Assembly: GCF_900009135.1 (NCBI RefSeq)
Contig: NZ_LT797701.1
Coordinates: 222,705-260,840, forward strand
Source of the DNA: Planktothrix sp. PCC 11201
Lineage (GTDB): Bacteria; Cyanobacteriota; Cyanobacteriia; Cyanobacteriales; Microcoleaceae
DNA: 38,136 nucleotides
Direction: 5' to 3'
Below are positions 1 to 38,136 of the stretch, piece by piece (position 1 is the stretch's first letter; each line of letters starts with the position of its first letter). The notes below the pieces were generated by a model. That model was not told where the DNA came from. It saw nothing but the letters and a program-made list of their open reading frames with translations, and did not search any database. A program made the translations under genes and the position numbers.

Positions 1-648
1 TTTGCCATCAATCAAAAATTGATGCCCATCAGTGTCAAAACAAGCTGCCAGATTATTAACCCCCAAGTCAATAGCTATCGCTTTTTCGGAATCAACAGAT
101 GTTTCGATTTTTTCATCTTCATAAATATACTCAATCTCAAACCATCGAGCCGAGTATTTCGGATGTATTCGTACCTCCTTAATCTTCTTGTCTTTCAGTC
201 TTTCTGGGAGTGGGATTTTCACTTCCCCATATTCCTGTTTAAATTGTTGAGACATGGGGATATTAAACACCCCATTTTTAACTTTAATTCTCGGAATAAT
301 CAAAGGGAAATAACCATCTTTGGGCAAGTATTTAGGCAGTTGTGGTTTTTGTTCACAACGTCCTATACTGATGGCTTGAAGAAGTCCCAAGAAAGACCGC
401 ATACTTCTATCTACCACCTTCATTGTCTGTTGAGCAATATCGGTATTAAGAAGCCGATAGTTCTCATTAGACTTGCAAATATGGTAGTTAGATTCATAGG
501 TCAGTCGCTTTCTTTGAGTAAAGAAATACTGCCTACATTCATACAACGCCATATTAAAAAGATTCTTGCTCAAACGACACAAAACAGTCAGGGCGTTAAA
601 TTCCTGCTGGCTAAGTCGTCTAAGTTGGTTTTTTTGAGTGGCGTACAT
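1..648 (-). CDS. tnpB: TnpB, IS200/IS605-type RNA-guided nuclease (5' part, runs off left edge)
   Basis: The reading frame is open from an ATG at 648 to base 1, 216 codons, with no stop. The N-terminal part has the basic, helical look of TnpB (start MYATQKNQLRRLSQQEF). The last codons carry the RuvC-I motif AIDLGVNNLAACFDTDG, whose catalytic Asp is the codon at 67-69. RuvC-II, the zinc finger and RuvC-III would lie beyond the window. TnpB family members are transposon-encoded, RuvC-based RNA-guided DNA nucleases. A purine-rich stretch lies a few bases before the ATG, and a left-end hairpin lies about 57 bases further upstream. No frameshift is seen in the visible part, so this copy may be intact. 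It belongs to a different TnpB subfamily from the degenerate one at 6127-7089. Confidence 0.85.
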   Translation of the reverse strand, partial: MYATQKNQLRRLSQQEFNALTVLCRLSKNLFNMALYECRQYFFTQRKRLTYESNYHICKSNENYRLLNTDIAQQTMKVVDRSMRSFLGLLQAISIGRCEQKPQLPKYLPKDGYFPLIIPRIKVKNGVFNIPMSQQFKQEYGEVKIPLPERLKDKKIKEVRIHPKYSARWFEIEYIYEDEKIETSVDSEKAIAIDLGVNNLAACFDTDGHQFLIDGK

Positions 649-700
649 CTTCTCAGGTGTTTCACTATTTCTCTAGTATATAGCGAAAACCTCTAAATGT

Positions 701-745
701 AAAGCCGTCCTAAAAGGACGGGGTTTCTACCCAAATTTCCGATGA
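701..745 (-). mobile_element. Left-end hairpin of the tnpB element
   Basis: A perfect 6-bp stem CCGTCC/GGACGG (705-710 and 716-721) with loop TAAAA is followed by a GGGTTT-rich tail ending in ATTTCCGAT at about 743. It lies just upstream of the minus-strand tnpB, where an IS200/IS605 element has its subterminal hairpin. A near copy of hairpin plus tail lies at 34512-34551. The element edge is inferred to be at 743-750, where native antitoxin coding sequence resumes. Confidence 0.6.
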
Positions 746-752
746 AAAGGGA

Positions 753-959
753 GTGTTGCGGCTCATGCAGCCAATCGAACTTCCAGAGGGAACCAGCGTT
801 GAAATAATTGTTATTCCGAAAACGTCTGATTCTCAGCATAAAAGTCATGCCGATATTCTCGCAGAGATCGCGGCTTTACCATTAGAAGATAATGCAGATA
901 AATTCTCTGGTCGAGAACATGATAAAGTTCTTTTGTGCCAGATGCCAAATGTGTCATAA
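753..959 (+). CDS. DUF104-type antitoxin, 5' end replaced by IS sequence
   Basis: The 68-residue product (from GTG at 753) contains LRLMQPIELPEGTSVEII, the core of the DUF104/AF2212-like small antitoxin family, and a C-terminal half with ILAEIAALPLE and FSGREHDKVL that is common in cyanobacterial members. Family members normally begin about 10-12 residues earlier (a short beta strand, then Gly-Val-Leu-Arg). Here the frame upstream of GVLRL runs straight into the IS left end, so the native start is lost and GTG or TTG codons at 753-758 are the only nearby starts. The gene precedes a retropepsin-like gene by 33 bp. Whether a functional protein is still made is uncertain. Confidence 0.6.
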   Translation: MLRLMQPIELPEGTSVEIIVIPKTSDSQHKSHADILAEIAALPLEDNADKFSGREHDKVLLCQMPNVS

Positions 960-992
960 TTTAAGATACAGTAACTCGGAGGATTGATCACA

Positions 993-1436
993 ATGTACGC
1001 AACTTCCGACAAATCAATCGGTAAAGTTTTAACAACGCTGACGATTACCAATCGTGCCGACCAATCTGCTGCTGCACGAGGATTCATTCCAACTGAACAA
1101 ATACGTTCCCTCACGCTAGATAACGTTTTGGTAGACACGGGTGCAACTACATTATGCTTGCCTCCAGTGGCGATCTCACAACTGGGTCTTGAACTCCTCA
1201 AAGAAGTTGATGTCGCCACTACCACAGGCATCAGCAAAGCACGAATATTTCAAGATGCCAAAATATCTTTATGCGGTCGAGAAGGCACTTTTGAATGTTT
1301 AGAATTACCAGGAGGCAGAGATGCTTTAATCGGCGTAATTCCTCTGGAAGCTTTGGGATTAGAACCCGACCTACGCAACCAAACTTTAAAGGTTTTACCC
1401 TCAGAATCAGTAGATACTTACTTGACAATTCTGTAG
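993..1436 (+). CDS. Retropepsin-like clan AA aspartic protease
   Basis: The product is about 147 residues. The motif VLVDTGATTLCLP is the catalytic D-T/S-G signature of retropepsin-like (clan AA) aspartic proteases. A second hydrophobic segment ALIGVIPLEALGLEPD resembles the ILG-like motif of the same fold. The ATG at 993 was chosen because GGAGG at 978-982 sits 10 bases before it; the in-frame TTG at 984 is almost on top of the SD. Single-domain bacterial retropepsins probably work as dimers (family knowledge). The gene lies directly after a DUF104-type antitoxin. Its role is unknown; protease activity is inferred from the motif only. Confidence 0.75.
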   Translation: MYATSDKSIGKVLTTLTITNRADQSAAARGFIPTEQIRSLTLDNVLVDTGATTLCLPPVAISQLGLELLKEVDVATTTGISKARIFQDAKISLCGREGTFECLELPGGRDALIGVIPLEALGLEPDLRNQTLKVLPSESVDTYLTIL

Positions 1437-1485
1437 TTTTCCTTCTAAGAATAGCTATATTGAGTAAAAAGAATTTGGCAAAAAA

Positions 1486-1692
1486 ATGTCTTATACTTTC
1501 ACGGCAATTGTTTATTGGGAAGAGGATGTTTATGTAGCCGAGTGTCCTGAAGTGGGAACAGCTAGTCAAGGAGATACGATAGAAGAGGCGATCGCCAATC
1601 TCAAAGAAGCAACGGAACTTTATTTAGAAGAATTCCCTCTACCTAAAACTTCGCCTCGCCTGCTAACTACATTTGAGGTATTGAGTGCCTAA
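1486..1692 (+). CDS. hicB: HicB-family antitoxin
   Basis: The 68-residue product has the HicB fold signature: MSYTFTAIVYWEEDVYVAECPEVGTASQGDTIEEAIANLKEA split as beta strands, the W-E-D-x-YVAECPE core and the helix with EEAIANLKEA. HicB neutralises the HicA mRNA interferase. It is a short form without an added DNA-binding domain. It overlaps the start of a hicA remnant by 8 bp, the usual hicBA coupling, but that toxin gene is broken, so this is probably an orphan antitoxin. Confidence 0.8.
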   Translation: MSYTFTAIVYWEEDVYVAECPEVGTASQGDTIEEAIANLKEATELYLEEFPLPKTSPRLLTTFEVLSA

Positions 1693-1800
1693 ATTACCAC
1701 GAGTCAGTAGTGCAGAAGCGATCCGCGCTTTGGAAGGCTAAGGAAGGGTATCGCGGCGGTAGTAAAGTATCAGTAGTCACTTATAAAGAGCGATCGCACG
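1685..1800 (+). pseudogene. hicA: hicA toxin remnant, stopped after 18 codons
   Basis: A GTG at 1685 overlapping the hicB stop opens VPKLPRVSSAEAIRALEG and hits TAA at 1739-1741. The peptide matches the usual HicA N-terminus (P-x-V-S-x-x-E-x-I-x-A-L-E). HicA should continue with a GSH-containing RNA-binding core; instead the frame is broken. A possible leftover, VSVVTYKE, appears in another frame around 1768-1792. This reads as a disabled toxin gene. The boundary of the remnant is approximate. Confidence 0.6.
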
Positions 1801-1803
1801 TTT

Positions 1804-1827
1804 ACTCAAGGAAGGACTCAAGGAAGG
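1804..1827 (+). repeat. Two tandem copies of a 12-mer
   Basis: ACTCAAGGAAGG occurs at 1804-1815 and again at 1816-1827, directly downstream of the broken hicA. AGGAAGGG also occurs at 1741-1748. Slippage on this motif may be part of the decay. Confidence 0.8.
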
Positions 1828-1933
1828 GCGATCGCTTGTGGGAATGAGGTGAAATAAAAGGTGATCAGTCAGTAAACTTATTGCTCACTTTTTAGCAATA
1901 CTCAATCAGTAATTGGCAATAAAAAGCAAAATC

Positions 1934-2275
1934 TTAATTTACACGACAACGCCATGAATAGGGACTTTGCCAATTAGTTGTTTCAGCAAATGCACGTGGA
2001 TTATTGTATTGTTTTCTGCAAGCTGCTGTCATATCAACGGAATAATCCCACCAGGGCCAAAGTTTACCAAATGACATGAAGTAAACACGACAACGCCATG
2101 AGTAAGCGTTTTGTGGGTTTCCAACCAATACAGCATCTACATTGTAAACAAGAGTTTGTTGTTGGCAGGCTTTTGTCATATTAATTCCGCCAAGAACTCC
2201 TGCATTAACTGGTAAAGATTCAAGAGACAAGCTCGCTGCAATAAGAGCAGCAGTCAAGAATTTTTTTTGAATCAT
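1934..2275 (-). CDS. Small secreted protein with duplicated Cys-rich YSWRCRV module
   Basis: The 113-residue product starts with a clear signal peptide (basic start, hydrophobic core, cleavage probably after VNAG or nearby). The mature part holds two copies of one module: N-M-T-K-A-C-Q-Q-Q, about 20 residues, AYSWRCRV, and D-M-T-A-A-C-R-K-Q-Y, about 20 residues, PYSWRCRV. Each has two cysteines, which suggests one disulfide per module. The start ATG overlaps the stop of the upstream pilin-like gene (ATGA at 2275-2272), so the two are translationally coupled. This points to joint export or surface assembly. Function is unknown; I do not recognise a named family. Confidence 0.75.
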   Translation of the reverse strand: MIQKKFLTAALIAASLSLESLPVNAGVLGGINMTKACQQQTLVYNVDAVLVGNPQNAYSWRCRVYFMSFGKLWPWWDYSVDMTAACRKQYNNPRAFAETTNWQSPYSWRCRVN

Positions 2276-2730
2276 GGTTTGATAGATGCAACTTTTTCAC
2301 AAGTTGTTGAAACGACTTCATTTGTATTGGTATAAACCAACGCTTGTGCGTAGGAAGGATTACCTTTCTGATTTGAAGCTGCGACACAGCAGACTACTGC
2401 TTGAATGAACTCCTCTGGATTTTGAGATTTGTACAAACTAGCATTGACTGTGTATTTGTTCGTTTGGCTGAAGAGAGTTTCTTCTAATTGAGAATTTTCT
2501 TCTCCAGCCAGAGTTCCGTAGCCTTCATAATTCGCTTGCTGTACTCGGAGGCAACTTGCCGTGAATACTTTTGGTTCGACCAGTTTTGCCTTCTGAATCT
2601 GCTCCAAATATATAGGCAAAGCAATTGCTGATAAAATACCAACAATTAGTAGAACAACAAGCAGTTCAATTAAGGTAAAGCCTTCGCTGAACTTGTGAAG
2701 GATTAAGTTTGACTTAGTGAGTTTAGCCAT
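2272..2730 (-). CDS. Type IV pilin-like protein (class III N-terminal methylation motif)
   Basis: The 152-residue product has a 17-residue leader ending in Gly, then FTLIELLVVLLIVGIL with the conserved Glu at mature position 5: the prepilin peptidase cleavage and methylation site plus the hydrophobic assembly helix. The globular part resembles cyanobacterial PilA/GspH-like pilins (KAKLVEPK..., ANYEGYGTLA, then a C-terminal Cys region with a CC pair and a late Cys). It would be processed by PilD and built into a type IV pilus or pseudopilus. It lies first in a two-gene unit with the secreted YSWRCRV protein. Whether it is a major pilin or a minor, adhesin-bearing pilin cannot be told. Confidence 0.85.
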   Translation of the reverse strand: MAKLTKSNLILHKFSEGFTLIELLVVLLIVGILSAIALPIYLEQIQKAKLVEPKVFTASCLRVQQANYEGYGTLAGEENSQLEETLFSQTNKYTVNASLYKSQNPEEFIQAVVCCVAASNQKGNPSYAQALVYTNTNEVVSTTCEKVASIKP

Positions 2731-2804
2731 CTTCCACTATCTATTTTTTTAGGGGATTTAAGCTATTTATATGTATGTTCAGGGTAAAATTAAAATTTGT
2801 CTAG

Positions 2805-2910
2805 TCGGAAAATATCGGAAAATGTCTGAACTTTCACAATTACTCTGAGTCGGCAAAGCGCGGTTTTTCACCGCTCATCCAAAAAATGTAGGATTTTGTA
2901 AGATTTTGTC
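2805..2910. promoter_or_regulatory. Divergent intergenic region with short direct repeats
   Basis: Between the pilin pair (minus) and the STAND gene (plus), TCGGAAAAT is repeated at a 10-bp period around 2805-2824, and GATTTTGT is repeated around 2892-2908. Helically phased repeats in a divergent promoter region could be regulator sites. No clear -10/-35 pair was assigned. Confidence 0.3.
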
Positions 2911-2946
2911 GGATATAATCAAAAAATACCCCCACCTACCCAAAAA

Positions 2947-4353
2947 ATGGACGTTAAGGAAGTGTTAAAATTTGCTGACGACCTAGTATTTGCCAAGACT
3001 GGAAAACACCTTGACAACGTGCAAGAGGCTATATTGCAGGGTGCTTGGCAAGGTCAAACATATACCGAAATTGCAGAGGAATTCGGCTATAGTGATGGTC
3101 ATCTCAGAGATATTGCCTCAAAATTATGGAAAATCATGTCAGAAATATTAGAAGAAAATGTCAATAAATCTAACTTCCACTCCACAATGGAAAGATATCA
3201 AATTTCTCAATATTCTAATTTCCTTAACTTAAATTTTATATTTATAGAACAAGGTAATATAAATAATTTCTGCACAGAAACCCCACACCCTCCCAAACCT
3301 ACACAAAACTCACCCCCAACACAAAACTCAAACGAAAACAACACCCAACAAAAACTCGATTTAAGAGACGCACCAGATATCAAAACCTTCTACAACTACC
3401 CCTCCTCACCCCTCACCACCCTCGAAAATGCGATCGCACACCAAAACTGTCGCCTCCTCACCATCACAGGTATGAGTGGCATCGGCAAAAGCGCGATTGT
3501 ACGTCACCTCATCCCCCTAATTCAAACTCAATTCGATCGAATTATTTGGCGCAGTCTCCGCACTTCCCCACCCCTAGAAACAACCCTCAAAAACCTGATT
3601 CAATTTCTCTCAAATCAACCCGAAATTACCTTACCAGAAAATATTGATACCCAACTAGAAATACTAATAGAATCTTTACGCACCCATCGCTGTCTCATTA
3701 TCCTAGATGACGTGCAACAAATCCTCAACAGCGGCCAACTTGCAGGCAATTATAAACCCGGATATGAAAATTATGGAACCCTATTTAAACTTATCGGCGA
3801 AATTCCTCATCATAGCTGCCTAATCCTCAATAGTTGGGAACCCCCTTCAGATATTTTAACATTTACAGATGATAATTCAGCGGTATGTTTATTACAATTA
3901 ACTGGATTAGGTGAAGCCGCAACAGAAATTATTAGAGAAAAAGGTTTATTAGATGAAGATCGCTGGCCAGAATTGATTAACCTTTATCAAGGTAATCCCC
4001 TCTGGTTAAAACTAGTCGCTCAAACTATTAATAACTTATTTAGCGGTAGAGTATCTCAATATTTGAGTTATCAAGCAGTATTGTTAAACGATGAATTGAC
4101 ACCGATATTACAGCAGCATTATCAGCGGTTGTCGGAGTCCGAGAAACACGCGATCGCGCAACTCAGTAACGAAAGTAAAACCGTTTCAATTACCCAATTA
4201 ATGGCAAAATGTCAAGGGTCACAAGGCGAATTATTTAAAGCAATTCAATCTTTAGTAAGACGGGGAATGATCGAAAAATTCAGCTATGAAAATGAAACTG
4301 TTTTCACCATTCAACCGATATTAAAAAAATATGTTAAAATGGTTAGCGAATAG
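2947..4353 (+). CDS. STAND (NB-ARC-type) ATPase with N-terminal HTH, no C-terminal repeats
   Basis: The 468-residue product has three parts. Residues 1-80 match the N-terminal helix-turn-helix-like domain seen on many cyanobacterial NB-ARC/WD40 proteins (TYTEIAEEFGYSDGHLRDIA). Residues 100-150 are a Pro/Asn/Gln-rich linker. Residues 150-465 are an NB-ARC-type NTPase with Walker A GMSGIGKS (175-182) and Walker B CLIILDDVQ (D254, D255), ending in a winged-helix-like region. Relatives usually continue into WD40, TPR or pentapeptide repeats that sense or act; this one stops after the ATPase. STAND proteins act as signal-dependent oligomerising switches, several in phage defence. The linker is C-rich and the 3' third A/T-rich, hinting at mosaic origin. 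Ligand and output are unknown. Confidence 0.8.
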   Translation: MDVKEVLKFADDLVFAKTGKHLDNVQEAILQGAWQGQTYTEIAEEFGYSDGHLRDIASKLWKIMSEILEENVNKSNFHSTMERYQISQYSNFLNLNFIFIEQGNINNFCTETPHPPKPTQNSPPTQNSNENNTQQKLDLRDAPDIKTFYNYPSSPLTTLENAIAHQNCRLLTITGMSGIGKSAIVRHLIPLIQTQFDRIIWRSLRTSPPLETTLKNLIQFLSNQPEITLPENIDTQLEILIESLRTHRCLIILDDVQQILNSGQLAGNYKPGYENYGTLFKLIGEIPHHSCLILNSWEPPSDILTFTDDNSAVCLLQLTGLGEAATEIIREKGLLDEDRWPELINLYQGNPLWLKLVAQTINNLFSGRVSQYLSYQAVLLNDELTPILQQHYQRLSESEKHAIAQLSNESKTVSITQLMAKCQGSQGELFKAIQSLVRRGMIEKFSYENETVFTIQPILKKYVKMVSE

Positions 4354-4436
4354 TTTTAAAGATATAGCTAAATGAGAGCTAACCATGACCATAGCACCAA
4401 ACATTAAAACTCAATAGAGGTATAAAATGGCATACA

Positions 4437-4580
4437 GCGATTTCAGCGATTGAAATCGCGGCTACACAAACGATGTCCGCCTGCGCGGACAAAGGGGGTA
4501 TGTGGGTAGGAAAAATCCGCTTCCAGAATCTTTAACCCGCGTCGGCGGGTTTTGTTTGTTTAGCTGCGGTTTCAACCGCC
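4437..4580. repeat. MITE-like hairpin-rich element with imperfect inverted ends
   Basis: A left arm (about 4445-4473) and a right arm (about 4551-4580) are imperfect inverted repeats of about 30 bp: both read as TTGAAAyCGC-GCTA-ACAAAC when set in the same direction. Nested inside are a 9-bp stem at 4437-4445/4451-4459, GTCCGC/GCGGAC at about 4475-4490, and AACCCGC/GCGGGTT at 4534-4551. It fills the gap between the STAND gene and amt and has no ORF. It resembles dispersed cyanobacterial intergenic elements. Mobility is inferred from the inverted arms only. Confidence 0.6.
4534..4562 (+). terminator. Intrinsic terminator-like hairpin
   Basis: AACCCGC/GCGGGTT with loop GTCG is followed by TTTGTTTGTTT. 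It could end transcripts of the STAND gene about 180 bp upstream. It also forms part of the inverted-repeat element around it. Confidence 0.45.
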
Positions 4581-4651
4581 GGATAATTTGTTTCTAAAAA
4601 TGAGATTTATAGGAGTTTCATTTTAGGAACGAAACCCCTACATCCCTAAAA

Positions 4652-6058
4652 TTACCTTTCCTTTCCAGCAAAGCTTCCAGTTGCAAAACTTAAACCGGAA
4701 GCAAAATCTTCGCCATAGGCTTCTTCTCCATGTTGATCAATATCTAAACCTTGTTCTTCAACCATCGGTTTAACTCGCACTTCCATCAAGGAACTAAGAA
4801 TTTTGATAATCACAAAAGTTCCAGCCCCGGCAAAAATGTAGGTAGCAACTACCCCAACAATTTGAGGAATTAATTGTCCTGGATTTCCATACAAAAGTCC
4901 ATCAAATCCAGCCGGATTGACACTTTTTGTCGCAAAAACTCCGGTTAAAATAGCCCCAATGGTTCCACCCACACCATGAATAGAATAGGTATCTAAAGAA
5001 TCATCAAATTCTAATTTCACCCGCCAACTGACGGCATAGAAACAGCAAACGGCGGTGATAGAACCAATTAAAATTGCACCAACGGGGGTAACAAATCCTG
5101 CTGCGGGAGTGATTCCGACTAACCCGGCGAGGAAACCACTAGCAATCCCAACGGCCGTTGGTTTACCGCGTAAATACCATTCCACAATCGCCCAAGTCAA
5201 TCCTCCGGCTGATGTTGAAACCATGGTGGCGACAAAAGCAACGGTAGCTAAAGAACCTGCACTTAAAGCACTACCAGCATTAAAGCCAAACCAGCCAAAC
5301 CATAACATCCCAATTCCTAATAGGACAAAAGGAACATTATGGGGGGCATGGGGAACTACCATAAAATTTTTCCGCGAGCCAATTATCCAAACTATAACTA
5401 CCGCCGACACCCCGGAACTAATATGGACAACGGTTCCCCCGGCAAAGTCTAAAGCACCAATGGCTTGTAACCAACCCCGACCCCAAACCCAATGGGCTAA
5501 GGGAGAGTAAATAAATGTAGACCAGAGTAGGACAAACCAAAAGTAAGCCTTAAAGGTGATGCGTTCCACAATCGCCCCAGAAATTAAGGCTGGGGTGATG
5601 ATCGCAAACATCATCTGATACACCATAAACAACTGGTGAGGAATGGTGGCCGCATAGCCAATCGGATCAGGGGCTTCGGCGGTGACTTTATTTAAAAATA
5701 CCCAATCTAATCCGCCAATGAACTGTTCAATGCCTTGGCCAAAGCCTTCCGAGACGGGAGTTGAGACATCAAAGGCGAGGCTATATCCCCAGAATACCCA
5801 GGTAACGCCGACAATGCCCATTAAGATGAAACTCATCATCATGGTATTCAGGACGTTCCTAGAGCGCACTAAGCCACCGTAAAAGAAGGCTAAACCGGGT
5901 GTCATAAACAGCACTAAGGCAGCCGAAACCAACATAAAGGCAGTATCTCCGGTATTAATCGGATTTTCTTCTGCCGCTTGCGCCCAAGCTGTTCCCGTCA
6001 GAGGGCCAGCTAACAGAATGAATGTAAGTAATCCAATAATTCCTAATTTTTTGAGCAT
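4652..6058 (-). CDS. amt: Ammonium transporter Amt
   Basis: Inner-membrane ammonium channel/transporter, 468 residues from the chosen start. Seen: a signal peptide (MLKKLGIIGLLTFILLAGP..., AWAQA), about 11 membrane segments, the pore histidines in SPLAHWVWG and SIHGVGGT, and the Amt C-terminal tail motif GLDIDQHGEEAYGEDF that in relatives contacts GlnB/GlnK. An in-frame ATG at 6115 and a TTG at 6127 would add 19 or 23 residues ahead of the signal peptide; I prefer 6058 because the signal peptide then starts at Met. No glnB lies nearby. The 5' side is abutted by a decayed tnpB, so the native promoter with any NtcA site may have been displaced; I found no GTA-N8-TAC box. Confidence 0.92.
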   Translation of the reverse strand: MLKKLGIIGLLTFILLAGPLTGTAWAQAAEENPINTGDTAFMLVSAALVLFMTPGLAFFYGGLVRSRNVLNTMMMSFILMGIVGVTWVFWGYSLAFDVSTPVSEGFGQGIEQFIGGLDWVFLNKVTAEAPDPIGYAATIPHQLFMVYQMMFAIITPALISGAIVERITFKAYFWFVLLWSTFIYSPLAHWVWGRGWLQAIGALDFAGGTVVHISSGVSAVVIVWIIGSRKNFMVVPHAPHNVPFVLLGIGMLWFGWFGFNAGSALSAGSLATVAFVATMVSTSAGGLTWAIVEWYLRGKPTAVGIASGFLAGLVGITPAAGFVTPVGAILIGSITAVCCFYAVSWRVKLEFDDSLDTYSIHGVGGTIGAILTGVFATKSVNPAGFDGLLYGNPGQLIPQIVGVVATYIFAGAGTFVIIKILSSLMEVRVKPMVEEQGLDIDQHGEEAYGEDFASGLSFATGSFAGKER

Positions 6059-6126
6059 CGCTACTATTCTTTCCCTATAACCAATATCCAAAGATTGAAT
6101 CTGTATTTTGCTCATTGATTCCAACA

Positions 6127-7089
6127 ATGATTCTGTATCCTAAAACACAAAAACCCTCAGAGCTTGGTAGCCACTTGTGTGAAAACCGGGTTGATCGATG
6201 CTCAATTAAGTTTGAGCCAATTGGTGATATTCCAGAACGTCCTAACTATCACCGCCAATCTGGTGAACTTAAGCAAACTAAGGTTTTGTTTCCTGAGTAC
6301 AAAGATATTTATGCTCAAGTACAACAGCAAAATCTGATGCGTTTGGATAAAGCATGGCAACGATGGATGGTGCCTGACAAAACAGGCAAACCAGGTGGCA
6401 GACCGAGGTTTAAAAAGTCTGGTGGGTTACGCTCTTTCACTTTTCCACAAACTAATAGTGAGAAAGCAGGAGCGCATATTATTGGCGATAATTTAAAGCT
6501 TAGTAAAATTGGCGTTATGCCAGTGGTTGTGCATCGTCCTATCCCTGATGGATTTACGCCTAAGACTTGCACTCTAATCAAAAAAGCTGATGGCTGGTAT
6601 GCCTCAATCGTAATTGAAGATGCAAGTGTACCATCGCCATTATCTCTTGATACTCACTATCAAGTTGCTCATAAGTTATGCGAGAAATATGATCTGATTG
6701 GCTTGGAAGATATCAATATCAAAGGCTTGGCTAAGACTCGTTTAGCTAAGTCAATCCTTGATGCAGCATGGGGACAGTTTTCGCAAATCCTAGAAGCAGT
6801 GGCGGTAAAACGCGGCAACTGGATTGTGAAAGTAAATCCCTATGGTACTTCTCAAAGATGTTCTGGCTGTGGCAAAAATGTTCCTAAAGCTCTGTCAGTT
6901 CGCACCCATGAATGTCCGCACTGTGGCACCGTCTTAGACCGTGATCACAATGCGGCAATTAATATCAAAAATTTAGCTCTTAACGCCGTCGGACTTACGG
7001 TGTCAGCCTGTGGAAGCAAGCGAGGTTACTCAGCTTGTGAAGCAGGAATCTTTATCTGTGAAGAAAAGAAGCTCACGCTATACCGCTAG
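6127..7089 (+). pseudogene. tnpB: Degenerate tnpB lacking RuvC-I
   Basis: The frame stays open but pieces of the protein are gone. Present: the segment from IGDIPERPNYHRQ to RPRFKK and FTFPQ; RuvC-II LIGLEDINIKG (Glu codon at 6706); the zinc finger C-x2-C (codons 6859, 6868) and C-x2-C (6913, 6922); RuvC-III DRDHNAAINI (Asp codon at 6943). Missing: about the first 40-50 residues, and an in-frame block of about 110 residues between IEDASVP and THYQVAHKL (junction near 6640-6657) that should hold the RuvC-I motif D-x-G. Without that Asp the RuvC site cannot cleave. No good SD precedes the ATG at 6127. It could still bind RNA or DNA, but decay is the simplest reading. Confidence 0.8.
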
Positions 7090-7100
7090 GTTAGCGTGAG
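7072..7100 (+). mobile_element. Right-end hairpin of the decayed IS element
   Basis: CTCACGCTA (7072-7080) pairs with TAGCGTGAG (7092-7100), a perfect 9-bp stem with an 11-nt loop that includes the tnpB stop codon. A hairpin overlapping the tnpB 3' end is the usual right end of IS1341-type elements and, in active relatives, the 3' part of the guide (omega) RNA. Confidence 0.65.
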
Positions 7101-7106
7101 AGTATG

Positions 7107-8108
7107 TCACTCCTCGTATTCGGGCATTTTTGTCTTCTCTGGAATATTAATTCGGGGCGGTTGATAGGGTTTGGGATTTTCGCCCTCATCCCAAGCATCG
7201 GAATCTACCTCATCTTCATATTCATAGTCTAATTCTCTGGCATAGAGCTTTTGTTCTTTACGGGGAGTGGGTTCAATTGGAACTAATTCCCGTTCTCGAT
7301 AGCGCTCATCCTCATCTCGTTCCACATCGCCCCAATTATCTTCTTCCTCATAGTCATTATAAATCGGTTGGGGTTGACGTAAAGGCTGAACTGGGGCGGG
7401 ATGTTCTTCCCAGGCGTCATTTTCATCCCAGGATTCTTCCTGGGCCACCGCCGGGGCGCGACCCGCCCGTTGTGGCGTGGTTTGGGGAAGTCCGGTTCCT
7501 AACTGGTTAGCAGGTTTAACCGTTGGGGGATAATACATTCCCTCCTCTTCTTTTTCCCAAGGTGCTTCTCCTAAACCCAAACGTTCTAACACACCGACGG
7601 ACAACTGTTGGAGTCGATCTTCTGATCCTTCAAAGACAATTAATCGATTTGGGCCACTGCTGACAACTTCCTCAATGGACAATTGATATGTGCTGATCAC
7701 TTGTTCAGGAATTTGAGGCAGACCAATGGAGGCGATAATTAAAGATTCTAACTTGCCATCCCGGGTATCAAATTTGAAGCCCCGTACCCGTCCCAGAGGT
7801 TCCCCGGTTTCGGTGATCACTTCACTGTTGATCAGGGTACTGTAGCTCTCTACATCCACGTCTTCTTCCAGGACGGTATCATCGTCCACCAAAATTACGT
7901 CCCCGATTTCGCGGACACTACTCAGGTACATAAATTTTGGCATTCCAGCGATCGCTAGAATATTATTACGGATTCCGATCGCCACAATTTCACGCTGATC
8001 TATGTCTACCCATAATTGGCTGACGATCCCAAGTCGTCTACCTCTGTCACGGGTGATAACTTGAGTGCCGAGAATTTCGGAGCGTTGGCGGATATGTTCA
8101 GATGTCAT
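7107..8108 (-). CDS. PRC-barrel domain protein with long acidic tail
   Basis: The 333-residue product has two PRC-barrel-like domains: residues about 8-80 (LGTQVITRDRGRRLGIVSQLWVD, then VAIGIRN) and about 90-165 (INSEVITETGEPLGRVRGFKFD, then LESLIIASIG). The last about 150 residues are disordered and rich in Asp, Glu, Pro and Gln, with EDEV and DAWDEG clusters. PRC barrels occur in RNA-processing (RimM) and photosynthetic reaction-centre proteins; cyanobacterial two-barrel members of this type have no settled function. Its stop codon lies at the edge of the IS element, so the original C-terminus may have been altered. Likely soluble. Confidence 0.8.
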   Translation of the reverse strand: MTSEHIRQRSEILGTQVITRDRGRRLGIVSQLWVDIDQREIVAIGIRNNILAIAGMPKFMYLSSVREIGDVILVDDDTVLEEDVDVESYSTLINSEVITETGEPLGRVRGFKFDTRDGKLESLIIASIGLPQIPEQVISTYQLSIEEVVSSGPNRLIVFEGSEDRLQQLSVGVLERLGLGEAPWEKEEEGMYYPPTVKPANQLGTGLPQTTPQRAGRAPAVAQEESWDENDAWEEHPAPVQPLRQPQPIYNDYEEEDNWGDVERDEDERYRERELVPIEPTPRKEQKLYARELDYEYEDEVDSDAWDEGENPKPYQPPRINIPEKTKMPEYEE

Positions 8109-8413
8109 GCTAATAGCGAATTTCAGTTTTAACTGTTAAATATACAGATTACTCTACAATTTCTAAGGGTTTGGATGCGGATTCCGTGCCATTAGTTTTT
8201 CGGGTTTGCTCTGCTGTAGGTCAAAACCTACCCTTAACCCATTATACCTGATAGCTGATCCGATAACAAAGATGATCTCGGTGGAATTTCTAAGATTTTA
8301 ATTATTTTTTAGATTATTCTAGCTTTACTAGAGGCAGGATTAAGACGCAGTTATCAATAGTATCAAACAGAAGCAGGAAATTAGTTTATGGCAAAAATCC
8401 GCAACTAAATCGA
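8109..8413. other. Intergenic, 305 bp, A/T-rich
   Basis: This is the leader of the PRC-barrel gene and the 3' flank of the DUF4112 gene. A 6-bp hairpin GTAGGT/ACCTAC with loop CAAA lies at 8216-8231. No gene or clear promoter boxes were recognised. Confidence 0.5.
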
Positions 8414-8914
8414 TTAAAACATAGCACTTAATCTCTGAAAAATAAATGCTAAAACGGCAATACCGATTAGAGAAATTAATATAATTAATAATAACAATCC
8501 CCCTAATAATAAAATAATAAACCAAGGATCGGCTTTTTCCCCCACTTCAGGGGAATTAACGTAATCTTCTAAAAGTTCAACGTTTTTAACATTGGCTTTC
8601 CAAGCAACATCAAAAATATCTCCAAATACAGGAACAGTTCCGGTAATAGTTTCTAGGGCAATATTGGATACCATTGTAACTAAAGTTTCCTGGGGTAAAC
8701 CCAACTTAAACGCCTCAAATACAATATAAATCGATAACACTCCTCCTAATATATCGCCACCCCCGGGAATTAATCCCAAAATTGGATCAATTCCCAACCC
8801 AATAGATGTACCAGGAACCCGAATCGCATTATCTAAAAGAGTGCTCAGACGTCGCATTCTGCGGACAATAATAACTCTTTCAAGATCAGAATTTGAGGGT
8901 TTTATAGATTTCAT
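8414..8914 (-). CDS. DUF4112 membrane protein
   Basis: The product is about 166 residues from ATG 8914; AAGG lies 9 bases before it, and the longer reading from 8992 has no support. The N-terminal half matches DUF4112: RMRRLSTLLDNAIRVPGT, GIDPILGLIPGGGDILGG, FGDIFDVAWKANVKN. A Gly/Pro-rich hydrophobic segment and a C-terminal stretch (WFIILLLGGLLLLIILISL) make it an integral membrane protein. Function is unknown. It lies about 110 bp downstream of dnaK on the same strand, with a palindromic repeat between. Confidence 0.85.
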   Translation of the reverse strand: MKSIKPSNSDLERVIIVRRMRRLSTLLDNAIRVPGTSIGLGIDPILGLIPGGGDILGGVLSIYIVFEAFKLGLPQETLVTMVSNIALETITGTVPVFGDIFDVAWKANVKNVELLEDYVNSPEVGEKADPWFIILLLGGLLLLIILISLIGIAVLAFIFQRLSAMF

Positions 8915-8973
8915 TTTGTTTGCCTTTAATAATAAAAATTCCCCCCTACTTAAACTCAAGGAGGGAGGAATAA

Positions 8974-9016
8974 TTGTGCTGAAGCACAACAACTAGGATG
9001 GTGCCGCATCACAACA
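8974..9016. repeat. GTTGTTGTGC-type palindromic repeat
   Basis: TTGTGCT/AGCACAA (8974-8980 and 8983-8989) makes a 7-bp stem with a 2-nt loop, followed by AACAAC and a second ATCACAACAAC. Relatives lie at 16974-17039 and, as a fragment, near 21192-21205. It sits at the 3' end of dnaK and could act as a terminator or transcript stabiliser. Confidence 0.6.
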
Positions 9017-9022
9017 ACGAAA

Positions 9023-10930
9023 TTATTTAGATTCGGTGAAGTCAGCATCAATCACATCATCACCGCCACCTGGAGGTGTGGAACCGCCAGCACTAGGGCC
9101 ACCGTCTTCAGGTGGAACACCGCCCCCTCCTTGCTGATAGAGATTAGAACCCACCGCAAATAGGGCTTGTTGTAAATCCGTGGTTAGGGTTTTAATCTTG
9201 TCATCATCATCCTGGGCGATCGCTTCCCGCAGTTCCTTCACCATCCCTTCAATCTTGGTTTTGTCAGCTTCGGGAACCTTATCACCCAACTCTTGAAGCT
9301 GTTTTTCTGCCTGATAGGAAAGGGTATCGGCTTGGTTTTTGCGTTCAATGCGTTCCCGACGTTCTTTGTCCGTGGCGGCATTTTGTTCGGCTTCCCGTAC
9401 CATCCGTTGTACTTCATCATCGGGGAGGGTAGACGCGCCTGTGATACTGATGGACTGTTCTTTTCCAGTCCCCTTATCCTTGGCGGTCACGTTCAAAATC
9501 CCGTTGGCGTCGATATCAAAAATCACTTCAATTTGAGGAACACCCCGGGGCGAGGGGGGAATACCATCGAGGCGGAAAGTTCCCAAACTCTTGTTATCGT
9601 TCGACATTTCCCGTTCTCCTTGGAGAACATGGATTTCTACGTTAGTTTGACCATCCACCGCCGTTGAGAATACCTCCGATTTCTTAGTAGGAATAGTCGT
9701 GTTACGCGGAATAATTTTAGTCATCACCCCACCCAGGGTTTCCACACCCAAGGACAGCGGCGTCACGTCTAACAGCAGAATGTCTTTGACTTCACCCGAT
9801 AATACCCCAGCTTGAATCGCAGCGCCTAAAGCCACCACTTCATCGGGGTTAACGGTTTGGTTGGGTTCTTTACCCAGGGCGTCCCGAACTAATTTTTGAA
9901 TCGCGGGAATACGGGTAGAACCGCCCACCAACACCACTTCATCAATATCAGACTTTTTGAGTTTAGAATCAGTGATGGCTTTTTCTACGGGCGTCAAACA
10001 ACGGTCAATTAAATCAGAACATAACTGTTCAAATTTTGCCCGGGTTAAGGTGATGTCCAGATGTTTCGGGCCATCTTGGGTTGCCGTAATAAAAGGCAGG
10101 TTAATCTCAGTTTGGGTAACGCTAGATAGTTCCTGTTTCGCTTTTTCCGAAGCTTCAGTTAACCGTTGCAGGGCTTGTTTATCTTTGCGCAGGTCAACTC
10201 CTTCATTTTTCTGGAATTCTTCCGCCAGGTAGTCAACGATTTTCTTATCAAAATCATCTCCTCCCAGGTGAGTATCTCCAGAAGTTGATAATACTTCAAA
10301 TACCCCATCCCCGACTTCTAAAATTGAGACATCAAAGGTACCGCCCCCTAGGTCAAAAACTAAAATAGTTTCGTTACTTTTTTGTTCCAAACCATAGGCC
10401 AAGGAAGCCGCGGTAGGTTCGTTAATAATCCGTTTAACTTCAATTCCCGCAATTCTACCCGCGTCTTTAGTCGCTTGACGTTGGGAGTCGTTAAAATAAG
10501 CAGGAACGGTAATAACAGCTTCTTTAACGGTTTCGCCTAAATATTTACTGGCATCATCAACCAGTTTTCTCAACACTTTGGCAGATATTTCTTCCGGGGC
10601 AAATTGTTTATTGCGGGCGGGGGAATCTAATTTAACATTACCACTGCTATCGCGCAGGACTTTATAAGAAACTTCTTTAGATTCGTTGTTAACTTCTTCT
10701 GATTTACGTCCGATAAACCGTTTGACCGAATAAAAGGTATTTTCGGGGTTCATCACCGACTGACGTTTGGCAATTTGACCTACCAGTTCGTCACCATTTT
10801 TAGCAAAAGCTACCACTGAAGGTGTGGTGCGTAACCCTTCGGCGTTAGCGATAACGGTGGGTTTTCCCCCTTCCATCACGGCGACGCAAGAGTTAGTGGT
10901 TCCTAAGTCAATGCCTACTACTTTTCCCAT
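9023..10930 (-). CDS. dnaK: Molecular chaperone DnaK (Hsp70), DnaK2-like
   Basis: The 635-residue product is of full Hsp70 length. ATPase domain: [15 protein letters not shown] at the N-terminus, then [43 protein letters not shown] and the adenosine motif [14 protein letters not shown]. The linker [16 protein letters not shown] leads into the substrate-binding domain and lid. The tail is Gly/Pro-rich and ends [11 protein letters not shown], the EEVD-like acidic end of bacterial DnaK. It refolds client proteins with DnaJ and GrpE. Cyanobacteria have several DnaKs; the length and tail fit the essential, stress-induced DnaK2, but this is inference. GGAGA lies about 14 bases before the ATG. No CIRCE box was found upstream. 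Confidence 0.96.
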
Positions 10931-11390
10931 ATTCTTTAATTGTTCTCCAATTTACTACAAAAAAGTTAGATTCTGTTTGAGGTTAGTCGTTTTAATTCGA
11001 CTTCTGGACTCGGCGAGTCCAATTTCCATACAGTTTTTAAGATACGATTGCTTATCTCTATACTGGGGGCGGTTTGTCCATTCCTTGAAGGTGTGTTTAC
11101 CGAACCTATTTGGACGGTTTGACTTCAACTTTGGACGGCTGCCCTTTGTGGTTCACATCTACTACTGTAGGGAGTGCGATCGGTTTTGGTATTGTGGCTA
11201 ACCGTATATTTTAGGTTGTAGTTTCCGACGAATTGTAGTAAGCCCTTTAGGGCTGAGTCCTAAAGGACTCACTACGAGGGGAAAAAGCGATCGCTAAAAT
11301 CTCAATAAAATAATAGTTGATAATCTTAGAATTCAGTTGTGATAATATTGAATTAATTGCATCGTCCCATCCTCACCCCAGTCCTTAACC
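10931..11390. promoter_or_regulatory. Divergent region between dnaK and the kinase-FGE gene
   Basis: The 460 bp hold the dnaK leader, including a hairpin TGGACTC/GAGTCCA (11005-11021), the palindromic repeat at 11235-11275, one HIP1 site and an A/T-rich stretch before the kinase start. No CIRCE (TTAGCACTC-N9-GAGTGCTAA) was seen. Promoters for both genes must lie here but were not placed. Confidence 0.45.
11235..11275. repeat. GTAGTAAG-type double palindrome
   Basis: Outer GTAGT/ACTAC encloses two palindromes side by side, AGCCCTTTAGGGCT (11241-11254) and GAGTCCTAAAGGACTC (11255-11270). Same family as 13849-13891, 13905-13938 and 28075-28094. Confidence 0.7.
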
Positions 11391-13187
11391 ATGAGTCAAT
11401 GTCTTAATCCTGATTGCCTCCAACTCAACTCTAAAACTACAATTTTTTGTCAAAAATGCGGTTCTAAATTACTATTAAGGGAACGATATCGAGCTTTAAA
11501 AATATTAGGACAAGGGGGGTTTGGTCGAACGTTTCTAGCGGTGGATGAAGATAAACCGTCTCAACCCTATTGTGTAATTAAACAATTTTTACCCCAAGCT
11601 CAAGGCACGAATAATCAAGAAAAAGCCGGAGAACTTTTTAAACAAGAAGCCGTACAATTAGAACATTTAGGCAAACATTCCCAAATTCCTGAATTATTCG
11701 CCTATTTAATCCAAGATAACCGTCAATATCTAGTTCAAGAATATGTTGAAGGACAAAATTTATTACAAGAATTAGATCAAAATGGGGCATTTTCAGAAGC
11801 TAAAATTGTTAATTTGTTAGGAGATTTATTGCCTGTTTTAGCATTTATTCATCAAAAACAGGTAATTCATCGAGATATTAAACCGGAAAATATTATTAGA
11901 AGAAAAAGCGATAATAAATTATTTTTAGTGGATTTTGGAACAGCTAAAGTAGCCACCCACACGGCGTTAGCGGGTATAGCAACTCAGCTTGGTTCACCCG
12001 GATATTTCGCACCAGAACAATGGGCAAGAAAACCGATCTTTGCTAGTGATTTATATAGTTTAGGGGTAACTTGTATTCATTTATTAACGAATATTGATGA
12101 CCCTGGGTGTTTATTTGATTTTGGTAAAGATGATTGGGTGTGGCGAAATTATTTAACGGTTAAAATCAATAATACTTTGGGTCAAGTCTTAGATAAACTT
12201 TTACAAAAGGGAACTGAAAAACGTTTTCAAACGGCTCAAGAAGTCTTAGAAGCATTACAATTAACCGTTAAATCGGCCCCCGCCTCCAATCCCTTCAAAT
12301 TACCAGGATTACAACAATTAACCATTAAACCGACACCCTCTTTAAAAACCGTTAGTTTTGAAACCGTAACCGTCAACTCCACCGGAAAAATTACCAACCG
12401 TAGGCAAGCCCAAGCCCAAGTGTTAACTGAAAATATCAATGGGATAATATTAGATTTAGCAGTAATTCCCGCCGGAACTTTCCGCATGGGTTCCCCTAGC
12501 AGTGAACTATCACGATCAGACAATGAAGGGCCACAACGTACTGTTAATATAAACTCTTTTTTGATCGGTCAATATGCCGTGACTCAAGCCCAATGGCGGG
12601 CGGTAGCTGGTTTACCCAAACGTCAGATTGATCTCAAGCCCGACCCCTCCAGTTTTAAAGGAGATAACTTACCTGTTGAGAGTGTAACTTGGTTTGAAGC
12701 CGTAGAATTTTGCGATCGCCTCTCTCAATTTACCGGACGTACCCATCGTTTACCCAGTGAGGCAGAATGGGAATATGCCTGTCGCGCTGCAACCACCACC
12801 CCCTTCTATTTCGGTGAAACCATCACCCCCGATTTAGTCAACTATGACGGCAACTATACCTACGGCTCCGGGCCTAAAGGGATTTATCGGAAAAAGACAA
12901 CGGTTGTCGGCAGTTTTCCCCCTAACGCTTTTGGATTATACGATATGCACGGCAATCTTTGGGAATGGTGCGCCGACCCTTGGCATGAAAATTATAATAG
13001 TGCGCCCACGGATGGCAGTGTTTGGGAGTTTGGGGGAAATACGCAATACCGGGTGATTCGCGGAGGTTCGTGGGTCAACAATCCCAGGAATTGCCGCAGT
13101 GCCAATCGTGGCAGGGACGTGCCGGACAGTCGGAACAGCAACTACGGATTTCGTGTTGTTTCCCTCCCGCCTGCGTGGACTCCTTAG
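11391..13187 (+). CDS. Ser/Thr protein kinase fused to FGE/SUMF1 domain; candidate DGR target
   Basis: The 598-residue product has three parts. Residues 4-23 carry four Cys that look like a small zinc ribbon. Residues 33-290 are a Hanks-type kinase: GQGGFG loop (40-45), VIK Lys64, HRDIKPEN (Asp162), DFG (181-183), APE (207-209). Residues 350-592 are an FGE-sulfatase/SUMF1 fold (FRMGSP, YAVTQAQW, RLPSEAEWEYACRAA, GNLWEWCAD, RGGSW, GFRVV). In bacteria this C-type-lectin-like fold often serves as a binding domain rather than a formylglycine enzyme. The last 48 codons match the layout of DGR variable regions. The protein lacks a membrane segment, so it is probably cytosolic. It stands alone; a 151-bp repeat array follows. 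Confidence 0.9.
   Translation: MSQCLNPDCLQLNSKTTIFCQKCGSKLLLRERYRALKILGQGGFGRTFLAVDEDKPSQPYCVIKQFLPQAQGTNNQEKAGELFKQEAVQLEHLGKHSQIPELFAYLIQDNRQYLVQEYVEGQNLLQELDQNGAFSEAKIVNLLGDLLPVLAFIHQKQVIHRDIKPENIIRRKSDNKLFLVDFGTAKVATHTALAGIATQLGSPGYFAPEQWARKPIFASDLYSLGVTCIHLLTNIDDPGCLFDFGKDDWVWRNYLTVKINNTLGQVLDKLLQKGTEKRFQTAQEVLEALQLTVKSAPASNPFKLPGLQQLTIKPTPSLKTVSFETVTVNSTGKITNRRQAQAQVLTENINGIILDLAVIPAGTFRMGSPSSELSRSDNEGPQRTVNINSFLIGQYAVTQAQWRAVAGLPKRQIDLKPDPSSFKGDNLPVESVTWFEAVEFCDRLSQFTGRTHRLPSEAEWEYACRAATTTPFYFGETITPDLVNYDGNYTYGSGPKGIYRKKTTVVGSFPPNAFGLYDMHGNLWEWCADPWHENYNSAPTDGSVWEFGGNTQYRVIRGGSWVNNPRNCRSANRGRDVPDSRNSNYGFRVVSLPPAWTP
13041..13184 (+). other. Candidate DGR variable region (VR)
   Basis: Residues about 551-598 run RVIRGGSWVNNPRNCRS, then ANRGRDVPDSRNSNYG, then FRVVSLPPAWTP. 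In DGR targets of the FGE type, the template carries runs of AAC/AAT (Asn) codons here. In this gene Asn positions remain at 13077, 13080, 13089, 13104, 13134 and 13140, while intervening sites are GTC (13074), GGC (13110), GAC (13116), AGT (13128), AGC (13137) and TAC (13143). Each can come from AAC or AAT by changing only adenines. The C-terminal GC-rich stretch after FRVV could be the initiation-of-mutagenic-homing site. No template or reverse transcriptase is in the window, so the call is indirect. Confidence 0.55.
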
Positions 13188-13261
13188 CCCTTTACCCTTT
13201 AGCCCTTTAGCCCTTTACCCTTCTTTCTTCTTTTCCCTTCTTTCTTTTTTTTTTTTTTTTT
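13186..13261 (+). repeat. Low-complexity CCCTTTA repeats and poly-T tract
   Basis: AGCCCTTT/ACCCTTT heptamer-like units run from 13186 to about 13222, followed by C/T-rich sequence and an uninterrupted T tract of more than 15 bases. The T tract could aid termination of the kinase transcript. Confidence 0.7.
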
Positions 13262-13709
13262 GAATGTAAGGGCGGGTTCACCCGAATATTTGTTAATAAT
13301 AATTAACCTTTATAAACCCGCCGTCTTTCTCTTTCTGGGGTTGGGGCGGGTTTAGAAAGATTATTTGTGGGATTTGTTAGATTGTACAGAACCCGCCCCT
13401 ACTGGTTTTCTCGAATGTAGGGGCGGGTTCGCCAGAATATTTGTTAATAATAATTAACCTTTATAAACCCGCCGTCTTTCTCTTTCTGGGGTTGGGGCGG
13501 GTTTAGAAAGATTATTTGTGGGATTTGTTAGATTGTACAGAACCCGCCCCTACGGGTTTTCCCGAATGTAGGGGCGGGTTCACCCGAATATTTGTTAATA
13601 ATAATAAACCTAAATAAACCCGCCGTCTTTCTCTTTCTGGGGTTGGGGCGGGTTTAGAAAGATTATTTGTGGGATTTGTTAGATTTTGTTGAACCCGCCC
13701 CTACGGGTT
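13262..13709. repeat. Three tandem copies of a 151-bp palindromic repeat
   Basis: Units start at 13262, 13413 and 13564, a constant 151-bp period. Each begins with about GTAGGGGCGGGTTC and ends with its inverse GAACCCGCCCCTAC, and encloses a second inverted pair (AAACCCGCC and GGGCGGGTTT). Units 1 and 2 are nearly identical; unit 3 has a few changes in the A/T-rich part and near the right end, so duplication of 1 and 2 is recent. There is no ORF. A single unit has the structure of a MITE; tandem stacking is unusual for one. Confidence 0.85.
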
Positions 13710-13752
13710 TGATATATTTAATTCAATAATCAACCCCCTAATTTTTTATAGT

Positions 13753-13845
13753 TTAGCGTTTTTTTTCTAGTCTTTTAATGACATCTTTAATTTTCATTAT
13801 TTCTAAGGCTAATGATCCTCCTACAAAAATTATATCATTATGCCG
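13753..13845 (-). pseudogene. 3' gene fragment between repeats
   Basis: A frame ending at TAA 13753-13755 reads HNDIIFVGGSLALE and then IMKIKDVIKRLEKKR, which looks like a real C-terminal helix. It is cut off upstream by the palindromic repeat at 13849. It is too short to assign a family. It may be the tail of a gene lost by repeat insertion, or chance. Confidence 0.25.
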
Positions 13846-13848
13846 CTT

Positions 13849-13938
13849 GTAGTGAGGCGTTCACGCCTCAGAGTCCTAAAGGACTTACTACAATTTTTTC
13901 TGCTCGTTCACGCCTCAGAGTCCTAAAGGACTTACTAC
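13849..13938. repeat. GTAGT-type palindromic repeats, one full and one partial copy
   Basis: The full copy 13849-13891 has GTAGT/ACTAC ends, the palindrome GAGGCGTTCACGCCTC and AGTCCTAAAGGACT. The partial copy 13905-13938 lacks the left end. The last bases of the partial copy supply the thiO stop codon (TAG, 13937-13935). Confidence 0.75.
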
Positions 13939-15047
13939 ACTGATTTAGACTTGCTATATTGAAAGCGATCGCCTCTAAAATGATTTAATAACGGATCATA
14001 TTGTTGATTTAATACCCAATTAGAAATTAATTGAGCCGTAACCGGAGCCAATAGAATCCCATTGCGATAATGACCTGTTGCTAAAGTTAAGTTTTGCCAA
14101 CAACTAGGCCCTAATATTGGGAATAAATCAGGGGTTTCCGGTCGAAATCCCCACCAAAATTCTTCAATTTCAAACTCTTTTAAAACCGGATATAATCGAA
14201 TAGCTCCTGATAATAAATGTTCAATTCCATTCGGGGTTAAACCGGAGGTAAAACCCACCTGTTCTGATGTAGCTCCAATCACAATTAAACCATCTCGACG
14301 CGGTACAATATAAATATCTGAACCGAATAAAACCTGTTTCAAAGGTAAGGGTTTAATCGGGTCTGGAACCCGCACCGATAACATTTGTCCCTTTCTGGGA
14401 TAGACGGGAATTGATAACAATTGTCCCGACCAAGCACCCGCCGTTAAAATATAATTATCCGCCCTAAAATTACCTTGATTTGTCTGAATTTCTGTGATAA
14501 TTTGATTAGGAGAATTTACCAATTTTTCTACCGTAACTCCCTCAACTATTTTAACTCCTAATTCTTGAGCCGCCCTTTGCAATATGTTGATTAACCCCCG
14601 ACGGTTATCGACTTGACCATCCAGGGGAAACCACCAACCCCCGACAACATCATCCCCTAACCCGGGTTGTTGTTGTAAAATTGCTTCGGGCTCTAACCAA
14701 TGGTTGGGGGTGTCTGGAGTCGTTTCTAAACTGGTACAGTGGGGACGTTCATAAACCGGAGCTAAGATACCACAGGGCCAATATCCCGTATCTAACCCCG
14801 TGATTTCCTCCAGTTTGCGCGTCCAGTCATTGTAGAGGGCGCGACTGCGTAAACACAATTCTAGCATAGGGCCAGGGGGAAGTTGTTCGGCTTGGGGGGC
14901 TAACATTCCCGCCCCGACTAAACCCGCCGCTTCTTGGATGTCCCGACTCAAAACTGTTACCGTTGCTCCCCGCAATCTTAACTCAACTGCCAGGGATAAG
15001 CCAATCAAACCACCACCGATTAGAATAATTTCACTATGTTGTTGCAT
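13935..15047 (-). CDS. thiO: Glycine oxidase ThiO
   Basis: FAD-dependent amine oxidase that turns glycine into iminoacetate (dehydroglycine) for the thiazole half of thiamine, working with ThiG, ThiS and ThiF. The 370-residue product has the N-terminal dinucleotide-binding motif IILIGGGLIGLSLAVELRLRG, then the DAAO-fold segments VGAGMLAPQAE, GGWWFPLDGQVDNRR and the C-terminal FAD-contacting ATGHYRNGILLAPVTA. It is unfused; some cyanobacteria fuse ThiO to ThiG. The stop codon comes from a palindromic repeat, so the last residues (KSKSV) may not be original. It is transcribed away from the operon beginning at 15127 across a 79-bp divergent gap. No TPP riboswitch was seen. Confidence 0.9.
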   Translation of the reverse strand: MQQHSEIILIGGGLIGLSLAVELRLRGATVTVLSRDIQEAAGLVGAGMLAPQAEQLPPGPMLELCLRSRALYNDWTRKLEEITGLDTGYWPCGILAPVYERPHCTSLETTPDTPNHWLEPEAILQQQPGLGDDVVGGWWFPLDGQVDNRRGLINILQRAAQELGVKIVEGVTVEKLVNSPNQIITEIQTNQGNFRADNYILTAGAWSGQLLSIPVYPRKGQMLSVRVPDPIKPLPLKQVLFGSDIYIVPRRDGLIVIGATSEQVGFTSGLTPNGIEHLLSGAIRLYPVLKEFEIEEFWWGFRPETPDLFPILGPSCWQNLTLATGHYRNGILLAPVTAQLISNWVLNQQYDPLLNHFRGDRFQYSKSKSV

Positions 15048-15126
15048 AAAATTTAAAAGTTCATCTTAGGAATTGAATCTATTTTCTATTTTAAACTTTT
15101 AGGGTTGATTTTTATATAGGTTAACA

Positions 15127-15501
15127 ATGATTAAACGATTTTTTACAACTACAGTCTCCGCCCTATGTTATTCTTTGATTGATTATCGTTTTAAAGATTC
15201 TCCAATTCTCCAGTATTTCCCTAATAATTCAGTGGTTAATTTTGTCATCGAACAACAGAATCGAATGCCGGATTATCTGAAATTACCTTTATTGATTTTA
15301 ACATTAATTTTTGATATTTGGGGCTTGCTGCGTACAGGTTCATTTTTTCATTCTCAGTCGCCATCTATGCGTCAAATTCAAATTGCATCTTGGAAAAATT
15401 CCCCTTTTCAAATTTGCCGAGATTTGATGCGATTTTATGAAAGTCTAGTTGTATTATATTGGCAATCTGATTATATCAATTCCCTGAATTATATCTCATA
15501 A
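15127..15501 (+). CDS. Small protein preceding GMC oxidoreductase
   Basis: The 124-residue product has one hydrophobic segment (LPLLILTLIFDIWGLL, about 58-72) and a C-terminal helical part with ICRDLMRFYESLVVLYW. It lies 5 bp before the GMC oxidoreductase and resembles the small partner subunits (gluconate dehydrogenase subunit 3-like) found before some GMC enzymes; this is inferred from position and general pattern. It probably stabilises or anchors the flavoenzyme. AGG lies upstream of the ATG at 15127. Confidence 0.65.
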   Translation: MIKRFFTTTVSALCYSLIDYRFKDSPILQYFPNNSVVNFVIEQQNRMPDYLKLPLLILTLIFDIWGLLRTGSFFHSQSPSMRQIQIASWKNSPFQICRDLMRFYESLVVLYWQSDYINSLNYIS

Positions 15502-15506
15502 TTATT

Positions 15507-16973
15507 ATGTCTGAATACAACCTAATTTCCCCCTCCGAATCTCCTATAAAAGTTGAAATTGCCGTGATTGGTTCTGGCCCAGGAGGAGCGATTACCGCCT
15601 GTTTATTAGCTGAAGCCGGACGGGATGTTTTATTAATTGAAGAAGGAGCCTATTTATCCTTAGAATCCTGTCAACCTTTTTCCGTTGAAGAAATGAGCCA
15701 AAAGTATCGAAATGGGGGATTAACTGCCGCTTTTGGACAGCCCAAAATTCAATATGTGGAAGGTCGATGTGTGGGGGGAGGAAGTGAAATTAATAGTGGT
15801 TTATATCACCGCACACCCTCTGATATTTTAGCACAATGGAGTCGAGAATTTGAAGTAGATGCTTTAACAGAAGCCGATTTAATTCCCCATTTTGAAGCCT
15901 GCGAAAAAGCGGTTAATGTCTGTTATTTAACTGGAAAAGCTCCTGCTGCTTCCTTAAAATTACAGGAAGGTTCAACTCGTTTAAATTGGCAATCTTTAGA
16001 AGTTCCTCGCTGGTTTCGTTATCAAGAATCATCAGATAAGATTTTAAAAGGAACGCGACAGTCGATGACCGAAACCTTTATTCCCAGAGCTTTAAAAGCC
16101 GGATGTAAATTATTAGCAAATACTTGGATAAAAAAGATTAATCAAAGCGACAAAAACTGGATTTTAACAGGTTATGATCAAGTCAATAACTATAATAAAC
16201 AACTGATCACAATTCAAGCGGAAACAGTATTTGTTTGTTGTGGAGCAATTCAAACTCCAGCCTTATTAAGAAAAAGTGGAATTAAAAATAATATTGGTAA
16301 TGCTTTAAGAATGCACCCAACGGTTAAAATAATTGCTCAATTTGATCAAGAGATTAACACCTTAGATATGGGAGTTCCTGTCCATCAAGTTAAGGAATTT
16401 TCCCCTAAATTTAGTTTTGGTTGTTCAATTAGTTCTCCTCCCTATTTATCTGTGTCAATGACTGATCATCCTGAATATACAGAAGAAGTGCAAAAAAATT
16501 GGCAAAAAATGGCAATTTATTATGCTATGATTACAGGAGAAGGTTATGGTACAGTGCGAAATATTCCCTTTTATCGTGATCCTTTGGTTCGTTATCAATT
16601 AACATCTCAAGACTTAAAAAAATTATCAGAAGCATTACAAAAATTAGCCCAATTATTATTTGAAGCGAATGCTAAAATTCTTTATCCTAGTATTTCCAAT
16701 AGTTTCCCCTTGACCCATCCCCAGGATTTAGCTAAAATCCCAGAACAACTTCCTATAAAACAAACTAATTTAATGACAGTTCACGTTTTTTCTTCTTGTC
16801 CAATGGGAGAAAATTTACAAAAATGTGCCGTTAATTCCTTTGGTAAAGTTCATGGATTTAATAATTTGTATATTGCTGATGCCAGTTTACTTTGTACCGC
16901 CCCTGGAGTCAATCCCCAAGGTTCAATTATGGCGATCGCCCGTCGAAATGCGTTAAAATTCTTAAATCCCTAA
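15507..16973 (+). CDS. GMC-family FAD oxidoreductase
   Basis: The 488-residue product has the N-terminal FAD motif IAVIGSGPGGAITACLLAEAG, the GMC segment EGRCVGGGSEINSGLYHRTP and the C-terminal NPQGSIMAIARRNA plus a late His region (MTVHVFSSCPMG, with the catalytic-type His). GMC enzymes oxidise alcohols, including sugars, choline and sterols. Substrate is not readable. In this operon it would oxidise a hydroxyl of a lipid-linked or activated intermediate, perhaps paired with a downstream SDR for oxidation then reduction (an epimerisation); that is hypothesis. A palindromic repeat separates it from the next gene. Confidence 0.85.
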   Translation: MSEYNLISPSESPIKVEIAVIGSGPGGAITACLLAEAGRDVLLIEEGAYLSLESCQPFSVEEMSQKYRNGGLTAAFGQPKIQYVEGRCVGGGSEINSGLYHRTPSDILAQWSREFEVDALTEADLIPHFEACEKAVNVCYLTGKAPAASLKLQEGSTRLNWQSLEVPRWFRYQESSDKILKGTRQSMTETFIPRALKAGCKLLANTWIKKINQSDKNWILTGYDQVNNYNKQLITIQAETVFVCCGAIQTPALLRKSGIKNNIGNALRMHPTVKIIAQFDQEINTLDMGVPVHQVKEFSPKFSFGCSISSPPYLSVSMTDHPEYTEEVQKNWQKMAIYYAMITGEGYGTVRNIPFYRDPLVRYQLTSQDLKKLSEALQKLAQLLFEANAKILYPSISNSFPLTHPQDLAKIPEQLPIKQTNLMTVHVFSSCPMGENLQKCAVNSFGKVHGFNNLYIADASLLCTAPGVNPQGSIMAIARRNALKFLNP

Positions 16974-17039
16974 GTTGTTGCGCCGTTGTTGCGCTTAAGC
17001 GCATCTTATCAACCTATGATAGTGCTAAAGCACAACAAC
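16974..17039. repeat. GTTGTTG palindromic repeat inside the operon
   Basis: The outer ends GTTGTTG (16974-16980) and CAACAAC (17033-17039) enclose TGCGCTTAAGCGCA (16990-17003, a perfect palindrome) and GTGCT/AGCAC (17022-17033). Related to 8974-9016. Sitting inside a polycistron, it could set relative expression or transcript stability of the flanking genes. Confidence 0.7.
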
Positions 17040-17049
17040 AAATAAAATT

Positions 17050-18117
17050 ATGATAGAACTCAACACAAATTTAGTTTTAATAACAGGTGCATTAGGTTGG
17101 TTAGGAATTAATTTAGTCGAATCTTTAGTTAAAGGATTAGGAGATTTTGAACCCCTAAATCAACCTCAAAAAGATTTAAAAATTCGCTGTTTAATTTTAC
17201 CGAATCAAGACCCAACAGTATTAAAAAAAATATCCGATCAAATAGAAATTTATCAAGGAGATCTGAGAAATTCCCAAGATTGCGATCGCTTTTGTGAAAA
17301 TGCCGAAAATGCTATTTTATTTCATACCGCCGGAATTATTCATCCTCAAAAAATATCCCAATTCTATCAAATCAATGTAGAAGGAACAAAAAATCTATTA
17401 AATTCGGCGATTTCTGCTAAGATAAAACGAGCGATTATTGTATCTTCAAATTCTCCCTGTGGTTGTAATCCCCATCCCGATCATTTATTTGATGAAACCT
17501 CCCCCTATCATCCCTATATGAACTATGGACGTTCAAAAATGTTGATGGAATTAGCCATAAATAACTATCAGCAACAGGGAAAAATTGAAACCGTGATTAT
17601 CCGTCCCCCTTGGTTTTATGGCCCCCATCAACCCCAACGTCAAACCCTATTTTTTAAGATGATTCGAGATGGAAAAGGGCCAATTGTTGGAGATGGGAAT
17701 AATTTACGATCTATGGCTTATGTGGATAATATTTGTCAAGGATTAATATTAGCAGCTATCACCGAAAAAGCCAACGGAGAAACCTATTGGATAGCGGATG
17801 AAAAACCCTATTCTATGAATCATATTATCGATACTATAGAACATTTATTAGAAACAGAATTTCAGCAATCCTGTAGCCATCAACGATTAAAATTACCCGG
17901 TTTAGTCAGTGAAATTGCTTTAGTTGTTGATGGAACATTACAAAGTTTAGGATTTTATCATCAAAAAATCCATGTTCTCTCAGAAATGAATAAAACCATT
18001 GCTTGCTCTATTGCTAAAGCTCAACGGGAATTAGGTTATAATCCGACAATTGCTTTAGAAGCAGGAATGAGAAAAAGCCTAAAATGGATTTTTGAGAATT
18101 ATGGGGGACTAGATTAA
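17050..18117 (+). CDS. NAD-dependent epimerase/dehydratase (extended SDR)
   Basis: The 355-residue product has the extended-SDR cofactor motif VLITGALGWLGINLVESL, a DLRN motif after the second strand, and the active site NYGRSKMLMELA (Y-x3-K). The region VIIRPPWFYGPHQ fits sugar-nucleotide epimerases and 3-beta-HSD-like reductases. The substrate is not assignable. It follows the GMC gene and is followed 2 bp later by the YdcF-like gene. Confidence 0.8.
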   Translation: MIELNTNLVLITGALGWLGINLVESLVKGLGDFEPLNQPQKDLKIRCLILPNQDPTVLKKISDQIEIYQGDLRNSQDCDRFCENAENAILFHTAGIIHPQKISQFYQINVEGTKNLLNSAISAKIKRAIIVSSNSPCGCNPHPDHLFDETSPYHPYMNYGRSKMLMELAINNYQQQGKIETVIIRPPWFYGPHQPQRQTLFFKMIRDGKGPIVGDGNNLRSMAYVDNICQGLILAAITEKANGETYWIADEKPYSMNHIIDTIEHLLETEFQQSCSHQRLKLPGLVSEIALVVDGTLQSLGFYHQKIHVLSEMNKTIACSIAKAQRELGYNPTIALEAGMRKSLKWIFENYGGLD

Positions 18118-18119
18118 CT

Positions 18120-18680
18120 ATGGTTAGCCATATTGTGGTGACAGAAGGATTGGTTTTTAGAGAAAACTTTGCCCAAAATTATTTTTTATCCAATTATTTT
18201 GAAGAAGTTTTAAAACAAGTTTTAAAGCAGGTTTCTGAAAACGAAAAAGTGTATATTTCTCCAGGGAATTGTTTTGAATGTCCTGAATCAGAAGAACAGT
18301 ATGCTGCAAAATATCTCCTAAAACATCGTCCCGAACTCCAGATTTTTGTCCCTGAAAACGTTAAAGACCGCCCCTATTTGGATACTTTTGATAATGCTAG
18401 ATTATTAAGAAAATGGTTAGAACAACAGGAACAGTGGCCCTTAGAAGAAGTGATTTTATATTGTAACAAACCCCATGCACTTCGGAGTCAATTAATGTTT
18501 AAACTTTGTGGATATAAGGTTCAAAAGGTGATGACTTCTTATCCTGAATTAGCGAATCGAACAATGCCACTACGTCTTGTATTTTATCATTATTTACCCG
18601 CTCATTTACTTTACGAATGGGGAGCTTTGATTTATAATTTAATTAGATTCTATAAATCAAAAAATAAATTTAAAAATTAA
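18120..18680 (+). CDS. YdcF/DUF218-like protein
   Basis: The 186-residue product starts IVVTEGLVF, then YISPGNCFECPESEEQYAAKYLL, DTFDNARLLRKWLE and EVILYCNKPHALRSQLMFKLCGY, the general layout of the ElyC/SanA/YdcF (DUF218) fold with its D-T-x-x-N element. Some DUF218 members work in envelope or polyprenyl-phosphate metabolism. There is a hydrophobic C-terminal stretch. The family call is moderate; catalytic role is not established. Confidence 0.6.
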   Translation: MVSHIVVTEGLVFRENFAQNYFLSNYFEEVLKQVLKQVSENEKVYISPGNCFECPESEEQYAAKYLLKHRPELQIFVPENVKDRPYLDTFDNARLLRKWLEQQEQWPLEEVILYCNKPHALRSQLMFKLCGYKVQKVMTSYPELANRTMPLRLVFYHYLPAHLLYEWGALIYNLIRFYKSKNKFKN

Positions 18681-18690
18681 CAATAAAACC

Positions 18691-19716
18691 ATGAAACATT
18701 TAATTACCGGAGGATCGGGATTTTTAGGCAATTTAATTGCCAGACGATTATATCAACGGGGGGAAGATGTCAAAATTTTAGATATTTGGGAAGATCCGAC
18801 TCGTCCCCCAGAGATTGAATTTATTAGCTGTGATATTTGCGATCGCGATGGGGTAGAAAAAGCCATGAAAGGCATTGATATTGTCCATCATAACGTGGCT
18901 TTAGTTCCCTTAACAAAATCGGGGAATAAGTTTTGGGAAGTTAACGTAGAAGGCAGTAAAATCGCAGCCGAAGCAGCAACAAAAGCCGGAGTTAAAAGTT
19001 TTATTCACATGAGTTCTAGCGCCCTATTTGGGGAGGCTAAATGTCCGATTAATAATAATACCCCTACTAAAGCCGTTGAAATTTATGGACGGGCAAAATT
19101 AGCGGGGGAATTAGCCGTTAGAGAGATTTGTGATCAAGCGGGTTTACCCTTAATTGTAATTCGTCCTCGGACGATTTTAGGCGAAGGCAGATTAGGGATT
19201 TTTCAGATATTATTTGAATGGATTCAAGAGGGAAAAAATGTTTATGTAATTGGCAGTGGTGACGTTAAATTTCAATTTGTCCATGCCCATGATTTGATGG
19301 ACGCCTATCTTTTAGCATTGGATTTAGGTCAGCCCGGAATCTATAATGTGGGAAGCGATCGCTTTGGCACATTACGAGAAGGATTAGAACATTTAATTGA
19401 ATATGCCGAAACCGATTCTCAAGTCAAAAGTTTACCCACAGGATTAACCATTGGCACATTACAACTGTTAGACTGGATGGGATTAAGTCCCCTCGCTCCT
19501 TGGCATTACTTAACCTATCACAAAGAATTTTATTTTGATGTCGATCCCCTGCTAAAATTAGGCTGGAAACCCAAATATTCTAATGATGAAATGTTCCGTG
19601 AAAGTTATGATTGGTTTAAACAAAACTATAATCAACTACAAGCGGAAAAAGCGGGATCTGCCCATCGTCGCCCGGTGAAAGAAAAATTACTTTGGGTATT
19701 AAAACAACTCTCTTAA
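18691..19716 (+). CDS. NAD(P)-dependent epimerase/reductase (extended SDR)
   Basis: The 341-residue product opens with MKHLITGGSGFLGNLIARRL (G-x2-G-x2-G), CDICD after the second strand, SSSALFGEA and the catalytic IYGRAKLAGELA (Y-x3-K). It resembles UDP-glucose-4-epimerase-like and 3-beta-HSD-like SDRs. It is the second SDR of the operon and differs clearly from the first. It could be the reductase half of a DprE2-like step; this is hypothesis. The C-terminal 25 residues are basic. Confidence 0.8.
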   Translation: MKHLITGGSGFLGNLIARRLYQRGEDVKILDIWEDPTRPPEIEFISCDICDRDGVEKAMKGIDIVHHNVALVPLTKSGNKFWEVNVEGSKIAAEAATKAGVKSFIHMSSSALFGEAKCPINNNTPTKAVEIYGRAKLAGELAVREICDQAGLPLIVIRPRTILGEGRLGIFQILFEWIQEGKNVYVIGSGDVKFQFVHAHDLMDAYLLALDLGQPGIYNVGSDRFGTLREGLEHLIEYAETDSQVKSLPTGLTIGTLQLLDWMGLSPLAPWHYLTYHKEFYFDVDPLLKLGWKPKYSNDEMFRESYDWFKQNYNQLQAEKAGSAHRRPVKEKLLWVLKQLS

Positions 19717-19725
19717 TTATACACT

Positions 19726-20088
19726 GTGAATAACATTAACTCAATCAACTGGATTTCCTGGAGTTTAGTTTTAATTGCGGCTATTAATAGCGGAATCGGT
19801 AACTTATTACTGAAAAAATCTCGCCTAGAAGCTCCCGACCCAAGTTTATTAACCCTGTTATTATCTCCTTGGTTTATGGCAGCTATTATCGTTTATGGGA
19901 TTAATTTAATTGTGTTTGCCAAAGCTCTTGATAGTTTACCCGTTTCTACCGCCTATCCGGTATTTGCAGCCATTGGTTTTAGCTTAGTGGCATTAATCGG
20001 AAATCTTCTATTGGGAGAGCGTTTTGGCTTGAATCAAATGATCGGATTAGGTTTAATTGTTACTGGAATTATTGTTATGTCTCGTTAA
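19726..20088 (+). CDS. SMR/EamA-type 4-TM protein, ArnE/F-like
   Basis: The 120-residue product from GTG 19726 has four membrane segments and the SMR pattern STAYPVFAAIGFSLVALIGNLLLGE. The membrane-embedded Glu that drug-exporting EmrE proteins carry in TM1 is absent; TM1 reads LVLIAAINSGIGNLLLKKS. Lack of that Glu fits the ArnE/ArnF type, which flips undecaprenyl-phosphate-sugar across the inner membrane. It lies between an SDR and a UbiA-family transferase 22 bp downstream, supporting a lipid-linked-sugar role. Confidence 0.75.
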   Translation: MNNINSINWISWSLVLIAAINSGIGNLLLKKSRLEAPDPSLLTLLLSPWFMAAIIVYGINLIVFAKALDSLPVSTAYPVFAAIGFSLVALIGNLLLGERFGLNQMIGLGLIVTGIIVMSR

Positions 20089-20110
20089 ATAATTGATTGT
20101 TTTCAATACC

Positions 20111-21178
20111 ATGAAAATACCAAAATCAGAGGATTCTCCATCAATATTAGAAACCCATGATCATCAAACCAATCCAGAATTTGTTCCTGTGAAATCCTCA
20201 ACTTTGCTCCCCCTAATTAAACTAATTCGCCCCCATCAATGGACAAAAAATCTATTTTGTTTGGCGGGACTTTTATTTGGGGGAAGACTGTTACAACCCC
20301 AGGCAATTCTGTTATCAATATTAACGGTAATTTTTTTCTCAGCTATGGCATCGGCAGTTTATATTTTTAATGATATTCAAGATCGGGAACGCGATCGCCT
20401 ACATCCGAAAAAAAAGTATCGTCCCATTGCCAGTGGTCAAGTTTCTATTAAAACCGGATTAGCGATCGCATTCTGTTTAACAACGGTTTCCCTTTTAGGT
20501 GCTTATGGGTTAGGAATCCCCACATTAATCTGTGTTTTACTCTATGGGATTAATAATATTATTTATTCTATTAAACTCAAAAACATACCCCTATTTGATG
20601 TTAGTTGTATTGCCTTTGGCTTTGTTCTGAGGCTATTAGCTGGAATTTATGCGTTGGGAGATATGCCGACGGCTTGGATTGTTTTATGTACGTTTTTTCT
20701 GACTCTATTTTTAGGATTTTCTAAACGGCGTTCGGAATTATTATCTTTATTACATCTTCAAATCAATCAAGAAAGTTTTTATTCTGAAACATCCCTACAG
20801 CCCGAGCTAAAATCACCTAATTCCGAACCTTCTTATTTAGAGTTATTCTATCAACGGGGAAGCAAAAACCAACAACGTCCAGTTCTTTCTCAATATACCT
20901 TACCCTATTTAGATTCTCTCCTGAATAGTACGGCAACTATGACGATTATGTGCTATGCTTTGTTTACAATAAAATCGGGTAAAAATCCCTCTTTAGTGAT
21001 TACGGTTCCCATTGTTTATTATGCGGTGATGCACTATAAATGGTTAGTGACGGTTTTAGCCGATGGAGAAGAACCTAGCCGGATTTTAATTCAAGACCCG
21101 ACGATTAAATGGAGTTTAATCATCTGGCTCATTTCCTATTTAGTTATTCTCTATTTTAATATTCATTTATTTGATTAA
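20111..21178 (+). CDS. UbiA-family prenyltransferase, DPPR-synthase-like
   Basis: The 355-residue product has about eight membrane segments. RPHQWTKNLF at the start of TM1 and NDIQDRERDRLHPKKKYRP (first Asp-rich motif with the H-P-x-K-x-x-RP extension) match the decaprenyl-phosphate phosphoribosyltransferase branch of UbiA rather than the quinone or chlorophyll branches. DPPR synthase joins PRPP to a polyprenyl phosphate. ATG 20111 was preferred to TTG 20093. The loop at about 220-260 is longer than I expect for the family. Last gene of the operon. Confidence 0.8.
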   Translation: MKIPKSEDSPSILETHDHQTNPEFVPVKSSTLLPLIKLIRPHQWTKNLFCLAGLLFGGRLLQPQAILLSILTVIFFSAMASAVYIFNDIQDRERDRLHPKKKYRPIASGQVSIKTGLAIAFCLTTVSLLGAYGLGIPTLICVLLYGINNIIYSIKLKNIPLFDVSCIAFGFVLRLLAGIYALGDMPTAWIVLCTFFLTLFLGFSKRRSELLSLLHLQINQESFYSETSLQPELKSPNSEPSYLELFYQRGSKNQQRPVLSQYTLPYLDSLLNSTATMTIMCYALFTIKSGKNPSLVITVPIVYYAVMHYKWLVTVLADGEEPSRILIQDPTIKWSLIIWLISYLVILYFNIHLFD

Positions 21179-21263
21179 TTCGGTTTCACTCTTGTTGTTG
21201 CACTTCACTCCTCAATTTTTCTTAATATTTCAGCATTAATCACAACTGTTTCTCCCCTGAAAA

Positions 21264-21298
21264 ATTACCCATTACCCATTACCCATTACTTATTCCCT
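21264..21298 (+). repeat. ATTACCC heptamer short tandem repeat
   Basis: ATTACCC units at 21264, 21271 and 21278, then ATTACTT and ATTCCCT. The same heptamer, inverted (GGGTAAT), is at 37107-37147, and TATTCCC units are at 26180-26248. It lies between the lipid operon and the Ca-ATPase gene. Confidence 0.8.
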
Positions 21299-21374
21299 GA
21301 CAATTTTCAGACATTCTCCAAATCATCTATGATTGAATCAGAGTAGATTAGCTGGAACTTTTAGGACTTAGACA

Positions 21375-24173
21375 ATGGTATCTCCCGAATCCTCATCAAT
21401 GTCTTCAGATTCAACCTTAGCACCCCTCAAAACCTGGCATACCTTGAGTGCTGACAAAGCTCTCCAGATCCTAGATACCGATAGTGAAACCGGGTTAACG
21501 CCACAACAGGTGACTCGACGCCAACAACAGTATGGTCTGAATGAATTAAAAGAAGCTCCGGGTCGCAGTACCTTGGAGATTTTATGGGATCAGTTCACGA
21601 ATATTATGCTCGTGATGCTGATTGCCGTAGCCATTGTATCCGCCGTGATTGATTTTCGCAAAGGCAACTTTCCCAAAGACGCCGTTGCTATTTTTTCAAT
21701 TGTGATTTTGAATGGGATGTTGGGCTACTTCCAAGAAAGCCGGGCAGAACAGGCTCTAGCCGCCCTAAAACGAATGTCTTCCCCTAGAGTTCGGGTGATG
21801 CGGGACGATAAAATGCTGGAACTGGCCGCGAAAGAACTGGTTCCAGGAGATATCATGTTTCTGGAGGCTGGGGTGCAAATTCCAGCCGATGGTCGCCTAG
21901 TGGAAGCCCAAAATTTGCAGGTGCGAGAAGCCGCCTTAACGGGGGAAGCAGAAGCGGTAATTAAAAAACCGAGTATGGAATTAGCTGAAGATGCCCCTCT
22001 AGGCGATCGGCTTAATATGGTATTCATGGGGACGGAAGTGATCCAGGGACGGGGACAAGTCGTCGTCACCAATACGGGAATGACCACGGAACTCGGACGC
22101 ATCGCGGAAATGATCCAGGGGGTAGAAAGTGAACCGACTCCCCTACAACAACGGATGACCCAGTTAGGAAATGTCTTAGTGAGTGGGTCTTTAGCTTTAG
22201 TTGCTTTGGTAGTAGTTGGTGGCGTGATCAGAACGGGCAGTTTTCAGAGTTTAGAAGATTTATTAGAAGTGTCCTTGAGTATGGCGGTGGCCGTTGTTCC
22301 CGAGGGTTTACCGGCGGTGGTAACAGTTACTTTGGCGATTGGGACACAAAGAATGGTCAAACGCCATGCTTTAATTCGGAAACTCCCGGCGGTGGAAACC
22401 TTGGGTTCTGTAACAACAATTTGTTCGGATAAAACCGGAACTCTCACCCAAAATAAAATGGTGGTGCAATCGATTCAGACCTTTGATCAAGTGTTTCAAG
22501 TCACGGGAGAAGGGTATGATCCGGTGGGGGAATTAATACCGATAACCTCGGAACAAAATAACACAATTTCCTCAGAGTATAGGATTTTAGAGCCTCTTTT
22601 AACAGCTTGTGTTTTGTGCAATGATGCTCAATTACAACAAGATGATCATAAATGGATGATTCTAGGAGATCCCACGGAAGGAGCGTTATTATCCTTAGCC
22701 GGAAAAGCTGGTTTATTTAGAGAGATTCAAAATCACAAAAACCCTCGTGTTGCTGAAATTCCTTTCTCCTCAGAACGTAAGCGGATGAGTGTCATTTGTC
22801 AACTTCCAGACGCTGAACATTCAGAATGTGTGATGTTCACGAAAGGCTCACCGGAGTTGATTTTAGCTCAATGTACTTCTGTTTTAGTTGGTAATCAAAG
22901 TGTTTTTTTAGCAGAAGCAGACCGTCAACGAATTCTCGAACAAAATAACGAAATGGCGGGGAAAGGTTTACGGGTTTTGGGATTTGCCACCCGATCTTTA
23001 ACACTATTACCCCTCGAAGGGGAGGAAGAAACCGCCGAACAGGAATTAGTTTGGTTAGGGTTAGTCGGAATGTTAGATGCGCCCCGTCCTGAAGTTCGAG
23101 AAGCGGTTAAACTCTGTAAAGAAGCGGGCATTCGTCCAGTGATGATTACTGGAGATCATCAATTAACTGCAAAAGTAATTGCTCAAGATTTAGGCATTGC
23201 TGAATTAGAGAGTTTAAGTTTAACCGGTCAAGAATTACAGAAATTAACTCAAACTGAATTAGAGCAAAAAGTTGAACAGGTGAGTGTTTACGCCCGAGTT
23301 TCTCCTGAACATAAACTGCGGATTGTTCAAGCGTTACAAAAAAACGGCGAATTCGTGGCGATGACCGGGGACGGGGTGAATGATGCTCCGGCTTTGAAAC
23401 AAGCAGATATCGGTATTGCCATGGGAATTACCGGAACCGATGTGAGCAAAGAAGCCAGTGATATGATTTTATTGGATGATAACTTTGCTACCATTGTCGC
23501 GGCGACCGAAGAAGGGCGAGTTGTTTATAGTAATATTCGCCGTTTTATTAAATATATTCTTGGTAGTAATATTGGGGAAGTGTTAGTGATTGCTTCTTCT
23601 CCCTTATTGGGTTTAGGGGGTGTTCCCTTAACCCCTTTACAAATTTTATGGATGAATCTTGTTACCGATGGTTTACCCGCTTTAGCCTTAGCCATGGAAC
23701 CGGCTGAACCTGCGGTCATGCAGCGTCCTCCCTATAGCCCTCGAGAAAGTATTTTTGCGCGAGGATTAGGGTTATATATGATTAGAATTGGAATTATTTT
23801 TGCTATTTTAACCATTGTTTTGATGCTGTGGGCCTATGGCGAAGCGGAAAGTAGTGGGAATCCTGAACGTTGGAAAACCATGGTCTTTACGACTTTATGT
23901 TTAGCCCAAATGGGTCATGCGATCGCCGTTCGTTCTGATACTCAATTAACCATCCAAATGAATCCTAAAACTAACCCCTATTTGTGGGGTGCTGTAGGAT
24001 TAACAACAGTGCTTCAGTTGCTCTTAATTTATTTTCCTCCCTTCCAAAGTTTCTTTGGAACTCACTTTTTAAACTTCACTGAATTATCAATTTGTCTTGG
24101 TTTTAGTGCCTTAATGTTTATCTGGATTGAAATGGAAAAACTGGTTTATAAGTGGTGGATCAATCGTCGCTAA
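21375..24173 (+). CDS. P-type Ca2+-transporting ATPase (SERCA/PacL type)
   Basis: P2A ATPase of 932 residues that exports Ca2+ at the cost of ATP. Seen: N-terminal cation-ATPase domain ([13 protein letters not shown]), ALTGEAEAV in the actuator domain, [19 protein letters not shown] in M4, phosphorylation motif [11 protein letters not shown] (Asp352), nucleotide-domain [27 protein letters not shown]. The Ca2+-site residues of SERCA are kept: Glu in PEGLP (M4), Glu in GSNIGEVLV (M5), and Asn, Thr, Asp in [10 protein letters not shown] (M6). That argues for Ca2+ over Na+/K+ or H+. It stands alone after a heptamer repeat. Confidence 0.92.
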
Positions 24174-24609
24174 TTGATGTGAAAAATAAAATCCGTATTG
24201 ACCCAGATTGACGTTTGACGGGGTTAGTGGTAGGTTTGCACAAGAACAAAAGGCACACCGAAATCAGCCAACAATCAATACAGTGGGGATAAATAGTATC
24301 CAGTGCCGTTTATTCCCATCCCCTTTGGTGTAGTCCTGAGTTGGGAACTTCCTATCCTCGCTTTCGGTGTGAAGTAATGGTCTATCGCCAGACTCAAATC
24401 TACTATCCTAGTAAGCTGTTGGGCGCCTAAAGTGTATAGTACAAAATCGTGGAATCATTGCAGTGCGAGCGTCCCTGCTCCCTAAGATATAAAATTTAAG
24501 TGCGTAACAGCTTATTCCAAATTATCGAACTAGAACATTCCATCAGGAATTTCTATTCCTGTGTTTTAGTGTTTCCTGTCCCCTACCATAAATCCCTCCA
24601 AAAATACTT
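24174..24609. other. Intergenic, 436 bp, with structured segment
   Basis: It holds the 3' flank of the Ca-ATPase gene, the foldable segment at 24254-24371 and the leader of the nucleoside transporter. No ORF and no known riboswitch consensus were recognised. Confidence 0.5.
24254..24371 (+). ncRNA. Candidate structured RNA
   Basis: CACACCGAAA (24254-24263) pairs perfectly with TTTCGGTGTG (24362-24371), closing a domain of 118 nt. Inside it, GGGGATAAA (24285-24293) pairs with TTTATTCCC (24309-24317). TTTGGTGT (24324-24331) can compete for the same 5' strand as the closing stem, giving two exclusive folds. This could be a free small RNA (6S-sized) or a long leader of the transporter gene 240 bp downstream. 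No family was recognised; the strand is assumed. Confidence 0.35.
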
Positions 24610-26112
24610 ATGACTTACTTGAATCTGATTTCATTTTTGGGAATTTTTGGCCTTTGCTTTATTGCTTGGTTATTTTCAGAAGATAGACGAGTCGTCCCCT
24701 GGCGAACCATGGGTTTAGGCATTGGCCTACAATTAGTTTTAGCCTTTCTAGTCTTTCTATTTCCACCTACAAGAACGGGCTTAGAATGGTTTAGTAGTCT
24801 TCTCGATAGTTTGTTTTATGCCGCTGATACCGGGGCTAGATTCGTATTTGGAAAAAATATTGTTCCCATTCCCGGGCAAACTCCCGATGTCAATATAGGT
24901 TATATTTTTGCCTTTAGAGCCTTACCCACGGTGATCTTTTTCTCGGGTTTAATGGCGCTATTATATAACTTAGGGGTGATTCAAGTCATCACGAATGTTT
25001 TTGCTAAGTTATTTTATAAGACCATGCGCTTAAGTGGAGCAGAAGCCCTAAGCGGAGCAGCTAATATTTTTGTGGGAATTGAAGCCGCCATTGTGGTTAA
25101 GCCCTATTTAGAAAAGATGACCCGTTCCGAACTCTGTGCGATTTTAACCTGTTGTTTCGGAACGGCAGCTTCCTCCACTCTTGCCATTTATGTAAGTTTT
25201 TTAAAGCCAGTTTTTCCTAATATTTTAGGACATTTAGTTTCCGCTTCAATTATGGCAATTCCCGCCTGTTTTGTGATCTCTAAAATATTAGTTCCTGAAA
25301 CCGAAAGACCCCTCACTTTAGGGATGCTACCGGAGGAAAAACCAGAAGAAAACTTAATCACCCATGAAGATGAAAACCATGAATTACAAACCGTTGGCGG
25401 AGAATTAATTGATCAAATTAGCCCTTTAGATTCAGCCATTATTGGGGCATTAGATGGTGTAAAAATGTCCGTCGCCATTGCTGCCATTTTAATCTTAATT
25501 TTGGGATTACTGTCCTTAGTTAATCAATTTTCAGCTTGGTTGGGTTTATTACCCAGTCCAGTCGGAGACTTTTTTCAAGTTGTCACTTTAGCCAATATTT
25601 TAGGATTTATTTTCTATCCCTTGACCATTTTAACGGGAATTTCCTTTGATGACTCTTGGACAGCTTCTGTGATTATTGGTCGTCGTTTATTAGAAACAGC
25701 CATTCCCCCCTATCAAGCCTTAGCAGAAGCCGCGAAAGCCGGGTTAATTACTCCTAGAACAGTGTTAATAGTTAGTTATGCTTTATCCGGTTTTGCTCAC
25801 GTTGCTTCCGTGGGAATTTTCGTCGGCGGAATGGTGGGTTTAGTTCCTTCGCGCCGGAAAGATATTTCCCAACTGGGTTGGAAAGCCCTATTTGGGGGAA
25901 CCTTAGCCACGATGATGATTGCCTGTTTAGCTGGATTCTACGATAACGGCAATCCTAGCATCATGGGAGAACCGGCGGCGACTCCTCCGGCCGTCAGTAC
26001 CCCCGCCGCCCCAAATACCACGGTTTCCCCAGCCCCAACTCCCGCCCCGACAGCAGCCCCAACGGTCAGTCCTTCTCCTAAACCGACCCCTTCTCCCTCT
26101 CCTAGATCTTAA
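24610..26112 (+). CDS. CNT-family nucleoside transporter (NupC-like)
   Basis: The 500-residue product has the three parts of concentrative nucleoside transporters: an N-terminal membrane region, a gate region (FRALPTVIFFSGLMALLYNLGV), and the C-terminal core with GIEAAIVVKPYLEKMTRSEL, ILTCCFGTAASSTLAIYV, and ALSGFAHVASVGIFVGGM. These proteins import nucleosides with H+ or Na+. The last about 45 residues are an unusual Pro/Thr/Ser/Ala-rich tail on the far side of the last membrane segment. Tail repeats of T-P-A-P and S-P-S-P type may be a spacer or cell-wall-facing region; function unknown. Confidence 0.85.
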   Translation: MTYLNLISFLGIFGLCFIAWLFSEDRRVVPWRTMGLGIGLQLVLAFLVFLFPPTRTGLEWFSSLLDSLFYAADTGARFVFGKNIVPIPGQTPDVNIGYIFAFRALPTVIFFSGLMALLYNLGVIQVITNVFAKLFYKTMRLSGAEALSGAANIFVGIEAAIVVKPYLEKMTRSELCAILTCCFGTAASSTLAIYVSFLKPVFPNILGHLVSASIMAIPACFVISKILVPETERPLTLGMLPEEKPEENLITHEDENHELQTVGGELIDQISPLDSAIIGALDGVKMSVAIAAILILILGLLSLVNQFSAWLGLLPSPVGDFFQVVTLANILGFIFYPLTILTGISFDDSWTASVIIGRRLLETAIPPYQALAEAAKAGLITPRTVLIVSYALSGFAHVASVGIFVGGMVGLVPSRRKDISQLGWKALFGGTLATMMIACLAGFYDNGNPSIMGEPAATPPAVSTPAAPNTTVSPAPTPAPTAAPTVSPSPKPTPSPSPRS

Positions 26113-26117
26113 TACAG

Positions 26118-26248
26118 CAAGGGAGCAGGGGAGCAGGGGGGGCAGGGGGGGCAGGGGGAGCAGGGGGAGCAGAGTATAACCTATTCCCTATTCCCTATTC
26201 CCTATAACCTATTCCCCGTTCCCTGTTCCCTGTTCCCTAACCCTAACC
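26118..26248 (+). repeat. Heptamer-like short tandem repeats (GGGAGCAG and TATTCCC)
   Basis: GGGAGCAGG/GGGCAGGGG units run from 26118 to about 26172, then CTATTCC-type and GTTCCCT heptamers to about 26248. It fills the gap between two transporter genes, which lie on the same strand but probably have separate transcripts. Confidence 0.8.
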
Positions 26249-26281
26249 AAAAACACAACATTAACACCTGATTTCACTTAC

Positions 26282-28075
26282 ATGACGAACATTGTTCTCA
26301 CCCTTAGTATTGTTATTCTGGCCTTAATTGCCTTTATTTTTGAGTGGCTTCCCGTTGATTTAACAGCCCTTACCGTTACTGTTATTTTAATGGTTTTAAA
26401 GTTAGTCACACCCGATGAAGGAATTTCTGGGTTTGGTAACTCCGCCACCATTACGGTGATGGCAATGTTTATTTTAAGTGCTGGAATTACAAGAACTGGG
26501 GTCGTACAAACTGTTCGAGATTGGTTATTGAAATGGGGAGGAACTACAGCTAGTCAACAAATTTTAGTCATGGGATTAATTGTTGGCCCGATTACGGCTT
26601 TTATTAATAATACGGCTGTTGTTGCAATTTTCTTACCGATTATCGAAGATTGGTGTCGCAAGCAAAAAATTTCCCCCTCTAAGTTATTAATTCCCCTATC
26701 CTATTCGACGGTTTTGGGGGGGATGATTACGGTGATTGGAACTTCAACAAACGTTTTAGCCAGTGGTATTTCCAAACAAATGGGATATGGGGAATTTCAG
26801 TTATTTCAGTTTACCGTATTAGGAATTATTACTTTTACAATTGGGATTATTTATCTGGCGGTGATTGCTCCTCGACTCTTACCTGACCGCAAACCCGCAA
26901 ATTTTGATATTTTGCAAACCGAATATGGGTTAAAAGATTATGTAAGCGAATTAGTCATTACCCCCCGTTCTAGCTTGGTCGGACAAACGCTTAAAGAAAG
27001 TGAAATTCAACGCAAATTTGACTTAGATGTGTTGGAAATCATTCAAAATAATATCCGGTTTGCTCAACCTTTAGCAGATAGAATATTAAAGGTCGGAGAT
27101 ATTTTAATTGTTAGAAGCAGTCGCGAGGATTTACTCAAAATTAGAGATGAAAAAGGGTTAGATATTCTGCCTGATGTTAAATTTAAGGAAGAATCTTTAG
27201 AAACTATTTTGAGTTCTGGACAGGAAAAAATAGCTGAGGTTTTGATTTTATCCAATTCTCGATTAATCGGCACTACTTTAAAAGATTTAAGATTCCGTCA
27301 ACGCTATAACGCCACGGTTTTAGCCATTCGTCGAGGTTCGGAATTAGTTCAAGGGCGATTAGGAAAAGTAACCCTCCGATTTGGAGATTTACTATTACTT
27401 CAAGGGCCAAAACAAAGTTTTATTGGGTTACAAACCACCCGAGAACTTCTGGTTTTAGAAGAACGAGATGTGGAAACACTGAGACAGGATAAAGCCTGGA
27501 TTGCCCTGGCGATCGTTTTGGGGGTTATTGTTCTGGCGGCTTTTGAAATTATGCCTATTTTAGTGAGTGCTTTAGCAGGTGTAATTTTAATGGTTATTAC
27601 CGGATGTCTCAAACCCGGAGAAATTTATGGCTCTGTCCGTTGGGATGTGATCTTTCTATTAGCAGGATTAATTCCTTTAGGAATAGCCATGAATAAGTCC
27701 GGTGCAACTCAATGGTTAGCGGATACTTTAGTTGGTTTGGGAGGAGATTTATCCGGGTATTGGATATTATTATTATTCTATATTGCTACATCTATTCTGA
27801 CAGAAATTCTTTCAAATAATGCCACGGTGGTTTTAATGCTTCCCATTGCGGTAAAAGTTGCGGTTGCATTAAGTTTAAATCCCTTTGCTTTTATGTATGC
27901 GGTAACTTTTGCCGCTTCTAATAGTTATATGACTCCCATTGGTTATCAGACGAATACAATGGTTTATAGTCCTGGGGGCTATAAGTTCTTCGATTTTACC
28001 CGGGTGGGTGCTCCCCTGAGTATAATTTTAGCTATAGTTACCCCCTTATTAATTATTTGGCTGTATGGATTATAG
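26282..28075 (+). CDS. SLC13-family permease with two RCK_C domains
   Basis: The 597-residue product has an N-terminal membrane half, two TrkA-C/RCK_C regulatory domains (about 220-300 and 310-380: ELVITPRSSLVGQTLKES, then ILSNSRLIGTTLKDLRFRQRY), and a C-terminal membrane half with ILTEILSNNATVVLMLPIAV. SNNATVV and INNTAVVAIF are the paired re-entrant motifs of the DASS/SLC13 fold. Cyanobacterial relatives are annotated as Na+/sulfate or other anion carriers; the substrate here is not certain. The stop TAG lies next to a GTAGTAAG repeat. Confidence 0.85.
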   Translation: MTNIVLTLSIVILALIAFIFEWLPVDLTALTVTVILMVLKLVTPDEGISGFGNSATITVMAMFILSAGITRTGVVQTVRDWLLKWGGTTASQQILVMGLIVGPITAFINNTAVVAIFLPIIEDWCRKQKISPSKLLIPLSYSTVLGGMITVIGTSTNVLASGISKQMGYGEFQLFQFTVLGIITFTIGIIYLAVIAPRLLPDRKPANFDILQTEYGLKDYVSELVITPRSSLVGQTLKESEIQRKFDLDVLEIIQNNIRFAQPLADRILKVGDILIVRSSREDLLKIRDEKGLDILPDVKFKEESLETILSSGQEKIAEVLILSNSRLIGTTLKDLRFRQRYNATVLAIRRGSELVQGRLGKVTLRFGDLLLLQGPKQSFIGLQTTRELLVLEERDVETLRQDKAWIALAIVLGVIVLAAFEIMPILVSALAGVILMVITGCLKPGEIYGSVRWDVIFLLAGLIPLGIAMNKSGATQWLADTLVGLGGDLSGYWILLLFYIATSILTEILSNNATVVLMLPIAVKVAVALSLNPFAFMYAVTFAASNSYMTPIGYQTNTMVYSPGGYKFFDFTRVGAPLSIILAIVTPLLIIWLYGL

Positions 28076-28104
28076 TAGTAAGCCCTTCAGGGCTAACGGT
28101 TTTT
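28075..28104 (+). terminator. Intrinsic terminator derived from a GTAGTAAG repeat
   Basis: AGCCCT/AGGGCT (28081-28086 and 28089-28094) with a 2-nt loop is followed by AACGGTTTTT. It begins within the stop codon of the SLC13 gene. Likely ends that transcript. It shares GTAGTAAGCCCT with the repeat at 11235. Confidence 0.6.
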
Positions 28105-28153
28105 CCTATTGCCTTTTGAGTATAAATTAGGATTACTATAAAAGGATTTTAAT

Positions 28154-29089
28154 ATGAAAAAATCAGCAATTTTGTCGGGTTTAATCGGGGTTTGTGTGGG
28201 GGATGCGTTGGGTGTTCCGGTGGAATTTACCAGTCGCCAAGACCGTCTAAAAAACCCCATTACAACGATGACTGGCTATGGAACCCATCGACAACCGCCG
28301 GGTACTTGGTCGGATGATAGTTCCTTAATGTTGTGTTTAGCAGATAGTCTTTGTCAGGGCTATAATTTAAAAGCGATCGCAGCCTCTTTTTGTCGTTGGC
28401 GCTATCATCAAGAATGGGCAGCAAATGGGCTTGTATTTGATATTGGAGGAACCACCAATAACGCAATTAAAAACCTGCAAAATGAGGTTAATCCCGTAGA
28501 AGCTGGAGAAACCGATGAACGCAGTAATGGTAATGGTTCCTTAATGCGAATTTTACCTATGGCCTATTTATATTCTTCGGTATCATTCTATCAATTAATC
28601 CAGTGGGTGCATGAATGTTCCTGTTTAACCCATGGTCATCTCCGTTCCCAAATTGCCTGCGGAATTTATATTAGTATTGCGGTTAAATTACTCCAAGGAT
28701 TAGATCTAAAATCCGCCTATCTTCAAGGAATAGAAGCCATAAAACCCATTTATTATCATCCCAGTTTAACCATAGAATCTTCTCGGTTTGACCGGGTTTT
28801 GAGGGGTAATATTGACCAGTTATCAACCGATGAAATTCAATCGGGGGGTTATGTGATTCATACTTTAGAAGCCTCATTATGGTGTTTATTAACAACATCT
28901 TCATACCCGGAAGCGGTTCTTAAAGCCGTTAATTTAGGGGAAGATACCGACACCACAGCCGCCGTCACAGGAGGTTTAGCCGGAATTTATTATGGGTTGA
29001 ACAATATTCCTTCAGAATGGGTAGAACAAATAGCCCGAAAAGATGATATTATTGCCCTAGCTAATCGATTAGAACAAACCCTTGAGTGA
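28154..29089 (+). CDS. ADP-ribosylglycohydrolase family protein (ARH/DraG-like)
   Basis: The 311-residue product opens GLIGVCVGDALGVPVEF, carries GTWSDDSSLMLCLADS (metal-binding W-S/T-D-D-S/T motif) and ends with NLGEDTDTTAAVTGGLAGIYYG (second metal motif D-x-D-T/S). These Mg/Mn-dependent enzymes remove ADP-ribose from proteins or small molecules. AAGGA lies 9 bases before the ATG. It lies 31 bp before nadD and an NrtR-like regulator that in relatives senses ADP-ribose, so it may feed or clear that signal. DraG itself acts on nitrogenase, but no nif gene is here. Confidence 0.88.
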   Translation: MKKSAILSGLIGVCVGDALGVPVEFTSRQDRLKNPITTMTGYGTHRQPPGTWSDDSSLMLCLADSLCQGYNLKAIAASFCRWRYHQEWAANGLVFDIGGTTNNAIKNLQNEVNPVEAGETDERSNGNGSLMRILPMAYLYSSVSFYQLIQWVHECSCLTHGHLRSQIACGIYISIAVKLLQGLDLKSAYLQGIEAIKPIYYHPSLTIESSRFDRVLRGNIDQLSTDEIQSGGYVIHTLEASLWCLLTTSSYPEAVLKAVNLGEDTDTTAAVTGGLAGIYYGLNNIPSEWVEQIARKDDIIALANRLEQTLE

Positions 29090-29120
29090 TGCTCTAAAAT
29101 AATATTAACTCTGATTAAAA

Positions 29121-29684
29121 ATGACTCAAATTGCCCTCTTTGGAACCAGTGCAGATCCTCCCACTTCAGGACATCAAGCGATTCTGCTTTGGTTGTCTCA
29201 ACGGTTCGATAAAGTTGTGGTTTGGGCATCGGATAATCCCTTTAAAACCCACCAAACTTTATTAGAACATCGAATGGCAATGTTATCATTATTAATTGCG
29301 GAAATTAACGCCCCGAAAAAAAATATTGCTTTGCATCCTGAACTCAGTAGTCGCCGCACCTTGGAAACCCTAAAAGGGGCTAAAAATTACTGGTCTGATG
29401 CGGATTATACTTTAGTCGTGGGTTCGGATTTAGTTCAACAAATTCCCCAGTGGTATCAGATAGAAACCCTATTAAAACAGGTAGAATTATTAATTATCCC
29501 GCGACCGGGTTATCAGGTGATAGAAATGGACTTAGATCACCTCAAAAAATTAGGTGCGACCTTAACTATTGCTACCATCACAGGTTTACCAGTTTCCTCC
29601 AGTCACTATCGCCAAACGGGTAATATAGAAGTTTTAACGACCCCGGTACAAGATTATATTAACCGAGAAAAATTATATGAATAA
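29121..29684 (+). CDS. nadD: Nicotinate-nucleotide adenylyltransferase
   Basis: The 187-residue product joins nicotinate mononucleotide and ATP to deamido-NAD in NAD synthesis. Nucleotidyltransferase motifs: [12 protein letters not shown] (variant of G-x-F-D-P-x-H-x-G-H with T/S-x-x-H), [16 protein letters not shown]-like [14 protein letters not shown] and late PVSSSHYRQ (variant of ISST-x-IR). The variants are within the cyanobacterial NadD range as far as I know; NadM or a related adenylyltransferase is less likely. It overlaps the next gene by 8 bp, so the two are coupled. Confidence 0.85.
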
Positions 29685-30390
29685 AACTTTGATCTTAGAA
29701 GATTTTAAAGTGGGTGTTGATAATGTAATTTTTTCCGTTGATACCGGACAAAATCGCCTATTAGTTTTATTGGTCAAACGAAAAGAAGAACCCTTTATCG
29801 AGACTTGGAGTTTACCCGGAACTTTAGTTCAAAAAAGAGAATCTTTAGAGGATGCAGCCTATCGAATTTTAGCGGAAAAAATTCGGGTTGAGAATTTATA
29901 TTTGGAACAATTATATACCTTTGGAGGGCCAGAACGTGACCCCAGAGAAGCCCCAGATTCCTATAATATTCGTTACTTATCCGTGAGTTATTTTGCGATC
30001 GTTCGGTTTGAAGAAGCCGAATTAATTACCGATAGAGTAACCGGAATTGCTTGGTATCCCATTGATCAAATTCCTCATTTAGCTTTTGATCATAATCAAA
30101 TTTTAGACTATGGTTATCGTCGATTAAAAAATAAATTAGAATATAGTCCTGTGGCTTTTGAGGTGTTACCTGAATTATTTACATTAGGGGATTTATACCA
30201 ATTTTATACTACTATTTTAGGAGAAGGATTTTCCGATTATTCTAATTTTAGAACCAGGTTACTCAAGTTAGGATTTCTCTATGATACCGGGGTGAAAACA
30301 TCCCGAGGGGCGGGTAGACCAGCAAGTTTATATCGATTTGATGCACAAGCTTTTGCCCCCTTAAAAGATAAACCCTTAGTGTTTGTTTGA
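29677..30390 (+). CDS. NrtR-like Nudix transcription regulator of NAD metabolism
   Basis: The 237-residue product has an N-terminal Nudix fold and a C-terminal winged helix ([27 protein letters not shown]). The Nudix box starting GTLVQKRES (from residue 48) is degenerate: in place of R-E-x-x-E-E it has RILAEK, so Nudix hydrolysis is unlikely. That matches NrtR, which keeps the fold to bind ADP-ribose and represses NAD genes until it does. It overlaps nadD by 8 bp. An NrtR operator could lie before 28154; I could not place one with confidence. Confidence 0.85.
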
Positions 30391-30461
30391 ATTTAACCTT
30401 GAACTAATGTATACTAACATCTGAGTTTTCACCCCTGCGATCGCAAAACCCATTAAAGCCC

Positions 30462-31856
30462 ATGACCACCCTCAACACTATTTGGCAACAATTTACCCTA
30501 CAAAATCTACTACTCTACCAATGGCGTAATAGTAGTTTTCTCTACCAGATCACAGGATTTTTGCACCAATGGCGACAGGGAAGTTGGTTATTACAGTGGG
30601 GGGAACCCTTGGGGGCATTATTAATTAGTATTGTATTTTGTTTGGCTCCGTTTGTGGGAACGGCATTAATCGGGGTTTTATTAATTGCTTGTGCCGGATG
30701 GTGGTTATTATTAACCCTAACGGATGAACCCTCACAAACTGCCTTTACTCCCATACATTTAATCGTTTTATTATATTGGGGAATTGCCACCGTTGCCACG
30801 GCTTTATCTCCGGTTAAAATAGCTGCCTTTAGTGGCTGGACGAAATTAACTCTTTATTTAATTTTATTCGCTTTCATGTCGAGAATATTGCGATCGCCGA
30901 AAGTTCGCTCAATTTTTATTACCCTATTTTTACACACAGCTTTATTCGTGAGTGTCTATGGTTTAAGACAGTGGTTTTCGGGTGCAGAAGCCTTAGCTAC
31001 TTGGGTTGACCCCACCTCTGCCCAATCTAACTTAACCCGGGTTTATAGTTATTTAGATAACCCGAATTTATTAGCCGCCTATTTGTTACCCGCAGTCGGT
31101 CTAAGTTTGGCTGCATTCTTTGTTTGGCAAGGCATTTTACCGAAAGCCCTAGCATTAACCATGATTATTGTCAACTCCTCCTGTTTAGTCTTAACCTTTA
31201 GTCGAGGAGGCTGGATTGGATTAGTGCTATTAATGTTTACTTTTTCAGTCTTATTATTATATTGGTTAAGTATTAGTTTTCCTCCCTTTTGGCGACAGTG
31301 GGCTTTACCGATGGGATTAACAGGATTAACCCTTTTTCTCGTCTTAGCAGTGGCATTTGTTCCTCCTGTGCGCGATCGGGTGGCGAGTATGTTTGTTGGA
31401 CGGGGAGATAGTAGTAATAATTTTAGAATTAATGTTTGGATGGCAGTCATTGAAATGATTAAAGATCGTCCGATCTTAGGAATTGGCCCGGGAAACGTGG
31501 CTTTCAATAAGATTTATCCTCTTTATATGCAGCCTCGTTATACGGCTTTGAGTGCCTATTCCGTGATGTTAGAAGTGGCAGTTGAAACTGGAATTATCGG
31601 TTTAAGTTGTTTTCTCTGGTTATTAACCGTAACCTTTAATCAAGGATGGGTGCAATTAAAACAACTCCGAGCTTTAGGAAATACCCAAGGATTTTGGTTG
31701 ATCGCAGCCATTTCTACCTTAATAGGACTGATAGGTCATGGTTTCGTTGATACGGTTTTATATCGTCCCCAAGTGAATACTTTATGGTGGTTAATGATCG
31801 CTTTAATTGCCAGCTATTATCAACCCAAGCCTCAGATTTTAGCGGATGAAGCTTAG
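30462..31856 (+). CDS. ictB: IctB-family membrane protein (O-antigen ligase fold)
   Basis: The 464-residue product has about 10-12 membrane segments and the Wzy_C/O-antigen-ligase signature (LTFSRGGWIGL, then DRPILGIGPGNVAFNKIYPLYM). The N-terminal pattern WQQFTLQN...QWRQGSWL and length match cyanobacterial IctB, first described as involved in inorganic-carbon accumulation though its transport role is disputed; the fold suggests glycan ligation. It is preceded by a gap of 71 bp after the NrtR gene and may have its own promoter. Confidence 0.88.
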   Translation: MTTLNTIWQQFTLQNLLLYQWRNSSFLYQITGFLHQWRQGSWLLQWGEPLGALLISIVFCLAPFVGTALIGVLLIACAGWWLLLTLTDEPSQTAFTPIHLIVLLYWGIATVATALSPVKIAAFSGWTKLTLYLILFAFMSRILRSPKVRSIFITLFLHTALFVSVYGLRQWFSGAEALATWVDPTSAQSNLTRVYSYLDNPNLLAAYLLPAVGLSLAAFFVWQGILPKALALTMIIVNSSCLVLTFSRGGWIGLVLLMFTFSVLLLYWLSISFPPFWRQWALPMGLTGLTLFLVLAVAFVPPVRDRVASMFVGRGDSSNNFRINVWMAVIEMIKDRPILGIGPGNVAFNKIYPLYMQPRYTALSAYSVMLEVAVETGIIGLSCFLWLLTVTFNQGWVQLKQLRALGNTQGFWLIAAISTLIGLIGHGFVDTVLYRPQVNTLWWLMIALIASYYQPKPQILADEA

Positions 31857-32294
31857 AGGAATGAATAAATTTGGCTCTTAGGGTCTAGGGATCACAGGGA
31901 AGACCTACGGAAAAGGGGATGTAACAATTAAAGCCCTAGATATCCACCCATTTGCGGTCGGGGAGAAATAGTAATAATAATCGGTTTAAGTAATTTTCCT
32001 TAGAGGATCTTCCATTTTTAAGAAAAACCTGTATTATATTGAAGACGAACAATGAGAAATCTTAAACCTGCCTTAATAAGCAAGGGAAGGTTCTGCTTTC
32101 TCAATGGTATAGAAATCAAAAGTCTGCAACTGAATGACTGCAACTCAGTTCAAACTGTTGTGGTGCAAACTTGAATAGTTAAATCTCTATTCTGGTTGAA
32201 TTTCTAACTTACCATTTAGGAACATTCCTGAGATTAGGGTATATTTTTTCTCAATCTTGTTACTCACCTACTTTCAATTTTCTTGAGATCTCCT
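31857..32294. other. Intergenic, 438 bp, leader of the small lipoprotein gene
   Basis: It contains a small hairpin GGTCT/AGACC at about 31883-31904, a foldable AACTGA/TCAGTT pair at about 32129-32150 and A/T-rich stretches with possible -10 boxes (TATTATATT near 32033). No ORF. The long, conserved-looking leader before a 56-codon gene may hold an sRNA or a regulated 5' UTR; nothing was recognised. Confidence 0.4.
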
Positions 32295-32465
32295 ATGAAA
32301 AAGTTAGCTCTAGTGTTTGCAGGTTTAGCCATAGCTTCTTCCAGCTTATTAACTGCTTGTGGCGGCGCTCCCAAAGAAACTACTCCTTCTCCCGCAGCCA
32401 CAACTCCCCCTCCGGCGGCTCCCGCTCCCGCCCCTGCTACCCCCGCTCCTGCTCCCAAAAAATAG
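32295..32465 (+). CDS. Tiny Pro/Ala-rich lipoprotein
   Basis: The 56-residue product has a clear type II signal: MKKLALVFAGLAIASSS and lipobox LLTAC, with lipidation on the Cys followed by GG. The mature part of about 33 residues is almost only Pro, Ala, Thr, Ser and a Lys-Lys end, with no fold expected. TCCT-type sequence lies before the ATG; TTG 32283 is a less likely start. Possibly a cell-envelope spacer, like many small cyanobacterial lipoproteins. Function unknown. Confidence 0.75.
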   Translation: MKKLALVFAGLAIASSSLLTACGGAPKETTPSPAATTPPPAAPAPAPATPAPAPKK

Positions 32466-32507
32466 GAGAAATGATTTTAAGGGGTTAAAATTGATTTCCT
32501 CTCCTAT
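32462..32507. terminator. Hairpin between convergent genes
   Basis: ATAGGAGA/TCTCCTAT (32462-32469, 32500-32507) encloses a second pair, GATTTTAA/TTAAAATT (32473-32480, 32485-32492; one G-T pair). It overlaps the lipoprotein stop codon and faces the CDF gene. No U tract on the plus strand, so attenuation or mutual protection of the convergent transcripts is a fair guess. Confidence 0.45.
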
Positions 32508-32526
32508 GAATTAGGGGGGGAATTTT

Positions 32527-33441
32527 TCACGACTCATAAGTAATTTGCTCCGATTTATATTGGGGGGGTTCAACGTGAATTAGAATTCTGACGGGGCTAA
32601 ATTCTTGTCCTAATGCTGCTTCTACTGCTTCTGTAATACTGTGGGCCGTTTCTACATCCGTTGCTTCCACAATTAAGTGCATTTCAATAAAAACCTGTCG
32701 TCCAATCATCCCACGGGAGGCAATATCATGGCAGTTTATCACCCCCGGAACAGACATCACAATTTCTTTAATGGTTTCCGGTGCAATCACCATTTGATCT
32801 ACCAACCAAGGCAAATTTTCCTTTAAGACACTCCAACCACTTTTAAATACTAATAATGCCACAGGAAAGGCTAAAATCACATCTAAATATTGTAATTTTG
32901 GCAAATTCCACACGGTTCCTTGCCAAATCCCAATTAATCCAGCAATCACCATAATTGTCACCCAAACATCACTCATTGTATGTTTAGCATCTGCTATTAA
33001 AATCGCACTGCCTAAACGCTTTCCCGCCGCTCGCTCATAATAAGTTACGAAAATATTAATTCCTAAAACAATTAATAAAATCCATAATTCATTAGGAGAA
33101 ATTGTCACTGGTTCACCACCTTTAAACACCCGTTTTATGGCGCTACTGAAAATTTCAAAACAGGCTATTCCTAAAAATACACCAATTCCCAATGCTCCCA
33201 AAGCATCGAATTTTTGATGTCCATAGGGATGTTCACGATCGGGGTGGGGAGAGGCAAAATGGTTGGTAACTAATCCTAAAACATTATTAGCACTATCGGT
33301 GACACTATGCAGGGCATCAGCGAGTAAGCTCAAAGAACCTGTCATGTTGCCTACAATCACTTTAATCATCATTACTAACAGGTTTAAACCCAGTGTTAGC
33401 AATAAAACAAATTGAATTTTTGAACGATTATCCTGAACCAT
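32527..33441 (-). CDS. Cation diffusion facilitator (CDF) metal exporter
   Basis: The 304-residue product has six membrane segments and a cytosolic C-terminal ferredoxin-like domain (VPGVINCHDIASRGMIGRQVFIEMHL, with metal-binding-type His). Metal-site motifs: HSVTD in TM2 and HTMSD in TM5, each H-x3-D. The H-D/H-D set is the zinc-type signature in the family; Mn-type members have D-D/D-D. Zn2+ (perhaps Co2+) efflux driven by H+ is therefore likely. No operator of SmtB/Zur type was recognised upstream. Confidence 0.88.
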   Translation of the reverse strand: MVQDNRSKIQFVLLLTLGLNLLVMMIKVIVGNMTGSLSLLADALHSVTDSANNVLGLVTNHFASPHPDREHPYGHQKFDALGALGIGVFLGIACFEIFSSAIKRVFKGGEPVTISPNELWILLIVLGINIFVTYYERAAGKRLGSAILIADAKHTMSDVWVTIMVIAGLIGIWQGTVWNLPKLQYLDVILAFPVALLVFKSGWSVLKENLPWLVDQMVIAPETIKEIVMSVPGVINCHDIASRGMIGRQVFIEMHLIVEATDVETAHSITEAVEAALGQEFSPVRILIHVEPPQYKSEQITYES

Positions 33442-33618
33442 AAAATTTTTCCTTTTAAGTTTTGACGGTGATCAAAAACTTTTTTTAATATATCACCCTG
33501 TTTGTATTAATCTGACTATTGAGATTAATTTTCACTAAAAATATAAAAGTTAATTGAGGTTAATTTCACGGTAAAATTAGATTAAAGGATTTCAATTATC
33601 GTTTTAAATCGTTATTCT

Positions 33619-33975
33619 ATGTCTATTCCTCCACTCACAATTAATTTAACTCAGGGTTCTGTTTCCCTGCGTTTTACCCCCGCAGCGGCTCAGAATTTAA
33701 AAGGGGTACTGGATGAATTAATGCAAAAACTCAAAATGGTGGCGGCAAAAACTGCTTCAGGTGGCGGTAAACCCACCCCTCAAAAGCCAATGGAATATCA
33801 ATATACCGGAGATGTGTTTTTAGAGGTTTTCTGTAATCCTAATATTTGGCCGAGTCCTTTTGCAGCGAAAGTCTTAATTACTGTCCGGGATGAACGGATT
33901 AAACTGACCACGGAAGCCGAACTCACCCGGATTATTGATGACGTGAATCAATACCTCGACCAAGTGAGGGAATAA
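33619..33975 (+). CDS. Conserved cyanobacterial unknown (118 aa)
   Basis: The 118-residue product has no signal and no membrane segment. Features: N-terminal beta-like PPLTINLTQGSVSLRFT, a Gly/Lys-Pro loop (SGGGKPTPQKP), YTGDVFLEVFCNPNIWPSPF and a C-terminal helix DDVNQYLDQV. It looks like a compact cytosolic fold. No family was recognised. It lies 111 bp before the coiled-coil gene 34087. Confidence 0.65.
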   Translation: MSIPPLTINLTQGSVSLRFTPAAAQNLKGVLDELMQKLKMVAAKTASGGGKPTPQKPMEYQYTGDVFLEVFCNPNIWPSPFAAKVLITVRDERIKLTTEAELTRIIDDVNQYLDQVRE

Positions 33976-34086
33976 GCTGTTAGAATATACGGGAAAAATC
34001 GGTCTACTTCAGACTTTCTCCCAAAAATCCCCATAGCAAGATGGCAAGATTGCCGTCCTGCTCTACTTGAAGAATTTTTTAACTAT

Positions 34087-34485
34087 ATGAATGCTGAACA
34101 ATTAACCGACTTATGCCATCAGGGATTTCAAGTTACCCTGGGTGCGACATCTTCCCTCATCGAGATCCTACAAAATCCTGATAAGCGCCATGAGAATTTC
34201 GGGAAAATTCAGTCCCAGTTTAGCGAGTTAGTCCAAGAATGGGCTGAAAAAGGAAAAACTACTGAACAGGAAGCTCGAAATTTTGTGGATACAATTCTCT
34301 CCCAGGGTTCGCAGAATCTTAATACAGAAACAATAACCGTAATCACAGAAACTGAAGTTGTTACCTCCACGATTCCCCCTGTGTCAGACCCAGGGCCCGT
34401 CAAAGAAATTCAAGAACTTACAACCCAAATTTCCGAGTTACGAGATGAATTAAGACGTCTGCGAGAATCCAATACTTTTGACTAA
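34087..34485 (+). CDS. Coiled-coil protein, phasin-like (132 aa)
   Basis: The 132-residue product is helical (residues 1-75), has a Thr/Val/Pro-rich spacer (about 76-105, TETITVITETEVVTSTIPP) and ends in a coiled coil (VKEIQELTTQISELRDELRRLRES) with heptads. The pattern resembles phasin-like, granule-associated proteins, but no signature motif settles this. Acidic and cytosolic. Function unknown. Confidence 0.6.
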   Translation: MNAEQLTDLCHQGFQVTLGATSSLIEILQNPDKRHENFGKIQSQFSELVQEWAEKGKTTEQEARNFVDTILSQGSQNLNTETITVITETEVVTSTIPPVSDPGPVKEIQELTTQISELRDELRRLRESNTFD

Positions 34486-35018
34486 TTGGGACGAGAAAAA
34501 ACCAGGAAAAGCCGTCGCAGAACGACGGGGTTTTAAACCTAGATTTCCGATAAACTACGCTTCCACAACCCAACTGATGGAAATCAGAATCGACATGAAT
34601 CGGGTTCAAAATTGTGGGGCGGGTTTATCGTTATAGCTATATTTATTGATATCTAATTGCAGAACCCATCCCGAAATTGTTCAACTTCATGTTGCAACCG
34701 ATATCCCATCGCACGCACTTAAATTTTAACTTTATTCTTGACCCCGGCATCTCAGAGTCACTTTCCTTTATTTAGGCCAGAAGGATAAACCCTCTGAAAT
34801 CAGACCAATCGGTAGAAGCAGTCCTAAGTTCTTTTATTTCAAGCATTTAAGATATTTTGAACTTAAAACAGCCGGGAAAGGGCTTTAAAGGATCGCGATT
34901 CTAGTCCCTCAATCTACCTGAATCGGCAGGCAAATCAGTTCTCAACCGCAGGAGTCAGCACTGAGCAAACTTAATAATGTCTGAAAGATTTTTTTTGTTT
35001 TCAAATTTCATTGGGATT
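34486..35018. other. Intergenic, 533 bp, with IS-end remnant and degenerate repeat
   Basis: It holds the hairpin at 34512-34551, an imperfect inverted repeat at about 34602-34685 (arms with GGGCGGGTTT and AACCCATCCC) and a T8 tract at 34990-34997 that may end a transcript reading rightwards. No ORF on either strand of useful size. A small RNA before the T tract is possible but unsupported. Confidence 0.5.
34512..34551 (+). terminator. Hairpin doubling as possible solo IS-end remnant
   Basis: CCGTCG/CGACGG (34512-34517, 34523-34528) is followed by GGTTTT, a plausible terminator for the coiled-coil gene 27 bp upstream. The tail GGTTTTAAACC-AGATTTCCGAT matches the tail of the tnpB left end at 705-743, so it may be a stranded IS end put to use. 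No transposase lies near. Confidence 0.55.
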
Positions 35019-35243
35019 TTAGTCGTTATCCCAGGTTTCATGACCAATCAGGTCGCCAATTCGGTCTCGGAGTAAGAAGTCGCATTCTTCTAACTCACAC
35101 TCTACACAAGCCCATTCCCGCGCGGGAATATATTGGCAGAGTGTATAGATGGGTTGCTGACGGCTCACAACCCCCTTATTGACGAGTTGGCGGGCTTCGT
35201 CTTTGATCACATCTAATGAAAATTGGACAGTTGTGTAAGTCAT
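35019..35243 (-). CDS. DUF4327 family protein
   Basis: The 74-residue product is near identical in pattern to DUF4327: VIKDEARQLVNKGVVSRQQPIYTLCQYIPAREW, CVECELEECDFLLRDRIGDLIGHE split by short gaps. It has four Cys (two as C-x2-C), which could bind metal. Small, soluble, confined to cyanobacteria as far as I know. Function unknown. It is monocistronic. Confidence 0.88.
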   Translation of the reverse strand: MTYTTVQFSLDVIKDEARQLVNKGVVSRQQPIYTLCQYIPAREWACVECELEECDFLLRDRIGDLIGHETWDND

Positions 35244-35457
35244 AATTCGCCCTCTTTGGCGTTGCCGGAGAAGTTTTTGGCATCACATTCAGTGTAATCT
35301 AAAAATTGATTTTAGGAAATATTTTTTTTTCAGTATAGGCCAATACAAATACCTGGGGTTTTCCCATAACAATATGCAAAGTCACTGGACGGAAGCCCAT
35401 GACATAGGTTAAGCATCAAGTCTTCATTCAAGATACTGGGTTATTCTTAAATTCCGA

Positions 35458-37062
35458 TTAAATTCCCCAAAGGACTTTTAAGGCAATCTCCTGGGCTGCG
35501 GGAGTCTGACCATAGGAGAAAACATAAGGAGTTTTGGGGGAAATTTGGGGCAAAAACTGTTCCAGGGTGTAGGGACTCCCATAAATCACCAAAGCTTGTA
35601 AATGATTCTGTTTTAAGAGAATACTTAACCAATTCTGAGCAATTTGTGTTAATCCTGAACTATCACGGAAGGCATTAGCTCGAATAAAAATTTGCAGCAA
35701 GGTGGGTTCAGAATTAATGCTAAATAAGGATTCATTGCCTAGATCTCCAACGGTTTGATCATGACAATCAATTAGTTGTAAGCGATAACCCAACTGAGTT
35801 GGACGGGCGATCGCTGGGGTATGATTTCCTAAAATAGAACAATTAAGTAAATCATCCACAATCACTAAATTTCGTAAGGGTTGAGGTGGGTTCGGAACCC
35901 CTAAAGGCAAAATTCCCCCCTGTTTGAGAGAATCCTGCAAAATGGTTTGAACCAGAGCTTGAGAAGATGGTTGAGATAGAGAATAAAATAATATCTGGGG
36001 ATCTTGACTAGGGGGAGAATAGGGTTGATCAGGGCGCCAGTCGGGGAATACCTTCGCCTTCGCCTGCCTAATTCGCTGTACGGAGGCTTCAATCCGTTCC
36101 CGGGAAATCCTGCCCTCCTTCACCGCGGCACAGACCGCATCAATGGTGACTTGGGGATCAAGGGGCATTAATAAAACATCAGCCCCGGCTTCTACAGCTA
36201 AAATTGCGGCTTCTTCGGGAGTATAAAGTTTTGCGATCGCCCCCATCACCAAAGCATCCGTCACCACTAACCCCTGAAAGCCCAACCGTTGCCTTAACTG
36301 TTCCTGAACAATCACCGGGGATAAAGTAGCGGGATTTTTACTATCCCAAGCCGGGATCAACAAATGAGCCATCATCACCGAATCCACACCCGCAGCAATA
36401 CTGGCCACAAACGGAGGTAATTCGACTTCAGCTAAACGGGGATCACTATGGGGAATTACAGGTAATTCCAAATGGGAATCAATCGCTGTATCCCCATGAC
36501 CGGGGAAATGTTTCGCCGTAGTTAACACCGGATATCCTTGACATCCCCGAATAAAAGCCGTCGCTAAGTTACTGACTCGTTCCGGGGTTTCCCCAAAAGA
36601 ACGGACATTAATCACCGGATTTTTAGGATTATTATTCACATCAACCACCGGAGCCAAAACCCAATTTAAGCCCACCATTAGGGCTTCTTGGGCTGTAATT
36701 GCCCCCATTTTTTCGGCATAAAATTCCGCTTGTGACCGGGATTGATCCGCTAATGCACCAATCGCCATTAAGGGCGGAAACCAAGTCGCCCCGGCAAAGC
36801 GCTGACCGACCCCTTCCTCCACATCGGCCGCCACCAATAGGGGAAATTTAGCCCAGGACTGCAACAACTGAGTTCTAATCGCCAACTCCGCCGCACTACC
36901 ATCGACCAAAATCACCCCACCCACACCCAAGTCATGTAACCAATGCTCTAATCTCTGTGCTGGAGGTTCCCAAAGGGAGTAACGAATTTGATGATCAAAC
37001 AAAAAACCAGAGGCACGAACCACAACCATCTGGGCAACTTGTTCAGCGAGAGAAAGAGTCAT
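35458..37062 (-). CDS. Glycoside hydrolase family 3, NagZ-like beta-N-acetylhexosaminidase
   Basis: The 534-residue product has the GH3 TIM barrel: AADVEEGVGQRF, the NagZ-type motif KHFPGHGDTAIDSH with the catalytic His, and the nucleophile Asp in VVTDALVMGAI. A second, C-terminal alpha/beta domain (about 370-534) makes it longer than one-domain NagZ (about 340). NagZ-type enzymes cut GlcNAc from muropeptides in wall recycling. No signal peptide is seen, so it should be cytosolic. It lies downstream of rbfA, split from it by 165 bp of repeats. Confidence 0.88.
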   Translation of the reverse strand: MTLSLAEQVAQMVVVRASGFLFDHQIRYSLWEPPAQRLEHWLHDLGVGGVILVDGSAAELAIRTQLLQSWAKFPLLVAADVEEGVGQRFAGATWFPPLMAIGALADQSRSQAEFYAEKMGAITAQEALMVGLNWVLAPVVDVNNNPKNPVINVRSFGETPERVSNLATAFIRGCQGYPVLTTAKHFPGHGDTAIDSHLELPVIPHSDPRLAEVELPPFVASIAAGVDSVMMAHLLIPAWDSKNPATLSPVIVQEQLRQRLGFQGLVVTDALVMGAIAKLYTPEEAAILAVEAGADVLLMPLDPQVTIDAVCAAVKEGRISRERIEASVQRIRQAKAKVFPDWRPDQPYSPPSQDPQILFYSLSQPSSQALVQTILQDSLKQGGILPLGVPNPPQPLRNLVIVDDLLNCSILGNHTPAIARPTQLGYRLQLIDCHDQTVGDLGNESLFSINSEPTLLQIFIRANAFRDSSGLTQIAQNWLSILLKQNHLQALVIYGSPYTLEQFLPQISPKTPYVFSYGQTPAAQEIALKVLWGI

Positions 37063-37069
37063 ATTCAGT

Positions 37070-37212
37070 GATCAGTAATCAGTTATCAGTTATCAGTTAT
37101 AACAATGGGTAATGGGTAATGGGTAATGGGTAATGGGTAATAGGTAATAGCAAGAGTTTACCCCCCCTGCCTCCCCTGCCTCCCCTGCCTCCCCTGCCTC
37201 CCCTGCTCCCCC
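37070..37212. repeat. Three heptamer-type repeat arrays in a row
   Basis: TATCAGT units (about 37070-37102), then GGGTAAT heptamers (37107-37147), then CCCCTGCCT/CCCCTGCT units (about 37163-37212). They fill the whole space between rbfA and the GH3 gene. The G/C array runs into the rbfA 3' end. Confidence 0.85.
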
Positions 37213-37227
37213 TGCTCCCCTGCTCCC

Positions 37228-37617
37228 CTACTCCTCCTCCCCCTCCCCCTCCTCATCCGGTTTCCGGTTCTGGGAGAGTTCGTTTAATAGAGTTAACATT
37301 TTGTCGCCCCGTTCCAGAGAACGATCTTCTAAAAAAACCACTTCTGGAGTCCGACGCAGACGGACACGTTGACCTAGAGAAGAACGAACATAACCCGTTG
37401 CTGATTTTAAGCCTTCCATCGTCTCTCGTCTGGCTTCTTCGGTGCCATAAATACTGACAAAAATTTTGGCGTGTTGGAGGTCGCCGGAAACATCGACATC
37501 GGTAATACTCACCATTCCGATTCCAACCCGGTCATCTTTGATCCCATCCAGTAATATCTGGCTGACCTCCCGTTTAATTTGTGCAGCCACCCGGGAAACT
37601 CGGCGATCTGTAGCCAT
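37228..37617 (-). CDS. rbfA: Ribosome-binding factor A
   Basis: The 129-residue product helps mature the 30S subunit by acting on the 16S rRNA 5' end. KH-like fold motifs: [66 protein letters not shown]. The length is normal. The last residues, DEEGEGEEE, are encoded by C/T-rich repeat-like sequence that continues from the downstream array, so the acidic end may have been made by repeat spread. First gene of an rbfA-GH3 unit. Confidence 0.93.
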
Positions 37618-37760
37618 AATTACTACCCCCTCAAACGGTCTTTTTCTTGCATACTCTCAAGTTTAACGTGGTTATTTCTCTTTTTCACGACAAAATCCCG
37701 ATGAATGAAGGGACAAAGCCCCGTGATATCTTACAAGAAAATTAATTTTTAGGTTGATCA

Positions 37761-37982
37761 ATGGAAAAAGAGTTTGAAATCCGACAAAAAGTCAGGGTGA
37801 TAGCGATTCCTCCCTTTGTGAAAACAGCAGAACCCATGCCGATTTTACGTCCATCCAACGTGATTAAACTCGGTGAAGTTGGCATTGTAATTGACAGACG
37901 ACCCGGTGGCTATTGGGGGGTTTTATTTGAGAAAGGAGCCTTTTTAATTGATAGCCAGTATATTGATGGGGTGAAATCCTGA
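37761..37982 (+). CDS. sipA: SipA (DUF3148), partner of the NblS sensor kinase
   Basis: The 73-residue product is of normal length. RVIAIPPFVKTAEPMPILRP, LGEVGIVIDRRPGGYWGVLFEKGAFLID and SQYI match the SH3-like SipA/DUF3148 family. SipA binds the ATP-binding part of the histidine kinase NblS (Hik33) and raises its autokinase activity in Synechococcus (family knowledge), linking light and stress signals to high-light genes. It is divergent from rbfA and followed by hairpins. Confidence 0.9.
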   Translation: MEKEFEIRQKVRVIAIPPFVKTAEPMPILRPSNVIKLGEVGIVIDRRPGGYWGVLFEKGAFLIDSQYIDGVKS

Positions 37983-38011
37983 AACTTTCTGAACTTTAGC
38001 CAACAAACAAA

Positions 38012-38063
38012 GTGATGCCACCCGTTGATATAGATGGCATCACCAGAATCAAAGGATGATTCT
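38012..38063. terminator. Two hairpins between convergent genes
   Basis: GTGATGCCA/TGGCATCAC (38012-38020, 38035-38043) is a perfect 9-bp stem with a 14-nt loop, and AGAATC/GATTCT (38045-38050, 38058-38063) a second. They lie between the sipA stop and the stop of the minus-strand gene at the right edge and may serve both. No U tract follows, so termination is inferred from place and stem strength. Confidence 0.45.
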
Positions 38064-38076
38064 CCGACTCACGCGC

Positions 38077-38136
38077 TTACCACAAACCACGGACTGGGGG
38101 TGGTGCTGGTGGCAGGGGTGGGGGTGGGGGTGGGAG
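38077..38136 (-). CDS. C-terminal tail of a Pro-rich protein (runs off right edge)
   Basis: On the minus strand a frame open to the window edge ends in TAA at 38079-38077. It reads as mostly Pro with Leu and Ala, then VRGLW. Only 19 residues are visible, so no family can be given. The low-complexity G/C composition makes the frame call weak. Confidence 0.4.
   Translation of the reverse strand, partial: LPPPPPPLPPAPPPVRGLW

What the first reader, a model, noticed from the sequence alone, without database searches (positions are those of the whole stretch)
13041..13184. Orphan DGR variable region at the end of a kinase-FGE protein
The last 48 codons have the layout of an adenine-mutagenised C-type-lectin-like target: Asn codons remain at 13077, 13080, 13089, 13104, 13134 and 13140, while nearby codons are GTC, GGC, GAC, AGT, AGC and TAC, each one or two adenine changes from AAC or AAT. 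RGGSW, CRSA and GFRVV frame the sites as in known cyanobacterial FGE-type DGR targets. No reverse transcriptase or template is in 38 kb, so the target would be remote and served in trans. A self-diversifying binding domain on a protein kinase would be a variable sensor wired to signalling.
Basis: partly seen in the sequence, partly recalled or inferred. Interest (0 to 1): 0.85.

Follow-up and report, generated by a model that had tools for sequence, protein, structure and literature searches.

The report
Kinase sensor diversified by remote retroelement
The tail of this cyanobacterial protein kinase is a variable patch that was rewritten from a template stored elsewhere in the same genome beside a mutation-making reverse transcriptase; the finding is real, but this kind of system has been described before.

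Summary
Confirmed. The end of the kinase-FGE gene (window 11391-13187) is a variable region (VR) of a diversity-generating retroelement (DGR). The cassette is in the same genome, on contig C29: DGR-type RT (352 aa, IGNLTSQ), Avd, a local TPR-FGE target, and a template repeat (TR) 17 bases after the RT stop codon.

Window 13049-13177 aligns to the TR over 129 bases with 7 mismatches, all at template adenines. The genome's two other VRs show 12 of 12 and 26 of 28 mismatches at adenines. A base found in this genome's TR is in all three of its VRs and in 0 of 16 VRs of other genomes, so this TR wrote the window VR in trans. A syntenic orthologue in another species differs at 11 of 30 template-A sites, 2 of 99 other VR sites and 63 of 589 flanking sites.

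So the target is remote, not orphan. Orphaning is seen in sister species: the RT was found in 3 of 10 genomes, and G004 has lost RT and TR from a cassette.

Remote kinase-C-lectin targets are published for cyanobacteria (PMC7517822): a new member of a known kind. Present-day activity and ligand are untested.

The parts
11391..13187 (+). Remote DGR target gene: 598-aa 4-Cys prefix + Hanks-type Ser/Thr kinase + C-terminal FGE/C-type-lectin-like domain
   Evidence: K64, H160-R161-D162, N167, D181-F182 invariant in 32 aligned sequences
12459..13160 (+). FGE-sulfatase (C-type-lectin-like) domain, residues 357-590
   Evidence: Pfam PF03781 6.3e-58; PDB relatives by sequence include PvdO 5hha and Treponema denticola variable protein 2y3c
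13049..13177 (+). Variable region core (129 bases), ungapped match to the TR at C29:124259-124387 (minus strand)
   Evidence: 7 mismatches, all at template A: 13058, 13074, 13075, 13110, 13111, 13116, 13120
13147..13187 (+). Conserved 3' edge of the VR (IMH-like): ...CCTGCGTG then GACTCCTTAG; the TR reads ...CCTGCGTG then CGCTCTCC
   Evidence: 18 of 19 VRs read GAC or GAT here, 1 is truncated; the G000 and G007 TRs read CGC; role inferred
13184..13246 (+). TTTAGCCC/TTTACCC pyrimidine tract after the VR
   Evidence: 7 of 7 genome matches to CCCTTTAGCCCTTTA with up to 1 mismatch lie at the three VRs of this genome; the reversed control pattern had 2 matches; tract shortened or absent after several VRs of sister species

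Best explanation
The gene is a remote target of the genome's own DGR. RNA from the TR on contig C29 is copied by the DGR RT with Avd into cDNA carrying random bases opposite adenines; this cDNA replaces the VR at the 3' end of the kinase gene in trans, guided by the shared 3' edge. It can rewrite up to 18 codons (template A in position 1 or 2) on a C-lectin/FGE fold and keeps frame and scaffold, since no template codon can mutate to a stop. The result is a kinase whose binding face is re-drawn, most likely a variable ligand or substrate sensor that gates kinase output. Shown by sequence: the anatomy, the template origin, the adenine specificity, the match to this genome's own TR. Inferred: the copying steps (from published DGRs), activity today, binding, gating of the kinase. 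The confidence given is for the trans-written origin; for the sensor role I would give about 0.5.
For: RT and TR in the same genome. Avd over the NCBIfam cut-off (140.1 against 80). RT motif IGNLTSQ, where 7 of the other 10 RTs of the genome have QGxxxSP and 3 matched neither pattern; best PDB sequence hit 8ub7, 'Reverse transcriptase', 1.9e-47. Mismatches at template A: 7 of 7, 12 of 12, 26 of 28. TR base index 90 is C in all 3 VRs of this genome, G or T in 16 of 16 VRs of other genomes. Between window and local target, non-A VR sites differ 0 of 99, the aligned FGE flank 125 of 535. Orthologue in G008: 11 of 30 against 2 of 99. Template-A codons are the variable columns in 32 sequences (mean entropy 2.53 against 0.57 bits).
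Against: No reads or strains were available to show mutation now. Only 7 of 30 adenines are changed, so the present VR may be one old event. The window target has no DNA hairpin after the VR (z 0.28), whereas the local target has one about 70 bases on (z -2.41), though that one may be a terminator. With the four border bases the adenine share falls to 7 of 11, under the 80% rule that PMC7517822 uses. Variable residues were not mapped on the model, and the 50 Foldseek rows shown were all kinases.
Confidence: 0.93

Rival explanations
1. Fossil target: the VR was written by the DGR but the kinase is now fixed and no longer rewritten. (Compatible with the origin given above; it concerns the present.)
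For: Sister genomes keep A-patterned VRs without a detected RT; RT and TR are gone from a cassette in G004; PMC7517822 suggests removal of the machinery once a good variant is selected; no hairpin after the window VR.
Against: In this genome RT and Avd frames are open and the VR has 0 of 99 non-A differences from the TR while the aligned paralogous flank differs by 23%, so the last event is recent compared with paralogue divergence.
Confidence: 0.3
2. Gene conversion between target paralogues, not retrohoming from the TR.
For: The targets share the FGE module and the 3' tract.
Against: Window and local VR differ at 16 of 30 A sites and 0 of 99 others; each carries template A at sites changed in the other, so neither was copied from the other.
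Confidence: 0.03
3. Ordinary diversifying selection or chance in a C-lectin loop, with no retroelement.
For: Loops of such folds vary in many families (general knowledge).
Against: Near-identical template directly after a DGR-type RT and Avd; adenine-specific mismatches; abrupt borders at both ends.
Confidence: 0.01
4. The variable domain chooses the kinase's substrate (docking), or senses invaders as an immune antigen sensor, rather than sensing an environmental ligand.
For: PMC7517822 raises substrate choice; PMC10907252 proposes antigen sensors in conflict systems.
Against: The flanking genes look like dnaK and an FAD oxidase (names by recall, not searched), not like a conflict system; an NB-ARC protein is 7 kb upstream.
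Confidence: 0.4

Closest known systems
Cyanobacterial DGRs with remote variable proteins (Vallota-Eastman et al. 2020, PMC7517822; results parts 1 and 2 of 3 and passages seen)
   Same: Cyanobacterial DGR; C-terminal C-lectin-like module grafted on an N-terminal Ser/Thr kinase; target far from the RT; VR at the 3' end of the gene. The paper reports 76 remote targets and says multidomain ones are most often kinases.
   Different: Its main text does not contain the word Planktothrix (that this genome is Planktothrix is my guess). Here trans templating is backed by a genome-specific TR base and a cross-species orthologue.
Thiohalocapsa PB-PSB1 DGRs acting in trans (PMC10907252; abstract, passages and one results section seen)
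   Same: [quoted passage not shown] environmental reads support trans diversification.
   Different: A purple sulfur bacterium whose targets are tied to NACHT and ternary conflict systems.
Nostoc punctiforme DGR (PMC12691664; abstract and one section seen)
   Same: Filamentous cyanobacterium; low-level adenine mutation seen by resequencing a culture.
   Different: Two targets at the DGR locus, near MoxR and VWA genes.
Bordetella phage BPP-1 DGR reconstituted in E. coli (PMC12875486; passages seen)
   Same: RT, Avd, TR, VR, IMH/IMH*; works with the cassette on one plasmid and the target on another.
   Different: Has a stem-loop directly 3' of IMH, not found at the window target; order Avd-TR-RT there, Avd-RT-TR here.

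Membership tests
Diversity-generating retroelement | RT with (I/V/L)GxxxSQ in domain 4 | tested here: met
   IGNLTSQ and YVDD in the C29 RT; motif definition from passages of PMC3521204
Diversity-generating retroelement | Avd accessory protein | tested here: met
   NF033474 140.1 bits, cut-off 80; Pfam bAvd
Diversity-generating retroelement | Template repeat near the RT | tested here: met
   TR core C29:124259-124387, 17 bases after the RT stop codon
Diversity-generating retroelement | TR/VR mismatches mostly at template adenines (over 80% in PMC7517822) | tested here: met
   7 of 7 in the core; 7 of 11 if the four border bases are counted
Diversity-generating retroelement | IMH/IMH* distinction at the 3' edge | tested here: met
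   GAC or GAT in 18 of 19 VRs (1 truncated), CGC in the G000 and G007 TRs; function not tested
Diversity-generating retroelement | Hairpin 3' of the VR (needed in a subset of DGRs) | tested here: not met
   window 13160-13260 folds no better than shuffles, z 0.28; one search looked only for arms of 12 or more; PMC3521204 speaks of a subset, so it is not a required feature
Diversity-generating retroelement | Observed mutagenic retrohoming | not testable with these tools
   needs cultures or reads
Remote variable protein of a cyanobacterial DGR (PMC7517822) | C-lectin VR with at least 50% identity to the DGR target, more than 5 kb from the RT | tested here: met
   113 of 129 bases equal to the local VR; on another contig, at least 360 kb away if on one replicon
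Hanks-type Ser/Thr kinase | catalytic Lys, HRD, DFG | tested here: met
   K64, H160-R161-D162, D181-F182 invariant and G183 at 90% or more in A1; Pkinase 4.7e-35; motif meaning recalled
Active formylglycine-generating enzyme | catalytic Cys pair and a sulfatase substrate | not tested
   only the fold family was matched

The most novel reading that the evidence does not exclude
One template writes, in trans, a genome-wide set of receptors with different output domains (kinase, TPR), so that a change in the template spreads to its targets (template-driven concerted evolution), while sister species lose RT and TR and keep the last receptor set frozen: a mutate-then-freeze cycle visible within one genus.
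Probability: 0.45. Interest if true: 0.55.

Novelty: new member of a known kind. Interest (0 to 1): 0.42.

Why it matters
It documents trans diversification of a signalling kinase with sequence markers that tell which template wrote which target, and it gives a small genus in which cassettes can be seen intact, with a damaged template, and with RT and TR gone. That makes two open questions testable: whether remote targets are rewritten in nature, and whether hosts lose the mutator once useful receptors are found.

Tried and rejected
Gene conversion between targets and chance were rejected. 'Orphan' status of the window VR was rejected. The TR 3' flank matches Rfam RT-14 RNA (RF02921) over its full length but below the gathering score (39.7 against 48.1), and the genus search found it in 1 of 10 genomes, this one, so it is not used as evidence. 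The PDB sequence search with Avd gave no hit at E up to 0.001. The 50 Foldseek rows shown were kinases and say nothing on the FGE half. Read-level strain comparison was not possible: no reads are held and metagenome scans are capped at zero. A search for Planktothrix with DGR listed one paper, not read. Searches on trans/retrohoming and on template deletion/frameshift were seen as listings only; the listings did not show a paper on copied template deletions, which is not a claim that none exists. PMC8144416 was seen in passages only and PMC4159848 returned no passages.

The script stopped on an aligner setting and had picked a wrong anchor; that stopped on a missing file. One search aligned one strand only, so its rows for minus-strand loci are void; they were redone. 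From I keep only the coordinates and base counts of the TR core.

Full report
What was checked. The gene is ORF 11391-13187, 598 aa, with a Pkinase domain at residues 33-234, an FGE-sulfatase domain at 357-590 and a 4-Cys kinase prefix. The window is C19:222705-260840 of a 5.99-Mb genome in 103 contigs.

The template. A DNA search with window 12900-13200 gave 13 places in the genome at E up to 10. Besides the gene itself, the matches that reach into the VR with strong E-values are C29:126933-127228, C29:124259-124393 and C19:158722-158878. The one at C29:124259-124393 lies just after an RT gene. Aligned without gaps, 129 bases (window 13049-13177; C29:124259-124387, minus strand) differ at seven places, each an A in the template: 13058, 13074, 13075, 13110, 13111, 13116, 13120. 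With 30 adenines in 129, p is 2e-5. I ended the core where identity ends; four non-A mismatches lie directly outside it, two on each side, shared by the local target. They behave as borders: 18 of 19 VRs of the genus read GAC or GAT after CCTGCGTG (the other is truncated), whereas the G000 and G007 templates read CGC.

The cassette. On C29, in order on the minus strand: a 958-aa TPR + FGE target, Avd of 146 aa (NF033474 140.1 bits, cut-off 80; PHROG Avd), RT of 352 aa (PHROG 1423, 6.2e-122), and the TR. The RT carries IGNLTSQ. Among the other 10 RT loci of the genome the script found QGxxxSP in 7 and neither pattern in 3. The (I/V/L)GxxxSQ motif marks DGR RTs (PMC3521204, passages). The best PDB sequence hit is 8ub7, 'Reverse transcriptase', 1.9e-47; that 8ub7 is the BPP-1 DGR enzyme is recalled. 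If C19 and C29 belong to one replicon, VR and TR are at least 360 kb apart (235,752 + 124,258 bases to the nearest contig ends).

Who wrote this VR. Three lines point to the C29 template itself. First, non-A sites are identical to the TR (0 of 99 differ), while the FGE flank of window and local target differs at 125 of 535 aligned sites (Fisher 6.6e-11). Second, TR base index 90 is C in this genome's TR and in all three of its VRs, but G (15) or T (1) in the 16 VRs examined in other genomes and G in the G007 TR. Third, window and local VR differ from each other at 16 of 30 A sites and 0 of 99 others, so neither is a copy of the other. The remaining target of this TR (C19:158727-158855) has 26 of 28 mismatches at A; its frame is a fragment behind transposase-like ORFs (transposase by recall). 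The genome has 5 FGE-family loci besides the TR itself: these three, one at C19:94340-95104 that resembles another template (below), and one at C11:504399-505148 that did not match the TR.

Across species. Ten genomes of the genus were searched. DNA matches to the RT-TR segment occur in 8 of 10; an RT protein match at E up to 1e-30 in 3 of 10 (G000, G007, G001). Avd matches are in 8 of 10 at E up to 0.001, but over the cut-off in 4 of 10 (G000, G001, G004, G007). One search listed 23 places, 3 of them templates; 19 of the other 20 were aligned (the 20th, G003:C160:124193, was lost because its locus aligned to a neighbouring VR). Against the G000 TR, VRs of genomes with RT show 93 of 208 A sites and 19 of 691 other sites changed; VRs of genomes without RT 180 of 360 and 69 of 1176. 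The own templates of the latter are unknown, so their non-A figure mixes template differences with decay. Not every row is clean: L134, L137 and L141 have 10, 10 and 15 non-A mismatches against 10, 11 and 14 at A. All 30 A sites vary in at least one row, 43 of 99 other sites do. In 31 relatives taken from the 80 loci, plus the window protein, the 18 codons with template A in position 1 or 2 have mean entropy 2.53 bits and 20 other codons 0.57 (p 3.5e-7); five further codons at the end, with 13 or fewer rows and entropies 0.72-2.23, were left out.

How remote and orphan targets arise. The kinase half (window 11391 to 12275) is 88% identical to a kinase at C28:250329-251207 whose C-terminus is different, and G007 has a related FGE-VR half on a different kinase-like N-terminus. 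So the VR module has been grafted, as described for cyanobacteria (PMC7517822). In G004 the local target and Avd are present, and sequence that follows the TR in G000 comes directly after Avd, so RT and TR are gone. G002 and G003 have Avd fragments of 55 and 50 model positions. In G007 the TR lacks 4 bases relative to G000 and one target (C11) lacks the same bases with 0 non-A differences from that TR over 125 bases; the target's frame is shifted. The other two G007 targets examined do not carry the loss.

Mechanism. The model is the published one: TR RNA is copied by RT-Avd with errors at adenines, and cDNA replaces the VR (PMC12875486, passages). That study worked with cassette and target on separate plasmids, so trans action is possible. 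Five of the seven changed adenines here are in AAC codons, a context it reports as more error-prone (comparison mine). No template codon can reach a stop by A changes; the template allows about 10^15.9 protein variants. Against easy retrohoming: the window target has no hairpin after the VR (z 0.28), the third target none beyond chance (z -0.51), the local target one about 70 bases on (z -2.41) that could equally be a terminator.

Limits. Nothing here shows mutation today. The AlphaFold model (mean pLDDT 84.4, pTM 0.54) was not used to place the variable residues. Cellular location, ligand, effect on the kinase and its substrates are unknown. The genus name was not given by any search.

Verdict. 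The class is published: PMC7517822 counts 76 remote targets, multidomain ones being most often kinases, and PMC10907252 gives trans cases with field data. It is a new member of a known kind, with useful comparative evidence on template-driven spread and on cassette loss.

Noticed in passing
L125 (G007:C36) and L139 (G007:C11): A 4-base loss in the G007 template is also in one target, shifting the end of that protein: template damage apparently copied into a gene.
   Followed up: partly
L187 2760-2930 (G004:C57): RT and TR gone from a DGR cassette; after Avd comes the sequence that follows the TR in G000. Three VR targets remain in that genome.
   Followed up: partly
L037 6323-7783 (G000:C19:94322-95782): A 486-aa FGE protein whose VR aligns to the diverged G001 template with 15 of 28 mismatches at A (p 1.7e-5): a likely orphan VR of a second DGR type, whose RT was not found here (one RT match).
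   Followed up: partly
window 13255-13707: Three tandem copies of a 151-nt repeat (96% and 92% to the first) 67 bases after the target's stop codon.
   Followed up: no
window 6115-7089: TnpB-like ORF (Cas12f1-like TNB domain; TnpB by recall) 4.3 kb before the target; PMC7517822 reports IS200/IS605 near variable proteins.
   Followed up: no
window 2947-4353: Gene for an NB-ARC-domain protein, 7 kb from the target.
   Followed up: no
L023 6109-6257 (-): The TR 3' flank matches Rfam RT-14 RNA over full length but below the gathering score; by eye, blocks of it recur after the G001 TR.
   Followed up: partly
L023 5021-5114 (-): Second Avd fragment (30 aa, 90% identity) beyond the TR, perhaps a trace of cassette duplication.
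   Followed up: no
L023 8870-8967 (-): The local target has a hairpin about 70 bases after its VR (z -2.41); the same CGCGCGTCAGCGCG follows three sister-species targets.
   Followed up: no
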